DNA of 64,000 nt from an uncultured Rhizobiaceae group bacterium. Lineage in GTDB: Bacteria; Pseudomonadota; Alphaproteobacteria; Rhizobiales; Rhizobiaceae. Position 1 is the stretch's first letter; each line of letters starts with the position of its first letter. Positions 1 to 64,000 of this stretch are shown piece after piece. The notes under the pieces are model-generated. The model searched no databases, was not told the DNA's origin, and was given only the letters and a program-made list of their open reading frames with translations. Location of the stretch: NCBI GenBank assembly GCA_937958815.1, contig CALGMR010000020.1:1-64000 (forward strand). The letters are read 5' to 3'. A program made the position numbers and the translations under genes.

Positions 1-1290
1 GCCATCCACATCGGCCTGGGTAATGGTATAGGTTGCAGTGAACATTTGACTGTCACCCGGTGCCAAAGTCACACTTGCAGGCGAAATCGCAGACAATGCA
101 CCTGACCCGCCATGAACATCTGAAACAGAAACATTATCCAATGTAATGTTCCCGTCATTCGTCACCTCATACTCATACGTAATGACATCACCAACAACAG
201 CATCAACCGTCTTAGATGCAGACTTCGTGATAGACATGAGATTGTTTGCTGCGGGACCAGGAATAGAAATTGTACCTGATACGTTGCCGAGCGACCCTTC
301 GGTCGGAACGGCCGTCACAGTCGCTTGGTTCACAAAGACGATGTCGTTGTCGATATTATCCTGCGTCACCGTATGTTGTGCTGTACAAGTCATAGATTGC
401 GCACTGACCAGTGTCGTCAACGGACAAGACACAGCCCCCACGATAAAAGGATCAGTGACCACAACATTGGTCAAAGTGACCGAACCTATATTGGTCACTT
501 CAAAAGAGTAATTTATGATGTCGCCTACGGCAGAATATGAAGGTACATCCGCTGTTTTGACGATTGTTACACCAGGAGCGACTTCAGGTGAACCCGTTGC
601 ATCGTTGCCGTCTGTAAAGAACCAAAAATTATCACCACGCGTTGCGCTACCGTCTGCATCTTGAATGGTGGGGGTTGTGCTTCCAACAGTTAAAATGTCG
701 TTCAACAAAGCTGCATCAGTGCTTTCGAACCAGGCCGTCGTTGTTTGCGTGCTCCCTTGGTTGCCAAAACAGTTGGTTGCACCTTGCGACACAGTTCCCG
801 TGAGATTGGTGTTTTCACCGTTCACGCCTGTGAAACTGGAAACATCGAACCCGTTAACTTGGAATGTGATGTCATTGTGGTCGAAATTGCCTGGACAAGC
901 ATCGCCGTCTCTCGCTGTCAGTCGCACATACATTTTGGTAATCGAGCCACCAAAATAGGTTGAACAAGCCGTGGGACCACAATTCAAATTCTGAGTTGGG
1001 CCGAGCTGAAACGGACTGCCACGAAAAGCAGCGGGCGTTCCCGTTTGCTCAAAGCCACGAAACTGAGTGGAGGGGTTCACAAACTGATAATAATAGTTCC
1101 CGTTGGCACCCACGAGCACGAATACAGTACCACCCGCTTCAGGATAGGTATTAGGGATCTGGGATCCTAATCCATCAGGAATGGTTGTCGTGAATGGTGT
1201 GGCCCATGCCGCAGCATGTCCAAAAACCAAAGATATTACAGTTGCCAATACGAGAAACAAGATTCGGCTTACCGAAGACATTAACGTCAT
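1..1290 (-). CDS. Secreted DUF11/DUF7507-type repeat surface protein (N-terminal part, cut by window edge)
   Basis: Reading the minus strand from the ATG at 1290 gives an open frame without a stop down to base 1, so about 430 residues are visible and the C-terminus lies outside the window. It opens with a Sec-type signal peptide (hydrophobic stretch, then AAAWA). A globular N-terminal part with scattered cysteines follows, then at least two tandem beta-rich repeats. Each repeat carries the signature of the DUF11 family: a TKSA- or VKTAD-like start, a GD.I.Y.(Y/F)EVTN core, and a T(Y/H)T(I/V)TQ(A/D) end. Such proteins are usually large exported surface or matrix proteins. The next in-frame ATG is at 1281, and a GTG lies further up with a poorly spaced GGGA. 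No partner genes are visible. Function beyond surface location is unknown. Confidence 0.82.
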
Positions 1291-1404
1291 GGCAGCCCCA
1301 CCGGAGAAGAAACGAATCACATTCCCTTACGTAATGACACGTAAGTGGAATTTTCAAAAGATCCTTTTAGAGATCATCGAATAGGCAAAATGCACGCGGT
1401 ACAG

Positions 1405-1419
1405 TTAACGCAGCGTTAA
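1405..1419 (-). promoter_or_regulatory. Candidate CtrA box (TTAA-N7-TTAA)
   Basis: On the minus strand, facing the repeat-protein gene, the sequence TTAACGCTGCGTTAAC matches the full CtrA consensus TTAA-N7-TTAAC. The same bases form a 15-bp inverted repeat. An overlapping second pair, TTAA-N6-TTAA, lies at 1416-1429. The site is about 115 bp upstream of the start codon. CtrA is the master cell-cycle and surface-structure regulator of alphaproteobacteria; regulation here is inferred from the motif only. Confidence 0.5.
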
Positions 1420-1497
1420 TTTTCCTTAACAGACTTCATTGCCATGTTAACTTATCGAGACTGCAGAACGGCATCACTTTAAAAAGTTGGTTGCTGA

Positions 1498-1609
1498 CTT
1501 AAAAACAAAATATAATATAAATTAGAATTTTTTCTAAAAAATGGGATATTTTTGTATATATCAATAATATAAATTATTATAAAAATAATATATAATCAAA
1601 TTAGAGCAG
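1498..1609. other. Strongly AT-rich intergenic tract
   Basis: About nine in ten bases here are A or T, against roughly half in the flanking genes. It includes a 16-bp inverted repeat (TTAGAA, TTTT, TTCTAA) and runs such as TATAATATAAATTA. It lies in the 347-bp gap between the DUF3237 gene and the repeat-protein gene. The gap holds no gene I can support. Tracts like this are typical targets of nucleoid proteins (H-NS-like or MucR/Ros-type) and of curved promoters. Confidence 0.65.
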
Positions 1610-1637
1610 CATTGTAACGAAATTCACACTGTAATGT

Positions 1638-2102
1638 TCAAACAATTTCATAAATCGCCATTGTAACGGACGATGAATGCCTTGCGCCCGTGCCCACAAA
1701 CAATGTGTGATTGACCCACGAATAGCGTGGGTCTCCAGTCTCCAGTCTGGCTTGTGTGCGCATATAATATTGATCTGGCGAGACGTGTTCGCCCTTTGCC
1801 AGTTTCTTCAAGACATCAGGATCACCGAATCGGTATCCATAATTGATGATTTCGATGGTCGCGCCATCATGTGTTTCCAAAGCATATCGCGTATCAAGCT
1901 CTGCCAACCCGTCATCAAACACCGTTTGCCAATCTGCGCCCACATTGAGAACCCGGCCGTTGAGCCGCGGCCCGGTCGCGACCCCACCAACAATGGGAAT
2001 GATTCGACGTTTACCCGCTCGGCCATTGCCCAATTCCTGAATTGGACCGAGATCAACTTCAATATTACAAACATGGTCAAGTATTGGCGCATTCAGCTTC
2101 AT
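1638..2102 (-). CDS. DUF3237 domain-containing protein
   Basis: A 154-residue protein whose whole length fits the DUF3237 family. The features are an N-terminal VD.G..Q.(L/G)GNGRAGKRRIIPI.GG block, a central DTRYALETHDGA.I...N.G.R segment, and a C-terminal TQARLETGD..Y.W.N..LFVGTGAR block. The family is a small beta-barrel of unknown biochemical function that is common in environmental proteobacteria; some members are encoded near aromatic or lipid catabolism genes. It reads in the same direction as leuD, but a terminator separates the two, so it is probably transcribed separately. There is no signal peptide. Confidence 0.85.
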   Translation of the reverse strand: MKLNAPILDHVCNIEVDLGPIQELGNGRAGKRRIIPIVGGVATGPRLNGRVLNVGADWQTVFDDGLAELDTRYALETHDGATIEIINYGYRFGDPDVLKKLAKGEHVSPDQYYMRTQARLETGDPRYSWVNHTLFVGTGARHSSSVTMAIYEIV

Positions 2103-2142
2103 GTTTCAGATCCAGTTCTAATTTGGGTGCCATTAAGACAAC

Positions 2143-2174
2143 AAAAAACCCGAACGGCAAAGCCATCCGGGTTT
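2143..2174 (-). terminator. Rho-independent terminator after leuD
   Basis: On the minus strand an imperfect stem (AAACCCGGATGGC paired with GCCGTTCGGGTTT) is followed by a run of six T. It sits about 30 bp past the leuD stop codon and before the DUF3237 gene. Confidence 0.8.
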
Positions 2175-2203
2175 CAAAAAATCAAACTATTTTGGTTCGA
2201 CAC

Positions 2204-2806
2204 TCAAACCCAAGCACGTTCGCTCAATTTGCTTTCAAACGCATCAATGCTGTCGACTTTTTCCATGGTCAAACCGATATCATCCAGACCGTTCAGCAGG
2301 CAGTGCTTTTTGTGGGCATCCAAATCAAAAGAAATGCTGCCACCATCTGGGCCCGTGATGGTTTGCGTTTCCAGATCCACAGTCAAAACAGCGTTGGAGC
2401 CACGGCTGGCATCATCCAACAATTTCTCGAGTTCATCTTCCGTCACTTGAACTGGCAAAATGCCATTCTTGAAACAGTTGTTGTAGAAAATATCCGCGAA
2501 ACTGGTTGAGATCACACAGCGAATGCCTCTGTCCAGCAAAGCCCAGGGCGCATGTTCACGTGAAGAGCCGCAACCAAAATTATCGCCAGCCACCAAAATG
2601 GTCGCATCGCGATAAGCTGGTTTGTTCAAAACAAAATCTGGATTTTCACTGCCATCTTCGTTGAGACGCATTTCGGCAAACAGCCCTTCAGACAGACCTG
2701 TGCGTTTGATTGTTTTCAAATAGTCCTTCGGAATAATCATATCGGTATCGATATTGATAATCGGAAGCGGTGCTGCAACACCTGTCAATTTTGTGAACTT
2801 TTCCAT
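2204..2806 (-). CDS. leuD: 3-isopropylmalate dehydratase small subunit
   Basis: This is the 200-residue swivel-domain subunit of isopropylmalate isomerase. With LeuC it converts 2-isopropylmalate to 3-isopropylmalate in leucine synthesis in the cytoplasm. The sequence shows the family N-terminus ([22 protein letters not shown]), the substrate-loop motif [13 protein letters not shown] at residues 78-90, and the usual length. The start is the ATG at 2806. Its partner leuC lies 6 kb away on the other strand and leuB at 30.7 kb, so the leucine genes are scattered here, as in many Hyphomicrobiales. A strong terminator follows. Confidence 0.97.
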
Positions 2807-2891
2807 GAGATAATGTCTCTTGTCTAATCTGTTGGGGATGATCTACACCAGACTTTCGAAATCGCCAAGATCAACACGGGTTATGTTTGCA

Positions 2892-3098
2892 ATGAAACTC
2901 TACAGAATGATCACAGGACCCGATGACAATGAATTTTGCCATCGCGTATCCAAGGCTTTGTCCAACGGGTGGGAACTCGCGGGCAGCGCGTCTCTGACTT
3001 TCGACGCCGTGCGTGGCCGCACCATGTGCGGACAATCTGTGGTGAAGGATGTGCCTGACGAGGACTATTCTCCAGACATAAAATTGGGCGATTATTAA
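2892..3098 (+). CDS. DUF1737 domain-containing small protein
   Basis: A 68-residue protein beginning MKLYRMITGPDD. It carries the family features: F.HRV..AL..GWEL.GS.SLTFDA..G, then CGQ.VVK and a YSPDIKL end. The function of DUF1737 is unknown; members are short cytoplasmic proteins. The start at 2892 matches where family members begin. The frame extends upstream to a TTG at 2820, but those residues look non-conserved, and no clear ribosome-binding site marks either choice. The gene diverges from leuD and ends three bases before the next gene, so the two are probably co-translated. Confidence 0.75.
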   Translation: MKLYRMITGPDDNEFCHRVSKALSNGWELAGSASLTFDAVRGRTMCGQSVVKDVPDEDYSPDIKLGDY

Positions 3099-3101
3099 TC
3101 C

Positions 3102-3494
3102 ATGTATCGCGAAGATTCGTTCTTCACGCTAACGATCGGCGGCCAAATCGGATTGGTAGCGTTATCTTTGCTTTTGGCAGCGATCTTTCTTCATATTTGC
3201 TGGCGCACAACACTTGGAAAATTCATCTGGTTGCGTTTTGCAATCGCTGTTTTTCTGTTCATGTCGTTCATCTGGCTCATGCCCCAGATCTACTATATTT
3301 ACTATATCTTTCTGCTTAACGTGCCTTGGCAAATCATCATTCAATCGCCACCCACGCCTGTCGATCTCGGTCGAATTTTGTTGTTCGCAGAAAACGCGAA
3401 CCTGTCATTTCACGCACAGGCAATAATGGGGTGGGCGCTCATTTTGCTCGCACTGTTGCGACCAAAATTTGAAAAACCTAAGCCTGCTCGCTAA
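3102..3494 (+). CDS. Hypothetical small integral membrane protein
   Basis: A 130-residue protein I cannot place in a family. Four hydrophobic segments are visible at about residues 13-31, 40-60, 63-80 and 105-119, with a soluble basic tail (RPKFEKPKPAR). This suggests a polytopic inner-membrane protein. It starts three bases after the DUF1737 stop, which suggests translational coupling. Its last 17 bases overlap the 3' end of the convergent phosphotransacetylase gene. No signal for a specific function is visible. Confidence 0.6.
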   Translation: MYREDSFFTLTIGGQIGLVALSLLLAAIFLHICWRTTLGKFIWLRFAIAVFLFMSFIWLMPQIYYIYYIFLLNVPWQIIIQSPPTPVDLGRILLFAENANLSFHAQAIMGWALILLALLRPKFEKPKPAR

Positions 3495-4455
3495 GATATT
3501 TTGCGTATAGAACACCAAGTGCACAGGAGGCTATTCGCGCTTCTGCACTGTCGGCGCGACTCGTCAGAATAACAGGCGCTTTCGCACCCACAACCAATCC
3601 GGCCGTCTCACTGCCAGCCATAAATGTGAGCGCTTTGAAGAATATGTTGCCGGCCTCAATCGTTGGCACAACCAGAATATCCGCGTCGCCCGCAACGGGT
3701 GACTCAATACCCTTCAGTTCTGCCGCCTCTTTGCTGACCGCGTTGTCCAAAGCGAAAGGACCATCAACCATTCCGCCCGTGATTTTACCCTGAGCTGCGG
3801 CATCTGCAATTGCACGCGCTTCCACCGAGGAGGGGATGGCAGGGTTCGGACTTTCGACAGCCGACAAAATTGCAGCCTTCGGCGTTTCAACACCCAACGC
3901 ACGCGCAAGATTGATCCCATTTTGAGTGATAGACATTTTATGATTTTCGGTCGGTGCAACATTCAATGCGGCATCAGTGATAATCACAGGACGATCCCAA
4001 GTTGGAATGTCCATGACAAAGCAATGGCTGGTGCGTTGAGACGTGCGCAAGCCATTTTCCTTGCGAATGACAGCAGCCAAATATGTGTCAGAATGAATAA
4101 AACCCTTCATCAAAACTTGAGCAGCACCTTCCACCACCAGATCAACACCGCGATGCGCCGCCTGCTCTTCAGTCTCAGCTTGGACAATCTCGAGACCGGA
4201 AATATCAAACCCCGCGTCCTTTGCGGTTTTCTCAATTCGGGTTTTGTCGCCCACCAATATGGGTACAATCAAACCTTCGTCACGGGCATCCAATGCGCCT
4301 TCCAAAGCTGTTGCTTCCTCTGGACAGATGACGGCAGTCTTCAACGGATCAAGTGGAGCACACATCGAAAGAAGTTTTGAAAAATGCGGGCGGGTTTCTG
4401 GTGTGATTTCGTGCACAATGGGCTCCAATTGTTCTTCTCCACTTTCACCATCCAT
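3478..4455 (-). CDS. Phosphate acetyl/butyryltransferase family protein
   Basis: An approximately 325-residue protein of the PTA/PTB family, which moves an acyl group between CoA and phosphate. Visible features are an N-terminal K.AVICPEEATALEGA..A..EGL..PILVGD block, GAAQVLMKGFIHSD, the central ITDAALNVAPT segment, a VDGPFALDNAVS loop and a C-terminal GNIFFKALTFMAG..TAGLVVGA.APVILTSRADS block. The length fits the short PTA/PTB type without an N-terminal DRTGG domain. The first ATG is at 4455; the frame continues up to a TTG at 4527 with unconvincing residues. Acetyl or butyryl preference cannot be told from sequence alone. No acetate kinase is adjacent. Confidence 0.85.
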   Translation of the reverse strand: MDGESGEEQLEPIVHEITPETRPHFSKLLSMCAPLDPLKTAVICPEEATALEGALDARDEGLIVPILVGDKTRIEKTAKDAGFDISGLEIVQAETEEQAAHRGVDLVVEGAAQVLMKGFIHSDTYLAAVIRKENGLRTSQRTSHCFVMDIPTWDRPVIITDAALNVAPTENHKMSITQNGINLARALGVETPKAAILSAVESPNPAIPSSVEARAIADAAAQGKITGGMVDGPFALDNAVSKEAAELKGIESPVAGDADILVVPTIEAGNIFFKALTFMAGSETAGLVVGAKAPVILTSRADSAEARIASCALGVLYAKYLSEQA

Positions 4456-4552
4456 AAAGGCAATTCGTGTGCGGGGAAAGCTGGAGACACTTTGCGCGGA
4501 GTAAAAAATAAAGTTAGATGACCACAATTAACTTCGAAGCTGAGGCAGCCGC

Positions 4553-5512
4553 GTGACCACAAATATTTTGACCATAGGAACATTTTTCCCAAGCGTAATC
4601 TCTGATCTCAGCAAAGAGTTTGAAATTGTCGAATGCCCTGAGCGCAGCGACATTGAAAAACTGTCGGCTAACCAATGCGAACACATTGAAGGTTTAGCCA
4701 CATTTGGTTGGGCGCCAAAAGATCTTATAGAGAAATTTCCAAGACTTAAACTGATTTCAAGTTTCGGCGTTGGTTATGATGGTGTGGATGCGGACTTTGC
4801 GGCATCGAAAGAAATCATCGTCACCCACACTCCAAATGTGCTGAACGATGACGTTGCCAACACGGCGATTATGTTGATCCTCGCAACGATGCGCCGCCTC
4901 ATCGTCCAAGACAAATATTTGCGCGATGGTCGTTGGGTCAAAGAAGGCAATGCACCTTTGACAACCAGCATTCGCGGCAAAAAAGTTGGCATTGTGGGCT
5001 TGGGCCGCATTGGCGAAGCAATTGCCGAAAAACTGTCTGTTTTCCAATGCGAAACCGTTTATCATTCACGAAACAAGAAAGAGGGCGTCCCATACACATA
5101 TTATGGAAATCTCGTTGAGATGGCGAAAGAGTGTGATCTTTTGATTGCAATTACCCCCGGTGGGCCGGCAACAAATAAGCTGATCAATCGTGACGTGATT
5201 GAAGCTTTGGGCCCGCAAGGCACACTCATCAATGTTGCGCGTGGAACCGTGGTCGACGAAACTGAGATGGTAAACGCCCTGCAAGATAGACGCTTAGGTG
5301 CTGCAGGTCTTGACGTTTTTGAAGACGAACCAAACGTGCCTGAAGAATTGTTCTCCATGGAAAATGTGGTGCTCACGCCCCATGTAGCCAGCGCAACTTG
5401 GGAAACCCGACAAGCCATGTCTGACCTCGTGGTTGCAAACCTCGTTTCATACTTTTCAAAAGGCAAAGTTGAAACGCCGGTGCCTGAATGCGCCAATCTA
5501 ACTGGTGCTTAA
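4553..5512 (+). CDS. D-isomer-specific 2-hydroxyacid dehydrogenase (glyoxylate/hydroxypyruvate reductase type)
   Basis: A 319-residue NAD(P)-dependent oxidoreductase. Residues 145-154 hold the Rossmann glycine motif GIVGLGRIG. The catalytic set is complete: Arg230 in NVARG, the acidic FEDEP at 256-260, and His277 in TPHVAS. An N-terminal FGVGYDGVD segment is typical of the GhrB/hydroxypyruvate reductase branch. The likely reaction is reduction of glyoxylate or hydroxypyruvate; the exact substrate is not decided by sequence. It starts with GTG at 4553 and diverges from the phosphotransacetylase gene. It converges on the glutathione transferase gene. Confidence 0.88.
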   Translation: MTTNILTIGTFFPSVISDLSKEFEIVECPERSDIEKLSANQCEHIEGLATFGWAPKDLIEKFPRLKLISSFGVGYDGVDADFAASKEIIVTHTPNVLNDDVANTAIMLILATMRRLIVQDKYLRDGRWVKEGNAPLTTSIRGKKVGIVGLGRIGEAIAEKLSVFQCETVYHSRNKKEGVPYTYYGNLVEMAKECDLLIAITPGGPATNKLINRDVIEALGPQGTLINVARGTVVDETEMVNALQDRRLGAAGLDVFEDEPNVPEELFSMENVVLTPHVASATWETRQAMSDLVVANLVSYFSKGKVETPVPECANLTGA

Positions 5513-5514
5513 AT

Positions 5515-6210
5515 TTAATCTTTTTGACCGAATAAAATTTTGCGCTCTTCATCAGTAGGTGGCCGTTGCCGCCTGCTGTCTTTGCCCAAAGCCACACCTG
5601 CCTGAACTGCAGGACGGTCTTTCACTGCAGCGCGCCAGCGTGCCAAGTTTGGAAATTCATCCAAAGACAATTGCATAGCCTTGGCAATCAAAACCCATGG
5701 CCAGCACATCATATCAGCGATGGAATAATCATTGCCCACAATCCAATCACGGCCCTGCAAGCGTGTGTCGAGAACTTTCAAACATCGCATGGACTCCGCT
5801 TCATAACGGTTGCGTCCATATCCATGGCGCTCTTCCTCAGGCGCATAATTGAAGAAATGACTGTGCTGCCCCATCATCGGCCCTTGGTTGCCTGTTTGCC
5901 AAAACAGCCATTCTAGAATCTCTTTTTCCAACACTGGATCAGCTGGCAAAAACCGCTGAAATTTTCGTGCGAGATAAAACATGATCGCACCAGATTCGAA
6001 CACACTTAAAGGTTCACTCTCTACATCATGATCCACAATGGCAGGCATCCGGTTATTTGGACTGATCGCTAGAAATTCAGGTTTAAACTGATCACCCTGA
6101 CCAATATTCACAAAATGGGTTTCATAATCGATGCCAAGCTCTTCCAGAAGAATAGAGACTTTCCATCCATTGGGCGTTGGCCAGTAGTAGAAATCAAGCG
6201 GTTTGCTCAT
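5515..6210 (-). CDS. Glutathione S-transferase family protein (Nu/YfcG-like)
   Basis: A 231-residue cytosolic glutathione transferase. The N-terminal thioredoxin-like domain contains TPNGWKVSILLEELG, the conserved cis-Pro region NNRMPAIVDHD, and the glutathione-binding SVFESGAIM.YLA. The helical C-terminal domain has the QTGNQGPMMGQ segment and the N-capping YSIADMMCWPW box. These features resemble the Nu-class disulfide-bond oxidoreductases (YfcG/YghU), which use glutathione for redox chemistry. The start codon overlaps the CoA-transferase stop by four bases (ATGTCATGA), so the two genes form one translational unit. Confidence 0.9.
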   Translation of the reverse strand: MSKPLDFYYWPTPNGWKVSILLEELGIDYETHFVNIGQGDQFKPEFLAISPNNRMPAIVDHDVESEPLSVFESGAIMFYLARKFQRFLPADPVLEKEILEWLFWQTGNQGPMMGQHSHFFNYAPEEERHGYGRNRYEAESMRCLKVLDTRLQGRDWIVGNDYSIADMMCWPWVLIAKAMQLSLDEFPNLARWRAAVKDRPAVQAGVALGKDSRRQRPPTDEERKILFGQKD

Positions 6211-7445
6211 GACATATCTCCCAAACTGGTCACACCCTCTTCTGCCAGTGCCTCAATTTCTTCATCACTAAAACCCAAATGCCCCAACAGCTGATGGCTG
6301 TCTGCACCAAGCGAAGGCGCCGGCAATCGGAACTCTGTGGGTGTGTTTGAAAATTGCGGTGCAGGTCGCGCTTGTCGTAAAACCCCTGCGATTGGGTGAT
6401 GCGTTTCAACAATTGTTTCATTGGCCAGAATTTGGGGGTGAGCGATGACTTCACGTCGTGTGAGAACTGGGGCGCATGGCACATCCTCCGCTTCCAGTTT
6501 TGCCAGCCAGTTTGCAGCCGTGTCCGTCAACAAAACATCTTGTGTCATTTGCAAACGTTCATCAATGTTTTGCCCGCGCAGTGCGGATGTCGCAAAGCGG
6601 GCGTCAGTCAACCATTCGGGTTTATTGAACGCTCTGCAAAGCCCCGCCCATTCTTTGTCAGATTGAACGGCGACACTGATATAATCTTCAGCCGTTTCAT
6701 AAATCAGGTCGATGAAGCTTTGTGCCGTTTCTTTCTCAAGTTCATCACCCACAAATGTATGCGCGCCCATGTCTGACCCCCAAAGGAATGACACGACCGT
6801 ATCCAGCATGGACAGTTTGATATGTTGCCCCTCACCTTTGGCGCGACCACCAGTTCGTTCACGATGAAACAGGGCTGCGCTGATAGATTGAGCTGCAGCG
6901 TAGCCAGTCAACTTGTCTGGGACAATAGTGCGCACCAGTCGAGGCCGCAGCTCATCTGACCCACCTTGTACCGTTGTTAAGCCAGAAAGGGCCTGAACAA
7001 GCGGATCATAAACCGGCTTCTGCGCATACGGCCCCACATCTCCAAAACCGGAAATAGAGACATAAACAATTGACGGCGCAATTTCTTTGATAGCGTCATA
7101 TCCAATGCCAATACGGTCCACGACGCCTGGCCGAAAATTCTGAACAATCACGTCAGCTTCAGCAGCCATTCGCTTAAAAATCTCTACGGCACGCTTGTCC
7201 TTCAGGTTCAAAGTCAAAGACCGTTTGTTGCGATTGTTGTTCACGAAAGACGCTGAAAATCCATTTCGTTTGGTGGACACCGATCTTGTGTGGTCGCCAC
7301 CCTTTGGGTTTTCGATTTTGATTACGTCCGCCCCTTGATCGGCCAACATGAGAGTGGTCATGGGCCCCGAAATCATGGACGTGAGATCAAGCACTCGAAT
7401 GCCTGAGAGCGGGCCATGGTTCGTAGAATATGTGTCTTTTGGCAT
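6207..7445 (-). CDS. CaiB/BaiF family (family III) CoA transferase
   Basis: A 412-residue formyl-CoA transferase-type enzyme that moves CoA between carboxylic acids. The N-terminus holds GIRVLDLTSMISGPM and the ADQGADVIKIE strand, then NFRPGV.DR.G and ISGFGD.GPY. Asp177 (VPDKLTG) aligns with the catalytic aspartate of formyl-CoA:oxalate CoA-transferase. The start at 7445 gives the normal family N-terminus; the frame continues upstream to 7553 without conserved residues. It is the upstream partner of the overlapping glutathione transferase gene. The substrate is unknown; the redox partner could hint at an alpha-keto or hydroxy acid pathway. Confidence 0.9.
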   Translation of the reverse strand: MPKDTYSTNHGPLSGIRVLDLTSMISGPMTTLMLADQGADVIKIENPKGGDHTRSVSTKRNGFSASFVNNNRNKRSLTLNLKDKRAVEIFKRMAAEADVIVQNFRPGVVDRIGIGYDAIKEIAPSIVYVSISGFGDVGPYAQKPVYDPLVQALSGLTTVQGGSDELRPRLVRTIVPDKLTGYAAAQSISAALFHRERTGGRAKGEGQHIKLSMLDTVVSFLWGSDMGAHTFVGDELEKETAQSFIDLIYETAEDYISVAVQSDKEWAGLCRAFNKPEWLTDARFATSALRGQNIDERLQMTQDVLLTDTAANWLAKLEAEDVPCAPVLTRREVIAHPQILANETIVETHHPIAGVLRQARPAPQFSNTPTEFRLPAPSLGADSHQLLGHLGFSDEEIEALAEEGVTSLGDMS

Positions 7446-7507
7446 AACACGCGCCTTGTTCAAGATTCTGCTGATCATGACGCGAACAATCGAAATTTGA
7501 AAGGCAA

Positions 7508-8236
7508 TTACTTGCGCGCGAAAACACCAATCATCGGCCCAAGAGGACGCCAACCACCTCGGTTCGCTGTTTTGGTTTTGATGGCAGACACCGTTCCATC
7601 AAGAAACAACGCGTTGGGTGCGTTCAATTCATCTTGAAACAATTTCCCAAAGTTCCAGAAATTGATGACCCCGTGGGAAATGGCAAAATGAACCGTGCCC
7701 CCATCTTTTGAAACACCCACTCCATTGCGAATTTTCAAACTGTCAGACTCTTTCAAGAACCGCGGATGCAGCTTTCCATCAATCACCAACATAGGTCCAG
7801 ACTGGGTTGCAAAATCAACCGTGCGATCCGCTTTCAAAAACGCCTTGGTTTCGCTTACCCCAAGTTTTCCATCCCGACCCCAAAACACGCCATTAGGCAG
7901 AAGGTGAAAATTACCCCACCCACCCTTGGTTGAAATCTGCTTTTCTTCCCGCCCGTTTTCCACATACAGCCCAACAGGAAACAGTTCATCGTGATACATG
8001 CCGCCATTCATCAACATGAGCGGCTCAAGGTTTTTACTTTCAAGTGCACTTTCAAGGCGAGAAAGACGTGCGAAAGGTTCACCAGATGGGTTGGTCAAAA
8101 ACAAACGTGTTTCAATTTCAGCAACAGAATAAGAGCACACTGTATGCTTTACATTTGCATGGGTGAGTGTGCGACAATCACCATCATGGCACCCGCCAAA
8201 CAGGGCGCAGAATATTGCAGTTAGAAAGTCCCACAT
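7508..8236 (-). CDS. Phosphodiester glycosidase (NAGPA/DUF2233) family protein
   Basis: A protein of about 242 residues resembling the domain of phosphodiester alpha-N-acetylglucosaminidase (NAGPA). Visible blocks are MLMNGGMYHDELFPVGLYV.NG, GNFHLLPNGVFWGRDG, ATQSGPMLVIDG, RNGVGVSKDG..HFAISHG, and NALFLDGTVSA ending in LGPMIGVF. The ATG at 8236 gives a short hydrophobic lead (FLTAIFCALFGGC) that looks like a membrane or lipoprotein signal, so the product is probably exported. It lies 62 bp upstream of the CoA-transferase gene and could share its transcript. The substrate is unknown, probably an envelope sugar-phosphodiester. Confidence 0.8.
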   Translation of the reverse strand: MWDFLTAIFCALFGGCHDGDCRTLTHANVKHTVCSYSVAEIETRLFLTNPSGEPFARLSRLESALESKNLEPLMLMNGGMYHDELFPVGLYVENGREEKQISTKGGWGNFHLLPNGVFWGRDGKLGVSETKAFLKADRTVDFATQSGPMLVIDGKLHPRFLKESDSLKIRNGVGVSKDGGTVHFAISHGVINFWNFGKLFQDELNAPNALFLDGTVSAIKTKTANRGGWRPLGPMIGVFARK

Positions 8237-8314
8237 GAAGTTCGCAGCCAGCCTTAATCTGCAACAACCACCGGATGATTGCCTATCAACCAATCACGGC
8301 GTCAATGCGACATG

Positions 8315-8725
8315 CTAAACGTTGTCTATGGGCGCCAGCAACATCCAGCGATGTCCAAACGGATCGTAGAACTGACAAAATCGATCACCCCAAAACATAT
8401 CTTCCGGCGCAAATGATTTTGTAGATCCATTTTCCATCGCAAGACCGTAGATGCGATCAACTTCTGACGGAGAATCAACAGTGATGCTGACAGCCACAGG
8501 AGAGCCCTTGCCTGGCACAGCCCCCGGTTCAGAATCAAACTCGGGAAATTCATCGGACAGCATCACGGGATTGTCTTGGATCATCAATGTGGCATGCATG
8601 ACGCGCTCTCCATCCTCCGCATCCATCACGTTCGAACATTTTGCATCAAACACTGTCTCGTAAAATTTGATGGCTGCTTTTGCACCCTTAACGGTCAAAT
8701 AGGGAGAAACTGAAATTTTGGTCAT
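8315..8725 (-). CDS. VOC family protein (PhnB-like glyoxalase fold)
   Basis: A 136-residue protein of the vicinal-oxygen-chelate superfamily, PhnB/YdcG-like branch. It shows SPYLTVKGAKAAIKFYE.VF at the start, the central VMHATL.I.D...MLSDEFPE block, AVSITVDSPSEVDRI, and the C-terminal FWGDRFCQFYDPFGHRW motif, where the WGDR and DPFGH elements are family hallmarks. Activity could be metal-dependent (glyoxalase, dioxygenase or resistance type) or absent; sequence does not decide. It diverges from leuC across a 107-bp gap that should hold both promoters. Confidence 0.85.
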   Translation of the reverse strand: MTKISVSPYLTVKGAKAAIKFYETVFDAKCSNVMDAEDGERVMHATLMIQDNPVMLSDEFPEFDSEPGAVPGKGSPVAVSITVDSPSEVDRIYGLAMENGSTKSFAPEDMFWGDRFCQFYDPFGHRWMLLAPIDNV

Positions 8726-8832
8726 GAAGTCACCTTTGCAATATGCAGAGTTTATCTCGAATTTCTTGACGTGAACCCCTAGATTATCGCATATCCTCTA
8801 TCAAAATTCGACTTTTGCAAGGAATGCAATTT

Positions 8833-10236
8833 ATGTCTGGTGCAACCACCCTTTATGACAAAATCTGGAACGACCATCTGGTTCACGAACAAGAAGATGG
8901 AACATGTCTTTTGTACATCGATCGCCATCTCGTGCACGAAGTCACAAGCCCACAGGCTTTTGAAGGTTTGCGTATGGCGGGCCGAAAAGTGCGCGCACCT
9001 GAAAAAACTCTGGCTGTGGTCGATCACAACATTCCAACCACCAACCGCGCCGGTGGTATCGCCAATGAAGAAAGCCGCATTCAAGTGGAAGCGCTTGCCA
9101 AAAATGCCGCTGACTTCAACGTGGAATATTATTCCGAGACCGATAAGCGCCAAGGCATCGTGCACATCATCGGCCCAGAACAAGGCTTCACCTTGCCCGG
9201 CATGACAATTGTGTGCGGCGACAGCCACACATCCACCCACGGCGCATTCGGCGCTTTGGCGCACGGGATCGGAACGTCCGAAGTGGAGCACGTTCTGGCA
9301 ACCCAAACTTTGATCCAGAAGAAAGCCAAGAACATGAAAGTTGAGGTCACAGGTGATCTCAAAAATGGCGTCACTGCAAAGGACATCATTCTGGCAATCA
9401 TTGGTGAAATCGGAACTGCTGGCGGCACAGGTTACGTCATCGAGTTCTGTGGGCCCGCCATCGAGGCTTTGTCCATGGAAGGCCGCATGACGGTTTGCAA
9501 CATGACCATTGAAGGCGGCGCTCGCGCTGGCTTGATCGCGCCAGATGAGAAAACGTTCGAATATATCAAGGGCAAACCCAAAGCACCGTCAGGCAAAGCT
9601 TGGGACATGGCTTTGGAATATTGGAAGGGCTTGAAGTCTGACGATGATGCTCATTTCGACAAAGTCGTTACAATTGATGCCAACAATCTGACCCCGATCG
9701 TCTCTTGGGGCTCAAGCCCCGAAGATGTGATCGCAGTAACAGGCGAAGTGCCAGACCCTGCATTGATCGAAGACGAAAACAAACGCGCCTCCAAATTCCG
9801 CGCACTTGAATATATGGGCCTCACCCCCGGCACCAAAATCACGGACATCAAAATCGACCGTGTTTGGATCGGCTCTTGCACAAACGGTCGCATTGAAGAC
9901 CTGCGCGCTGCTGCTGCCGTTCTCGAAGGCAAGAAAATTGCTGACACCGTATCTGCGATGGTCGTTCCAGGTTCTGGCTTGGTGAAAGAACAAGCGGAAG
10001 CGGAAGGTCTGGACAAAATTTTCATCGCAGCAGGTGCTGAATGGCGCGAGCCAGGTTGCTCAATGTGTCTGGCAATGAACGATGACCGCCTAAAACCAGA
10101 AGAGCGTTGCGCATCGACATCCAACCGCAATTTTGAAGGCCGTCAGGGTTTTAAAGGGCGCACCCATCTTGTGTCGCCAGCCATGGCAGCAGCCGCTGGT
10201 GTCGCAGGCCACTTTGTGGATGTCCGCGACCTTTAA
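8833..10236 (+). CDS. leuC: 3-isopropylmalate dehydratase large subunit
   Basis: A 467-residue aconitase-family 4Fe-4S subunit of isopropylmalate isomerase in leucine synthesis. The three cluster cysteines are visible: Cys349 in GSCTNGR, and Cys409 and Cys412 in GCSMCLAMN. Other hallmarks are [16 protein letters not shown] and [14 protein letters not shown]. The start at 8833 ([12 protein letters not shown]) is preceded by AAGGA at 8819-8823 with nine bases of spacing, better than the ATG at 8815. It converges on rimM, with a weak terminator in between. Confidence 0.97.
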
Positions 10237-10252
10237 CGCGCAGCGCTTTAAA

Positions 10253-10295
10253 GACAATTCAAATGACCTCGTGATTGTCATGGGGCCATTTTTTT
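10253..10295 (+). terminator. Probable terminator after leuC
   Basis: A weak stem (GACAAT paired with ATTGTC) is followed by a short palindrome ATGGGGCCAT and then seven T at 10289-10295. It lies between the leuC stop and the convergent end of rimM. The stem is short, so efficiency is uncertain. Confidence 0.4.
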
Positions 10296-10299
10296 AACC

Positions 10300-10833
10300 T
10301 CAATCCCGTTCGCTCACTTCATCAGGCAGGGACACAGTGATTGAAGTGTTTTCCAAATCAACACTGGGAACATTTTCCAGGCTGAAATCTAAAAAATAGG
10401 TTTTGGAACTCAAGCCACCAGCTTCGTTCAACGGTGCAATTTCCAAAACTGGGCCAGCGCCAAAATCGGGCACCGTCATCACCAAACCAATCTTCGTTCC
10501 ATCCTCATCGCGCACATCGCACCCGATCAAATCGGTGACGTAGAACTCGTCTTCATCCGTATCATCTGGCAAGGCAGAACGGTCAACGAACAATTCAAGT
10601 CGGTTCAATGCTTCAGCATCCTCGCGCGAATTGATGCCTTTGAATTTCACCACGACAACTGTTTTTTGCGGACGCAGATTTGTGATTTTAAATTTGCGCC
10701 CGTCTTGTGACCAAAGAGACCCGTAGTCTCCAATTGCCAACGGATCTTCTGTGAAAGGCTTCACGCGCACTTCGCCCCGAATGCCATGGGCGGCACCGAT
10801 TTGCGCAAGCAGAACTGGATTTTCAAGTTTCAT
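10300..10833 (-). CDS. rimM: Ribosome maturation factor RimM
   Basis: A 177-residue 16S rRNA processing factor that binds S19 and helps mature the 30S head. The N-terminal domain has QIGAAHGIRGEVRVKPFTEDP, then KFKGINSREDAE.L. The C-terminal PRC-barrel part has EFYVTDLIGC.V.DEDG and the W-less DFSLENVPSVDLEN end. The start ATG at 10833 gives the conserved N-terminus. It lies just downstream of a terminator-like hairpin that separates it from rpsP. The usual partner trmD is not next to it but at 28 kb. Confidence 0.95.
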   Translation of the reverse strand: MKLENPVLLAQIGAAHGIRGEVRVKPFTEDPLAIGDYGSLWSQDGRKFKITNLRPQKTVVVVKFKGINSREDAEALNRLELFVDRSALPDDTDEDEFYVTDLIGCDVRDEDGTKIGLVMTVPDFGAGPVLEIAPLNEAGGLSSKTYFLDFSLENVPSVDLENTSITVSLPDEVSERD

Positions 10834-10845
10834 GGGATTCCCATA

Positions 10846-10881
10846 CAAAAAGGGCGGCTGATCGCAAAGACCAACCGCCCT
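10846..10881 (-). terminator. Hairpin with T tract between rpsP and rimM
   Basis: On the minus strand AGGGCGG and CCGCCCT form a perfect seven-base stem (10875-10881 with 10851-10857), extended by imperfect pairs and followed by five T. It lies 25 bp after the rpsP stop and ends about 13 bp before the rimM start. It should stop most transcripts and let only a fraction read into rimM. Confidence 0.7.
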
Positions 10882-10905
10882 GATTTGTTTAAAAAAGTAA
10901 GACTA

Positions 10906-11367
10906 TTATTCAGCAGGTGTTTCTTCCGCCGGCGCTTCCTCTGCAGGAGCCTCTTCAGCAGGTGCAGCAGCAGCTTCTTCCGCAGCAGCCTTTGCAGCTT
11001 CTTCTGCGTCCGCTGCAGCTTGCTTAGCATCTTCTTCTTTTTGCGCTTTTTCTTCCAAACGTTCTTGAGCCTTCTTACCAGGCTTCGCTTTGTTCGGGTT
11101 GTTGCGTGGCTCACGCTTGGCAAGACCAGCTTCATCAAGAAGACGAAGAACGCGGTCAGTTGGTGTTGCGCCTTGATCGAGCCAGTATTGAATGCGCTCT
11201 GTTTTCATAGAAACGCGTGCTTCGTTGTCTTTTGCAAGAAGCGGATTGAATGTGCCGAGTTTCTCAATGAAACGGCCGTCGCGTGGTGCGCGAACGTCCG
11301 CTGCAACGATTGAATAAAACGGGCGCTTTTTAGAGCCGCCGCGGGCAAGACGAATTTTAGTAGCCAT
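10906..11367 (-). CDS. rpsP: 30S ribosomal protein S16 with Ala/Glu-rich tail
   Basis: Residues 1 to about 85 are ordinary S16 ([37 protein letters not shown]), a 16S rRNA-binding protein needed for 30S assembly. The remaining 65 or so residues are a tail, first lysine/glutamate-rich, then almost only Ala, Glu and Pro with PAEEA repeats. Total length is 153, against about 80-90 in enteric bacteria; long acidic tails occur in alphaproteobacterial S16. A good ribosome-binding site (AAGGAAC) precedes the ATG at 11367. It lies downstream of the chorismate mutase gene. Confidence 0.96.
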
Positions 11368-11404
11368 AATTTAAGTTCCTTAGATGGTCATGTTCGTGTG
11401 TTGA

Positions 11405-11695
11405 TTAAGACTGGTTTGAAGCAGCCTGTTTGTGGTGCTGGATCACTTCGCGAATAACGAATTCGAGAAATTTTTCAGCAAAATCTGGATCAAGATCGGC
11501 GCGCTCAGCTAAACGGCGCAGTCGATCCACTTGTTCTTCTTCACGCTTTGGGTCTGAGGGCGGGAAATCATTTTCAGCTTTCAACGCACCCACAGCCTTG
11601 GTAATGCGAAACCGTTCAGCCAAAGTGTGAATGAGAATGGCATCAAAATTATCAATGCTTTTTCGATACTGTTGCAGCTTGTCTTGAGGGGTCAT
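11405..11695 (-). CDS. Chorismate mutase (AroQ class)
   Basis: A 96-residue all-alpha chorismate mutase that turns chorismate into prephenate for phenylalanine and tyrosine. The AroQ pattern is visible: L..YR.SIDN.DA.L...L.ERF.....VG..K......D..RE...++RL, and E....F....I...I.HHK. Its ATG overlaps the ffh stop codon by four bases (ATGA), so it is translationally coupled to ffh. It is followed after 37 bp by rpsP. The position between ffh and rpsP is typical of Hyphomicrobiales. Confidence 0.92.
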   Translation of the reverse strand: MTPQDKLQQYRKSIDNFDAILIHTLAERFRITKAVGALKAENDFPPSDPKREEEQVDRLRRLAERADLDPDFAEKFLEFVIREVIQHHKQAASNQS

Positions 11696-13224
11696 TTCTT
11701 TTTCCCTCCAAGCGGAGAGCCGCCAAGGCCTGGGAGTTTTGGCATTCCGCCACCCATGCCGCCGGGCAGTCCACCACCACCCATTTTACGTGCCATGTCT
11801 TCCAGCTGTTTCGGGTCCATGCCGGACATATCAGGCATTCCACCGCCGCCCATGCCTGGCATTCCGCCACCCATACCGGGCATGCCCATAGCAGCCGCCA
11901 TTTTGCCCATCATGCCTTTGCCGCCCTTGCCTGACATTTTCTTCATCATGTCGGCCATCTGGCGGTGCATTTTGAGCAATTGATTGACTTCTTGCACAGA
12001 AGAACCCGAGCCTGCTGCAATACGTTTTTTGCGGCTGGCGTTGAGCACTTTTGGTGTTTTGCGCTCCTTACGAGTCATAGACGAAATGATCGCCTGCTGA
12101 CGTTTGAAAACGGTGTCGTCAATACCGGCCGCTTCAATCTGCTTCGCCATTTTGCCAATACCGGGCATCATTTTCATGATGGAACCCATACCGCCCATTT
12201 TCGACATCTGGCCCAATTGCTGTGAAAGGTCGTCCATATCGAACAGGCCTTTCTGCATTTTGGCAGCCATAGCCTGAGCTTGTTCGGCGTTGATATTTTC
12301 CGAAGCTTTCTCAACCAGCGAAACAATGTCGCCCATACCAAGAATACGGTCCGCGATACGCTTTGGATAGAAATCCTCAAGCGCGTCCATTTTCTCGCCA
12401 ACACCTAGAAGCTTAATCGGCTTGCCAGTGACAGCGCGCATGGAAAGAGCTGCACCCCCACGACCATCCCCATCGATACGGGTGAGAACAAGTCCGGTAA
12501 TGCCGACACGGTTGTCAAAATTTTGCGCAAGATTGACAGCGTCTTGACCGGTGAGCGCATCAGCGACCAACAGAATTTCATGGGGGTTGGCAGCGGTTTT
12601 AATATCCGCCATTTCCGCCATCAGCGCTTCATCAATAGACGTGCGACCAGCCGTGTCCAAAATCACCACATCAAACCCGCCGAGCTTGGCTGCTTGAATG
12701 GCACGATTGGCAATCTGCACGGGTGATTGCCCTTCAATGATCGGAAGCGTTTCCGTTTCCGTCTGTTCGCCCAATTGGCGCAATTGTTCTTGTGCTGCAG
12801 GACGACGCACATCCAAGGACGCCATCAGAACTTTCTTGTTCTGCTTGTCCTTCAAACGCTTGGCGATTTTGCCTGTTGTTGTGGTCTTACCAGAACCTTG
12901 AAGACCAACCATCATTATGGCCACAGGTGCTGGAGCATTCAGATCAATCTGAACGTCCTCTTCGCCCAACATATTGACCAATTCGTCATGGACGATTTTG
13001 ACAACCATCTGGCCGGGCGTCACAGATTTGACGACTTCCGCACCAACAGCTTTTTCACGCACCGCTTCGGTGAACGAGCGCACGACGTCCAAAGCCACAT
13101 CAGCTTCAATCAACGCCCGACGCACTTCGCGCAAAGCGGTAGAAACATCCTTGTCGGAAAGCGCACCACGACGGGTCAGGCCGTCGAAAATACCGCTCAA
13201 TCTATCCGAAAGTGATTCAAACAT
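11692..13224 (-). CDS. ffh: Signal recognition particle protein Ffh
   Basis: A 510-residue SRP GTPase that binds signal sequences and 4.5S RNA and delivers ribosomes to FtsY. The order is an N domain, a G domain with the P-loop GLQGSGKTTT near residue 108, DTAGR and TRIDGDGRGGA, then a methionine-rich M domain (KKRIAAGSGSSVQEVNQLLK for RNA binding). The C-terminus is an unusually Met/Gly-rich tail of about 80 residues (GMPGMGGG-type repeats). It is the first gene of the ffh-chorismate mutase-rpsP-(rimM) run. The receptor gene ftsY is at 17.8 kb on the other strand. Confidence 0.97.
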   Translation of the reverse strand: MFESLSDRLSGIFDGLTRRGALSDKDVSTALREVRRALIEADVALDVVRSFTEAVREKAVGAEVVKSVTPGQMVVKIVHDELVNMLGEEDVQIDLNAPAPVAIMMVGLQGSGKTTTTGKIAKRLKDKQNKKVLMASLDVRRPAAQEQLRQLGEQTETETLPIIEGQSPVQIANRAIQAAKLGGFDVVILDTAGRTSIDEALMAEMADIKTAANPHEILLVADALTGQDAVNLAQNFDNRVGITGLVLTRIDGDGRGGAALSMRAVTGKPIKLLGVGEKMDALEDFYPKRIADRILGMGDIVSLVEKASENINAEQAQAMAAKMQKGLFDMDDLSQQLGQMSKMGGMGSIMKMMPGIGKMAKQIEAAGIDDTVFKRQQAIISSMTRKERKTPKVLNASRKKRIAAGSGSSVQEVNQLLKMHRQMADMMKKMSGKGGKGMMGKMAAAMGMPGMGGGMPGMGGGGMPDMSGMDPKQLEDMARKMGGGGLPGGMGGGMPKLPGLGGSPLGGKKK

Positions 13225-13296
13225 GGTTCATTCCGTTGTCTTTAGGTTGCACGAGTGCCCTAAAGGTAGTGATTTTTAACAGTCAAAACCATACGC

Positions 13297-13331
13297 AAAA
13301 AGCACCCGTGGGCGTATAACGCTGACGGGTG
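13297..13331 (-). terminator. Rho-independent terminator of the candidate small RNA
   Basis: Minus-strand CACCCGT (13331-13325) pairs with ACGGGTG (13309-13303). An inner GCGT/ACGC pair makes a long stem, followed by CTTTTTG. It points toward ffh and would also insulate ffh from upstream transcription. Confidence 0.75.
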
Positions 13332-13399
13332 GTGACCTCCGGATGTCGTGTGATAACGAGGGCCGGTCGGTTGCTCTTCGACAAATGGTTTTGTCTAAT
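13297..13399 (-). ncRNA. Candidate small RNA upstream of ffh
   Basis: The 352-bp gap between ffh and the next plus-strand ORF holds no convincing gene. On the minus strand it does hold a promoter-like sequence, a perfect hairpin (GACAAA, ACCA, TTTGTC at 13395-13380), a GACCGG/CCGGAGGTC pair, and a strong terminator with five T ending near 13297. Together they outline a transcript of about 100 nt. No minus-strand coding gene lies upstream to own that terminator. It lacks the SRP RNA tetraloop signature. The family is not recognised. Confidence 0.5.
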
Positions 13400-13405
13400 G
13401 CGCCG

Positions 13406-13434
13406 CATAAAGCGCTTTTGCTGGCAAGAGTCAA
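13406..13434 (-). promoter_or_regulatory. Promoter-like hexamers for the candidate small RNA
   Basis: Minus strand: TTGACT (13434-13429) is followed after 17 bases by TTTATG (13411-13406). The CTTGAC-type -35 box is the conserved half of sigma-70 promoters in alphaproteobacteria. The inferred start is near 13399. Confidence 0.45.
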
Positions 13435-13576
13435 GCAATCCAGTGCCTTTGACGAATAGGCAATGGGCTGCTTTTTTTGAGAAACTGCCATATAATGTGC
13501 CAAATCTCACTGCTAAACAAAACGCAGTCGATTAAAAGTCGATTCGGGGCGTATCGTACAATCAGGAGTTGGGACC

Positions 13577-13762
13577 ATGTGGTTTGGTGAAAATGAAAAG
13601 CGTGCCCGCAATTCGGAAGGGCTGAACAAACCGATGGAGAAGGACATGATCAGAGACGATCATGGACATGCGCCATTGCAAAACAGTCTGGAAAATCTTT
13701 TAGATCATCCGGCAAAGCACAATAATTACGCCGTCAGCAAAGTGAATGCTTATCCTTATTAG
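13577..13762 (+). CDS. Hypothetical 61-residue protein
   Basis: A short frame opened by ATG with a strong ribosome-binding site (AGGAG, 13564-13568) at good spacing. The product is hydrophilic and charged (GENEKRARN, MEKDMIRDDHGH, LENLLDHPAKHNNY), with no membrane segment or cysteine. No family is recognised. It stands alone between the candidate small RNA and the metallo-hydrolase gene. The ribosome-binding site is the main support; it could be a chance frame. Confidence 0.45.
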   Translation: MWFGENEKRARNSEGLNKPMEKDMIRDDHGHAPLQNSLENLLDHPAKHNNYAVSKVNAYPY

Positions 13763-13854
13763 GATTGAAAATCACAATCGGTGAAGCGAGCATTTTTGCC
13801 GCACAGCCAGCAATTTCCTTGACTTAAAGTGTTCGCCACGACACGACTTGCCTC

Positions 13855-14946
13855 ATGAAAAGAAGAAAGTTTTTGAAGGTTTTGGCTTTGCTTGGGCTGG
13901 GCGGAACCGCTATTGCCACGGGGTCAATCACAATCGCAAAGTCACGAAACCCGTATTATTCGGGGCCAGAAAGCGACCATTTTGACGGGTTGAATTTTTT
14001 TAATCCCGAAGGTCATCCACCAAAGAGCATGATCGAGTTTTTCCGAACGCGCTTTTCAAGCCCATCCGTAAAATGGCCTGACCAATACCCCTCACCCTAT
14101 AAAGATGAACCACCCCAGCGCGTTGAAGGTGATGCATTACGAGTGAGTTTTGTGGGCCATGCAACCGTATTGGTTCAAACAGCTGGATTGAATATATTGA
14201 CCGACCCTGTTTGGGCCGAAAGATGTTCACCTGTCAGTTTTGCTGGCCCCAAACGGGTCAATCCACCCGGAATAGATTTTGACGATCTGCCAAATATTGA
14301 TGTGATTCTTCTTTCCCACAATCACTACGATCATCTTGACCTTGATGCGATTTCCCGATTGCACGACAAATTCAAACCTTTGATTGTCACTCCACTTGGC
14401 AACGATCGCATATTAAGGAACCACAACTCCAATTTGCGCGTGGCTGTGGGCGATTGGGGCGACACCATAGAATTGTCAGATAGTGTGGAGGCCACTTTTG
14501 AACCCATGCACCATTGGTCGGCACGTGGTTTGGGAGACCGCCGCAATGCACTTTGGGCGGCATTTGTGCTGCAAACGCCAAACGGCAATATTTATCACGT
14601 GGGCGACACCGGTTTTCACGACGGCAAAAACTACAAGGCCGCAAAAGAAAAATACGGAAATTTCCGATTGGCCATTTTGCCATTTGGAGCCTATGAGCCT
14701 CGCCAATTTATGCAGCACCAGCACCAAAATCCGGACGAGGCGGTGTTGGGGCATAAGATATGCGGAGCGGAATTTACCCTCGGTCATCATTGGGGAACGT
14801 TTAAGCTGACCAATGAAGGCATTGGAGACCAGCTTCAACATCTCGACGAAGCCCGCCAGAAACGCGGCGTAGGGAAAGATATATTTCGTGCGCTTCAACC
14901 AGGACAGGTTTGGGACGTGCCACTCAAAGCGCCCATAAATGTTTGA
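13855..14946 (+). CDS. Tat-exported MBL-fold metallo-hydrolase (NAPE-PLD-like)
   Basis: A 363-residue protein. The N-terminus KRRKFLK followed by a glycine/alanine-rich hydrophobic stretch is a twin-arginine signal, so it is probably folded with its metals before export to the periplasm. The metallo-beta-lactamase motif SHNHYDHLD lies at residues 154-162, with later metal ligands in HVGDTGFHDG and LGHHWGTF. DP.W..RCSP..F.GPKR..PPGI is typical of the N-acyl phosphatidylethanolamine phospholipase D-like branch. The likely activity is phosphodiesterase or lactonase on a lipid or envelope substrate. The next gene starts at or within its end. Confidence 0.88.
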   Translation: MKRRKFLKVLALLGLGGTAIATGSITIAKSRNPYYSGPESDHFDGLNFFNPEGHPPKSMIEFFRTRFSSPSVKWPDQYPSPYKDEPPQRVEGDALRVSFVGHATVLVQTAGLNILTDPVWAERCSPVSFAGPKRVNPPGIDFDDLPNIDVILLSHNHYDHLDLDAISRLHDKFKPLIVTPLGNDRILRNHNSNLRVAVGDWGDTIELSDSVEATFEPMHHWSARGLGDRRNALWAAFVLQTPNGNIYHVGDTGFHDGKNYKAAKEKYGNFRLAILPFGAYEPRQFMQHQHQNPDEAVLGHKICGAEFTLGHHWGTFKLTNEGIGDQLQHLDEARQKRGVGKDIFRALQPGQVWDVPLKAPINV

Positions 14947-14956
14947 GACTTTGAAC

Positions 14957-15583
14957 ATGAGCGAGACCGACTATCAAAAAGAGCAGCGACGCCAATGGTC
15001 GCGCAATGATATACCGTCCGGCCATCTGCCCGTTCACAAATGGTATTTGCGTATTGATGACCCATCAAAGATAAAGGCTAAACAGCCACCCCCTGAAAAC
15101 GTATCGATCGTTCGTGCAAACAGCCCAACCATCGAATTCTATCGATTCTTGTACAACAACGCGGGCGAAGAATTTTTGTGGGGCGATCGTCGTCGATTGA
15201 GCGACGAAGAACTGTTGCCACTGATCTCTCCAGAAACCTGCCATCTGATGGTTCTGTACGAAAACGGCACACCAGCAGGATTTTGCGAATTAGACGTAAG
15301 TCCGCCTGACCACAGCGAAATCAAATATTTTGGAATGTTGCCCGGATTTTTGGGACGTGGATTAGGTGGATATTTTCTGAATGCTTCAATTCAATATGCA
15401 GCGAATTTGAAACAAGTTCCCCTCATACTTGATACATGCAGCTTGGATCACGAGAGCGCTTTGGAAAACTACCGAAAGCGTGGATTTAAAATCTACCAAG
15501 AACGCGACTTTTTTGATCCCGACCCACGATTGGATGGGACAATTCGAACTGATGCTGGAAAACACGTGCCACTAGCCAAATAG
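14957..15583 (+). CDS. GNAT family N-acetyltransferase
   Basis: A protein of about 208 residues with an acetyl-CoA-binding GNAT fold. It shows the [17 protein letters not shown] region, a central GFCELD..PPD..EIKYFG.LP strand pair, and the pyrophosphate-binding loop [16 protein letters not shown]. The [23 protein letters not shown] end is typical of the superfamily. The substrate is unknown. An ATG at 14939 overlaps the metallo-hydrolase gene by eight bases but has no ribosome-binding site; 14957 is chosen with low certainty. Co-transcription with the metallo-hydrolase is likely. Confidence 0.85.
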
Positions 15584-15645
15584 CCGTTAACGCTTGGGAA
15601 CACGAATATCTGGTATTTTGTCGCGACCTCCGCCATATAAGCGCC

Positions 15646-16515
15646 ATGAGCACAATGGTACCCTTTGCGAAAATGAATGGCCTCGGCAACAAGATTATTG
15701 TGGCCGACATGCGCGCGCGCGCTGATCATATCACACCCGCTGCCGCAATTGCCCTCGCCAACGATCCAAAAACTCGTTTCGACCAATTGATGGCTGTTCA
15801 TGCGCCGGGCAAAATTGGCAAGGATGCAGTGATTGAAATATTCAATTCTGACGGAACTCTTGCTGGAGCGTGTGGCAATGGCACACGTTGTGTCGTCAAA
15901 TGGCTGGACCAGCCAGAAAATGGCGACTTCTTTTCCTTTGAGGTGAATGGTCAACCACTCAAAGCCCAAAAGCTGGAAGATGGACGCGTGACTGTGAACA
16001 TGGGCGTGCCACGTTTTGAGTGGGATCAAATTCCTCTATCCGATGAATTTGCCGATACACGAGGCATTGAACTCGAGGTTGGGCCTCTTGGTGCCCCAAT
16101 TTTACACACGCCTTCTGCAGCCAATATCGGCAATCCGCACATCACATTCTGGGCTGATCAAGACGTAAACACTTACGCACTCGATAAATTTGGCCCCATG
16201 CTGGAACACCACATGCTGTTTCCTGACCGCATGAATATTACCATCGCCCAAGTGACCGGTGAAAATGAACTGACCATGCGCACTTGGGAACGGGGCGCTG
16301 GACTAACCGAAGCATGTGGGTCTGCTGCATGTGCTGCGGCTGTAAACGCCGCCCGCACAGGGCGGACTGGCCGTAAAGTCACCACCCATTTGCCAGGCGG
16401 TGCATTGGAAATTGAATGGCGTGCTGACAATTTTATTTTGATGACTGGCCCCACAGAACACGAGTTTGATGGCATGTTTGACCCGCTCACGGGCGCATGG
16501 GAACAAACGTCATGA
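15646..16515 (+). CDS. dapF: Diaminopimelate epimerase
   Basis: A 289-residue epimerase converting LL- to meso-diaminopimelate for lysine and peptidoglycan. The N-terminal [14 protein letters not shown] is the family signature. The two catalytic cysteines are Cys76 (ACGNGTRC) and Cys224 ([10 protein letters not shown]), one per pseudo-symmetric domain. [10 protein letters not shown] is also diagnostic. It heads the plus-strand run: mtaB starts inside its stop codon with a four-base overlap, then ftsY and the ccm genes follow. Confidence 0.97.
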
Positions 16516-17801
16516 GCAAGCTTGATGTCATGACATTTGGGTGTCGCCTCAACACGTATGAAAGCGAAGTCATGCGCCGCGAGGCAACTGCAGCAGGCTT
16601 GTCGGATCTTGAAGGTGGCGCGATCATCGTCAACACATGCGCAGTGACAGGCAAAGCCGTGACTGACGCAAAACGCGCGATCCGCAAAGCGCGCCGCAAA
16701 AATCCAGACGCGCGCATCATTGTTTCTGGCTGTGCCGCACAAACAGAGCCAGACACATTTGCCTTAATGGATGAAGTTGATCTTGTTCTCGGCAATGAAG
16801 AAAAATTGCTCGCTCATTCTTATCGTCAATTGCCAGAATTTGGTGTGAACCAATTTGAGAAAGTGCGCGTCAACGACATTATGTCGGTCAAAGAAACTGC
16901 ATCTCACATGGTGGAAGCCATTGAGGGCCGCACCCGCGCATTTGTTCAGGTGCAAAACGGATGTGACCACCGCTGCACATTTTGCATTATTCCCTACGGA
17001 CGCGGCAATTCTCGATCTGTGCCAGCGGGCGAAGTGGTTAGCCAAATTCAACAACTCTGCGACAACGGTTATCGCGAAGTTGTTCTGACAGGCGTTGACC
17101 TCACATCATGGGGCGGGGATTTGCCCGCCAATCCCTCACTTGGTCGTCTGGTACAATCCATTTTGAAAAATGTGCACGGTTTGGAGCGGCTGCGTCTGTC
17201 GTCCATCGACTCCATCGAGGTGGACGAACCCCTCATGGATGCTATTGCCAGCGACCAGCGTTTGATGCCCCATTTGCACCTGTCGCTGCAATCTGGCGAC
17301 GATATGATTTTGAAACGTATGAAACGTCGCCACTTGCGCGATGATACAATTCGTTTTTGCCAAGATGTGCGAAGCGTGCGACCTGATGTTGTTTTCGGCG
17401 CAGACATTATTGCAGGTTTCCCGACAGAAACCGAAGAAATGTTTCAAAACTCTCTTGCGATTGTCGAAGAAGCGGGCCTCACCCATTTGCACGTGTTTCC
17501 TTATTCGGCGCGCCAAGGAACGCCAGCAGCGCGAATGCCCCAACTCGACAGGTCGATTGTGTTAGACCGTGCCAAGCGCATGCGCGCATTAGGGGCAAAA
17601 CGGCTTGAAGAATTCTTGGAAAGCAGAGTGGGCCAAAACGCTGATGTTTTGATGGAGCGGGATGGTCTTGGACGGACTGTCCAATTCACACCTGTAAGTG
17701 TAGACAAAGCAGAAGCTGGGACAATGGTGAAACTTCAGATCACAGGCCATGATGGCACCCGATTGATGGGAACGGTTCTTGATCAGAACAAAGCGGCTTA
17801 G
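16512..17801 (+). CDS. mtaB: tRNA t6A37 methylthiotransferase MtaB
   Basis: A 429-residue radical SAM enzyme that adds a methylthio group to threonylcarbamoyl-adenosine 37 of ANN-decoding tRNAs. The UPF0004 domain comes first ([30 protein letters not shown]). The radical SAM cluster cysteines follow at about 151, 155 and 158 ([15 protein letters not shown]), and a TRAM domain ends the protein. The start at 16512 overlaps dapF by four bases. tsaD, which makes the substrate modification, is at 55.2 kb. Confidence 0.95.
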
Positions 17802-17809
17802 GGGAATTC

Positions 17810-19678
<1,869 letters not shown>

Positions 19679-19683
19679 CTCCC

Positions 19684-20298
19684 ATGAAGCTGATCGCCTC
19701 AAACATATCTGTCATTCGCGGTGAAGAGCTCATCTTAGAAGATATCTCATTCACCGTTTCGTCCAACGAGGCGCTGATTGTTCGCGGTGCCAATGGTACG
19801 GGAAAGTCCACTTTGTTGCGAGCCATTGCGGGATTGTTGCCCTTAGAAACCGGAACCTTTTCGGTTGATGACCCTGACAATGAGTTTGGGGATTCAACAC
19901 ACTCTCAGCTGTGCCACTATCTTGGCCATGAAAATGCGATGAAACCTGCTATGACCGTTGGTGAAAATCTTGCCTTTTGGCAAGAATTTGCAGGGCAACC
20001 TCATTTGGAAATTGACGAGGCCATGGAGATGGTTGGATTGGACGGTTTGCAAGACGTGCCCTTTTCACATCTGTCGACTGGTCAAAGACGTCGCATTTCA
20101 ATCTCGCGATTGCTCATAAGTTATCGCCCCATCTGGCTGCTGGATGAACCCACTGCCGGATTGGATGCGGCTTCAGAAAAGCAATTCGCCAAACTAATGC
20201 AAATACATTTGGAAGATGGCGGCTTAATCATCGCTGCAACCCATATTCCTCTTGGTTTGGAAAACACAAAAGAACTGGTCTTTGGAGAGCAAGAATGA
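19684..20298 (+). CDS. ccmA: Haem exporter ATP-binding subunit CcmA
   Basis: A 204-residue ABC ATPase of the cytochrome c maturation system (CcmABCD), which drives release of haem-loaded CcmE in the periplasm. Walker A is GANGTGKST, the signature is LSTGQRRRISISRLL, and Walker B is WLLDEPTAGLD. A switch histidine follows in ATHIPLG. It starts five bases after ftsY and overlaps ccmB by four bases, so the haem-export genes are expressed with the SRP receptor. Confidence 0.95.
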   Translation: MKLIASNISVIRGEELILEDISFTVSSNEALIVRGANGTGKSTLLRAIAGLLPLETGTFSVDDPDNEFGDSTHSQLCHYLGHENAMKPAMTVGENLAFWQEFAGQPHLEIDEAMEMVGLDGLQDVPFSHLSTGQRRRISISRLLISYRPIWLLDEPTAGLDAASEKQFAKLMQIHLEDGGLIIAATHIPLGLENTKELVFGEQE

Positions 20299-20954
20299 TT
20301 GCGTTGCTCAAACGCGATCTCAAACTGTCTTTCAGATCGGGCGGCGGTGCTGCAATTGCATTGCTGTTTTATTTCGCCGTAGTGGTCTCCATGCCATTTG
20401 CGATTGGCCCGGATCCGATTTTATTGTCGACCATTGGTGGTGCAACGCTTTGGATTGGCGCTCTCTTGGCATCTCTCTTGGGGTTGGAGCGCCTGTTTCA
20501 AAGTGATGCAGAGGACGGGTCTTTGGATCAGATGTTGATCTCGCCCACGCCTTTGGCCGCGCAGGTTTTCACCAAGAGCTTTGTTCATTGGTTGGTGACC
20601 GGTTTGCCGCTTACACTCATGGCTCCAGTTTTCGGATTGTTTTTAGGAATGAGCCAAAACGCACTTTTGGCCAGCATGGCAACACTTGCTGTGGGCACCC
20701 CAGCAATTTCATTTATAGGGGCAGTCGGTGCAGCAATTACAGTTTCCTTATCACGCGGCGGGCTGCTGCTATCTGTTCTCGTTATGCCCATGTGCATACC
20801 CGTATTGATATTTGGTGTTGGCGCGGTGCGTGCAGCAGTGACTGAACCAGACCCATTCTTACCGCCCTTTCTTCTTGTTGCAGCCATTTCACTTTTCTTT
20901 GCAGTGATCGGGCCCTTCGCATCAGCATTGGCTTTGAGACAGGGTGCATCGTGA
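20295..20954 (+). CDS. ccmB: Haem exporter permease CcmB
   Basis: A 219-residue inner-membrane protein with about six hydrophobic segments and the family features LLKRDLKLSFR, a GPDP loop with a following W.GALLASLLGLERLF, and DGSLDQMLISP. It is the membrane subunit pairing with CcmA. Its ATG overlaps the ccmA stop by four bases. The gap to ccmC is 88 bp, the only sizeable gap in the ccm run; I see no clear promoter or terminator in it. Confidence 0.95.
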   Translation: MIALLKRDLKLSFRSGGGAAIALLFYFAVVVSMPFAIGPDPILLSTIGGATLWIGALLASLLGLERLFQSDAEDGSLDQMLISPTPLAAQVFTKSFVHWLVTGLPLTLMAPVFGLFLGMSQNALLASMATLAVGTPAISFIGAVGAAITVSLSRGGLLLSVLVMPMCIPVLIFGVGAVRAAVTEPDPFLPPFLLVAAISLFFAVIGPFASALALRQGAS

Positions 20955-21042
20955 GAGACATCAAATTGCATCCACAAAAACGTGACAAACTATTCAGACC
21001 ACCTCAATTGATTGTGGCAAGACAGACCACTAGAAACATCTC

Positions 21043-21822
21043 ATGACTATTGCTGACACACAAAACCTGCCACGTGGCCTTACAGCACTTGCAAACCCAA
21101 CGCGCTTTCTTGCGCTTGTGCGCGTTGTGCTGCCCGTTTTGACAATCATCACAATTGGGCTTTTGGCTATTGGCCTGTGGCTTGGGTTTTCTGTGCCTGA
21201 TGACTACCAGCAAGGCCGCACTGTGCGCATTATGTTCGTTCATGTGCCATCCGTTTGGATGGCTATGGGTGCCTATATGGTGATGGTCTCTGGCGCTTTA
21301 GGCGTCTTGGTTTGGAGGCATCCTTTGGCCGATGTTGCGGCCAGAGCCGCGGCTCCGCTGGGCGCATGTTTTACATTTTTAGGCCTTGCCACGGGCTCCA
21401 TTTGGGGGCGCCCTATGTGGGGAACATGGTGGGTATGGGATGCACGACTGACCAGTTTCCTTATCCTGTTCATCATCTATCTTGGCTTGATTGCTCTTTG
21501 GAACTCGATGGAAGAGCCTGCAAAATCTGCGCGCATTGCCGCTGTCGCTATTTTGGTTGGCGCGATCAATATTCCTATTATAAAATTTTCTGTCGATTGG
21601 TTCACCACCTTGCATCAACCCGCCAGTGTGTTGCGAACCGATGGCCCCAAATTGGCGCCCGAGTTTTTATATCCCTTACTGACGATGGGTTTGGCTTTCC
21701 TGTTTTTGTTTTTGACCCTGCATTTAATGGCCATGCGCAATGAAATTCTGCGTCGTCAGATCCGCACCCTTCAGCGAAAAGCGGCACGTGAAATTCGTTC
21801 CGCAAACAAGGCAAGCACATGA
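21043..21822 (+). CDS. ccmC: Haem transporter CcmC
   Basis: A 259-residue, six-helix membrane protein of the haem-handling family that attaches haem to CcmE. The tryptophan-rich periplasmic signature GRPMWGTWWVWDARLTS is present at about residues 119-137, flanked by the two haem-ligand histidines (MFVHVPSVW and TLHQPASV). ccmD overlaps its end by four bases. The length is slightly greater than the E. coli protein because of a basic C-terminal tail. Confidence 0.96.
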   Translation: MTIADTQNLPRGLTALANPTRFLALVRVVLPVLTIITIGLLAIGLWLGFSVPDDYQQGRTVRIMFVHVPSVWMAMGAYMVMVSGALGVLVWRHPLADVAARAAAPLGACFTFLGLATGSIWGRPMWGTWWVWDARLTSFLILFIIYLGLIALWNSMEEPAKSARIAAVAILVGAINIPIIKFSVDWFTTLHQPASVLRTDGPKLAPEFLYPLLTMGLAFLFLFLTLHLMAMRNEILRRQIRTLQRKAAREIRSANKAST

Positions 21823-21989
21823 GTGAACTGTTCGGGACACAATATTTCGGCTTCATCGCATCTTCTTTTGGTGTAACGCTCATTGTTTTGCTGGGCATGA
21901 CAATCTGGATTTTGATGACTTATCACGCGCGCCGCAAAGCGCTTGCGAAATTAGAAGCGGCTGGCATTAAGCGGGCCAACAAAACATGA
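21819..21989 (+). CDS. ccmD: Haem exporter protein CcmD
   Basis: A 56-residue single-span membrane protein. It has an aromatic start (YFGFIASSFG), one hydrophobic helix (VTLIVLLGMTIWILM), and a basic cytoplasmic tail (HARRKALAKLEAAGIKR). This is the standard CcmD pattern, and it sits exactly where ccmD belongs. It overlaps ccmC by four bases (ATGA) and ccmG by four bases. CcmD stabilises CcmE in the CcmABCD complex and helps release holo-CcmE. Confidence 0.92.
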   Translation: MSELFGTQYFGFIASSFGVTLIVLLGMTIWILMTYHARRKALAKLEAAGIKRANKT

Positions 21990-22600
21990 GCGACGAAATT
22001 GAACCTTCAGCACCATTGAAGCGATCTCCCTTACGTTTGATCGTTGTATTTGCTCCACTGCTTGTTTTTGGAGCGCTGGTTGCCGTATTCTTCGCCCAAT
22101 TGATGTCCGGCAAAGACACGTCGGAACTGCCTTCAGCGCTTATCGGAAAACAAGTGCCGCAGTTTGAATTGCCTGCATTGCCTGAGCTGAAAACCGCGGG
22201 ACAACAAGTTCCAGGGCTTAAATCCGAAGACTTTAAAGGCAAGGTTACACTAATAAATATCTTTGCATCATGGTGCGCACCGTGCCGTGCTGAACATCCC
22301 GTTCTTATGTCGTTGTCGAACAACCCTGACCTCACCATCTTTGGCATCAACTACAAAGATGTTGACGAGAATGCGTTGCGCTTTCTGGGCGCGTTGGGAA
22401 ACCCATATGACCGTGTTGGCACTGATCAAAAAGGACGAACAGCAATTGATTGGGGGTTTTACGGCGTGCCCGAAACTTTGCTTGTTGGACCAGATGGTAT
22501 CATCCGGTTCAAAATCGTTGGCCCCATCAGCGCTCAGAAATTCGATGAACTCAAAATCGAAATCGACAAACTTATGAAAGAGCAAACCGCCAACTCGTAA
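21986..22600 (+). CDS. ccmG: Cytochrome c biogenesis thiol:disulfide oxidoreductase CcmG (DsbE)
   Basis: A 204-residue periplasmic thioredoxin-fold protein anchored by one N-terminal helix (LRLIVVFAPLLVFGALVAVFF). It has the active site WCAPC at residues 96-100 and the CcmG features IGK.VP.FELPAL, NIFASWCAPCRAEHP and YGVPETLLVGPDG. It keeps the apocytochrome CXXCH cysteines reduced for haem ligation. It is the last gene of the dapF-ccmG run. The remaining ccm genes (ccmE, F, H, I) are not in this window. Confidence 0.96.
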   Translation: MSDEIEPSAPLKRSPLRLIVVFAPLLVFGALVAVFFAQLMSGKDTSELPSALIGKQVPQFELPALPELKTAGQQVPGLKSEDFKGKVTLINIFASWCAPCRAEHPVLMSLSNNPDLTIFGINYKDVDENALRFLGALGNPYDRVGTDQKGRTAIDWGFYGVPETLLVGPDGIIRFKIVGPISAQKFDELKIEIDKLMKEQTANS

Positions 22601-22640
22601 AGGTCAAGTCTCAAAAGATGTGAGAATGTCTATGGCGCAG

Positions 22641-23297
22641 CTATTCTTCTTCCAAAGCATGTCTTTGCATCATGGGCGTTTGGCTCAACACAAATGCCAT
22701 CGACAATCCCGTCATGCCCCAGAGTTTAAAGCCGACCCAAAAACCTTCTGAGAAATTGCGCCACACAATTTCGTTGACCACAGCCAGAAACAAAAAGAAC
22801 AACCCCCAGCGAAACGTCAGAATACGCCAACCTTCATCATCCATGCTGAAGGCCGAATCCATAATGATTTTCAAAAGACTCTTTCCGAAATACAAACCTC
22901 CCAATAGAGCCACACCAAACAACGTGTTGATGATGGTTGGCTTCATTTTGATGAATGTCTCATTTTCAAAGTAAAGCGTAAGCCCACCAAAAATGGTGAC
23001 GATGACGAGTGTCACTAAGGGCATGGCAGGCAAGGTGCGCGTATAAAACCAAGAAATTCCGATGGCGATCGGCGTGGCAATCATAATGACAGCAGTCGCC
23101 AAAAAGAGCGGCTTGCTCAAAACACCTGTAATGCCTAACGCCTCTACAAAACGATCTCCAAAATTGAAGGCAATAACAAACAAAACAATAGGACCGAGTT
23201 CCAAAGCTGTTTTCATTGCGGGCGAAATCTTCGCTTTGTCGGATGTATTTTGCAAAGAGCTTCCCAGTCCAAGTTTTGGCATCAACGGATGTTGCAC
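22641..23297 (-). CDS. yciB: Inner membrane-spanning protein YciB / septation protein A (IspZ)
   Basis: A 218-residue protein with five or six membrane helices and the family blocks LELGPIVLFVIAFNFGD, FENETFIKMKPTIIN.LFG, and WGLFFLFLAVVNEIVWRNFSE..WV.FKLWG. YciB is linked to envelope integrity and septation. The GTG at 23297 has AGGAA about ten bases upstream, while the ATG at 23282 lacks a site, so GTG is preferred. It converges on ccmG and diverges from acnA. Confidence 0.92.
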   Translation of the reverse strand: MQHPLMPKLGLGSSLQNTSDKAKISPAMKTALELGPIVLFVIAFNFGDRFVEALGITGVLSKPLFLATAVIMIATPIAIGISWFYTRTLPAMPLVTLVIVTIFGGLTLYFENETFIKMKPTIINTLFGVALLGGLYFGKSLLKIIMDSAFSMDDEGWRILTFRWGLFFLFLAVVNEIVWRNFSEGFWVGFKLWGMTGLSMAFVLSQTPMMQRHALEEE

Positions 23298-23462
23298 ATG
23301 AGGTTATTTCCTAGCAGCCTATTACAGGGGTTCATACTAAATTGAAATGAACAATTGCCGTTTGCGCAAATCTATTCTTCACCAAACTGGACGCTACATC
23401 TAGGTTTTGCATATACTGCGACATATTTAAGAGACCGATATCTATCATAGGAGTTCACGCAC

Positions 23463-26153
23463 ATGGCCCAATCTCTCGACAGCTTTAAATGTAGGAAAAC
23501 CCTTACCGTGAATGGCAAAGACTACATCTATTTTAGCTTGGTAGAAGCTGAAAAGAATGGTCTCACCGGCGTGTCCAAATTGCCATATTCCCTCAAAGTA
23601 CTGCTGGAAAACCTATTGCGTTTTGAAGATGGTCGTTCCGTGAAGGCAGATGACATAAAGGCTATCGCTGAATGGATCGACAATAAAGGGTCTGCCGGTC
23701 AAGAAATTGCTTATCGCCCTGCCCGCGTGTTGATGCAGGATTTTACTGGCGTGCCAGCTGTTGTCGACTTAGCAGCAATGCGAGATGCCACATCTAAACT
23801 TGGTGGAGACACGGCGACCATCAACCCGCAAGTGCCCGTTGATCTCGTGATTGATCACTCTGTGATGGTAGATCATTTCGGCAATGCACGCGCCTTCGAA
23901 TTAAACGTTGATCGAGAATATGAACGCAATGGAGAGCGTTACACATTTTTAAAATGGGGCCAGCAAGCGTTTGAAAACTTCCGCGTTGTTCCCCCAGGAA
24001 CCGGCATCTGTCATCAGGTGAATCTGGAATATTTGGCTCAAACGGTTTGGACTAAGGAAGAAAATGGCGAAACCATTGCCTACCCCGACACGCTTGTGGG
24101 CACGGATTCTCACACAACAATGGTCAACGGACTGTCTGTTCTTGGTTGGGGTGTGGGTGGCATTGAGGCGGAAGCTGCAATGCTCGGCCAACCTGTCACG
24201 ATGTTGATTCCTGAAGTGGTTGGGTTTCGTCTTGAAGGCACAATGGCAGAAGGCATTACCGCGACGGACCTTGTTCTTATCATTGTGCAAATGTTGCGCG
24301 AACGCGGTGTTGTCGGAAAGTTTGTTGAATTCTATGGCCCTGGCCTCAACAACCTCACACTGGAAGATCAAGCAACAATCGCAAACATGGCACCTGAATA
24401 TGGAGCCACATGTGGCTTCTTCCCAATTGACAAAGATACAATCAGCTATCTGGATGCAACTGGCCGGGAAGATGACCGTATTGCTTTGGTTGAAGAATAT
24501 GCCAAAGCCCAAGGCATGTGGCGTGATGAAACTGTGGCCGACCCGGAATTCACCGACACTCTTGAACTAAACCTCGCCGACGTTGTGCCCTCCATCTCCG
24601 GCCCAAAACGTCCACAAGACCGTGTGGCACTTGCTGGGGCAGACAAAGCTTTTGTTGACACTATGAAGAATGAGTTTAGCAAAACATCACGTGGCGATCG
24701 TGTGAAAGTGGCCAATCAAAATTTTGATCTGGGCAATGGTGACGTGGTCGTGGCTGCGATCACATCTTGTACAAACACCTCCAACCCATCTGTTTTGATA
24801 GCCGCTGGTTTGGTTGCTCGAAATGCACGTGCAAAAGGTTTGACCGTCAAACCTTGGGTAAAGACATCTTTCGCGCCCGGCTCACAAGTTGTGACAGACT
24901 ATCTGAATAAAGCCGATCTTTCCAAAGAGCTGGACGCGATGGGGTTCAACCTCGTTGGTTATGGCTGCACAACCTGTATTGGCAACTCTGGTCCTCTACA
25001 GGAAGATATTTCCAACACCATTCATGAAAATGATTTGGTGGCATGTTCTGTTCTTTCAGGAAATCGCAATTTTGAAGGGCGGATTTCTCCGGATGTCCGC
25101 GCCAACTATTTGGCGTCTCCACCTTTGGTTGTGGCTTATGCAATTGCGGGCTCTCTCTATATAGATGTTGCCAAAGACTCCCTGGGCAAAGACCAAAATG
25201 GCAATGACGTCTTCTTGAAAAACATTTGGCCTTCAAGCGCTGAGATCGCAGAAATTATGCGCGAAACAATCAACGAAGATATGTTCAAAACGCGTTATGG
25301 CGATGTGTTCAATGGCGATGCTGCATGGAAGAGTATTGATGCTGGAGAGGGTGACACTTACGGCTGGGACTCATCGTCCACCTATGTTCAAAACCCGCCA
25401 TATTTTGAAGGCATGACCATGGAACCTGACGTCGTGCAAGATATAAAAGGCGCACGTGTTCTTTCGCTCTTCAAAGATTCCATCACCACCGATCACATTT
25501 CGCCAGCTGGTGGCATCGCGGGCAACAGCCCGGCTGGAGACTACCTACGCAGCCATCAAGTGCGTCCTGTTGAGTTCAACTCCTACGGGTCTCGTCGCGG
25601 CAACCATGATGTGATGATGCGCGGCACATTCGCCAATATTCGCATTAAAAACCAGATGCTCGACAATGTAGAAGGTGGTTATTCCAAACATTATCCTTCT
25701 GGCGAGCAAGGCGCGATGTTTGACGTGGCCATGCGTTACAAAGATGAAGGTGTTCCGCTGGTAATTTTTGCAGGCAAGGAATACGGCTCTGGCTCATCAC
25801 GGGATTGGGCGGCAAAAGGCACACGCTTGCTTGGTGTCCGTGCCGTAATAGCAGAAAGCTTTGAGCGCATTCACCGTTCCAACCTTGTGGGCATGGGTGT
25901 TCTGCCGCTCGTCTTCACCAATGGAGATTCATGGGAAGGTCTGGATCTTAAAGGCAACGAAAAAGTTTCCATTTCTGGCCTCGGCAGCCTGACACCACGT
26001 CAGGAGATGCAGGCCATGATCGAGATGGAAGATGGGTCAACAAAAGAGATCACATTGCTCTCCCGCATCGATACGGAAGACGAATTGGATTATTTCAACA
26101 ATGGTGGAATTCTTCACTATGTGCTGCGCAATCTAAACAGCCAAGCCGCTTAA
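23463..26153 (+). CDS. acnA: Aconitate hydratase AcnA
   Basis: An 896-residue monomeric aconitase of the TCA cycle, isomerising citrate and isocitrate. The 4Fe-4S ligands are Cys436 (SCTNTSNPS), Cys502 and Cys505 ([12 protein letters not shown]). Other hallmarks are [24 protein letters not shown] and [15 protein letters not shown] in the swivel domain. The start is supported by AGGAG (23450-23454). A 165-bp gap to the divergent yciB should hold the promoter. A strong terminator follows. Confidence 0.98.
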
Positions 26154-26176
26154 GCAGCACTTCATATTTGGCCATC

Positions 26177-26209
26177 AAAGGCTTCAATCATTTGATTGAA
26201 GCCTTTTTT
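26177..26209 (+). terminator. Rho-independent terminator after acnA
   Basis: A perfect 14-base stem (AAAGGCTTCAATCA with TGATTGAAGCCTTT), a two-base loop, and a T tract. Confidence 0.9.
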
Positions 26210-26306
26210 ATTGAGTTGTTCAAAATCAGTGTGACACAGAAGTGAGTTGCATGTGAGCGGTCATATCATCATTGTGCAATCACACGCATAATCTGGGCAT
26301 AAGAAT

Positions 26307-27092
26307 ATGAAAAATTCTTCTGAAGGTTGGAATTTCGGCACAAAATTAAAGATTGCCGCGTCTGCATTTGTTGTTATGGGCACCATGCTCGCAACGCAAA
26401 GCACGTCTCATGCTGAAGGCAAACAGCCGATTGCTGTTGTGGAAATGTTTACGTCCCAAGGCTGTTCATCTTGTCCACCCGCTGACAAGGTTGTCAGTGA
26501 CTATGCCAAAAAGAACAATGTGCTCGCTCTGTCCATCCATGTGGATTATTGGAACTACTTGGGTTGGAAAGACACATTTTCAAAAGCAGAGTTTTCACAG
26601 CGCCAACAACTCTATGCAATCTCATTTGCCCGCCGCGGCGTTTACACCCCGCAAGCTGTCGTGAATGGCCGCACTCATGTGGTTGGATCAAACGGTTCTG
26701 AAATCACCAAACTGGTGGATCAATACACGTCCAGCAACAAGGGTTTGTATGTCCCAATCAAAACATCTTTGTCCGGCGATTCAGTCAACATTAAAACCGG
26801 TGCAGATGCAGGGAATGCAACGCTTCACATCATCTATTTTGATAAAGAGAAACGCGTGAAAATCAAAAGAGGCGAAAACGCTGGGAAAACGATTTCCTAT
26901 CATAACGTGGTGCGCGACATCGTTACGCTTGGAATGATGAAACAAGGCAAGCTCGATATCACTGTGCCTTTGTCAGAAATCCAAAGCTATGGCACAGATG
27001 CCTATGTCATTATCCTGCAGAAGACGGCTAAAACCGGAACTCCAGGTGCAATCATTGGTGCGACAGTTATGGAAAGCCAGAACAACTCTTAA
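26307..27092 (+). CDS. DUF1223 domain-containing secreted thioredoxin-like protein
   Basis: A 261-residue protein with a Sec signal (cleavage near THAEG or SHAEG) and a thioredoxin-like start, VVEMFTSQGCSSCPPAD. The CSSC pair is the probable redox site. Further family features are LALSIHVDYWNYLGWKD.FS, RQ..YA....RRGVYTPQAVVNG and YHNVVRDI. DUF1223 proteins are exported and poorly characterised. The place right after acnA is conserved in Hyphomicrobiales as far as I recall. It is followed by the minus-strand candidate small RNA. Confidence 0.9.
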   Translation: MKNSSEGWNFGTKLKIAASAFVVMGTMLATQSTSHAEGKQPIAVVEMFTSQGCSSCPPADKVVSDYAKKNNVLALSIHVDYWNYLGWKDTFSKAEFSQRQQLYAISFARRGVYTPQAVVNGRTHVVGSNGSEITKLVDQYTSSNKGLYVPIKTSLSGDSVNIKTGADAGNATLHIIYFDKEKRVKIKRGENAGKTISYHNVVRDIVTLGMMKQGKLDITVPLSEIQSYGTDAYVIILQKTAKTGTPGAIIGATVMESQNNS

Positions 27093-27103
27093 ACAGTGCT
27101 CGA

Positions 27104-27147
27104 CAAAAGAAAGAAGGCCGACCGCTCTTCTCAAACGACCGACCTTC
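27104..27147 (-). terminator. Terminator of the candidate small RNA
   Basis: Minus-strand GAAGGTCGGTCG pairs imperfectly with CGGTCGGCCTTC and is followed by TTTCTTTT. On the plus strand the sequence after the stem is not T-rich, so the signal is directional. Confidence 0.7.
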
Positions 27148-27208
27148 TAATATGTGCACTATCTCCGGGGAAGAGAAAGTCCCGCAGCTTCGCACTGAAG
27201 CACAGGTC
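27104..27208 (-). ncRNA. Candidate trans-acting small RNA
   Basis: The 461-bp gap between DUF1223 and DUF2794 contains a complete small-RNA layout on the minus strand. It has a perfect TATAAT, a start about seven bases later, a 5' hairpin (GCTTC, AGTGC, GAAGC), and a C/U-rich loop (CUUCCCC) flanked by UCUC and GAGA. It ends with a GC-rich terminator stem and TTTCTTTTG. The predicted RNA is about 105 nt. No minus-strand gene lies upstream for 2.4 kb. C/U-rich loops pair with ribosome-binding sites in several Hyphomicrobiales sRNAs. The family is not assigned. Confidence 0.6.
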
Positions 27209-27214
27209 CCGTTG

Positions 27215-27220
27215 ATTATA
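27215..27220 (-). promoter_or_regulatory. TATAAT -10 box of the candidate small RNA
   Basis: A perfect -10 hexamer on the minus strand. The -35 position (about 27238-27243) has a poor match and lies inside the C-run inverted repeat, so an activator may be needed. Confidence 0.5.
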
Positions 27221-27235
27221 CGCTTTGTTTTAATG

Positions 27236-27267
27236 GTTCATCCCAGGGGGGCTGGGGGGCTGTGAAC
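27236..27267. repeat. Inverted repeat with C6 runs over the -35 region
   Basis: GTTCA and TGAAC flank an inner CCCAG/CTGGG pair; on the minus strand two runs of six C are separated by AG. It could be an operator or a secondary-structure element. The rest of the gap up to 27553 shows nothing I can name. Confidence 0.45.
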
Positions 27268-27553
27268 AGGACAAACGATCAAAACAAATTGCCGGGGCAA
27301 CGTCTTCCAATCTAACGTCAAGTTTGTTGGAAACAGGGTTATGGTGTGGCAAAAATATGGCCGAAGCTCCAAATCGGTAAACACCTGTTTCACAATATTT
27401 CAGCTGGTGATCGCAAATTAGCTATATATCACAATAACTTACGTAACGTTAGTTTTTGCGCAGCAGTTTTCAAACCCGTCTGTTTCCTCTTGAATGCTAT
27501 AGGTTTTAGACCCAAACTGATGCAACGAACACAAACTCTTTCGTGGTAATATT

Positions 27554-27973
27554 TTGGCTCAAAACGCATCTAAAAACAGATCGGCCGATCTCATTAATTT
27601 GGCGGCTCGCAAGCCCCTTGCCAGTTCAGGAATTGCCAATTCAGTGGTGGCATCAACCGGCAACCCCCTTAAACCTTCTCAGATCAGCTTTGATCGACAA
27701 GAACTCTCAGAAATTTTGAGGATTTACGGTTTCAAAGTCGCTGATGGGGAATGGCGCGACTATGCAATCGATCACTTAAAAGACCGAGCCGTATTTTCGG
27801 TTTATCGACAGGCCCACGAAGCACCATTGTATAGAATTGAAAAAGAACCAAAACTGGCACGTCGTCAGGGAGCCTATTCCATCATTGATTCCAACAAACG
27901 TATCCTCAAACGCGGCCAAGATCTTACCCAAGTGCTGAAACTCTTTGAAAAGCAATTGAAGCTGGTGGAATAG
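27554..27973 (+). CDS. DUF2794 domain-containing protein
   Basis: A 139-residue protein. After a low-complexity N-terminus comes the conserved core FDRQELSEIL.IYG..VADGEWRDYAIDHLKDRAVFSVYR, then PLYRIEK.PKLARRQGAYS and ILKRGQ.L..VL. The DUF2794 family is restricted to alphaproteobacteria and has no known function. The frame opens at 27521 with no ATG or GTG before the core, so TTG at 27554 is the start. trmD follows after 27 bp, so the DUF2794 promoter probably drives trmD here. Confidence 0.88.
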   Translation: MAQNASKNRSADLINLAARKPLASSGIANSVVASTGNPLKPSQISFDRQELSEILRIYGFKVADGEWRDYAIDHLKDRAVFSVYRQAHEAPLYRIEKEPKLARRQGAYSIIDSNKRILKRGQDLTQVLKLFEKQLKLVE

Positions 27974-28000
27974 AACCCTTTTATCTATAGGGCTGTGTGT

Positions 28001-28708
28001 ATGACCTTCAGCGCTTCAATCATCACGCTTTATCCAGACATGTTTCCAGGCTCCCTTGGCCAGTCTCTTGCTGGCAGAGCCCTGGAGCGTGGTGATTGGT
28101 CATGTGAAGCAATCCCCCTGAGGGACTTTGGCGACGGCAAACACGCCAATGTGGATGACACTCCTGCAGGCGGTGGCGCAGGCATGGTGTTGCGCGCAGA
28201 CGTTTTGAGCCAAGCCATTGATTCAGTCATCCAGCCTGAAGACACACGCCCCCGCTTGCTCATGTCTCCCCGCGGCAAACCGCTGACACAAAAGCGCGTA
28301 CGTGAGTTTGCGGCAGGCGACGGTGTTGTCATTGTCTGCGGACGGTTTGAGGGTGTCGACCAGCGCGTGATTGATGCACGCAATCTGGAAGAAGTCTCTA
28401 TTGGTGACTACATTCTTTCAGGAGGTGAGGTGGCTGCCACTGTTCTGCTGGACGCAATTGTGCGTCTCTTGCCTGGTGTGATGGGCAATGATGCTTCCGG
28501 CACCCATGAAAGTTTTGAAAACGATCTTTTGGAACATCCTCATTATACACGACCCGCTGTTTGGGAAGGTCAAACAATTCCCGAAGTGCTGACATCTGGC
28601 AATCACAAGAAAATTGCTGAGTGGCAACAGGAACAATCGGAAGCTCTGACCAAATCGCGCAGGCCTGATTTGATGGCCAAAAGACAGAAAACCCTAGACA
28701 AAGACTGA
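28001..28708 (+). CDS. trmD: tRNA (guanine-N1)-methyltransferase TrmD
   Basis: A 235-residue SPOUT (knotted) methyltransferase that makes m1G37 in tRNAs and prevents frameshifting. The features are [47 protein letters not shown] and the SAM-binding knot [11 protein letters not shown]. The ATG at 28001 fits the family start; GTG two codons upstream is the alternative. It is separated from rimM/rpsP, its usual operon partners, by about 17 kb. rplS follows after a 215-bp gap. Confidence 0.97.
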
Positions 28709-28923
28709 CTTCTGGCCTAAAGCACCCTCGATTTTCGGAAAAACCGAATTGACGGGTGAATTCGCCTTGGTTCTTCGCATCAGCGGAAACCATCCGGCGG
28801 CTGGCAAAACTTTTGTTTTGTAACAGCGTTCGGATCAGGCGCTCTGGCTTGCTTATAAACAAAACAGCGTTTGTTAAATCCTTGAAAATATAGGGGCGGC
28901 AGCGTGATGAAAAGGTAAATACG
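28709..28923 (+). promoter_or_regulatory. rplS leader region
   Basis: A 215-bp gap before rplS with two small hairpins: TTCGG/CCGAA, and CAAAAC-TTTT-GTTTTG at 28805-28820. TTGC-TTATAAA promoter-like text follows near 28850. The length suggests that rplS has its own leader or promoter. No known riboswitch is recognised. Confidence 0.35.
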
Positions 28924-29457
28924 ATGAATATCATTGAGCAACTCGAAGCCGAGCAAGCCGCTTCTATTGAAGCAAAACGCGAAATCCCAGCATTCTCTCC
29001 AGGTGACACGGTGCGTGTTCTTGTGCGTGTGACTGAAGGCAGCCGTACACGTGTACAGGCCTATGAAGGCGTTTGTATCTCTCGCAAAGGTGGCGGCATC
29101 AACGAGAGCTTCACAGTTCGCAAAATTTCTTACGGTGAAGGCGTGGAACGTGTGTTCCCGATCTACTCACCACTTGTTGAAGGTGTGGAAGTGATCCGCC
29201 GCGGTAAAGTCCGTCGTGCGAAACTTTACTATCTTCGCGGTCGTCGCGGTAAATCTGCGCGTATTGTCGAAAACACGGGCGTTCGTTCCAAGAAACTTAA
29301 TGAAGCAGAACGCGCAGCGTTTCTTGCTGAAAAGCAGCGCATCGAAGCTGAAAAAATTGCGGCCGCTGAAGCGCTTGCAGTTGAAAAAGCCGCCGAAGAT
29401 GCAGCTGCAGCAAAGGCCGCTGAAGAAGCAGCTGCTGCTGAGGGTTCTGCTGAATAA
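28924..29457 (+). CDS. rplS: 50S ribosomal protein L19 with Ala/Glu-rich tail
   Basis: Residues 1 to about 120 are standard L19 ([56 protein letters not shown]), located at the 30S-50S interface. The last 55 or so residues form a tail of Glu, Lys and Ala (for example [20 protein letters not shown]). Similar tails are on S16 and in FtsY in this window. A clear terminator follows, so it ends its transcription unit. Confidence 0.97.
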
Positions 29458-29485
29458 GCAACGTATTCAAATTTTGAATTGGAAA

Positions 29486-29517
29486 GGGCGTAGATCACAT
29501 CGATCTGCGCCCTTTTT
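29486..29517 (+). terminator. Rho-independent terminator after rplS
   Basis: GGGCGTAGATC pairs with GATCTGCGCCC around a five-base loop, with an AAA/TTT extension and a T5 tract. Confidence 0.9.
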
Positions 29518-29526
29518 GTTTCGTTT

Positions 29527-30534
29527 CTAAAACCGAATTTCAATTCCGTCTTTTTGAAATTCCACTTCGCCTGCGCGTATGAGCTTTACAGACCCTAGGT
29601 AAGTCTTTCCCGCTTTGCCCGGAATCTTGCGCCCGGCAAAGGCCGTGTATGTGGCTTGGTGTTTGGTCAAGGGTTTGCCTTGGCTTGCAGCATAGACACC
29701 GTCTTCACTCCGAACTTCCAACAACACTTCATCACCTTTCTTGAGGTTGATGAATTTTGCATAAAACACCAGAGGTGTATTCGTTGTCGGGGGAACCACT
29801 TCATTTCTGAGCAGTGTTTTGCCATTCACGGGTCCATTGGCAAAACCGGCATCGATCAACGGTTGATTGCGTGAAACAATGTCGCTCCATGCGGTTTTTG
29901 AAAATAGGTTGTCGAGTGACCGTCCCGCGCATCCATCCCCCAATTTCGAATTGGTCAACAAGTCGCGCACCTGACCATCTTTACGAACAGTGACGTGCAC
30001 ATGGGGAAATTGGGTTGAACCTGAAAGACCAACTTGCCCGATTTTTTGTCCCCTGTGGATCGTGTCGCCTGATTTCACGTTCACACTGCCATTTTTCATA
30101 TGGCAAATCTGCGATGACCAACCTTTATATCCAGCACTGCTGTGATCAATCACAACACCATTGCCGCATTCTGCACCTTTGACGGCTGCAAAATCAGCTT
30201 TTGTTTCGACCAATTTGTCTGCAACACCATCACGAACACGCAAAACAATGCCATCTGCCATCGCCAAGACATTAACGCCTCGGTTCATTTCTTGAAAACT
30301 GCGGACGCGAATATCTGTTCCCTTGTGACCGTCATACGTCGCCTGTCCGCACATGGGGTCCAATCGACCTGTGGTCGGGTCAAGATCAGTTAGATTTTGC
30401 ACAAAGCACTCTGGCCCGTTCACACAATCCAAAGGTGCAGAAAACTGAGGCAGCTCCTGCGCGTAGGTCACACCGCCCAAAATTTGGCCAATGAACATTG
30501 CGCCAAGTGCGGTGGTTGCAAACCAGAATTTCAT
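29527..30534 (-). CDS. M23 family metallopeptidase (LytM-like), exported
   Basis: A 335-residue exported protein with a Sec signal ending near VTYAQ. The peptidase core has GHKGTDIRV (first metal ligands, H.G.D), a GIVLRVRDG strand, GNGVVIDHS, the ICHMKNGS segment, and the second metal-ligand motif HVHVTVR. A unique C-terminal beta-rich domain follows. Family members cut peptidoglycan cross-bridges; the H.G.D / HVH set suggests it is catalytically competent. The start at 30534 gives the signal peptide; the frame extends upstream to 30630 without reason to use it. It diverges from leuB. Confidence 0.88.
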   Translation of the reverse strand: MKFWFATTALGAMFIGQILGGVTYAQELPQFSAPLDCVNGPECFVQNLTDLDPTTGRLDPMCGQATYDGHKGTDIRVRSFQEMNRGVNVLAMADGIVLRVRDGVADKLVETKADFAAVKGAECGNGVVIDHSSAGYKGWSSQICHMKNGSVNVKSGDTIHRGQKIGQVGLSGSTQFPHVHVTVRKDGQVRDLLTNSKLGDGCAGRSLDNLFSKTAWSDIVSRNQPLIDAGFANGPVNGKTLLRNEVVPPTTNTPLVFYAKFINLKKGDEVLLEVRSEDGVYAASQGKPLTKHQATYTAFAGRKIPGKAGKTYLGSVKLIRAGEVEFQKDGIEIRF

Positions 30535-30657
30535 ATCAATGCCTTTGTTTGATAGCCCTTTTGCTTGAAAACAAGCGGCCTTCGTTTTAAGCCTCTGCAG
30601 ACATTCTTGCCTGCTGAACTCTCTTGTCATAGCAGGCCATCAAGACAGGACAAAATA

Positions 30658-31770
30658 ATGGCAAACCGCAAACTTTTTCTTCTTCCCGGAGACGGCATCG
30701 GCCCAGAAGCATTTGCCGAAATGCGCAAGATCATCGATCACATGAATGCAGAAGAAGGTGCTGGATTCGAGTTTGAAGAAGGTCTTGTCGGAGGCGCTGC
30801 ATACGATGCCCACGGTGAAAGCATTTCTGATGCTGACATGGAAAAAGCTATAGCGGCAGACGCTGTCATATTCGGCGCCGTTGGCGGTCCAAAATGGGAC
30901 AGTGTTCCATACGACCAACGCCCGGAAGCCGGTCTTTTGCGTTTGCGCAAAGATATGCAGTTGTTTGCCAATCTGCGGCCTGCCATTTGCTATCCCGCGC
31001 TTGCCAGCTCGTCTTCATTAAAGCAGGAACTGGTTGAAGGTCTCGACATTCTCATTCTTCGTGAGCTCACGGGTGGTGTGTATTTCGGTGAACCCAAGAC
31101 CATTGAAGACCTTGGCAACGGCCAAAAGCGTGCCATTGATACGCAAGTTTATGACACCTACGAAATCGAGCGCATTTCTGCGATGGCCTTCGAACTGGCC
31201 CGAACACGCGACAACCGCGTTTGCTCCATGGAAAAACGCAATGTCATGAAATCAGGCGTCTTATGGAATGAAGTTGTCACCGCAACCCATAAGAACGGCT
31301 ATGAAGATGTGGAGCTGTCTCACATGCTGGCCGATGCAGGCGGTATGCAACTTGTACGTCAGCCAAAGCAATTTGATGTCATCGTCACCGACAACCTGTT
31401 CGGCGATATGTTGTCGGATGTGGCGGCTATGCTAACCGGGTCATTGGGCATGCTGCCTTCCGCTTCTTTGGGTGCGCCTGATCCAATCACCAAAAAGCGC
31501 AAAGCCATGTATGAGCCTGTCCATGGTTCGGCACCTGATATCGCTGGCCAAGGCATTGCAAACCCAATCGCGATGATTGCATCACTCGCCATGTGCTTGC
31601 GCTACTCATTTGAAATGATTTCTGAAGCCAATCGTTTGGAAGGTGCCATTGCAAAAGTCTTGGACGACGGTTTGCGCACTGGAGACATCATGTCTGACGG
31701 AATGACCTTGGTGAACACACATGAAATGGGTGCGGCAGTGCTTGCCGCCTATGCAGCCTCAGCCGCTTAA
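30658..31770 (+). CDS. leuB: 3-isopropylmalate dehydrogenase
   Basis: A 370-residue NAD-dependent beta-decarboxylating dehydrogenase, the third step of leucine synthesis. The features are [10 protein letters not shown] at the N-terminus, the substrate arginines in [27 protein letters not shown], the metal aspartates in [12 protein letters not shown], and the NAD motif [17 protein letters not shown]. The ATG at 30658 has AGGA upstream; the frame extends 31 codons further without family residues. It is followed by a hairpin. Confidence 0.97.
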
Positions 31771-31790
31771 GCGACTGTTTGCCACAAATT

Positions 31791-31820
31791 GTGAAAAGCC
31801 ATGGCACATTGGCTTTTCAC
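31791..31820 (+). terminator. Hairpin after leuB
   Basis: GTGAAAAGCC and GGCTTTTCAC form a perfect ten-base inverted repeat around ATGGCACATT. There is no long T tract after it, so it may be a weak terminator or an operator for the DUF4174 gene. Confidence 0.5.
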
Positions 31821-31836
31821 ACCCTATCTTAGATGT

Positions 31837-32304
31837 ATGAGAAAAATCATTGCTTACGGCCTGATGGCCGCAATCGCTTCCACGGGTGTATTCAGTGTCG
31901 GGTCAGCAGCATCCGCAACAACGCTTGACCGTCTAAAATTCAAAAATCGTGTCATTTTGTTGTTTGCAAAGTCCCGCAGCACCGCAGGGCTAGATCAGCA
32001 AGTTGATATTTTGCGAGATTTCCGACCCGAAATGCGCGAACGTGACCTTATCGTGTTGCGCACCACTGGCAGCGAAGAAACACGTTCGGCCATTGGATAC
32101 ACATCCATAGACCGCGGAACGGCGCGCGATCTGCGCAACAAATTTAAACCGGTTGGAAGTGGCATGACTGTCATTCTTGTCGGCAAAGATGGAACTGAGA
32201 AAGGTCGTTGGCAGCGGGTGGTGCAACCTGAGGAGTTTTTTGAACTCATCGATGCCATGCCCATGCGCAAGCGCGAGATTGAAGAACAGTCCGTCACAAA
32301 TTAG
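31837..32304 (+). CDS. DUF4174 domain-containing secreted protein
   Basis: A 155-residue protein with a Sec signal (MRKIIAYGLMAAIASTG, cleavage near ASA). The DUF4174 domain contains a short thioredoxin-like fold: KNRVILLFAKS, a D...QVDIL.DF..EM.ERDL.VL segment, then VILVGKDG.EKGRW. No CXXC is present, so a redox role is unlikely. The function is unknown; members are exported. It converges on the nitroreductase gene, with nine bases between the stops. Confidence 0.85.
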   Translation: MRKIIAYGLMAAIASTGVFSVGSAASATTLDRLKFKNRVILLFAKSRSTAGLDQQVDILRDFRPEMRERDLIVLRTTGSEETRSAIGYTSIDRGTARDLRNKFKPVGSGMTVILVGKDGTEKGRWQRVVQPEEFFELIDAMPMRKREIEEQSVTN

Positions 32305-32313
32305 ACATCACTC

Positions 32314-32994
32314 CTAGTTGTGAAACGTTGCGAAATCCTCCAGCGCCGCACGTTCTGTCACCAGGCTGTTTTCAACCGCATCGGTATCTTCATAGCCAAT
32401 CGCCATGCCACAAATAACAGTTTCAATATCTGGAATATTCAACTGTGATTTGATCACATCTTGAAAATTGGCAAATGCCGCTTGCGGACAAGTGTGCAAA
32501 CCACGTCCACGGGCTGCAATCATAATGTTTTCCATGAACATGCCGTAATCGAGCCAAGAACCCATTTCCAAACGACTGTCCAGTGTGAACATCAAGCCCA
32601 CTGGCGCATCAAAAAATGTGTAGTTGCGGCCCAATTGTGCATGCATCTTGTCTTTGTCTTCACGGCCAATTTCAAGAATATTGTACAGATCCCAACCCAC
32701 TTTGCGGCGGCGACCAAGATAAGGCTCGGGAAAGACATCGGGATAGTATTTGTAAGCGCGCTTGCCGTTGTATTTCGGGTCATCATGAGCTTTCAAAACA
32801 GCCGCAGACAAAGCTTCTTTAGCTTCACCCGTCAAAACATGGACTTTCCAAGGTTGCATGTTGGTGCCCGACGGCGCGCGCGCTGCTGCATGTAGCATGT
32901 CACGAACCTCTTCATCTGCCACAGGTGTTGGCAAAAATGCCCGCACAGAACGACGACTTATAATGGCGTCGTCAACGATTTGCTTCTTGTCCAT
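32314..32994 (-). CDS. Nitroreductase family protein
   Basis: A 226-residue FMN-dependent oxidoreductase. It shows the N-terminal SRRSVRAFLPTPV motif that binds FMN phosphate, AARAPSGTNMQPWKVHVL, the NIMIAARGRGLHTCPQAAF helix, and the C-terminal ICGMAIGYED loop. These are typical of NAD(P)H nitroreductases in the NfsA/FRase group; the substrate may be a quinone, flavin or nitro compound. The start at 32994 is chosen over an upstream extension to 33075. It diverges from the cupin regulator and could share its operator. Confidence 0.9.
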   Translation of the reverse strand: MDKKQIVDDAIISRRSVRAFLPTPVADEEVRDMLHAAARAPSGTNMQPWKVHVLTGEAKEALSAAVLKAHDDPKYNGKRAYKYYPDVFPEPYLGRRRKVGWDLYNILEIGREDKDKMHAQLGRNYTFFDAPVGLMFTLDSRLEMGSWLDYGMFMENIMIAARGRGLHTCPQAAFANFQDVIKSQLNIPDIETVICGMAIGYEDTDAVENSLVTERAALEDFATFHN

Positions 32995-33092
32995 GAAATT
33001 TGGCCCGACTGCGTTTGCAACCACCTTTGACCAACCGCAAAAGAGAAACAAGGGAGCGCGTTTTGGAAATAGCAATCACCAAAACATGTTTC

Positions 33093-33119
33093 CGTGAAAT
33101 TTTGTTTGATTTTTTCACG
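33093..33119. promoter_or_regulatory. Inverted repeat, candidate operator of the cupin regulator
   Basis: CGTGAAA (33093-33099) and TTTCACG (33113-33119) are perfect half-sites spaced by 13 bases, centred about 50 bp before the regulator start. A separate ten-base palindrome, AAACATGTTT, lies at 33082-33091. Position and symmetry suit autoregulation by a dimeric XRE-family repressor. Confidence 0.55.
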
Positions 33120-33154
33120 AGAGTGATGTTTTCTCCACATTTGGAGGACTTTGC

Positions 33155-33745
33155 ATGGCTTTAGCCGCATCAATTCATGACCAAGAGTCTCAAAACGCCG
33201 AAGCGCTTGGCAATGATGTGCGAGGATTGCGCAAGTCTCGCGGCCTGACCCTGAATGAACTGGCTTTGAAAATCGGCCGTTCTGTTGGCTTTATTTCTCA
33301 GGTGGAACGCGGTTTGTCCTCACCCTCAATCGATGATCTGCGCGCCATAGCGTCTGCCTTGGACGTTCCCACCAGCTGGTTTTTTGCCCATGACGCCCAA
33401 GACGACAATGAACGTGGATTGGTGGTGCGGGCCAGCAGCCGCCGTGCTTTGGGCACACCAGAATCCGGGATTGTAGAAGAATTGCTGTCGCCCGATCTTG
33501 GTGGCTCTTTTGAAATGTTCCGTTCTGTTTTTCAGCCTGGCGCAGAATTGCCAAATGAAATCTATCGCGAAACCGAAGAAGCTGGATACGTGGTCTCTGG
33601 CCAACTCGACATTTGGATTGATGGAAAACACTTTCGTCTGATGGCGGGAGATTCTTTTCGGTTCGACCACAAGCCTTATCGCTGGAAAAATATGGGTGAA
33701 ACGCCCGCAATCGTTGTGTGGGTCGTCAGCCCACCCGTCTACTAA
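33155..33745 (+). CDS. XRE-family transcriptional regulator with cupin sensor domain
   Basis: A 196-residue protein. Residues 20-75 are a helix-turn-helix of the HipB/PuuR type (VRGLRKSRGLTLNELALKIGRSVGFISQVERGLSSPSI). Residues 115-190 are a Cupin_2 barrel (YRETEEAGYVVSGQLDIWIDG...LMAGDSFRFDHKPYRWKN) that probably binds a small ligand. Cupin XRE regulators often control amine, polyamine or sulfonate catabolism. GGAGG before the ATG is a strong start. It is 11 bp ahead of the first flavoprotein, so it is the first gene of the six-gene operon and its likely local regulator. Confidence 0.92.
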   Translation: MALAASIHDQESQNAEALGNDVRGLRKSRGLTLNELALKIGRSVGFISQVERGLSSPSIDDLRAIASALDVPTSWFFAHDAQDDNERGLVVRASSRRALGTPESGIVEELLSPDLGGSFEMFRSVFQPGAELPNEIYRETEEAGYVVSGQLDIWIDGKHFRLMAGDSFRFDHKPYRWKNMGETPAIVVWVVSPPVY

Positions 33746-33756
33746 GAGTAAAAACC

Positions 33757-36225
33757 ATGACCGAACAAAACACCCAAACCAAACTTCCATCTCATGCACG
33801 CGTCGTCATTATCGGTGGCGGTGTTGTGGGCGTTTCAGCATTGTATCATCTTGCCAAACTTGGCTGGAAGAATTGCGTGCTTCTTGAAAAGAACGAATTG
33901 ACCGCAGGCTCCACGTGGCATGCTGCGGGCAACTGCCCCAACTTTTCAAATTCATGGGCCGTTTTGAACATGCAGCGTTACGGACTGGAACTGTATCGCG
34001 GTTTAGCTGGCGAAGTTGACTATCCCATGAACTACCACGTGACAGGCTCCATTCGTTTGGCCCATTCCAAAGAACGTATGCAGGAATTTGAGCGCGTTTC
34101 TGGCATGGCCCGTTATCAGGGATTGAACGTCGACATTTGCACACCTGCAGAATTGCAAGAGCACAATCCATTTATGGAAACCCACGATCTTGTTGGCGGC
34201 ATGTATGATCCGCTGGACGGTGACATTGACCCCGCCCAGTTGACCCAAGCATTGGCCAAAGGTGCCCGTGACATGGGCCAAAAAATTGTGCGTTTTTGCC
34301 CAGCGACAGGGGTCAGTAAAAATGGTGATGAATGGACTGTTCACACAGAACAGGGCGACATCACTTGCGAATATGTCGTCAACGCAGGTGGTTATTACGC
34401 CCAGCGCATTGGTGAGTGGTTCAAACCATATGGTGGCCGCACCGTGCCGATGGTCGTGATGAGCCACCAGTATTTTCTCACAGCTGAAATTCCTGAACTG
34501 GAAGCATGGACCAAAGAAAAAGGTCATAAGCTTCCATTGGTTCGTGATGTGGATATTTCCTACTATCTGCGCCAAGATAAAAACGGATTAAACCTCGGCC
34601 CATATGAGAGAAACTGCAAAGCGCATTGGATCACGCCCGAAGATCCGATGCCAGACGATTTCTCGTTCCAGCTCTATCCAGATGATCTCGAACGCCTCGA
34701 ATTTTACATGGAAGATGCCATGGCGCGTGTGCCCATTCTTGGAACCCAAGGTGTTGAGCGCGTCATCAACGGCCCGATTCCATATGCGCCAGACGGCTTG
34801 CCACTCATTGGCCCAATGCCGGGTGTCAAAAATGCATTTGAAGCCCATTCCTTCACATTCGGCATTGCCCAAGGCGGCGGCGCAGGTAAAGTCTTGTCGG
34901 AATGGATCGTCAACGGCGCACCCGATTGGGACATGTGGGCAGTCGATCCCCGCCGCTATACAGGCTATGCCGACCACGACTATTCATTGGCCAAAGCATT
35001 GGAAACTTATGGTCACGAATACGCCATGCACTTCCCGCACCACGAATGGCCTGCTGGGCGCGACAAGAAACTGTCCGCAGTTCACGACAAGCTGAAAGAG
35101 CTGGGTGGACAAATGGGGGCCTATAATGGTTGGGAACGCGCCAACTGGTTTGCCAAAGAAGGTGACGACACATCCGAGGAGGCCACCCACACTTGGGAAC
35201 GCAACGGCCCATGGTTGCCCAGGGTGAAAGAAGAATGTGAAGCGGTGCGCGATGCCTGTGGCGTTCTTGATATGCCTGGTTTCTCACGCTTCAATTTGAA
35301 AGGTGAAGGAGCCGCTGATTGGCTGCGCAAACAAATCACTGGCGGCTTACCGAAAGTGGGTCGTTTAAACCTTGGCTATTTTGCCGACGACAAAGGGCGC
35401 ATAGTCACAGAAATGTCTGTTATCCGCCATGGCGATGACGATTTCACATTGATGACCGCAGCCGTTGCAGAATGGCATGATTTTGAATGGTTACAAAAAG
35501 CCCTGCCCGCGGATGGGTCAATCGCGCTCACAAACCACAGCACAGAATTTGCGGTGCTTTTGGTAACGGGTCCAACATCTCGTGACGTCATCTCTTCGAT
35601 TGCTGACGAAGCCGATTTGGAATCCGGTTGGCTCACCCACAACAAAGCAAAGATTGCAGGCACAGACTGTGCCTTGGCGCGCGTGTCCTTTGCTGGTGAA
35701 CTGGGTTGGGAGATTCATGCAAAGACGGAAGACATTCCAACACTATATGACGCCGTTCTTGGCGCAGGTGCAAAACCGTTTGGCATGTACGCTCTAAACT
35801 CATTGCGTCTGGAAAAAAGCTACCGCACCTGGAAAGGTGATCTGTCCACTGACTACACAATTCTGGAGGGCGGCATAGAACGTTTTGTGCGCTGGCAGAA
35901 AGAAGATTTTGTCGGCAAGGCAGCAATGGAGCAAGAAAAACAACAAGGCGTGAAAAAAGGCTTCGTCACAATGATTGTCGAAGCAGGTGATTTCGATGCG
36001 CCATATATGTCGACAATCTGGGATGGTGACACTGTCGTTGGTGAAACAACGTCTGGCGGCTGGGGCCATCGGATCAACAAGTCCATTGCCCTTGGCGTGG
36101 TCAAATCAGAATTTACCAAACCTGGGACAGAACTTGAAATCGAAATGTATGGCGAACGCTACAAAGCCACCGTTCAAGAAGACAAACCCCTTTGGGATGC
36201 GGACAACGAACGCATTCGCGCTTAA
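33757..36225 (+). CDS. DMGDH/sarcosine-dehydrogenase-like flavoprotein with GcvT domain (1)
   Basis: An 822-residue protein. Residues 15-400 are a D-amino-acid-oxidase-type FAD domain (VVIIGGGVVGVSALYHLA). His55 in the STWHAAG motif corresponds to the covalent FAD-histidine of dimethylglycine dehydrogenases. The C-terminal half is an aminomethyltransferase (GcvT) domain (GVLDMPGFSRFNLKGEGA, SFAGELGWEIH, SLRLEKSYR.WKGDL) that captures the released one-carbon unit on tetrahydrofolate. Residues after WHAAG (GNCPNFSNSW) differ from the second copy, so the substrates probably differ. The reaction is likely oxidative N-demethylation. Confidence 0.9.
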   Translation: MTEQNTQTKLPSHARVVIIGGGVVGVSALYHLAKLGWKNCVLLEKNELTAGSTWHAAGNCPNFSNSWAVLNMQRYGLELYRGLAGEVDYPMNYHVTGSIRLAHSKERMQEFERVSGMARYQGLNVDICTPAELQEHNPFMETHDLVGGMYDPLDGDIDPAQLTQALAKGARDMGQKIVRFCPATGVSKNGDEWTVHTEQGDITCEYVVNAGGYYAQRIGEWFKPYGGRTVPMVVMSHQYFLTAEIPELEAWTKEKGHKLPLVRDVDISYYLRQDKNGLNLGPYERNCKAHWITPEDPMPDDFSFQLYPDDLERLEFYMEDAMARVPILGTQGVERVINGPIPYAPDGLPLIGPMPGVKNAFEAHSFTFGIAQGGGAGKVLSEWIVNGAPDWDMWAVDPRRYTGYADHDYSLAKALETYGHEYAMHFPHHEWPAGRDKKLSAVHDKLKELGGQMGAYNGWERANWFAKEGDDTSEEATHTWERNGPWLPRVKEECEAVRDACGVLDMPGFSRFNLKGEGAADWLRKQITGGLPKVGRLNLGYFADDKGRIVTEMSVIRHGDDDFTLMTAAVAEWHDFEWLQKALPADGSIALTNHSTEFAVLLVTGPTSRDVISSIADEADLESGWLTHNKAKIAGTDCALARVSFAGELGWEIHAKTEDIPTLYDAVLGAGAKPFGMYALNSLRLEKSYRTWKGDLSTDYTILEGGIERFVRWQKEDFVGKAAMEQEKQQGVKKGFVTMIVEAGDFDAPYMSTIWDGDTVVGETTSGGWGHRINKSIALGVVKSEFTKPGTELEIEMYGERYKATVQEDKPLWDADNERIRA

Positions 36226-36245
36226 AGGCTGTAAAGGTAAATCAG

Positions 36246-37145
36246 ATGGCAAATATTGTGCTTCTTGATGGTGGTATGGGTCAAGAATTGATCGCTCGAT
36301 CTGCCAATCCACCATCACCATTGTGGTCTGCAAACGTGATGATGAACGAGCCGGATATTGTTGAGGCCGTACATGCAGAATATGTCAAAGCAGGTGCCAA
36401 GGTCTTAACTCTAAACACGTATTCCGCAACGCCAGAAAGGTTGGCGCGGGATGCGAGTGAAGATTTGTTCGAGCCGCTACAGGCAAAAGCCGTTGAGATC
36501 ATAGAAACCGCTTCCGCCAATTCTGACGTCACTTTGGGCGGATGTTTGCCTCCTTTGTTTGGCAGCTATCATCCAGAACATGCGCCTGACGAAGGAACGT
36601 GTTTGGAAACTTATCGTCAAATCGTGGCTCTGCAAGCGCCCCATGTGGACGTATTTATCTGCGAAACGCTTGGGTGTTTGCGGGAAGTTCGCGCAGCCGT
36701 TAGGGCCTGTGTCGAAACGGGTGTTCCCGTTTGGTGTGGAATGACAGCCATGGACGCCAACGGATCATTGTTACGCTCTGGTGAGACAGTTGAAGAGGCT
36801 GCACAGAGTGCCAAAGATCTTGGCGCCGCAGCGGTCGCGATAAACTGCTCGTGGCCAGAAGCTGTGACACAAGCTTTGCCTGAACTGGCCAAAACAGGCC
36901 TGCCGTTTGGCGGTTGGGCCAACGGTTTCAGCAATGCTGGTGCTGATCTGGCACTGGGTGGAACGGTGGACGGTATGGGCAAACGCAACGACCTTGATCC
37001 AGACAATTACGCAAATCACGTCATGAAATGGGTCGATAATGGCGCAACACTCGTTGGCGGCTGCTGCGAAGTCGGCCCCGCACATATTCAAAAAATTGCT
37101 GAACAGTTGAAGGCGGCTGGACACACACTTGTAGGGAATTTTTAA
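36246..37145 (+). CDS. Homocysteine S-methyltransferase (BHMT-like)
   Basis: A 299-residue zinc-dependent methyltransferase. It begins NIVLLDGGMGQELI and has the three zinc cysteines: Cys201 in AINCSW, and Cys273-Cys274 in VGGCCEVGP. It transfers a methyl group from a donor (glycine betaine, S-methylmethionine or a similar compound) to homocysteine, giving methionine. In a cluster with dimethylglycine-dehydrogenase-like enzymes the betaine reaction is likely, releasing dimethylglycine for the neighbours. The start at 36246 follows GTAAATCAG and fits the family N-terminus; upstream residues to 36192 do not. The next gene starts directly after its stop codon. Confidence 0.9.
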   Translation: MANIVLLDGGMGQELIARSANPPSPLWSANVMMNEPDIVEAVHAEYVKAGAKVLTLNTYSATPERLARDASEDLFEPLQAKAVEIIETASANSDVTLGGCLPPLFGSYHPEHAPDEGTCLETYRQIVALQAPHVDVFICETLGCLREVRAAVRACVETGVPVWCGMTAMDANGSLLRSGETVEEAAQSAKDLGAAAVAINCSWPEAVTQALPELAKTGLPFGGWANGFSNAGADLALGGTVDGMGKRNDLDPDNYANHVMKWVDNGATLVGGCCEVGPAHIQKIAEQLKAAGHTLVGNF

Positions 37146-39608
37146 ATGACAACCGACAAGAAAACCGTTCCCTCAAAAGCCCGCGCTGTCGTCGTTGGTG
37201 GCGGAGTGGCAGGGTGTTCAGTGGCCTACCATCTGGCCAAACAAGGCTGGAAAGATGTTGTTTTGCTGGAACGCAAACAATTGACCTCGGGCACCACATG
37301 GCATGCTGCTGGATTGATCGCACAGTTGCGCGCGACAAAAAACATGACGCGCTTGGCAAAATACAGCCAGGAACTTTACGGCGAGTTGGAAGCAGAAACA
37401 GGCGTGGCGACCGGCTTTCGCCGATGCGGTTCTATCACCGTGGCTCTCACGGATGAACGAAAAGAAGAAATCTTGCGCCAAGCCTCTATGGCGCGAGCTT
37501 TCGGGGTGGATGTAGATGAAATTTCTGCCGCTGAAGTGAAAGAAAAATATCCGCACCTCAACGTCGAAGACGTAACAGGCGCAGTCTATCTGCCCCTTGA
37601 TGGGCAAGGCGACCCTGCAAATATCGCTTTGGCTTTGGCCAAGGGCGCGCGCATGAATGGCGCCAAAGTGTTGGAAGGTATCAAAGTCACCGACATTCAC
37701 AAAGCCGACGGTCGGGTAACAGGGGTCTCTTGGTCGCGTGATGGGTCTGATGAAGTGGGAACCATTGAAGCCGATTGCGTCGTCAATTGCGGCGGCATGT
37801 GGGCCCATGAAGTGGGTCGCATGGCAGGCGTTACCGTACCGCTTCACGCTTGCGAGCATTTTTACATTGTCACCGAAGGCATTGAGGGCTTGAAGCAGCT
37901 TCCAGTTCTTCGTGTGCCTGATGAATGTGCCTATTACAAAGAAGACGCCGGCAAAATGTTGCTTGGTGCTTTCGAACCCGTGTCAAAACCGTGGGCGATG
38001 AACGGAATTCCGGACGATTTCTGCTTTGATCAATTGCCGGAAGACTTTGACCATTTTGAACCCATTTTGGAAAAAGCAGTAAGCCGCATGCCTATGTTGG
38101 CAGAAGCTGGCATTCACACGTTTTTCAATGGACCTGAGAGTTTCACACCTGATGATGCATACCACTTGGGAGAAGCTCCAAATCTTGATGGCTTCTGGGT
38201 CTGTGCAGGGTTTAACTCTATCGGCATTCAATCATCAGGCGGTGCAGGCATGGCACTGGCGCACTGGATGGAACATGGTCATCCGCCATTTGATATTGGC
38301 GATGTGGACATCCGCCGCATGCAACCATTCCAAGGCAACAAAACCTATTTGTTTGAACGTGCGAAAGAAACGCTTGGCCTGCTTTATGCAGACCATTTCC
38401 CCTATCGCCAAATGGCAACAGCACGGGGAGTGCGTCGCACACCATTTCATGAACACTTGAAAGCACAAGGCGCTGTCTTTGGTGAGGTGGCGGGCTGGGA
38501 ACGCGCCAACTGGTTTGCAGACGAGGGGCAAAACCCCGAATACAAATATTCGTGGAAACGACAAAACTGGTTTGATAACGCAAAACATGAACATGAAGCT
38601 GTGCGCAGCAATGTGGGCATGTATGACATGACCTCATTCGGCAAATTACGCGTTGAAGGCCGCGATGCGGAAAAATATCTCAACTACATTTGTGGCAATG
38701 ATGTTTCCGTACCTGTTGGCAAAATCGTCTACACGCAATTTTTGAACAACCGTGGCGGAATAGAAGCCGATGTCACGGTCACCCGCTTGTCAGAAACTGC
38801 CTATATCGTGGTGACACCTGCAGCGACAGTGCAACGTGAATTGCAATGGATGCGCAAACATTTGGGCGACCATAATGTGGTGATCACAGACACCACTTCA
38901 GCAGAAGGTGTTCTTGCGGTCATGGGCCCCAATGCACGCAAGCTTTTGGAAAAAGTATCTCCCCATGACTGGTCAAACGAAAATCATCCGTTCGGGCAGG
39001 CTCACGACATTGAGCTCGGCATGGGCCTCGCCCGTGCTCACCGTGTGACATATGTGGGCGAACTGGGTTGGGAATTGTATATGACCAGCGATATGGCCGC
39101 ACATGCTTTCGAAACACTTCATGAAGCAGGCAAAGAGCTTGATCTGAAACTCTGTGGAATGCACATGATGGATTCTTTGAGGATCGAAAAAGGGTTCCGG
39201 CACTTCGGCCACGACATCACCGAAGAAGATCATGTTTTGGAAGCTGGTCTCGGGTTTGCCGTCAAAACTGCAAAAGAGAACTTCATCGGCCGCGACGCTG
39301 TTCTGGCCAAAAAAGAATCCGGCCTAGAGATGCGCATGGTTCAGTTCAAACTGAAGGATGCTGAACCGATGCTTTATCACAATGAACCCGTGATCCGCGA
39401 TGGCGAGATCGTCTCTTACATCACCTCCGCCAATTATGGGCACACACTGGGTGGGGCCATTGGCATGGGTTATGTGCCATGCGCTGGTGAAAAACCTGAC
39501 GAGGTTCTCGCTTCCAAATATGAGATAGAAATCGCTGGTGTTCGTGTGGAAGCTGAAGCAAGCTTGCGTCCAATGTATGACCCCAAATCGGAACGTGTAA
39601 GAGCGTAG
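37146..39608 (+). CDS. DMGDH/sarcosine-dehydrogenase-like flavoprotein with GcvT domain (2)
   Basis: An 820-residue paralogue of the protein two genes upstream, with the same architecture. It has a FAD domain (AVVVGGGVAGCSVAYHLA), a TTWHAAGLIAQLRAT segment with His53 as the likely covalent FAD site, and a C-terminal GcvT domain (GMYDMTSFGKLRVEGRDAEKYL, VTYVGELGWELYM, SLRIEKGFRHFGHDI). The GLIAQLRAT.NMT.LA.YS..LY..LE.ETG stretch is closer to classical sarcosine/dimethylglycine dehydrogenases than copy 1. It starts at the base after the methyltransferase stop, with AGGGAA as its site, so expression is coupled. Confidence 0.92.
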   Translation: MTTDKKTVPSKARAVVVGGGVAGCSVAYHLAKQGWKDVVLLERKQLTSGTTWHAAGLIAQLRATKNMTRLAKYSQELYGELEAETGVATGFRRCGSITVALTDERKEEILRQASMARAFGVDVDEISAAEVKEKYPHLNVEDVTGAVYLPLDGQGDPANIALALAKGARMNGAKVLEGIKVTDIHKADGRVTGVSWSRDGSDEVGTIEADCVVNCGGMWAHEVGRMAGVTVPLHACEHFYIVTEGIEGLKQLPVLRVPDECAYYKEDAGKMLLGAFEPVSKPWAMNGIPDDFCFDQLPEDFDHFEPILEKAVSRMPMLAEAGIHTFFNGPESFTPDDAYHLGEAPNLDGFWVCAGFNSIGIQSSGGAGMALAHWMEHGHPPFDIGDVDIRRMQPFQGNKTYLFERAKETLGLLYADHFPYRQMATARGVRRTPFHEHLKAQGAVFGEVAGWERANWFADEGQNPEYKYSWKRQNWFDNAKHEHEAVRSNVGMYDMTSFGKLRVEGRDAEKYLNYICGNDVSVPVGKIVYTQFLNNRGGIEADVTVTRLSETAYIVVTPAATVQRELQWMRKHLGDHNVVITDTTSAEGVLAVMGPNARKLLEKVSPHDWSNENHPFGQAHDIELGMGLARAHRVTYVGELGWELYMTSDMAAHAFETLHEAGKELDLKLCGMHMMDSLRIEKGFRHFGHDITEEDHVLEAGLGFAVKTAKENFIGRDAVLAKKESGLEMRMVQFKLKDAEPMLYHNEPVIRDGEIVSYITSANYGHTLGGAIGMGYVPCAGEKPDEVLASKYEIEIAGVRVEAEASLRPMYDPKSERVRA

Positions 39609-39616
39609 GAACCAAC

Positions 39617-40447
39617 ATGGATCAAGAAGACAAAGGCAAAATTTTTCGCGAGCTGCACCAACCCGGGAACCCTTTTATTATGGCCAACGCCTATGATGTG
39701 GGATCGGCCAAAATGTTAGCTGCTATGGGGGCAAAGGCCATTGCCACCACAAGTGCAGGTTTTGCCTTCACAGTTGGCGAACCCGACGGCGCCATTGTCT
39801 CACGAGATCAAATGCTGGACCATTGCGAAGACATCGTTCGTGCAGTGAATCTTCCCGTTTCGGGAGATTTAGAAAATGGTTACGCGGACGACCCCGACGG
39901 TGTTGCCGAGACGATTATGCTGGCAGCCGAGGTCGGTATGGTTGGGTGCTGCATAGAGGACACAACATTTGAAGAAGGCAAACCTGCTTACGATTTTGAT
40001 GTGGCCGTAGAACGCATTCGCGCTGCCGTTGATGCTGCAGAAAGCTTACCATTTGATTTCACACTCTGCGCCCGTGCAGATGGCGTGATGATCGGGGCGT
40101 ATGACACGGCAGAAGCAATCGCTCGGTGTCAGGCTTTCGAAGAGGTTGGCGCTCACGTTGTTTATGCACCCGTTTTGCCGACCATGAATGATGTTGCCAC
40201 GCTCTGCGCATCTGTTTCTGTTCCAGTGAACGTCTTGTGCGCAGGATCAAACACCAAGTTTTCAAAAACAGATTTTGCCAAAGCGGGCGTGGGGCGCATC
40301 TCAATTGGCTCAGCTTTAGCTCGAGCGACCCATCGGGTCGTTCTGGAGGCTGGTCATGCCATGTTGGATGATGGAGATTTTTCACTATTGAGTCGCAGTG
40401 TTTCAGGTGACGAAATAGATCGCATGCTCAAAGGGAGCGGCGCCTAA
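39617..40447 (+). CDS. Isocitrate lyase/PEP mutase family protein
   Basis: A 276-residue TIM-barrel enzyme of the ICL/PEPM superfamily. It shows PFIMANAYDVGSAKMLAAMGAKAIATTSAGFAFTVGEPDG, GDLENGYADDPDGV, IEDTTFEEG and FTLCARADG. The motif order matches the large uncharacterised branch that acts on 2-keto or tricarboxylic-type C-C bonds; it lacks the KKCGH signature of true isocitrate lyase. AGGAA precedes the start, eight bases after the flavoprotein gene. Its role in an amine-demethylation operon is unclear; it could cleave or decarboxylate a carbon skeleton released after demethylation. Confidence 0.88.
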   Translation: MDQEDKGKIFRELHQPGNPFIMANAYDVGSAKMLAAMGAKAIATTSAGFAFTVGEPDGAIVSRDQMLDHCEDIVRAVNLPVSGDLENGYADDPDGVAETIMLAAEVGMVGCCIEDTTFEEGKPAYDFDVAVERIRAAVDAAESLPFDFTLCARADGVMIGAYDTAEAIARCQAFEEVGAHVVYAPVLPTMNDVATLCASVSVPVNVLCAGSNTKFSKTDFAKAGVGRISIGSALARATHRVVLEAGHAMLDDGDFSLLSRSVSGDEIDRMLKGSGA

Positions 40448-40475
40448 GATTTCATTTGTTGTTTGGGAGAATGAC

Positions 40476-42044
40476 ATGAGCAATGCAGAAACAGCTCCAG
40501 CCAGAAGCGCTCGTTCAGGAGGTCGCGCCGCAAGAAGGGCTGTTCGCGCTGCCCCTTTGACCGAAGATATAAAACCCGTTCGCGCGGGGATGGAGGGTGG
40601 CGAATACAAACCCCTGTCAGATTCCGATGTGCAAAAAGTTCATGAAGCCGTTTTAGATGTTCTGGAAAACATTGGGCTGTCCCAAGCCACACCCACATGC
40701 ATTGCAGCATGTGAAAAGCTGGGAGCCATCATGGGCGACGATGGTCGTCTGCGTTTCCCACGTCATGTGGTCATGGACACAATAAAGAACGCGAACCGCA
40801 ACATGACGGTTCATGCCCGTGACCCAAAATATGATATCCACCCCCAGGGCGAGAAAGTGCATTTTGGAACCGCTGGCGCAGCAGTTCACATTGTTGACGT
40901 TGAAAAGAACGAATACCGTGAGAGTTACCTTCGCGACATTTATGATGCTGCCCGCATTGTTGAAGGTCTCGACAACATTCACTTCTTCCAGCGCCCCATG
41001 GTTGCACGGGATTTGCCAGATCCACTCGATCTAGATCTCAACACGCTCTACGCATGTCTGGCTGGCACCACCAAACATATAGGCACCTCCTTTACCTTGG
41101 CAGAATATGTGCCAGATGCCTTGAAAATGATGTACAAAATGGCAGGAGGCGAAGACGCATTTCGCGCAAGACCATTTGTCTCCAACTCAAACTGCTTTGT
41201 GGTGCCACCACTCCGGTTCGCACCAGATGCCACCGACGTTTTAGAAGCGTGCGTTTATGGCGGAATGCCTGTCCTTTTACTTTCTGCCGGACAAGCTGGT
41301 GCCACTTCTCCAGCCGCAATTGCTGGCGCAGTCGTACAAGCCGTTGCTGAAGTTCTTGCTGGTTTGGTCTTCGTCAATGCCCTCGTTCCAGGTCATCCGG
41401 CTATTTTTGGCACTTGGCCATTTGTTTCGGACCTGCGCACCGGTGCCATGTCTGGCGGCTCTGGCGAACAAGCGTTGCTCACAGCTGCTTGTGGCCAGAT
41501 GGCGAATTTCTATGATCTTCCTGGTGGGTCAGCTGCAGGGATGTGCGATGCCAAAACACCTGACATTCAAGCCGGGTGGGAAAAGGGCATAGCCTATGTG
41601 CTTGCGGGGATGGCTGGAACTAACATGATTTATGAAGCTGCAGGCATGCATGGCTCTCTCATGGGGTTCTGTCTTGAAAGTCTGTTTCTTGACAATGACG
41701 CATTGGGCCAGGCCTTACGATGTGTTCGCGGGATTGAGGTGAATGACGAGACACTGAGTATAGATGCGATGCGAGATGTTTGTGTGGATGGCCCGGGCCA
41801 CTATCTTGGCCACGGTCAAACCCTTGATCTGATGCAAAAGGAATATCTTTATCCTGATCTTGCCAATCGGTTTAGCCCAAAAGAATGGGCTGAACTGGGC
41901 AAACCAGATATCGTTCAACTAGCCATTGAGCGTAAAAAGAAGGTGTTGGCAGAATTCTTCCCAAACCATGTGGATCAGGAAACCGATGATTGGCTTCGCC
42001 AGGAGTTCAATATCTGTTTGCCGAAAGAGCAAATGAGACCGTAG
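40476..42044 (+). CDS. Trimethylamine methyltransferase (MttB) family protein, non-pyrrolysine
   Basis: A 522-residue member of the MttB superfamily, whose archaeal founders move a methyl from trimethylamine to a corrinoid protein using pyrrolysine. This frame has no internal TAG, so it is a non-Pyl member like the glycine betaine methyltransferase MtgB. Recognisable blocks are VHEAVLDVLENIGL, GGSGEQALLTAACGQMANFYDLPGG and DAKTPDIQAGWEKG. A basic, arginine-rich N-terminal segment (residues 8-30) is unusual. A good ribosome-binding site (GGGAGAA) precedes the ATG. No corrinoid protein or RamA gene is in the window, so the methyl acceptor is unknown. It is the last gene of the operon. Confidence 0.88.
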   Translation: MSNAETAPARSARSGGRAARRAVRAAPLTEDIKPVRAGMEGGEYKPLSDSDVQKVHEAVLDVLENIGLSQATPTCIAACEKLGAIMGDDGRLRFPRHVVMDTIKNANRNMTVHARDPKYDIHPQGEKVHFGTAGAAVHIVDVEKNEYRESYLRDIYDAARIVEGLDNIHFFQRPMVARDLPDPLDLDLNTLYACLAGTTKHIGTSFTLAEYVPDALKMMYKMAGGEDAFRARPFVSNSNCFVVPPLRFAPDATDVLEACVYGGMPVLLLSAGQAGATSPAAIAGAVVQAVAEVLAGLVFVNALVPGHPAIFGTWPFVSDLRTGAMSGGSGEQALLTAACGQMANFYDLPGGSAAGMCDAKTPDIQAGWEKGIAYVLAGMAGTNMIYEAAGMHGSLMGFCLESLFLDNDALGQALRCVRGIEVNDETLSIDAMRDVCVDGPGHYLGHGQTLDLMQKEYLYPDLANRFSPKEWAELGKPDIVQLAIERKKKVLAEFFPNHVDQETDDWLRQEFNICLPKEQMRP

Positions 42045-42114
42045 GTCTTGTCCGTAGAATCACGAGTTGACGCATAGCTGCTTTGCAAGTCACAGCATTT
42101 GCGTATTACTTCGT

Positions 42115-42130
42115 GGGCTTTATAAAGCCC
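42115..42130. promoter_or_regulatory. Perfect 16-bp palindromic hairpin between the methyltransferase and pyc
   Basis: GGGCTTT-AT-AAAGCCC lies 32 bp before the pyc start. Without a T tract it is a poor terminator on either strand; it could be an operator or a messenger hairpin. TTGACG at about 42067 resembles a -35 box, but no good -10 follows. Confidence 0.4.
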
Positions 42131-42161
42131 CTAAACTTTCATTTGGGATTCACATCATCCG

Positions 42162-45100
42162 ATGGCTATCAAAAAAATTCTTGTCGCAAACCGTTCTGAA
42201 ATTGCAATTCGTGTTTTCCGCGCTGCAAATGAGCTAGGTCTGAAAACTGTCGCCATCTGGGCGGAAGAAGACAAGTTAGCCCTCCATCGGTTCAAAGCGG
42301 ATGAAGCCTATCAGATCGGGTCAGGCCCACATCTTGCCAAAGCAATGGGACCGATTGAAAGTTATCTTTCTATTGATGAAGTTATCCGTGTTGCAAAACT
42401 GTCTGGCGCCGATGCCATTCACCCAGGTTACGGCCTTTTGTCCGAAAGTCCGGAATTTGTTGACGCCTGCGAAGAGGCGGGAATCACATTCATTGGACCA
42501 AAAGCCGAGACCATGCGATCCCTTGGCAACAAAGTGGCGGCCCGAAATCTCGCAATCGCTGCAGGCGTACCAGTTGTTCCAGCAACAGACCCGTTGCCAG
42601 AAGATCTCGATGAAATTAAAAAAATGGCCGAGAAAATTGGCTATCCCATTATGCTCAAAGCATCTTGGGGTGGTGGCGGTCGCGGCATGCGCACCATTCG
42701 CTCTGCAGAAGACCTGGAAAATGAAGCTCTGGAAGCACGCCGTGAAGCGCGCGCAGCTTTTGGCAAGGACGAAATTTATCTCGAAAAATTGGTTGAACGC
42801 GCACGCCATGTGGAAGCACAAATTCTGGGTGATGGCCAAGGCAAAGCAGTTCACCTGTTTGAACGTGACTGCTCCGTGCAACGCCGCAACCAAAAAGTGG
42901 TTGAACGGGCCCCTGCTCCATATCTGAGCGAAGAGCAACGCCAAGAGCTTTGTGGCTATGCTCTCCAAATTGCCAATGAAACAAATTATCTAGGTGCAGG
43001 CACAGTCGAATTCCTTATGGATATCGACACTGGCGCGTTTTACTTCATCGAAGTCAATCCACGCGTGCAAGTGGAGCACACGGTCACCGAAGAGGTGACT
43101 GGCATCGATATTATCAAGGCGCAAATCCACTTGGTGGATGGGCACAAAATCGGAACGCCTGAATCAGGTGTGCCGGAACAAGAAGACATCAAACTGAACG
43201 GCCATGCTCTCCAGTGCCGGATTACGACAGAAGATCCCGAACAGAATTTCATTCCCGATTACGGCCGCATTACCGCCTATCGCGGAGCCACTGGTTTCGG
43301 CATTCGTCTGGATGGCGGTACAGCCTATTCAGGTGCAGTGATCACCCGATTCTATGATCCACTTCTTGAGAAAGTGACGGCGTGGGCACCGACATATCAA
43401 GAAACCATTAAGCGTATGGACCGTGCCTTGCGCGAGTTCCGTATCCGAGGTGTCGCCACCAACCTGACATTCCTCGAAAACATCATCACGCACCCGAGTT
43501 TCTTGGACAACACGTACACAACAAAGTTTATCGACACGACGCCTGAACTGTTTGACAAAGTGAAACGCCGCGACCGCGCCACGCGCTTGTTGAATTACAT
43601 TGCCGATGTTTCTGTAAACGGGCACCCTGAAGCGCGCGATCGCGCCCGCCCACCTGCAAATTTGCCGACGCCAAAGGCCCCATGGTTCGAAAATAAAATT
43701 AAGGACGGCACACGCCAACGTTTGGAAAAAGATGGGCCTAAAGCATTTTCGAAATGGATGCGTAATCAGAAACAAGTTTTGCTCACAGATACAACCATGC
43801 GCGATGGACACCAGTCTTTGTTGGCAACCCGCATGCGCACCCATGACATTGCAGCTGTCGCTGGAGCATACGCGAAGTCGCTGCCCGAATTGTTATCACT
43901 GGAGTGTTGGGGGGGTGCCACTTTTGATGTGGCCATGCGTTTCCTCACCGAAGATCCATGGGAGCGTCTGGCGTTGATCCGAGATCGCGCTCCAAACTTA
44001 TTATTGCAAGCACTGGTGCGCGGTTCCAACGGTGTTGGTTATACGGGGTATCCTGACAACGTGGTCAAACATTGGGTGCACGAAGCAGCCAAAGGCGGTG
44101 TAGATATTTTCCGAGTATTCGATTCCCTCAATTGGGTCGACAATATGCGGGTCTGCATGGATGCCGTTTTAGAAACAGACAAATTGCTGGAAGCAACGAT
44201 TTGTTACACTGGCGATTTAATGGACAAGAACCGCAGCCAGTATGATCTCAAATACTATCTGAATATGGCAGAAGAGCTGGACAAAGCTGGCGCACATATT
44301 ATTGCCATTAAAGATATGGCTGGCCTTTTGAAGCCAGCAGCAGCGCGAGAATTGTTCCCCGCTTTGCGTGAAGTTACAGACCTGCCAATTCATTTCCACA
44401 CCCACGACACATCCGGCATTTCTGCAGCCACCGTGTTGGCAGCCGTTGAATCTGGTGTGGACGCTGTCGACGCAGCTATGGATTCGCTCTCCGGCGGCAC
44501 ATCACAACCCTGTCTTGGTTCAATCGTGGAAGCCTTACGCGGTTCAGAACGTGACCCTGGTTTAGATGCGGACGCCATTCGTCAAATTTCTTTGTATTGG
44601 GAAGCTGCTCGCGCCCAATATGCGGCCTTTGAAAGCGACGTGAAATCTCCTGCATCTGAGGTTTATCTTCACGAAATGCCTGGCGGCCAGTACACCAATT
44701 TGAAAGAACAGGCACGGTCCCTAAAACTCGACACCCGCTGGAACGAAGTTGCCAAGGCCTATGCCGAAGTGAACGACATGTTTGGTGACATCGTGAAAGT
44801 AACGCCATCCTCTAAAGTGGTGGGCGATATGGCACTGATGATGGTCAGCCAAGACCTCACACGCGAAGAAGTCGAAGATCCGAACAAAGATATTTCGTTC
44901 CCGGAATCAGTGGTCTCGATGATGAAGGGCGATTTGGGCTTTCCAAAACAAGGCTGGCCTGAAGCATTTCAGAAGAAAGTCTTGAAAGGCGAAGCGCCGC
45001 TCAAAGACAGAGTTGGCGCTTTGATGGAACCAGCTGATTTAGATGCTGAACGAAAGACAATTGATGGTGTTTTAGGACGTCCGGTTACAGATACTGAATT

Positions 45101-45623
45101 TGCTTCTTATCTCATGTATCCGAAGGTCTTCACCGATTACGCACTCGCGCGCAGTACATATGGACCAACATCCACACTGCCCACCCCTGTCTACTTCTAC
45201 GGCATGGAACCGGGCGATGAGGTGATGATCGAAATTGAACAAGGCAAACTTCTTGTTGTTCATTGTTTGGCTGTCTCCGAAATGGACGATCAAGGCATGG
45301 TCACCGTGTTCTTTGAACTCAACGGCCAGCCGCGTCGTGCGCGCGTTCCAGATCGTCTGCGCGGTGCTGATTCAATCGTCGTGCGTCCAAAAGTCGACGC
45401 GGGTGACAGCAAACAAATCGGCGCGCCAATGCCAGGTGTTGTCTCCACGATCATGGTTGAAGTTGGTCAGGAAATCGCCGCTGGCGATGTGCTCCTGTCC
45501 ATCGAAGCTATGAAAATGGAAACCGCACTCCACGCTGAAACCGACGGTGTGGTCGCTGAAGTTCTCGTCAAACGCGGTGACCAGATTGATGCAAAAGATT
45601 TGCTGGTGCGCCTTGAGGGATAA
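42162..45623 (+). CDS. pyc: Pyruvate carboxylase
   Basis: An 1153-residue biotin enzyme that makes oxaloacetate from pyruvate and bicarbonate, refilling the TCA cycle. Domain order: biotin carboxylase (about 1-450, with KASWGGGGRGMR and FIEVNPRVQVEHTVTE); carboxyltransferase (about 540-810, with DTTMRDGHQSLLATRMRT and the metal histidines in HFHTHDTSG); a tetramerisation region; and a C-terminal biotinyl domain with Lys1118 in EAMKMET. All catalytic motifs are intact and the length is normal. It follows the demethylation operon by 117 bp but is probably separate. An SDR gene follows after 21 bp. Confidence 0.98.
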   Translation: MAIKKILVANRSEIAIRVFRAANELGLKTVAIWAEEDKLALHRFKADEAYQIGSGPHLAKAMGPIESYLSIDEVIRVAKLSGADAIHPGYGLLSESPEFVDACEEAGITFIGPKAETMRSLGNKVAARNLAIAAGVPVVPATDPLPEDLDEIKKMAEKIGYPIMLKASWGGGGRGMRTIRSAEDLENEALEARREARAAFGKDEIYLEKLVERARHVEAQILGDGQGKAVHLFERDCSVQRRNQKVVERAPAPYLSEEQRQELCGYALQIANETNYLGAGTVEFLMDIDTGAFYFIEVNPRVQVEHTVTEEVTGIDIIKAQIHLVDGHKIGTPESGVPEQEDIKLNGHALQCRITTEDPEQNFIPDYGRITAYRGATGFGIRLDGGTAYSGAVITRFYDPLLEKVTAWAPTYQETIKRMDRALREFRIRGVATNLTFLENIITHPSFLDNTYTTKFIDTTPELFDKVKRRDRATRLLNYIADVSVNGHPEARDRARPPANLPTPKAPWFENKIKDGTRQRLEKDGPKAFSKWMRNQKQVLLTDTTMRDGHQSLLATRMRTHDIAAVAGAYAKSLPELLSLECWGGATFDVAMRFLTEDPWERLALIRDRAPNLLLQALVRGSNGVGYTGYPDNVVKHWVHEAAKGGVDIFRVFDSLNWVDNMRVCMDAVLETDKLLEATICYTGDLMDKNRSQYDLKYYLNMAEELDKAGAHIIAIKDMAGLLKPAAARELFPALREVTDLPIHFHTHDTSGISAATVLAAVESGVDAVDAAMDSLSGGTSQPCLGSIVEALRGSERDPGLDADAIRQISLYWEAARAQYAAFESDVKSPASEVYLHEMPGGQYTNLKEQARSLKLDTRWNEVAKAYAEVNDMFGDIVKVTPSSKVVGDMALMMVSQDLTREEVEDPNKDISFPESVVSMMKGDLGFPKQGWPEAFQKKVLKGEAPLKDRVGALMEPADLDAERKTIDGVLGRPVTDTEFASYLMYPKVFTDYALARSTYGPTSTLPTPVYFYGMEPGDEVMIEIEQGKLLVVHCLAVSEMDDQGMVTVFFELNGQPRRARVPDRLRGADSIVVRPKVDAGDSKQIGAPMPGVVSTIMVEVGQEIAAGDVLLSIEAMKMETALHAETDGVVAEVLVKRGDQIDAKDLLVRLEG

Positions 45624-45644
45624 ATTTCTCAACTGGGAGCGCAA

Positions 45645-46379
45645 ATGAACTGGCATCCAAAACACTGCGCCGTCATTGGTGCCAATGGCGGCATTGGCGC
45701 TGCGTTCATCTCACACCTTCTTACGAACGATTCCCTTGAATCTATTCACTGCTGTTCACGATCGGGCACTTCCCAATTCACCAATGACAAAGCGATCAAC
45801 CACATCTTGGATTACGACAATCAAGAATCTATCGCAGCAGCAGCCGCTGAAATCAAAGGCGCTGGCCCTCTCGATTTGGTGATTGTCGCTACGGGTTTGT
45901 TGCACGACGAGAAGGGTTTTGGTCCTGAAAAAAGCCTACGGCAGCTTGATTCAGAAAATCTCGCGCGCGCTTATCACATCAATGCCATCGGCCCCGCGCT
46001 GGTCGCTCAATCGTTCCTGCCATTGATGAACAAGGATTCAAAATCTGTGTTTGCCGCCCTGTCTGCGCGCGTCGGTTCAATTTCAGACAACAATATAGGT
46101 GGCTGGTATGGATATCGCGCCGCCAAAGCGGGCTTGAACCAGTTATTGCGAACGACGAGCATTGAGCACGCGCGACGCTGGCCTGAAAGTGTGGTGATCG
46201 GTCTTCATCCGGGCACAGTGGACACCGATCTCTCCAAACCGTTCCAGCGCAATGTGGCAGATGGCAAATTGTTCACGGCAGAATATGCGACCGAAGAAAT
46301 GCTCAAAGTTATTTCCGGCGTCACCGCAGCAGATACGGGGAAAGTTTTCGCCTATGATGGGAAAGAAGTGCCTGCGTAA
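45645..46379 (+). CDS. SDR family oxidoreductase (CsgA-like)
   Basis: A 244-residue short-chain dehydrogenase. It has the cofactor motif GANGGIGAAF at residues 11-20, NxxG-equivalent VIVATGLLHDE, and the catalytic set Ser (LSARVGSISDN), YGYRAAK. The overall pattern (NAIGPALVAQ.FLPLM, HPGTVDTDLSKPFQ) is that of the C-factor (CsgA)-like group. The substrate is unknown. GGGAGCGC before the ATG and the short distance to pyc suggest a shared transcript. It converges on the tesA-like gene. Confidence 0.9.
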   Translation: MNWHPKHCAVIGANGGIGAAFISHLLTNDSLESIHCCSRSGTSQFTNDKAINHILDYDNQESIAAAAAEIKGAGPLDLVIVATGLLHDEKGFGPEKSLRQLDSENLARAYHINAIGPALVAQSFLPLMNKDSKSVFAALSARVGSISDNNIGGWYGYRAAKAGLNQLLRTTSIEHARRWPESVVIGLHPGTVDTDLSKPFQRNVADGKLFTAEYATEEMLKVISGVTAADTGKVFAYDGKEVPA

Positions 46380-46384
46380 CACCC

Positions 46385-47041
46385 TTATGGCGACGGTCGG
46401 ATCACCTCTACAAAACTCACCACCGTCGGCAATATGCGATATGTCATCACATTCACGCCCTTTGCGTTCGGATGTATTCCATCAGCCAGCAGGAGTTCTG
46501 GTTTGGTGAGCACCCCATCAAGAAAAAAGGGATAGAGAAGCAAATTGTGTTTCTCGGAGAGTTCTGGAAAAATTGCGTTGAACTCTTTCTCATAAGTCTC
46601 TCCCATATTGGGGGGCGCGAGCATTCCTGCCAACAAAACTTCAATGCCGCGTTCTTTCAAGCGGGTGATCATCTTGTCTAAGTTTTCACGTGTTGTCTTT
46701 GGTGGCAGTCCACGCAGTGCGTCATTTGCGCCCAGTTCAAGAATGACACCATCGGTGCCATCAGGCACTGACCAATCTAAACGCGAAACGCCCCCGCTAG
46801 TTGTATCGCCTGAAACACCAGCGCCAATAATATCTACGTCGAGACCTTCATCCTTCAACGCCGCCTGCAATCTCTCAGGGAATCCTTCCCCTTGTGCGAG
46901 TTGATAACCGGCTGAAAGACTGTCACCTAAAATCACAATTTTTGGCTTAGATTCTTCGGCAAAGGCCAAACTCGACAAAAACACCAGCCAAAAGCTGACA
47001 CAAATTTTCAGGGCTGCTTTACAATATTTTACACTGTTCAC
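46385..47041 (-). CDS. tesA: Arylesterase / GDSL lysophospholipase (TesA-like), periplasmic
   Basis: A 218-residue SGNH hydrolase with a Sec signal (cleavage near AFAEE). The SGNH blocks are visible: block I ILGDSLSAGY with Ser41, block II GVSGDTTSGG, block III ELGANDALRG, and block V DGIHPNAKG with the catalytic Asp-His. It hydrolyses acyl-CoA, lysophospholipid or aryl ester substrates. The GTG start at 47041 has a strong GGGGAGGT site. It diverges from an ABC ATPase/permease pair; the tesA-ybbA-ybbP neighbourhood is widely conserved. Confidence 0.93.
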   Translation of the reverse strand: MNSVKYCKAALKICVSFWLVFLSSLAFAEESKPKIVILGDSLSAGYQLAQGEGFPERLQAALKDEGLDVDIIGAGVSGDTTSGGVSRLDWSVPDGTDGVILELGANDALRGLPPKTTRENLDKMITRLKERGIEVLLAGMLAPPNMGETYEKEFNAIFPELSEKHNLLLYPFFLDGVLTKPELLLADGIHPNAKGVNVMTYRILPTVVSFVEVIRPSP

Positions 47042-47151
47042 TTTGACTTTACCTCCCCAAAATCCATATCAGGTATCATGCGTCGATACATGTCCTTAAT
47101 ATGACGGCTCTATTTATACGCCACCACCAACATGAGAAGCCAAACAATCAA

Positions 47152-47865
47152 ATGCAACCTGCTATTTCATTAAAAGACATACATCTCACTTTGGGCGAGG
47201 GTGCATCGCAAGTTCACGTCTTGCGCGGAATTTCACTTGACGTGCCCAGCGGAAAATCTGTCGGAGTGGTGGGTCCATCTGGTTCAGGTAAATCAACCTT
47301 GCTTATGGTGATGGCGGGATTGGAACGTGTAGACAGCGGAGTGGTGGAACTCGCAGGGGAAAACTTCTCCAGTCTCAATGAAGACGGTTTGGCTGCCTTT
47401 CGTGGAAAGAACATTGGCATTGTTTTTCAGTCATTCCACCTCATTCCCAATATGACAGCCTTGGAAAATGTTGCTGTGCCATTGGAGCTGGCGGGCGTTG
47501 AGACTGCTTTTGAAAAGGCAGAACAGGAATTGCGCGCTGTTGGGCTGGGCGAACGCTTGACACATTATCCCACCCAAATGTCTGGTGGCGAACAACAGCG
47601 TGTTGCGATGGCGCGCGCCTTGGCACCAGACCCAAAAATTCTTGTGGCGGACGAACCAACCGGAAATTTGGACGAAGACACAGGCGCTCAGATAACAGAG
47701 CTTTTGTTTTCCAAGCAGCGCGAACGCGGCATGACTTTGGTTTTGGTTACCCACGATCCATCGCTGGCGGAGCAATGCGATATGACGTTGCGCGTGCGCG
47801 CCGGTGAAATTGAACAGCAGGCTGAAAAACCAGAAAAGAAAACACGCGGAAAGTCTGCTGCATGA
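47152..47865 (+). CDS. ybbA: ABC transporter ATP-binding protein (YbbA/LolD-like)
   Basis: A 237-residue ATPase of the MacB/LolD/YbbA group. Walker A is [11 protein letters not shown], the Q-loop is [18 protein letters not shown], the signature is [15 protein letters not shown], and Walker B is [10 protein letters not shown]. It pairs with the overlapping FtsX-type permease; such pairs often act in mechanotransmission or lipoprotein release rather than classical transport. An ATG at 47101 would add 17 residues with no ribosome-binding site, so 47152 is preferred with moderate certainty. Confidence 0.92.
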
Positions 47866-50447
47866 GCAACACGACCATGATCATCAAGCCACCAGCAAAC
47901 ATGTCGCTCGCCTTCAAATTCGCTTTACGCGAATTGCGAGGCGGACTGACTGGATTTTACGTTTTTCTTGCTTGTATAGCATTGGGTGTTGCCGCCATTT
48001 CTGGCGTCAATGCCGTGGCGCTGTCCATCACAACTGGAATCACGGAAGAGGGTAAAACTCTGTTGGGTGGCGATGCTGCTTTTAACACCACTCAACGCAC
48101 TTTGAGCGACGATGAACGTACTTGGCTTAAAACCAAGGGCCAAATCAGTGAAGCTGCCACCATGCGTGCCATGGCCAGATTGCCCAATGGGTCTGATCAG
48201 TCTTTGATTGAACTGAAAGCCGTTGACCCTGCTTGGCCATTACAGGGTGCTCTTACCACAGTGCCCGAAAGCGCAGCAGGCGAAATACGCACAACAAACA
48301 GCGTCACAGTGGATGAAATTTTGCTGACGCGCCTGAACGTCAAAATTGGCGATCAACTGAACATCGGCTCTGGCACATATACGATTGCTGGCACCATCAA
48401 GGATGAGCCTGATCGTGTCAGCGATGGTTTTTCTGTGGGGCCGAAGGTGTTGATGTCTACTGCCGCTCTGGAAACATCAAAACTCATTCGTCCGGGTTCT
48501 CTCGTTAAATGGACAAACCGTATCGTTCTGAATGATCCTTCGGAAGAAAATCTCTTGGCAACAATTGAAGAAGCCAAAGCAAAATTTCCTGAAGCTGGCT
48601 GGCGCATTCGCTCGCGCGGAAATGCTGCCCCTGGTTTAACCCGCAATGTGGAGCGGTTTTCACAATTCCTCACACTGGTTGGCCTTACGGCTTTGATCGT
48701 TGGCGGTGTAGGTGTCGCCAATGCCGTGCGCGCATTTCTTGACACCAAGAGCAACGTCATTGCGTCATTTAAAAGTCTGGGTGCGCCTGCATGGTTTGTT
48801 TTCGCAATTTATCTCATTCAGATCTTATTGTTGGCAGCAGTCGGTATTGTGATCGGTTTGGTGATTGGTACTGCTCTGCCCTTCATAGCCAAATCCGCTC
48901 TTGCAGGAATTTTGCCTGTTGGATCATCCAGTGCCTTTCATCCTGCGGCTCTGTTTTCGGCAATAGCCTATGGCACTTTAACCGCTTTGGCTTTTGCCCT
49001 TTGGCCCCTGGGTCAAGCGCGTGATATTCCGGCAACGGCGCTGTTTCGAAATGCTTCGCGCGACAATGCCCCCTGGCCACGCTTTTCCTATCAATTGGCG
49101 ACAGCGCTTGTGATTGCTGCACTCATTGCACTTGCCGTGTGGCAAGCGGCAGACAAGCGCGTTGCTCTTACATTCATTGGGGGTATTGCTGCATCGTTCG
49201 TTTTGCTGCGGTTTGTTTCATCCGGCATTCAATGGTTGGCCAGCAAAGCTCCGCAAGTGAAATCGACCCCACTTAGATTGGCCATTGGCAATATTCATCG
49301 GCCTGGTGCGCTGACACCATCTGTTGTTTTGTCACTTGGTTTGGGTCTTGCACTGCTCGTGTCTCTTGCCATGATTGACGGCAATCTGCGTTCGCAGATT
49401 TCGTCAAATATTCCCAAAGAAGCACCGGATTTCTTTTTTGTAGACATCCAGTCCAGCGAGTTTGAGGAATTCAAATCTTCACTTGCGGAAATTGAGCCTG
49501 AAGGAAAAGTGCAAACTGTGCCCATGTTGCGGGGTCGCATCGTATCCATCAACGATGTTCCAGCTGCAGAGATCAAAGCACAAGAAGGCGGAAAATGGGT
49601 GCTGCGTGGAGACCGCGGCATAACTTATGCAGCCACATTGCCACCAAATGCATCGCTGGAAAAAGGCGAATGGTGGGCGGAAGATCACGATGGTGAAAAT
49701 CTGATTTCGTTCAGCGCAGAAGAGGCTGGAGAAATCGGCGTGAACATTGGTGATGTGATTGTGGTCAACGTTTTAGGCCGCAACATCTCGGCCACGGTCT
49801 CAAACTTGCGCAATGTGGAATGGCAATCCATGTCCATCAATTTTGTTATGGTGTTTTCACCCAATACTTTTGCAGGCGCACCTCACGCGCATATGGCAAC
49901 CCTGCGCGCTGGAGGCCAATCGGCACTCACTGGAGAAGAAACCACCGCTCAATCACAACGTGATGGTGCCATTTTGAAAGCGGTGACGTCTAAGTTTCCA
50001 ACAGTGACCACGATTCGCGTGCGCGATGCCTTAAACGCTGTGAACGGCCTGATTTCTCAATTGGCCACAGCAATTCGAGCCGCCGCGCTGCTTGCATTGG
50101 CCGCGTCTATATTGGTTTTGGGTGGCGCACTTGCTGCTGGAAATCGAGCCAGAATTCACGATGCTGTTGTTCTGAAAACACTGGGAGCGACCCGCCGAAC
50201 CCTCATAGGTGCATTTGTTCTCGAATATACAATTCTTGGTTTTGCAACGGCCATCTTCGCATTGCTTGCCGGTGGGCTTGCGTCGTGGTTTGTCATCAGT
50301 GTTATTATGGGCTTCACATTCACCGTCCTGCCCAATGTTGCCGTGTTGACTGTTCTGGCAGCGCTCATCTTTACGGTTGGTTTTGGTCTTATCGGCACGT
50401 GGCGTGTGCTCGGGCAAAAAGCCGCGCCTGTTTTACGTGAACTTTAA
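47862..50447 (+). CDS. ybbP: FtsX-type ABC transporter permease (YbbP-like)
   Basis: An 861-residue membrane protein with about ten helices. An N-terminal anchor (GFYVFLACIALGVAAISGVNAV) is followed by a periplasmic MacB-PCD-like domain and three FtsX helices around residues 265-385. A second periplasmic domain and a final FtsX block (VLGGALAAGNRARIHDAVVLKTLGATRRTL) complete the YbbP architecture. It overlaps the ATPase gene by four bases. The function of the pair with TesA is not settled; handling of lysophospholipid or lipoprotein intermediates has been suggested by gene context. Confidence 0.92.
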   Translation: MSNTTMIIKPPANMSLAFKFALRELRGGLTGFYVFLACIALGVAAISGVNAVALSITTGITEEGKTLLGGDAAFNTTQRTLSDDERTWLKTKGQISEAATMRAMARLPNGSDQSLIELKAVDPAWPLQGALTTVPESAAGEIRTTNSVTVDEILLTRLNVKIGDQLNIGSGTYTIAGTIKDEPDRVSDGFSVGPKVLMSTAALETSKLIRPGSLVKWTNRIVLNDPSEENLLATIEEAKAKFPEAGWRIRSRGNAAPGLTRNVERFSQFLTLVGLTALIVGGVGVANAVRAFLDTKSNVIASFKSLGAPAWFVFAIYLIQILLLAAVGIVIGLVIGTALPFIAKSALAGILPVGSSSAFHPAALFSAIAYGTLTALAFALWPLGQARDIPATALFRNASRDNAPWPRFSYQLATALVIAALIALAVWQAADKRVALTFIGGIAASFVLLRFVSSGIQWLASKAPQVKSTPLRLAIGNIHRPGALTPSVVLSLGLGLALLVSLAMIDGNLRSQISSNIPKEAPDFFFVDIQSSEFEEFKSSLAEIEPEGKVQTVPMLRGRIVSINDVPAAEIKAQEGGKWVLRGDRGITYAATLPPNASLEKGEWWAEDHDGENLISFSAEEAGEIGVNIGDVIVVNVLGRNISATVSNLRNVEWQSMSINFVMVFSPNTFAGAPHAHMATLRAGGQSALTGEETTAQSQRDGAILKAVTSKFPTVTTIRVRDALNAVNGLISQLATAIRAAALLALAASILVLGGALAAGNRARIHDAVVLKTLGATRRTLIGAFVLEYTILGFATAIFALLAGGLASWFVISVIMGFTFTVLPNVAVLTVLAALIFTVGFGLIGTWRVLGQKAAPVLREL

Positions 50448-50567
50448 CTTGTTGTTAAGCTTTGGCGTTGGAAGGTCTGGCATCGACATAAATCGACAAG
50501 AGCCAAATCGCCGCATCTTGTAAAAGAGTGCGTTTGTGCTCATATTAGCGTCAAATTCGGGTGCTTG

Positions 50568-50613
50568 ATTGCACACGATGCAATTCGTCAATCATGGCTC
50601 ATCAATTGAGCCA
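50568..50613 (+). promoter_or_regulatory. Two inverted repeats in the leader of the Bax-inhibitor gene
   Basis: ATTGCA-CACGA-TGCAAT (50568-50584) and TGGCTCA-TCAAT-TGAGCCA (50595-50613) lie in the 185-bp gap ahead of the gene. The second would form a messenger hairpin just before the AGAGGG ribosome-binding site. Function unknown. Confidence 0.35.
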
Positions 50614-50632
50614 CATCTTATAGAGGGTTTCT

Positions 50633-51370
50633 ATGGCTGACTTTAGAGAACAAACTCAGTATCAAACGGGCGTTCAAGGCCGTTCGGCGGCTGAGATCGA
50701 TCAAGGTCTGCGCAGCTACATGCTGGGCATCTACAACTACATGGCAATTGCTATGGTCATCACTGGTGGCGTTGCAATGGCAATGGCCAACTACATGTTT
50801 AGCAACCCGGCCGTGGCCCAGACATTGTTTGGTTCACCACTAAAATGGGTCATAATGCTCGCACCATTGGCTTTCGTGATGGTGATGTCCTTCGGAATGA
50901 ACAAAATGTCTGCAAGCACACTTCGCACAGTGTTCTTTGCGTACTCCGCCGTCATGGGCGTGTCGCTGTCTTGGATTTTCCTGGTTTATACAGGTGGATC
51001 AATTGCACAGACATTCTTCGTGACTGCAGCCGCATTTGGCGCATTGAGCCTCTACGGTTACACAACCAAACGCAGCCTGTCTGGCATGGGTTCATTCTTG
51101 CTCATGGGTCTTTTCGGTCTGATCATCGCATCAATCGTGAACATCTTCATGCAATCCAGCGCGTTGGCTTTTGCGGTGAACGTGATTGGTGTTCTCATCT
51201 TCGCAGGTTTGACCGCCTATGACACACAGCGTTTGAAACATATGTATGACGTTGTATCTAACAATGCAGAAGCAATGGCGAAGTCTTCCGTTATGGGCGC
51301 ATTGAGCCTCTACCTGAACTTCGTAAACATGTTCATGTTCCTGCTGTCATTCTTGGGCAACCGCGAATAA
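50633..51370 (+). CDS. Bax inhibitor-1/YccA family membrane protein
   Basis: A 245-residue protein with seven hydrophobic segments. The family features include FREQTQYQTG..GRSAAEIDQGLRSYML at the start, GVSLSWIFLVYTGGSIAQTFFVTAAAF, and the conserved acid-containing GLTAYDTQRLKHM near the C-terminus. The family (LFG/TMBIM) forms pH-sensitive calcium leak channels in characterised members; YccA also modulates FtsH. AGAGGG precedes the ATG. A strong terminator follows, so it is monocistronic. Confidence 0.93.
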   Translation: MADFREQTQYQTGVQGRSAAEIDQGLRSYMLGIYNYMAIAMVITGGVAMAMANYMFSNPAVAQTLFGSPLKWVIMLAPLAFVMVMSFGMNKMSASTLRTVFFAYSAVMGVSLSWIFLVYTGGSIAQTFFVTAAAFGALSLYGYTTKRSLSGMGSFLLMGLFGLIIASIVNIFMQSSALAFAVNVIGVLIFAGLTAYDTQRLKHMYDVVSNNAEAMAKSSVMGALSLYLNFVNMFMFLLSFLGNRE

Positions 51371-51398
51371 GCGAACATCGAAATATAATTTTCAAAAA

Positions 51399-51427
51399 GG
51401 GCGTTCCAAACGGAGCGCCCTTTTTTT
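51399..51427 (+). terminator. Rho-independent terminator after the Bax-inhibitor gene
   Basis: GGGCGTTCC pairs with GGAGCGCCC (one wobble) around AAAC, followed by seven T. Upstream A residues extend the stem. Confidence 0.92.
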
Positions 51428-51438
51428 ATGGTCATGTC

Positions 51439-51948
51439 ATGAAAATTCGCTCCGCCACACTCAAAGACATCCCAGCCATTGCAAATATCTATAGCCGCTC
51501 TGTCATGGAGGAACATGCAAGCTTTGAATTATCTGCGCCTGATGAAACTGAAATGCGCGCTCGAATGAATGCGATTTTGGATGCCCAATATCCCTATCTT
51601 GTAGCTGAGGATGATAATGGGCATGTGGTGGGCTATGCCTATGTCAGCTCTTATCGCCCAAGACCTGCGTATAAATCCACCGTTGAGAATACAGTATACG
51701 TTGCCAAAACCCACTGGGGGCAGAGTATTGCCAAAGGTTTGATGAAGGCGCTTATCAACGAATGTCGAACACGAGGTCACTCACAAATGATTGGTGTGAT
51801 AGCTTGCGAACCAGCGCACGATGCCTCTGAAATCCCTTCGGCTGTTCTGCACGAATCTCTTGGGTTCGAACAAGTTGGGCGGCTTAAGAAGGTCGGAAAC
51901 AAACACCAAAAATGGCTCGACGTCTTGCTGATGCAGAAAGAGTTATAG
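51439..51948 (+). CDS. GNAT family N-acetyltransferase (phosphinothricin acetyltransferase-like)
   Basis: A 169-residue acetyltransferase close to the PAT/YncA group. It shows IRSATLKDIPAIANIYS..V.....SFEL.APDETEMRAR, then YPYLVAEDDNGHVVGYAYVSSYRPRPAY, VENTVYVA..HWGQSIAKGLM, and the HESLGFEQVGRLKKVGNKHQKWLDVLLMQK end. The characteristic RPAYR-like and W.D.. motifs support this branch. Natural substrates of the group include methionine sulfone and methionine sulfoximine. The start follows the upstream terminator by 12 bases, so its promoter must lie in or before it, or it has read-through supply. Confidence 0.88.
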   Translation: MKIRSATLKDIPAIANIYSRSVMEEHASFELSAPDETEMRARMNAILDAQYPYLVAEDDNGHVVGYAYVSSYRPRPAYKSTVENTVYVAKTHWGQSIAKGLMKALINECRTRGHSQMIGVIACEPAHDASEIPSAVLHESLGFEQVGRLKKVGNKHQKWLDVLLMQKEL

Positions 51949-52041
51949 CCCCTTTTTGCTCTGTCAATTTGGTGAAGCACATGACAAGTTATCCACTAGG
52001 CTTGGATGGCAATCCAAAGATCGGGACTGCGGGAGACACTA

Positions 52042-53433
52042 ATGAGTAAATTGCAATCAGCTGAAACACCTCCAGTGTCTAAAAAAGGTATTTGGGGCTG
52101 GATGTTTTTCGACTGGGCCGCTCAACCCTTTTTCACCGTAATGACCACATTTATCTTCGGGCCTTATGTGGTGTCCCGAATGGTCTCTGATCCAGATGCT
52201 GGCCAAGCCGCATGGGCAGCCAGCATCGCTATTGCAGGCATTTTCATTGCAATCCTGTCTCCAATATTGGGGTCAATTGCCGACAAAACAGGGCCACGAA
52301 AACCATGGATTGGGGCGTTCGCTTTATTAAAGATTGCTTGCCTAACGCTACTTTGGTTTGCAGCCCCCGGGTCGAGCCTCGTTTGGGTGTTGGCGATCTT
52401 CATTCTCGCCACGATTGCAGCTGAGTTTTCTATCGTCTTCAACGATTCCATGATGACATCGGTCATCCCGGAGAAACAAATTGGCCGCGCGTCTAACATA
52501 GCCTGGGGCCTTGGTTATGCCGGCGGCATGATTGTGCTGATTGTCGTTCTTCTTCTTATGGCCGCGAATCCAGAAACCGGTTTAACGCTTCTGGGAAATG
52601 CTCCAATCTTTGGGTTAGATCCATCACAAGCTGAGGGCGATCGTGCAACTGGCCCGCTTTCCGCGCTTTGGTATTTCATCTTCATCTTACCGATGTTCCT
52701 GTTCACCCCGGACAAAGGGACGCGCGCAAAGAGCTTGAAGTCTGCAATCAGCACAGGCGTTACTGAACTCAAATCCACAATCAGCGAAGCGCGCGAAAGA
52801 GTTGGTCTGTTTCGCTTTCTCGTCGCGCGCATGATTTATCAAGATGGCGTGGCTGCATTGTTGGCACTGGGTGGAACATTTGCAGCTGGCATGTTTGCTT
52901 GGCAAACAACGGAACTTGGAATCTTTGGCATCATATTGAATGTGGTGGCCATTCCAAGCTGTCTGATTGCGGCGCGATTGGACAGTGTAATGGGGTCAAA
53001 GCGTGTGGTCACGATTTCTATCTTCCTGCTCATGGCGGCAACTGTGGGGGTCGTTTCAACAGGAGCAGACTACACACTCTTTGGTCTCATACAGTTCAGC
53101 GATGCAGGAGCTGACGGCCTTTTCGGTTCTTCCGCAGAAAAAGCGTATATATTGTTTGGGCTTCTTATCGGTGCAGCTTTTGGGCCTGTACAAGCTTCGT
53201 CCAGATCTTATCTGGCCCGAAGTGTTGCTCCCCACGAATCTGGAAGATATTTCGGCCTTTACGCGTTTGCAGGGCGAGCGACCAGTTTTTTAGCGCCTGC
53301 ATCTGTTGCAGCAATCACCTACCTTACAGCTTCATCTCGCCTGGGCATGGCCGTCATTTTGGTGTTCTTCCTCGTGGGCTGGTTGATCTTGCGAACCGTT
53401 CCAGCGCCACGCGAAAACAGACTGGACACTTAG
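52042..53433 (+). CDS. MFS transporter, Atg22/UMF1-like
   Basis: A 463-residue membrane protein with about twelve helices. The motif [17 protein letters not shown] and the loop [18 protein letters not shown] are typical of the Atg22-like (UMF1) major-facilitator family. In yeast Atg22 exports amino acids from the vacuole; bacterial substrates are unknown. The start at 52042 has GGGAGA at good distance; 52006 lacks a site. It converges on purH, and the two stop codons overlap. Confidence 0.9.
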
Positions 53434-55046
53434 TGTCTAAAGTGGCGCATGCCCGTAAAGACCATGGCAAGGCCAGCTTCATCAGCAGCTTTGATAACTT
53501 CATCATCGCGCATGGAACCGCCTGGTTGAATGACTGCAGTTGCACCCGCCTCAGCTGCTAAAAGCAATCCATCCGCAAACGGGAAGAAGGCATCAGACGC
53601 CACCACCGATCCGATAGTTTTGGGCTGGTCCCATCCCGCCGCGTCAGCAGCATCAATCGCTTTGCGTGCCGCAATACGAGAAGAATCCACGCGGCTCATT
53701 TGCCCGGCGCCAATACCAACAGTTGCACCATCTTTAACATAAATGATGGCATTGGATTTCACATGTTTTGCCACGCGGAAAGCAAAACGCATGTCGCGCA
53801 TTTCTTTATCGGATGGTGCGCGTTTGGTCACCACTTTCAAGTCAAGATCATCGACATTTCCAGAATCGCGATCTTGAACCAAAATACCACCCGCAACGGT
53901 TTTCACCGAAAGCCCGACACTGCGTGGGTCAGCCAATCCGTCGGTTAGCAACAACCGCAAATTCTTTTTTGATGCCAAAATATCAAGCGCTTCTTCATCG
54001 GCGTCAGGGGCAATGATAACTTCCGTGAAGATCTCGATCATCGCTTTTGCGGTTTCACCATCCAAACTCCGGTTCATCGCAATAATGCCCCCAAACGCAG
54101 AAACGGGGTCGCACGACAATGCAGTCTTATACGCCTCTTTCAGGTTTGAGCCTGTTGCCACACCACACGGGTTGGCATGTTTGATAATCGCAACAGCGGC
54201 GCTAGCCTTCGGGTCAAATTCAGATACCAATTCAAACGCCGCATCGGTGTCATTGATATTGTTGTACGACAGTTCTTTGCCTTGAATTTGTTTGGCATTT
54301 GCAACGCCGGGGCGTTTTTCACCTGTTGTATAAAGCGCAGCACTTTGATGCGGATTTTCGCCATAGCGCATAGTTTGTTGCAACTGGCCGCCAATGGCAC
54401 GACTTGGCGGTTGGGCCACATCAAATGCGCCAGCCATCCAATTGGAAATAGCAGCATCATAGCTGGCCGTGCGAGCAAAAGTGGCCTGCGCCAAACGCTT
54501 GCGGGTCGCCAGAGTGGATGATCCATCATTGGCCTGCAGGTCAGCCAGGAAATTTTCGTAATCATCCGGGCTGGTCAACACGCTAACATAAGCGTGGTTC
54601 TTAGCAGCGGCCCGCAGCATGGCAGGGCCACCAATATCGATATTTTCCACAATTTCATCATCTGGCGCGCCGCTTTCACGCACCTGTTCAAACGGATATA
54701 AATTCACCACCAGAAGGTCGATATTGCCAATGCCGTGTTCAGCCATTGCAGCCACATGATCTTCCGCATCGCGAATGGCCAACAACCCGCCGTGAACGGC
54801 AGGATGCAGTGTTTTCACACGACCATCCATAATCTCTGGAAAGCCAGTTACTTCAGACACATCTTTCACCGCAATACCGGCGTCTTTGATTGCTTTTGCG
54901 CTGCCACCAGTGGAGAGCAATTCAACACCCATATCAGACAGGCTTTTAGCAAGTTCAATCATTCCCGTTTTGTCGAACACCGACAACAAAGCGCGTTTGA
55001 CAGGAACAAGATCTGGAGCGGGAATGGAACGGGAAGCGATTGCCAT
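53430..55046 (-). CDS. purH: Bifunctional AICAR formyltransferase/IMP cyclohydrolase
   Basis: A 538-residue enzyme performing the last two steps of inosine monophosphate synthesis. The N-terminal MGS-like cyclohydrolase domain has [29 protein letters not shown] and [17 protein letters not shown]. The formyltransferase domain has LRYGENPHQ (here MRYGENPHQ), the catalytic KHANPCGVA, and the final [32 protein letters not shown]. The length is normal. It is divergent from tsaD across a 148-bp gap. The formyl donor is 10-formyl-tetrahydrofolate, linking to one-carbon supply. Confidence 0.98.
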
Positions 55047-55194
55047 GAGAAGGCCATATGATCAGATTGGAGGGATGCCCCTTAATGCCGTGCATTGTTA
55101 AGTAGGTCTAGATAGATTGAGCTTTCTCCTACAAAAACTTGGCGCAGCCCCAACAGAATGCTAGTCGAGTGCAACTCTATCGGTACGATTGAAG

Positions 55195-56271
55195 ATGATT
55201 TTTCTTGGCATTGAAACCAGTTGCGATGAAACGGCTGCTGCCATTGTGCATGCGGACGATGGACCCAATGCGCCTGCTGAAATTCTATCAAATATTGTCC
55301 TCAGCCAAACAGAGGATCACGCACCATTTGGAGGCGTGGTGCCGGAAATTGCAGCGCGCGCCCATCTCAATTCAATCGAAAATATCGTCCAACAGGCATT
55401 AAGCGCAGCCAGTGTCACCCTTACTGAGATCGATGGCATAGCCGTCACATCCGGCCCGGGTCTCGCCGGCGGTTTGATTGTGGGCACGATGGTGGCGCGC
55501 AGTATCGCCATGGTTCACCAGAAACCCATATACACAATCAATCATCTAGAAGGTCATGCACTAACCGCGCGATTGACGGACAACACCCCATTTCCCTATC
55601 TCTTGCTGTTGGTTTCTGGCGGGCACACACAAATTTTGCTTGTAAAGGGCGTGGGTGACTATGAACGATGGGCAACAACAATTGATGATGCGCTGGGTGA
55701 AGCTTTTGACAAAACAGCAAAACTATTAGGACTGCCTTACCCTGGCGGTCCAGAAGTGGAGAAAGCCGCCGAAACAGGCAATCCAAATGCTTATGAGTTT
55801 CCAAGACCTCTCAAAGGTCGTGACACACTCGATATGTCATTCTCTGGTCTGAAAACGGCCGTGCGCAAAGCGGCACAAGAATCAAGCGAGTTGAGCCAAC
55901 AAGCCATCAGCAACATTTGCGCTTCATTCCAAAATGCAGTGGCTGACGTTCTTGAAAATCGCCTATCCCGCGCCATGAGCAAATTCAGCGACATTTATGA
56001 CTGTCCCTCGACCTTCGTGGTTGCAGGTGGTGTAGCTGCCAACACAGACATTCGTAGACGTTTGCAAACACTGTGCGCCACCAACGATTGGAACTGGGTC
56101 GCACCGCCCCATATTCTTTGCACTGACAATGCTGCCATGATTGCTTGGGCCGGGTTGGAACGTCATCGTTTGCAATTACCCAACATTGATGCAGGCATAA
56201 AAACCCGTTGGCCTTTAGATCAAAATGCGGTTTCGAAAATTGGCTCTGGGCGCAAAGGATCAAAAGCATGA
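55195..56271 (+). CDS. tsaD: tRNA threonylcarbamoyltransferase subunit TsaD
   Basis: A 358-residue ASKHA-fold enzyme that, with TsaB and TsaE, attaches the threonylcarbamoyl group to A37 of tRNA. It begins [17 protein letters not shown]. The metal-binding histidines are in [13 protein letters not shown], and SGGHTQ with [12 protein letters not shown] and FSGLKTAVR are family signatures. The ATG at 55195 gives the conserved N-terminus; the TTG two codons earlier is less likely. gpsA overlaps its stop by four bases. MtaB, encoded at 16.5 kb, works on the same nucleotide. Confidence 0.97.
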
Positions 56272-57257
56272 GCGGTGAAAAAACTGTCGCCGTGATTGGA
56301 GGCGGCGCTTGGGGAACCGCTCTGGCGTCTATGCTCGCCATGCGGGATGGGCGTTCTTTACTATGGGCAAGAAATGCCAGCACGGTTGAAGAAATCAACA
56401 CCAAACACACCAACTCTCGCTATCTGGCCAACATCGATTTGCCGCAGGGTCTAACCGCCACACAAAATATCGCAGACGTTTGTGCAGCGGACATCATTCT
56501 AAGCGTGACCCCCGCTCAAAGCTTTGCAAAGCTGGCCCATGAATTGTCGCACGTGGTTCCAGACAAAACACAGATCGTATTGTGTTCAAAAGGGATTGAT
56601 CGAGGTTCTGGAGACTTCTTGAACGAAATCGCAGGCCGCGTGTTTGGGCAGAAACGCATCGCAGCATTGTCAGGCCCAAGTTTTGCCCATGACGTGGCCA
56701 AAGGTTTGCCAACCGCAGTGAGCTGTGCTGCCGCTTCATTTGAGACGGCGCAAGAACTGGCAAAGCGTATGTCTGCATCCAATTTTCGAATTTATGCCAG
56801 CGATGATATTACAGGCGTGGAAGCTGGTGGCGCTTTGAAAAACGTTCTCGCTTTGGCGGTTGGCGTCGCACGCGGTCTGCAATTGGGCGCCAGCGCCGAA
56901 GCCGCTCTCATTGCCCGCGGGTTTGCTGAAATGAGCAAACTCACCATCGCAATAGGCGGTCGATCAGAAACGCTGTCGGGCCTATCTGGGTTGGGAGACC
57001 TTGTTCTGTCCTGCTCATCACCTCAATCGCGAAATTTTTCCTATGGAATGGCCATGGCGCAAGGGAATTCGTTGTCCAATTTGCCCTTGGCAGAAGGTGC
57101 GCACTCAGCTTCGCAAGCACTGTCTCTGGCAAAATCGCATCACATATCAGTGCCAATTATTGAGGCCGTGAACAGTGTTTTGACTGGCAAGCTCTCTGCG
57201 GCACAAGCCGTTCAGGAATTGCTGTCCCGTCCACTGCGCGACGAAACTTCAACTTGA
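56268..57257 (+). CDS. gpsA: Glycerol-3-phosphate dehydrogenase [NAD(P)+]
   Basis: A 329-residue enzyme making sn-glycerol-3-phosphate for phospholipids. The nucleotide motif [12 protein letters not shown] is near the N-terminus; [17 protein letters not shown], the catalytic lysine region [17 protein letters not shown] and [18 protein letters not shown] follow. The ATG at 56268 overlaps the tsaD stop (ATGA). The tsaD-gpsA-EVE order is common in Hyphomicrobiales. Confidence 0.97.
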
Positions 57258-57319
57258 CCTCAACGTCACAAAACGCAACATAATTCACGCATATCAAGAA
57301 ATTCTCTCAGGAGCCCAAC

Positions 57320-57757
57320 ATGCAATACTGGTTGTTCAAATCCGAACCTTTCAAATGGTCTTGGGAGCAGCAAAAAGCAAAGGGTGATGTGGGAGAGGAA
57401 TGGGATGGCATTCGCAATTACCAAGCGCGCAATTTCATGCGCACAATGGAAGTTGGTGACCGCGCCTTTTTCTATCATTCAAACGAAGGTCTGAATGTCG
57501 TGGGCATTGCCGAAGTCAGTGCGCCATCGGCACCGGATTCCACAACCGATGACGAACGTTGGGATTGTGTTCACATTCGCGCTTTGGCCGACATGCCAAA
57601 CCCAGTGACTTTGAAAGACGTGAAGGCAAACGAAAAGTTGTCTGATATGTCGCTCGTCACTTCTATGCGTCTTTCTGTACAACCCGTGAAACCAGATGAA
57701 TGGGTTGAGGTGTGCCGCATGGGTGGCATTCATCCTGAAACTTTGAAGCCTGTTTAG
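57320..57757 (+). CDS. EVE domain-containing protein
   Basis: A 145-residue single-domain protein of the EVE/PUA-like fold (thymocyte nuclear protein 1 family). It shows YWLFKSEPFKWSWEQQ, W.GIRNYQARNFMR.M..GD.AFFYHSN, GIAEV and the DEWVEVCRMGGI end. EVE domains bind modified bases such as 5-methylcytosine in DNA or RNA. AGGAG precedes the ATG. It ends overlapping the stop codon of the convergent sodium channel gene by four bases. Confidence 0.93.
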   Translation: MQYWLFKSEPFKWSWEQQKAKGDVGEEWDGIRNYQARNFMRTMEVGDRAFFYHSNEGLNVVGIAEVSAPSAPDSTTDDERWDCVHIRALADMPNPVTLKDVKANEKLSDMSLVTSMRLSVQPVKPDEWVEVCRMGGIHPETLKPV

Positions 57758-58536
57758 GTTTTCTTCAATTCAGCAATCTCACGACGCAACGCTTTTATTT
57801 CGGACAAGATTTCTTCTTGTTCGTTGTGCAATTGATTGCGGTCTTCAGCAGCCTCCAGATCATGTTCGGCCTGCATCGCTGAAACGATGATACCGATGAA
57901 CAAGTTCAGCACTGTGAACGTGGTGGACATGATGAATGGAATGAAAAACGCCCAAGCATACGGGAATTTCTCCATCACGGGCCGTACAATTCCCATCGAC
58001 CAACTTTCCAATGTCATAATTTGAAAGAGCGAATAGGCCGATGCTCCAAGCGTACCAAACCATTCCGGAAATGATGGACCAAACAGCTTTGTGGCCATCA
58101 CCGAGAATACGTAAAACACCAAAACCATAAGAACAGAAATAGAGCCCATACCAGGCAAAGCGGCAATCAATCCTGTGACCACGTTTCGAAGCGATGGAAT
58201 AACGGACAGAAGGCGCAGAATTCGTAAAATGCGGAAGGCACGCAAAACCGAGAAACCAGCCGATGCTGGTACCAGCGCGATGCCGACAATGATAAGATCA
58301 AACACGCGCCATGGGTCGAGGAAGAAACGCCAGCGGTGAACAAAAAATCTGGCCAACAATTCAGCTACGAATATGTAGAGGATCACATTGTCCAAAGCGT
58401 GCAGATATGAGCCAAAGTTTGCCATAACGCGATCGCTTGTTTCCAAGCCAAGAATAATCGCGTTGAGAATCACCAAACCAATAATTGTATATTCAAATTT
58501 GCGGTTGGATATCAGGTTTGCAAGTGTCTCGCGCAT
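57754..58536 (-). CDS. Bacterial voltage-gated sodium channel (NaChBac/NavAb family)
   Basis: A 260-residue single-domain, six-helix cation channel that assembles as a tetramer. The voltage sensor S4 carries arginines every third residue (Arg99, 102, 105, 108 in RAFRILRILRLL). The selectivity filter at 175-181 is TLESWSM, identical to that of sodium-selective NavAb. A charged C-terminal coiled coil (EAAEDRNQLHNEQEEILSEI) follows S6 and is the usual tetramerisation element. The ATG at 58536 has AAGGAA seven bases upstream, better than 58560. Such channels occur in marine and alkaliphilic bacteria and support motility or pH homeostasis. Confidence 0.93.
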   Translation of the reverse strand: MRETLANLISNRKFEYTIIGLVILNAIILGLETSDRVMANFGSYLHALDNVILYIFVAELLARFFVHRWRFFLDPWRVFDLIIVGIALVPASAGFSVLRAFRILRILRLLSVIPSLRNVVTGLIAALPGMGSISVLMVLVFYVFSVMATKLFGPSFPEWFGTLGASAYSLFQIMTLESWSMGIVRPVMEKFPYAWAFFIPFIMSTTFTVLNLFIGIIVSAMQAEHDLEAAEDRNQLHNEQEEILSEIKALRREIAELKKT

Positions 58537-58709
58537 GGATGAATTCCTTGGCCCAATCATTCTTCGTCACATAATGTGCAACAGGGCAATTGTCAGCCCT
58601 TATGTAAGAAAAGATTTCAGCAAGCCCAACACTTGTGTTCGCTCACTTGTATGCGACAGTGAGCTGCCTACATGATGATTCTTCACTTAAGAACAATTCG
58701 GAACACCTA

Positions 58710-60761
58710 ATGCCTCTCAACAATGCGCTCATCGATTGGAACGGTCCTATGGGACTGCCGGATTTTACCAAGATTGATCCATCAGATTTTGCACCCGCTT
58801 TCGAAATTGCTTTCAAACACGACCGAGACGCGGTGAATGCAATTGCGGACAATCCGGATGCACCAACATTTGAAAACACGATTGATGCCTTGGAAGCTCC
58901 AACCGACAAAAATGCTCAGATGTTGGAGAAAGTGTCAGCGATTTTCTGGAACTTAATGGGTGCGCACAGCAACGATACTTTGCGCGAATTGGAACGCGAC
59001 ATTGCTCCTAAAATGTCTCGCCATATGTCAGAAACAGCAGCAAACAAAAACCTGTTCAAACGCATTGATACCCTTTGGCAAGATCGCGACAGTCTTGGAC
59101 TGACACACGAACAGTCCCGCGTATTGGAAAAACATTGGAAGAATTTTGTGCGCGCCGGAGCGGCACTCAATGATGATGAACAAAAACAACTCGCAGAGAT
59201 GAACGCAGAGCTCGCACAATTGGGTTCATCGTTTTCGCAAAACATTTTGGCTGATGAAGCAGACTGGTCACTTATTTTAGAGGAAGAAGAAGATTTAGCC
59301 GGGCTTCCCGATTTTTTAAAGAGCGCCATGCAGGCGGCTGCAAAAGAACGTGGCCATGAGGGCAAGCACGCCGTTACGCTGTCACGTTCCATTATCGATC
59401 CATTCCTTACATTCAGCGAACGCCGTGATCTTCGCGAAAAAGCGTTTCGGGCTTGGACTGCACGTGGCGAAAATGAAGGCGACCGTGACAACCGCGCCAT
59501 CGTTGCAAGAACAGTCATGCTGCGCCAACAAAAGGCCGAACTTTTGGGATACCAAAGCTTCGCGCATTTCAAACTCGAAAACCAAATGGCAAAAGAACCG
59601 ACAGCTGTAACTGATCTCCTTGAAAAAGTGTGGGAGCGCGCTGTCGATAAAGCCACACAAGAACAGGCAGAACTCGAAACTCTGATTGCAAATACAGGCC
59701 ACAATCATCCTGTTGAGCCATGGGACTGGCGCCACTATTCTGAAAAATTGCGCGCAGAAAAGTTTGATTTCGACGAGGCCGAACTAAAACCATATCTCAC
59801 CCTCGACAATATCATTGCAGCTTCGTTTGATGTGGCCAATCGATTGTTTGCAATCACAGTTGAAGAGCACAAGGACGTTGAAGCTTACCATCCCGATGTG
59901 CGCACATTTGAAGTGAAAAATGCTGACGGTAGTCATCGCGCTGTCTTCTTGGCCGATTATTTCGCGCGCGCTTCAAAACGCTCTGGAGCCTGGATGAGTG
60001 GTTTCCAAGGCCAACATAAATTGAATGGTGGGGAAACGCCGATCATCATCAATGTGATGAATTTTGCCAAAGCACCAGAAGGTGAACAAACGCTGCTGTC
60101 GCTGGATGATGCCCGAACACTGTTTCACGAATTCGGTCACGCACTGCACGGCATTTTATCTGATGTGACTTATCCTTCAGTGTCCGGCACATCAGTGGCA
60201 CGTGATTTCGTAGAATTGCCAAGCCAACTTTATGAACACTGGCTCACATTGCCAGACGTCTTGTCAAAACATGCCCGTCATGTGGAAACGGGCGAACCGA
60301 TCCCGCAGGCATTGTTGGACAAAGTTCTGTCGGCTTCGAAGTTCAATGCAGGCTTTAATGCAGTGGAATTCACGTCTTCAGCATTGGTTGATATGGAATT
60401 CCACAAAGCGCATGACAAACCCATTAAAGATATTGTCGCTTTTGAAAAAGATGCGCTGCAACGCCTTGGAATGCCATCGGCAATCACCATGCGTCATCGC
60501 ACACCGCACTTTGCCCATGTGTTTTCAGGCGACGGATATTCCGCGGGCTATTACAGCTACATGTGGTCAGAAGTTCTCGATGCAGACGCATTCTCGGCTT
60601 TTGAAGAAACAGGCGACACGTTCGACCAAGATATGGCCAAACGTTTGCACGACCACATCTATTCTGCGGGTGGGTCTGTGGATGCAGAAGAGACCTACAA
60701 AGCCTTCCGTGGCAAAATGCCGACAGCCGACGCAATGATTGAAAAACGCGGATTGGCATAG
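58710..60761 (+). CDS. M3 family metallopeptidase (oligopeptidase A/Dcp-like)
   Basis: A 683-residue zinc peptidase that degrades short peptides in the cytoplasm, including cleaved signal peptides. The zinc motif HEFGHALHG starts at residue 473 (HExxH), and the third-ligand region is SGTSVARDFVELPSQLYEHW. The C-terminal substrate loop (GDGYSAGYYSYMWSEVLDADAF) is complete. The ATG at 58710 gives the family N-terminus; the frame extends 25 codons upstream without conserved residues. It diverges from the sodium channel gene. Confidence 0.93.
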   Translation: MPLNNALIDWNGPMGLPDFTKIDPSDFAPAFEIAFKHDRDAVNAIADNPDAPTFENTIDALEAPTDKNAQMLEKVSAIFWNLMGAHSNDTLRELERDIAPKMSRHMSETAANKNLFKRIDTLWQDRDSLGLTHEQSRVLEKHWKNFVRAGAALNDDEQKQLAEMNAELAQLGSSFSQNILADEADWSLILEEEEDLAGLPDFLKSAMQAAAKERGHEGKHAVTLSRSIIDPFLTFSERRDLREKAFRAWTARGENEGDRDNRAIVARTVMLRQQKAELLGYQSFAHFKLENQMAKEPTAVTDLLEKVWERAVDKATQEQAELETLIANTGHNHPVEPWDWRHYSEKLRAEKFDFDEAELKPYLTLDNIIAASFDVANRLFAITVEEHKDVEAYHPDVRTFEVKNADGSHRAVFLADYFARASKRSGAWMSGFQGQHKLNGGETPIIINVMNFAKAPEGEQTLLSLDDARTLFHEFGHALHGILSDVTYPSVSGTSVARDFVELPSQLYEHWLTLPDVLSKHARHVETGEPIPQALLDKVLSASKFNAGFNAVEFTSSALVDMEFHKAHDKPIKDIVAFEKDALQRLGMPSAITMRHRTPHFAHVFSGDGYSAGYYSYMWSEVLDADAFSAFEETGDTFDQDMAKRLHDHIYSAGGSVDAEETYKAFRGKMPTADAMIEKRGLA

Positions 60762-60786
60762 GCCAATTGAAACCAAGGGATCGACC

Positions 60787-61071
60787 ATGGCGGAAATACT
60801 GAACGGCAACCAAAGAGAAGAAGCTCTCGCCACACTTTCTGGTTGGGATGCAACCGACACCTCACTATCAAAAACGTTTGTGTTTAAGAATTTCGTTGAG
60901 GCTTTCGGTTTCATGACCCAAGCCGCCATTGTTGCAGAAAAGATGAACCATCATCCTGAATGGTCAAATGTCTATAAGACAGTCAACGTAACGCTCACCA
61001 CCCATGATGCAGGCGGCATAACCGAACTTGATATCAACCTGGCGAAGCACATGGATGAATTGGCGTCGTAA
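60787..61071 (+). CDS. phhB: 4a-hydroxytetrahydrobiopterin dehydratase (pterin-4a-carbinolamine dehydratase)
   Basis: A 94-residue protein with the whole PCD fold: LSGWDATDTSLSKTFVFKNFVEAFGFM, the active-site histidines and tryptophan in EKMNHHPEWSNVYKTV, and LTTHDAGGITELDI.LA. It recycles pterin after aromatic amino acid hydroxylation. No hydroxylase is next to it here. AAGGGA precedes the ATG at 60787. It lies 25 bp after the peptidase gene and probably shares its transcript. Confidence 0.95.
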   Translation: MAEILNGNQREEALATLSGWDATDTSLSKTFVFKNFVEAFGFMTQAAIVAEKMNHHPEWSNVYKTVNVTLTTHDAGGITELDINLAKHMDELAS

Positions 61072-61121
61072 ATTGACGCCAATATTATCCGCAAACATTC
61101 AAGTTTGAGCGCACCGACTTT

Positions 61122-61907
61122 TTATTTGGGCGCCATGCGAATGGCACCATCCAGACGGATGCATTCAGCGTTCAGCATTTCATTCTCACAAATGTGCTGA
61201 ACCAATGATGCATATTCTTCAGGTCGACCAAGACGCGAGGGAAATGGCACAGATGCTGAAAGAGCTTTCACGGCTTCTTCTGGCAGGCCTTCGAACAACG
61301 GCGTTTTAAACAGCCCGGGTAGAATAGAACACACGCGCACGCCATCCCGCGCGAGGTCACGTGCGATTGGCAAAGTCATCCCTTTTACTCCGCCTTTCGA
61401 TGCGGAATATGCTGCCTGACCAATCTGGCCATCCTCAGCAGCAACAGAAGCTGTATTTATAATGACGCCGCGCTCACCGTCATCTGTGATAGGATCTAAA
61501 TCGACCATCCTCTGGGCAGCATGTGCGATGCAATTGAAAGTACCGATCAAATTGATGTTGATCGTCTTGGCAAAAAGAGCAAGGTCGTGAGTGCGAACAG
61601 CGCCTGTTTCGCGGTCACGGGAAACTGTTTTCATCGCAACGCCAATGCCAGCGCAATTGACCAGAACCCGTTCAACGCCGTGGGCTTTACGCGCGGCTTC
61701 AAACCCTGATGCCACACTGTCTGTATTGGAAACATCAACTTTCCAGAAAGCACCGCCTATCTCGTCAGCAACGCTTTTCCCGCGTTCCTCGTTCAAATCA
61801 AAGAGGCAAACTTTAACCCCGTGGGATGCCAAACGTCTTGCTGAAGCTTCACCCAATCCAGATGCTCCGCCTGTGACAATTGCAGCATAATCACCATTCA
61901 ATTTCAT
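61122..61907 (-). CDS. SDR family oxidoreductase (3-hydroxyacyl-CoA dehydrogenase type-2-like)
   Basis: A 261-residue short-chain dehydrogenase. It shows the TGGASGLGEA cofactor motif, Asp-containing CLFDLNEERG (NAD preference), NCAGIG, and the catalytic serine and YSASK tyrosine-lysine pair near residues 150-170. The INLIGTFNC..HAA..M and RIDGAIRM-like end (here RLDGAIRMAPK) match the HSD17B10/FadB2-type group that oxidises 3-hydroxyacyl-CoA in fatty or branched-chain acid degradation. Substrate assignment is by resemblance only. It is divergent from the YkvA gene. Confidence 0.9.
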   Translation of the reverse strand: MKLNGDYAAIVTGGASGLGEASARRLASHGVKVCLFDLNEERGKSVADEIGGAFWKVDVSNTDSVASGFEAARKAHGVERVLVNCAGIGVAMKTVSRDRETGAVRTHDLALFAKTININLIGTFNCIAHAAQRMVDLDPITDDGERGVIINTASVAAEDGQIGQAAYSASKGGVKGMTLPIARDLARDGVRVCSILPGLFKTPLFEGLPEEAVKALSASVPFPSRLGRPEEYASLVQHICENEMLNAECIRLDGAIRMAPK

Positions 61908-61986
61908 ATCTTTTAACCCTTCTTACCGTTTCGACCCATCTTACCGAAGGGATAACCTTGCAGTTTACGCACCAGCTTCCCATATT

Positions 61987-62409
61987 ATGTCTATGAACGA
62001 CAAGATAACCGAAGAAGATGTACGCGCAATATTGCTGCCTGTTTCCGCCGAAAAAACAAAACGGCGCGAGGAAACCGTTCGAAAGCAGTTCTGGCCAAAA
62101 TTAAGATCTTTTGCAGCCCGCGTGCCTTTTGCGGCGGATGCGGTTGCTGCATATTATTGTGCAACAGACACCAAAACGCCCTTAAAGGTGCGCGGTACAT
62201 TGTTTGCTGCATTGGCATATTTCATCATGCCGATTGATATGGTTCCCGACATATTGGCTTTTGTGGGTTTAGGAGACGACATCGCTGTGTTCACCGCTGC
62301 ATTTACTCTGGTCCAATCGCACGTGACCGATGAGCACCGCGAAAAAGCGCGCGCGGCGATAGAACGCGAAAAGCTATCACAAACAGATCAGCCCAAAACC
62401 CCTAGCTGA
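61987..62409 (+). CDS. YkvA family (DUF1232) membrane protein
   Basis: A 140-residue protein. The DUF1232 core PLKVRGTLFAALAYFIMPIDMVPDILAFVGLGDDIAVF (residues about 58-95) forms the characteristic short hydrophobic hairpin; soluble, basic helices flank it. The function of the family is unknown. ATG codons at 61987 and 61993 are both possible, with no clear ribosome-binding site. It converges on the quinone-oxidoreductase gene, overlapping it by eight bases at the 3' ends. Confidence 0.9.
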   Translation: MSMNDKITEEDVRAILLPVSAEKTKRREETVRKQFWPKLRSFAARVPFAADAVAAYYCATDTKTPLKVRGTLFAALAYFIMPIDMVPDILAFVGLGDDIAVFTAAFTLVQSHVTDEHREKARAAIEREKLSQTDQPKTPS

Positions 62410-63376
62410 CACGCAACAGAACTTTGCCTTTCACATCACGCGCTGCAATTTTATTCAAAGCAGCTTCTGCTTCTTCTAACGGGAAAACAGAATCCACGTG
62501 CGGTTTCAAAGTGCCATCCGCCAACCAGCCCAGCAGGTCATCAATGTTTTGACGATTGCCTTCAGGATCACGCATTGTGAACGTGCCCCAAAAAACTCCA
62601 CGCAAATCTGCACCCTTTAACAAAGCTAAGTTCAACGGAATTTTTGGAATTGGGCCAGCTGCAAACCCGATCACGAGAAAACGACCTTCCCACGCGATAG
62701 AACGAAAAGCGGCTTCAGAAAAATCGCCTCCGACTGGATCATAGATCACATCCACACCTTTGCCGCCTGTGCGTTTTTTCAACTGATCTTTTAAGTCTTC
62801 ATCGGTGTAATTAACGCCTTCATCAGCCCCGCACTGTTTTGCAAAGTCGAGCTTGTCGTCACTCGAGGCGCAAGCGATCACGTGTGCACCCATGATTTTA
62901 CCAAGCTCTACTGCGGCTTGCCCCACACCGCCCGAAGCACCAAGAACCGCCAGTGTTTCACCCGCTTTCAATTCGCCACGATCTTTCAACGCATGATAAG
63001 ACGTGCCGTAAGTCACCATAATGCAAGCAGCTTGTTCATCCGTCACACCTTCAGGAATGTGCGACAAAACGATTTCTGGAGCCGCAACAAACTCTCGCGC
63101 TGACCCTTGCACATAACCGCAAACGCGATCACCTGCCTTAAATCGCGTCACCCCTTCACCCACACTGTCCACAACACCAGACAATTCGGAGGATATAGAA
63201 AATGGCCGCGGCGGTTTGATCTGGTATTTGTCTTCAATAATCAAGCAATCAAAAAAGTTCAGCGCTGCTATATTGACCTTGATCAGCACTTCACCTTTGC
63301 GCGGAGCAGGTTTTTCAATGTTTTCCACCACCAGTGTGGAAGGTGGGCCGACTTCTTTCGATAACAGAGCTTTCAT
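62402..63376 (-). CDS. NADPH:quinone oxidoreductase family protein (zinc-free MDR)
   Basis: A 324-residue medium-chain reductase. The N-terminal GroES-like domain (GEVLIKVNIAALNFFDCLI) precedes a Rossmann domain with VLGASGGVGQAAVELGK and the ASSDDKL..A...GAD.G..Y strand. The zinc-ligand cysteines of alcohol dehydrogenases are absent. This fits the quinone oxidoreductase/zeta-crystallin group, which reduces quinones or enoyl compounds with NADPH. It is divergent from the SpoU methyltransferase gene across 97 bp. Confidence 0.92.
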   Translation of the reverse strand: MKALLSKEVGPPSTLVVENIEKPAPRKGEVLIKVNIAALNFFDCLIIEDKYQIKPPRPFSISSELSGVVDSVGEGVTRFKAGDRVCGYVQGSAREFVAAPEIVLSHIPEGVTDEQAACIMVTYGTSYHALKDRGELKAGETLAVLGASGGVGQAAVELGKIMGAHVIACASSDDKLDFAKQCGADEGVNYTDEDLKDQLKKRTGGKGVDVIYDPVGGDFSEAAFRSIAWEGRFLVIGFAAGPIPKIPLNLALLKGADLRGVFWGTFTMRDPEGNRQNIDDLLGWLADGTLKPHVDSVFPLEEAEAALNKIAARDVKGKVLLRVS

Positions 63377-63473
63377 CTAATTTACGTCTCTTTCAAAAAT
63401 TTCAGTTCAGCTTAGTCCAGCCAGATGCACCTTGCCAATTGCTGATATCCAAATGACACGATAAAGAAGTCCT

Positions 63474-64000
63474 ATGAAAGCACGAGGATATTTTGGCATC
63501 GGGGTGGAAGGCATTTCCAAACCGAACAATTTTGGAAACTTATCGCGCACAGCCTATGGGTTTGGTGCGAGTTTTGTGTTCACCGTATCACCAGGAAAAC
63601 GATTTAGGGTTCCTGATTCAGACACCACGCGCAGTGATGAACACATGCCTTGGTATACTTTTGACAGTTTAGACACGATGCAATTGCCTGATGATTGCCG
63701 GCTTGTGGGTGTTGAACTGACAGATGATGCAATTGAACTGCAGAGTTTCCGCCATCCCACCAAAGCCGCTTATGTTTTGGGTCCTGAAAATGGCTCGCTC
63801 TCACCAGAATTGACTGCGCGTTGCGAATTCATCGTTAAAATTCCAACCCTGTTTTGTCTCAACGTGGCCACAGCCGGCGCAATTATTATGTATGACCGAA
63901 TGACATGTTTGGGCCGCTATGCTGAACGACCTGTAAAGGTTGGAGGGCCGGTAGAAGGGATAAAACCTCACCATTATGGCAAACCCACCTACCGCGCAGG
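63474..64000 (+). CDS. SpoU/TrmH family RNA 2'-O-methyltransferase (N-terminal part, cut by window edge)
   Basis: An open frame of at least 175 codons from the ATG at 63474 to the right edge without a stop. It begins KARGYFGIGVEGISKPNNFGNLSRTAYGFGASFVF, where N-x-G-x-x-R is motif 1 of the SPOUT methyltransferases. Motif 2 is YVLGPENGSLSPEL and motif 3 is CLNVATAGAIIMYDRM, so the SAM-binding knot is complete. Such enzymes methylate the 2'-hydroxyl of tRNA or rRNA ribose; the target cannot be told. The C-terminal tail lies outside the window. Confidence 0.88.
   Translation, partial: MKARGYFGIGVEGISKPNNFGNLSRTAYGFGASFVFTVSPGKRFRVPDSDTTRSDEHMPWYTFDSLDTMQLPDDCRLVGVELTDDAIELQSFRHPTKAAYVLGPENGSLSPELTARCEFIVKIPTLFCLNVATAGAIIMYDRMTCLGRYAERPVKVGGPVEGIKPHHYGKPTYRA

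Follow-up and report, generated by a model that had tools for sequence, protein, structure and literature searches.

The window analysed here, a stretch of 64,000 nucleotides from an uncultured bacterium of the Rhizobiaceae, carries six compactly arranged genes with the stamp of methylated-amine demethylation and raises the question of which methylated compound they serve. From comparisons of sequences and gene neighbourhoods, we propose that this operon may demethylate N-methylated taurines stepwise, its product passing to a taurine/sulfoacetaldehyde pathway encoded elsewhere in the genome; we give this reading a probability of about 0.52. What we observe is which genes are present, how they are conserved, how DMG2 and MttB are linked to xsc in genomes and where the proteins fall on trees; from this we infer the substrate, the order of the steps, the roles of the homocysteine enzyme (HMT) and the ICL/PEPM protein, and the regulation.

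Table 1. Genes and sites of the operon and its flanks (positions in the window).
Feature	Position	Strand	Basis or proposed role
XRE-cupin transcriptional regulator	33155..33745	+	HTH_3 and Cupin_2 above cut-off (Pfam)
DMG1, DMGDH-like flavoprotein with folate domain	33757..36225	+	Pfam; proposed tertiary-amine step
HMT, zinc-type homocysteine S-methyltransferase, MmuM-like	36246..37145	+	PF02574, 197 bits
DMG2, second DMGDH-like flavoprotein	37146..39608	+	Pfam; proposed last N-demethylation
ICL/PEPM-superfamily protein	39617..40447	+	PF13714, 246 bits (PEP_mutase)
MttB-family methyltransferase without pyrrolysine	40476..42044	+	PF06253, 384 bits; proposed quaternary-amine:corrinoid step
Nitroreductase-family gene, transcribed away from the operon and probably a conserved neighbour	32317..32994	-	BluB and nitroreductase matches below cut-off
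Operon upstream region	33076..33154	+	GGAGGA, ribosome-binding-like, ahead of the first ATG; read directly
Pyruvate carboxylase (named by eye), next gene	42162..45623	+	117-bp gap after MttB

The six-gene operon is real. All six genes lie on the + strand, and their reading-frame coordinates and Pfam domains agree with the preliminary description of a compact operon from methylated-amine demethylation families, with gaps of 11, 20, 0, 8 and 28 bp; coding starts at 33155, and position 33093, given there as the start, is still upstream of the first gene. The best NCBIfam match of the regulator was PuuR, far below its cut-off. The nitroreductase-like gene is also divergent upstream in loci L110, L113, L117 and L178 and in Mesorhizobium loci. 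A consensus scan found no sigma-70-type match in the operon upstream region, 5 promoter-like sites against 7.8 ± 2.8 in shuffled sequences and 18 terminator-like sites against 11.9 ± 2.8, with none of those on the + strand falling in the gaps between the six genes, all of which is weak evidence. The same scan placed a promoter-like match at 42149-42178, ahead of the pyruvate carboxylase gene, which is probably not part of the operon. This gene adjoins MttB in L110, L113, L117 and L035; in L050 and L065, none turned up next to the operon.

DMG1 and DMG2 each contain DAO, FAO_M, GCV_T and GCV_T_C domains, all four above the Pfam cut-offs, and their nearest solved relatives are human DMGDH (565 bits) and DMGDH 4P9S (456 bits), respectively. 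DMG1 keeps the TWHAAG motif, the histidine of which carries FAD in DMGDH. The MttB open frame (522 amino acids) has no stop, amber or other, inside it; it scored 351.5 bits against the pyrrolysine trimethylamine methyltransferase model TIGR02369 (cut-off 525), and its match to PF06253 (cut-off 25) places it in the non-pyrrolysine MttB superfamily. Of the solved structures, a glycine betaine methyltransferase (9YCE/2QNE) is closest to it. In-frame stops were flagged in some MttB matches; in the one checked, that of L095, they lie at the end only.

HMT had been taken for a betaine:homocysteine enzyme (BHMT), an identity ruled out by the model scores and by its best PDB relative, E. coli MmuM (5DML): it reached 75.8 bits against the bacterial BHMT model NF005718 (cut-off 338) and 137.2 bits against the MmuM model NF007020 (cut-off 215), the best of the five models listed and still below cut-off. 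It is thus MmuM-like, and the earlier argument that BHMT and MttB are two alternative first steps is weakened because the homocysteine enzyme is not BHMT. Cysteines C201, C273 and C274 of its N-C-S and GGCC motifs, which we take to be the zinc ligands, were invariant in 13 of 13 aligned rows. No pattern emerged from the genes flanking HMT relatives on plasmids of Limimaricola, Salinivibrio and Dinoroseobacter.

For the ICL/PEPM protein, the isocitrate/methylisocitrate lyase and PEP-mutase readings were ruled out on scores: all NCBIfam lyase and mutase models were far below cut-off (78.9 bits against 354 for TIGR02317, isocitrate/methylisocitrate lyase), and its nearest solved relative is 4LSB, an unnamed 'lyase/mutase'. 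Its sequence does not contain a KKCGH-type loop, the catalytic loop of isocitrate/methylisocitrate lyase. Related ICL genes elsewhere lie near glutathione-transferase-like genes (identified by eye), class I aminotransferase genes and sulfatase genes, contexts from which no function emerged. Among 24 genomes bearing the ICL gene, 19 have xsc.

The order of the operon genes recurs in other genera, and their clustering is beyond chance. Co-occurrence in relatives, which the preliminary description had put forward as a check, was apparent both in 151 genomes of the family and in 80 named loci that HMT had served to find. Within a limit of 6 kb, HMT and DMG2 are neighbours in all 16 family genomes with both, MttB and DMG2 in 26 of 56 and MttB and HMT in 6 of the 16 with both, and MttB, DMG2, ICL and HMT occur all together in 5 of the 151; these family counts drop matches below ~53% (MttB), 61% (DMG2), 52% (ICL) and 44% (HMT) identity. 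MttB was present in 8 of the 80 named loci and all six genes in 4, so that the HMT module of most relatives has no adjacent MttB. Three other relatives have a GbcA-like Rieske oxygenase in one operon with MttB, as if first steps had been exchanged.

The pointer to taurine came from xsc, the sulfoacetaldehyde acetyltransferase gene of taurine breakdown, called by TIGR03457 matches above cut-off. A DMG2 ortholog lies at most 12.5 kb from xsc in 12 of the 35 family genomes with both, where random placement would give ~0.2, in a set of related genomes for which the distance and identity limits were chosen after the data had been seen. The 12 cases span 9 genera, and in 7 genomes the distance is at most 6 kb. 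MttB is near xsc in 6 of 29 family genomes and HMT in 1 of 9, the latter counting against a taurine substrate; these family counts omit two fragmentary MttB matches (G130) and second copies in two genomes and retain two DMG2 fragments (G086, G089). Among 384 further alphaproteobacteria, with both limits fixed beforehand, DMG2 is near xsc in 2 of 22 genomes (0.15 expected, Poisson P 0.011; the set retains a G237 fragment of xsc that scores below cut-off), at 56 bp and 1.1 kb, and we count the small number of these cases against the taurine reading as well. Paralogs of DMG2 (42-57% identity) were near xsc in 0 of 22 family genomes and in 0 of 21 genomes with xsc outside the family, in partial controls covering the best 6 (family) or best 2 (repeat) candidates per genome with E up to 1e-200; one paralog lies beyond the limit, 15.8 kb from xsc, in G071. 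In the 384-genome set, xsc is found in 22 of 38 DMG2 genomes against 46 of 384 overall.

Individual loci illustrate this link. In three genomes (G109, G115, G012), XRE-DMG1-DMG2 sits between xsc-pta and tauABC-type transporter genes, with a MocR-type regulator, and no match to MttB, BetC or an aminotransferase was found in these stretches. In Paracoccus seriniphilus DSM 14827, a marine isolate, genes for XRE, a taurine-type ABC transporter, cupin, DMG1, DMG2, EtfB, folD and purU adjoin xsc, which is followed by a gene annotated as choline dehydrogenase and by TRAP genes, an order known from isethionate loci that counts against the taurine reading. On its megaplasmid, Ruegeria pomeroyi DSS-3 has an MttB gene (SPO_RS21400) at the head of a row that continues with an aminotransferase, two flavoprotein genes and an Xsc-like gene. 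Two loci with the full six-gene set behave similarly: that of L065 faces xsc, and that of L050 faces taurine-type transporter genes, with xsc 12.1 kb from its DMG2. Against the taurine reading stand the taurine-type transporter scores, which are below the curated cut-offs, and the choline genes intervening between xsc and MttB-DMG2 in G004 (genuine betA, betI and betC, a betB-type gene and a choline-binding-protein gene) and G150 (genuine betA), which would suit choline sulfate or glycine betaine equally. It counts against the taurine reading, too, that no xsc occurs in any of the 80 named loci to which HMT led, even in the four that hold the whole six-gene set.

Phylogenetic placement points the same way in part. 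Window DMG1 falls in a 100/100 clade of 11 rows, 4 of them taurine-linked, against 2 of the other 45; the DMG1 proteins of L113 and L050, both from full six-gene operons, lie outside this clade, against a taurine substrate. Window DMG2 groups with taurine-linked rows, on a tree where the taurine label needs 8 changes. Both trees omit 20 Mesorhizobium rows, 5 duplicates and sequences shorter than 700 residues; the DMG2 tree also omits L177, and the DMG1 tree omits L065 (split DMG1) and has an S. meliloti row in duplicate. L268 received its taurine label manually, with later backing from TauB and TauC matches below cut-off.

The genome of the window has its own xsc (G000:C16:28427-30157; 939.7 bits, cut-off 676.4), accompanied by a MocR-type regulator and molybdoenzyme genes. 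That it lies on another contig counts against the taurine reading. So does the lack of taurine genes near the operon: a tblastn search of the entire window with Xsc, TauABC and related proteins yielded no more than two weak matches of ATPase type (31-36%) and, at 3508-4341, a PTA-like one.

If the substrates are taurine betaine, N,N-dimethyltaurine and N-methyltaurine, their methyl groups would be removed one by one. From the trimethylated compound, MttB would transfer one methyl to a corrinoid protein shared within the cell, DMG1 would oxidise one methyl of the dimethyl compound onto tetrahydrofolate and DMG2 would do likewise for the monomethyl compound; HMT may provide a second methyl outlet, to homocysteine, and the XRE-cupin protein may sense the substrate. 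The resulting taurine would be converted to sulfoacetaldehyde (tauXY being an alternative to tpa in taurine dissimilation), which Xsc would cleave to acetyl phosphate and sulfite. The preliminary description had suspected a betaine other than plain glycine betaine, with a skeleton broken down later, which the xsc link makes probable. Cleavage of the skeleton is better explained by Xsc elsewhere in the genome than by the ICL/PEPM protein.

The cassette may instead be generic and serve, in the window, a betaine different from that of its taurine-linked relatives, such as hydroxyproline betaine, beta-alanine betaine, choline-O-sulfate or an unknown compound, which we consider rather unlikely. A Sinorhizobium americanum DMG2 relative is accompanied by glycine-betaine/proline ABC transporter, proline-racemase-family, DHDPS-family and aldehyde dehydrogenase genes, an Agrobacterium relative has a similar setting without the racemase gene, and a Rhizobium leguminosarum relative precedes the omega-aminotransferase AptA (714.7 bits, cut-off 500). 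Such associations with hydroxyproline- or beta-alanine-type enzymes count against the taurine reading, and the pairing of ICL elsewhere with class I aminotransferases favours another betaine; however, these DMG2 loci fall in a different DMG2 clade from the window, and genomes with ICL mostly have xsc as well.

A second glycine betaine route, in which MttB (or HMT) would yield dimethylglycine, DMG1 sarcosine and DMG2 glycine, the xsc link reflecting osmolyte gene islands, appears unlikely. The resemblance of DMG1 and DMG2 to DMGDH and the closest solved relative of MttB would suit it, as would the choline-sulfatase genes near the cassette in L050, L065 and L202/L253 (in L253, betA, betI, betC and a choline-binding protein all score above cut-off, and betB does so for one of two models). 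However, contig C1 of the same genome carries another MttB with a B12-binding protein beside it, as well as a second homocysteine-domain gene (a further B12-binding protein is encoded on C13), and further DMGDH-like genes exist besides DMG1 and DMG2. Because the C1 set resembles the published glycine-betaine system (MtgBCDE), glycine betaine is probably handled there. The cassette of G109, G115 and G012, moreover, stands among taurine-type genes, BetC being the sole choline gene sought in them. Least probable is the original scheme, in which one methyl would go to homocysteine and two onto folate, with HMT as first enzyme, transferring a methyl from the quaternary amine to homocysteine, and MttB as a parallel route: the constant proximity of HMT to DMG2 and the Rieske oxygenase-MttB operons would favour it, but HMT is MmuM-like and, because it occurs in halophilic gammaproteobacteria without DMG genes and in L119 adjoins an amino-acid-type ABC transporter, S-methylmethionine use is suggested instead.

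For the taurine reading, the compounds exist in nature: trimethyl-, dimethyl- and monomethyltaurine have been reported together with taurine in a red alga (PMC10538540), and taurine betaine is reported from corals, being abundant in some (PMC5557254). Our literature search found no gene route from methylated taurines to taurine, and breakdown genes for these seaweed and coral compounds appear not yet to have been described. More tentatively, at slightly less than even odds, DMG1-DMG2 with exchangeable first steps (MttB, MmuM-like HMT or GbcA-like Rieske oxygenase) would form a portable N-demethylation cassette that opens N-methylated taurines, and elsewhere other betaines, to known skeleton pathways; marine bacteria would then possess a full route, not yet described, that turns taurine betaine into acetyl phosphate, sulfite, ammonium and C1 units. 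If the taurine reading is right, DMG1-DMG2 beside xsc would be a marker gene pair for a hidden marine flow of organic S, N and C1, and a single cassette would be seen to be reused for different betaines. It would also supply a substrate class for part of the MttB-family genes left open by Mausz et al. 2025, whose article (PMC12478193) reports as many as seven pfam06253 genes in a single genome, with no substrates assigned to them, and has no match for taurine in its main text.

Among the closest known systems is the one described in that article, MtgBCDE, a glycine betaine demethylase and split methionine synthase of Ruegeria pomeroyi. Common to both are an MttB-family enzyme without pyrrolysine and an aerobic alphaproteobacterium, and the window MttB is likewise expected to use a shared corrinoid protein. 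In contrast, the window operon has no MtgC, MtgD or RamA genes and instead combines two DMGDH-like flavoproteins with an MmuM-like enzyme and an ICL/PEPM protein. HMT shares the fold family and zinc cysteines of MmuM (5DML) but belongs to its own subgroup (GGCCE), tied to DMG2 in alphaproteobacteria. With mitochondrial-type DMGDH (4P9S, 5L46), DMG1 and DMG2 have domain order, FAD motif and folate domain in common, whereas here two paralogs share one operon and the relation is too distant for substrate transfer. Finally, the cassette lies repeatedly in or beside taurine dissimilation loci (tauABC, tpa, xsc; PMC10356861), although in the window genome cassette and xsc are on separate contigs; the known loci start from free taurine, to which the cassette loci add demethylation.

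Reading the ORFs of the window confirmed the six genes of the preliminary description, their order and the gaps of 11, 20, 0, 8 and 28 bp between them. The genome carrying them (G000; 3.2 Mb, 92% complete, 22 contigs) belongs to the same genus as G082. The operon is real and conserved; its enzyme families are known, their combination is new, and the prediction of its substrates, N-methylated taurines, is testable.

Features of the operon, its flanks and related loci (L, loci of relatives)
Feature	Location	Basis or remark
XRE regulator with cupin domain	window, first operon gene	Pfam + NCBIfam
DMG1 and DMG2, dimethylglycine-dehydrogenase-like flavoproteins with folate domains	window, operon	Pfam + NCBIfam
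HMT, PF02574 S-methyltransferase	window, operon	Pfam + NCBIfam
ICL, PEP_mutase-family protein	window, operon	Pfam + NCBIfam
MttB, MTTB protein, no internal stop	window, operon	Pfam + NCBIfam
Nitroreductase-family gene	window, upstream of operon, divergent	
Pyruvate carboxylase	window, downstream of operon, after 117 bp	named by eye
Phosphate-acetyltransferase-like match	window 3508-4341, - strand	~29 kb from operon; 45% to an L109 protein situated between DMG2 and xsc
Choline-sulfatase (BetC-type) genes	L050:7175-8701; L065:5081-6604; L202:5768-7294	also near ICL in L262, L265
GbcA-like Rieske oxygenase	L192:11145-12374; L197:10517-11746; L196:12997-14226	in DMG1-DMG2-MttB operon
Small PNPOx-type protein	L094:9207-9662	inserted between DMG1 and HMT; Pfam match
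Protein resembling that of L094	L065:14805-15260	also between DMG1 and HMT; by eye
HMT subgroup alone	L119:10001-14195	beside amino-acid-type ABC transporter

The homocysteine S-methyltransferase (HMT) had been described as a betaine-homocysteine methyltransferase (BHMT), an identity that was ruled out: the bacterial BHMT model scored only 76 bits (cut-off 338), and the top models were MmuM and MmuM-type bifunctional proteins. The nearest PDB relative, with both the single sequence and a 13-row profile, was E. coli MmuM. The three zinc-binding cysteines of the PF02574 family are invariant in 13/13 aligned rows. The solitary HMT of the halophilic gammaproteobacterium Vreelandella utahensis (L119) possibly marks a locus for S-methylmethionine use.

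To follow the cassette in relatives, MttB, DMG2, ICL and HMT were searched one by one in the same 151 genomes of the family, with orthologs split off at identity gaps; carriers numbered 61, 70, 24 and 17, respectively. The operon genes do co-occur: among genomes with both members of a pair, HMT and DMG2 lay within 6 kb of each other in 16/16, MttB and DMG2 in 26/56, MttB and ICL in 10/17, DMG2 and ICL in 11/20, and MttB and HMT in 6/16, all four genes being together in 5 of the 151. An HMT-profile scan of named genomes gave, among its best 80 loci, DMG2 in 43, DMG1 in 41, the XRE gene in 38, MttB in 8, ICL in 5 and all six genes in 4. From these two sets of counts, DMG2 is the hub, and MttB, HMT and ICL join it in combinations that differ between genomes. 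MttB can be detached from the rest, since in G082 it lies on a different contig from DMG1-HMT-DMG2-ICL. Mesorhizobium has the order XRE-DMG1-HMT-aminotransferase-DMG2, and Sinorhizobium meliloti a LysR-type regulator, DMG1, DMG2 (split in two in the strain examined) and MttB. A Rieske oxygenase stands between DMG2 and MttB in L192 and L197 (GbcA-like in L197, at 261 bits for a cut-off of 670) and after MttB in L196, which looks as though one operon had retained two ways to carry out a single initial demethylation. Two loci (L038, and L042 without HMT) retain the operon order and close relatives of DMG2, ICL and MttB, with a distant paralog (37% identity) as DMG1, possibly a substrate switch. 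Outside the operon, the ICL/PEPM gene is preceded by a glutathione-S-transferase-like gene (named by eye) in L254, L257, L258 and L266.

Two neighbourhoods pointed to sulfur. In Ruegeria pomeroyi, an MttB-aminotransferase-flavoprotein-flavoprotein row ends with an Xsc-like enzyme (401 bits, cut-off 620), and in L036 DMG2 is adjoined by a taurine-type ABC transporter and xsc, the sulfoacetaldehyde acetyltransferase gene of taurine breakdown. We then searched xsc in the 151 family genomes and found it in 42. It lay within 12.5 kb of DMG2 in 12 of the 35 genomes with both, from 9 genera (~0.2 expected under random placement), and within 6 kb in 7 of the 35; the limits were chosen after the distances were seen, the genomes are related to each other, and the count ignores contig breaks. 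As a control, DMGDH-like paralogs (42-57% identity) from the same search were near xsc in 0/22 in a partial list, one lying at 15.8 kb. For the other genes, proximity was found in 6/29 (MttB), 2/19 (ICL) and 1/9 (HMT) family genomes, and xsc was absent from all of the best 80 HMT-found loci. The search was repeated in 384 other alphaproteobacteria with limits fixed beforehand and DMG2 at >=61%: DMG2 occurred in 38, xsc in 46 and both in 22, with the two genes within 12.5 kb in 2/22 (0.15 expected, Poisson P 0.011) and paralogs near xsc in 0/21. The DMG2-xsc link thus extends beyond the family, where it is rarer. By their match coordinates, xsc and DMG2 are separated by 56 bp in one of these genomes, G477, where they share a strand and have aminotransferase genes and one of MocR type close to them; in G259, DMG1-DMG2 faces pta-xsc. 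The presence of xsc in 22/38 DMG2 genomes versus 46/384 overall is far from chance, with relatedness ignored.

The layouts around xsc are informative. In G109, G012 and G115, one stretch contains xsc, pta, DMG2, DMG1, an XRE gene, a MocR-type regulator (presumably TauR), tauABC-type genes and a molybdoenzyme set that we read as SoeABC; MttB, BetC and aminotransferase had no match in these stretches. NCBIfam classed the regulator as PdxR-like MocR, nothing more specific, and the molybdoenzyme of the window genome as PhsA, below cut-off; the latter genome has xsc on contig C16, with MocR-type regulator and molybdoenzyme genes. DMG2 adjoins xsc and tauABC-type genes in G121 and G019. The G058 locus also has both of these beside DMG2, plus an aminotransferase, a MocR-type gene and a gene distantly similar to DMG1 (38%). 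An annotated xsc (935.6 bits) of Paracoccus seriniphilus is adjoined by XRE, ABC transporter (best models TauB and TauC, under cut-off), cupin, DMG1, DMG2, EtfB, FAD-binding protein, folD and purU genes; a choline dehydrogenase gene (by annotation) and TRAP genes lie beyond it, in an arrangement known from isethionate use. Two full six-gene operons face related sets: L065 faces xsc, and L050 an xsc-like gene end and a taurine-type transporter, both together with a class I aminotransferase, an enoyl-CoA hydratase-like gene and choline sulfatase. All taurine-type transporter scores were under curated cut-offs. In several genera MttB or ICL has a choline-sulfatase gene nearby; in shape, choline-O-sulfate is close to taurine betaine.

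In the DMG1 tree, the window falls inside an 11-row clade (support 100/100) with 4/11 taurine-linked rows versus 2/45 elsewhere (Fisher P 0.011, rows not independent); DMG1 of L113 and L050, from two other full operons, falls outside it. The DMG2 tree places the window in a clade of 28 rows, of which 7 are taurine-linked and none is of hydroxyproline type; this tree requires 8 changes of the taurine label, so the link recurs. Other settings occur elsewhere. Sinorhizobium americanum (L274) has a DMG2 relative with betaine/proline transporter, proline-racemase, DHDPS and aldehyde dehydrogenase genes, and Agrobacterium tumefaciens (L271) a similar setting; we take both to be hydroxyproline-betaine loci. 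Near the DMG2 relative of L271, the annotation includes an MttB-family CDS of just 288 bp. Rhizobium leguminosarum plasmid pRL31b4 (L270) carries EtfBA-DMG1-DMG2 followed by the omega-aminotransferase AptA, a candidate locus for beta-alanine-betaine or a related compound. Between xsc and MttB-DMG2, G004 has betA, betI, betC, a choline-binding protein (over cut-off) and a betB-type gene, and G150 has betA. Because of these hydroxyproline-type, AptA and choline-gene settings, the cassette family is a portable one, in which taurine is indicated only by the branch of the window itself.

From family membership, a pathway can be proposed in which MttB, with a shared corrinoid protein, would convert the quaternary to the tertiary amine, HMT perhaps being a second methyl-group outlet; DMG1 would then yield the secondary and DMG2 the primary amine, each with methylene-folate as product, and the demethylated product would be converted to sulfoacetaldehyde for Xsc. 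A class I aminotransferase gene precedes that of ICL/PEPM in L261, L262 and L265, which hints at a 2-oxo acid. Among the open-access papers listed by literature searches, none described methylated-taurine demethylation linked to the sulfoacetaldehyde pathway. Weinitschke and others (2006) reportedly described a bacterial use of N-methyltaurine by dehydrogenation, in which methylamine is released.

Within ~8 kb, contig C1 of the window genome has an MttB gene, one for a B12-binding protein and a second of PF02574. This set is similar to the MtgBCDE glycine betaine system, which, according to the main text of Mausz et al. 2025 (PMC12478193), was shown genetically in R. pomeroyi; that text, which makes no mention of taurine, counts up to 7 pfam06253 genes in a genome and proposes further substrates for them. 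The window operon is then probably not the glycine betaine locus; it is the C1 set that resembles MtgBCDE.
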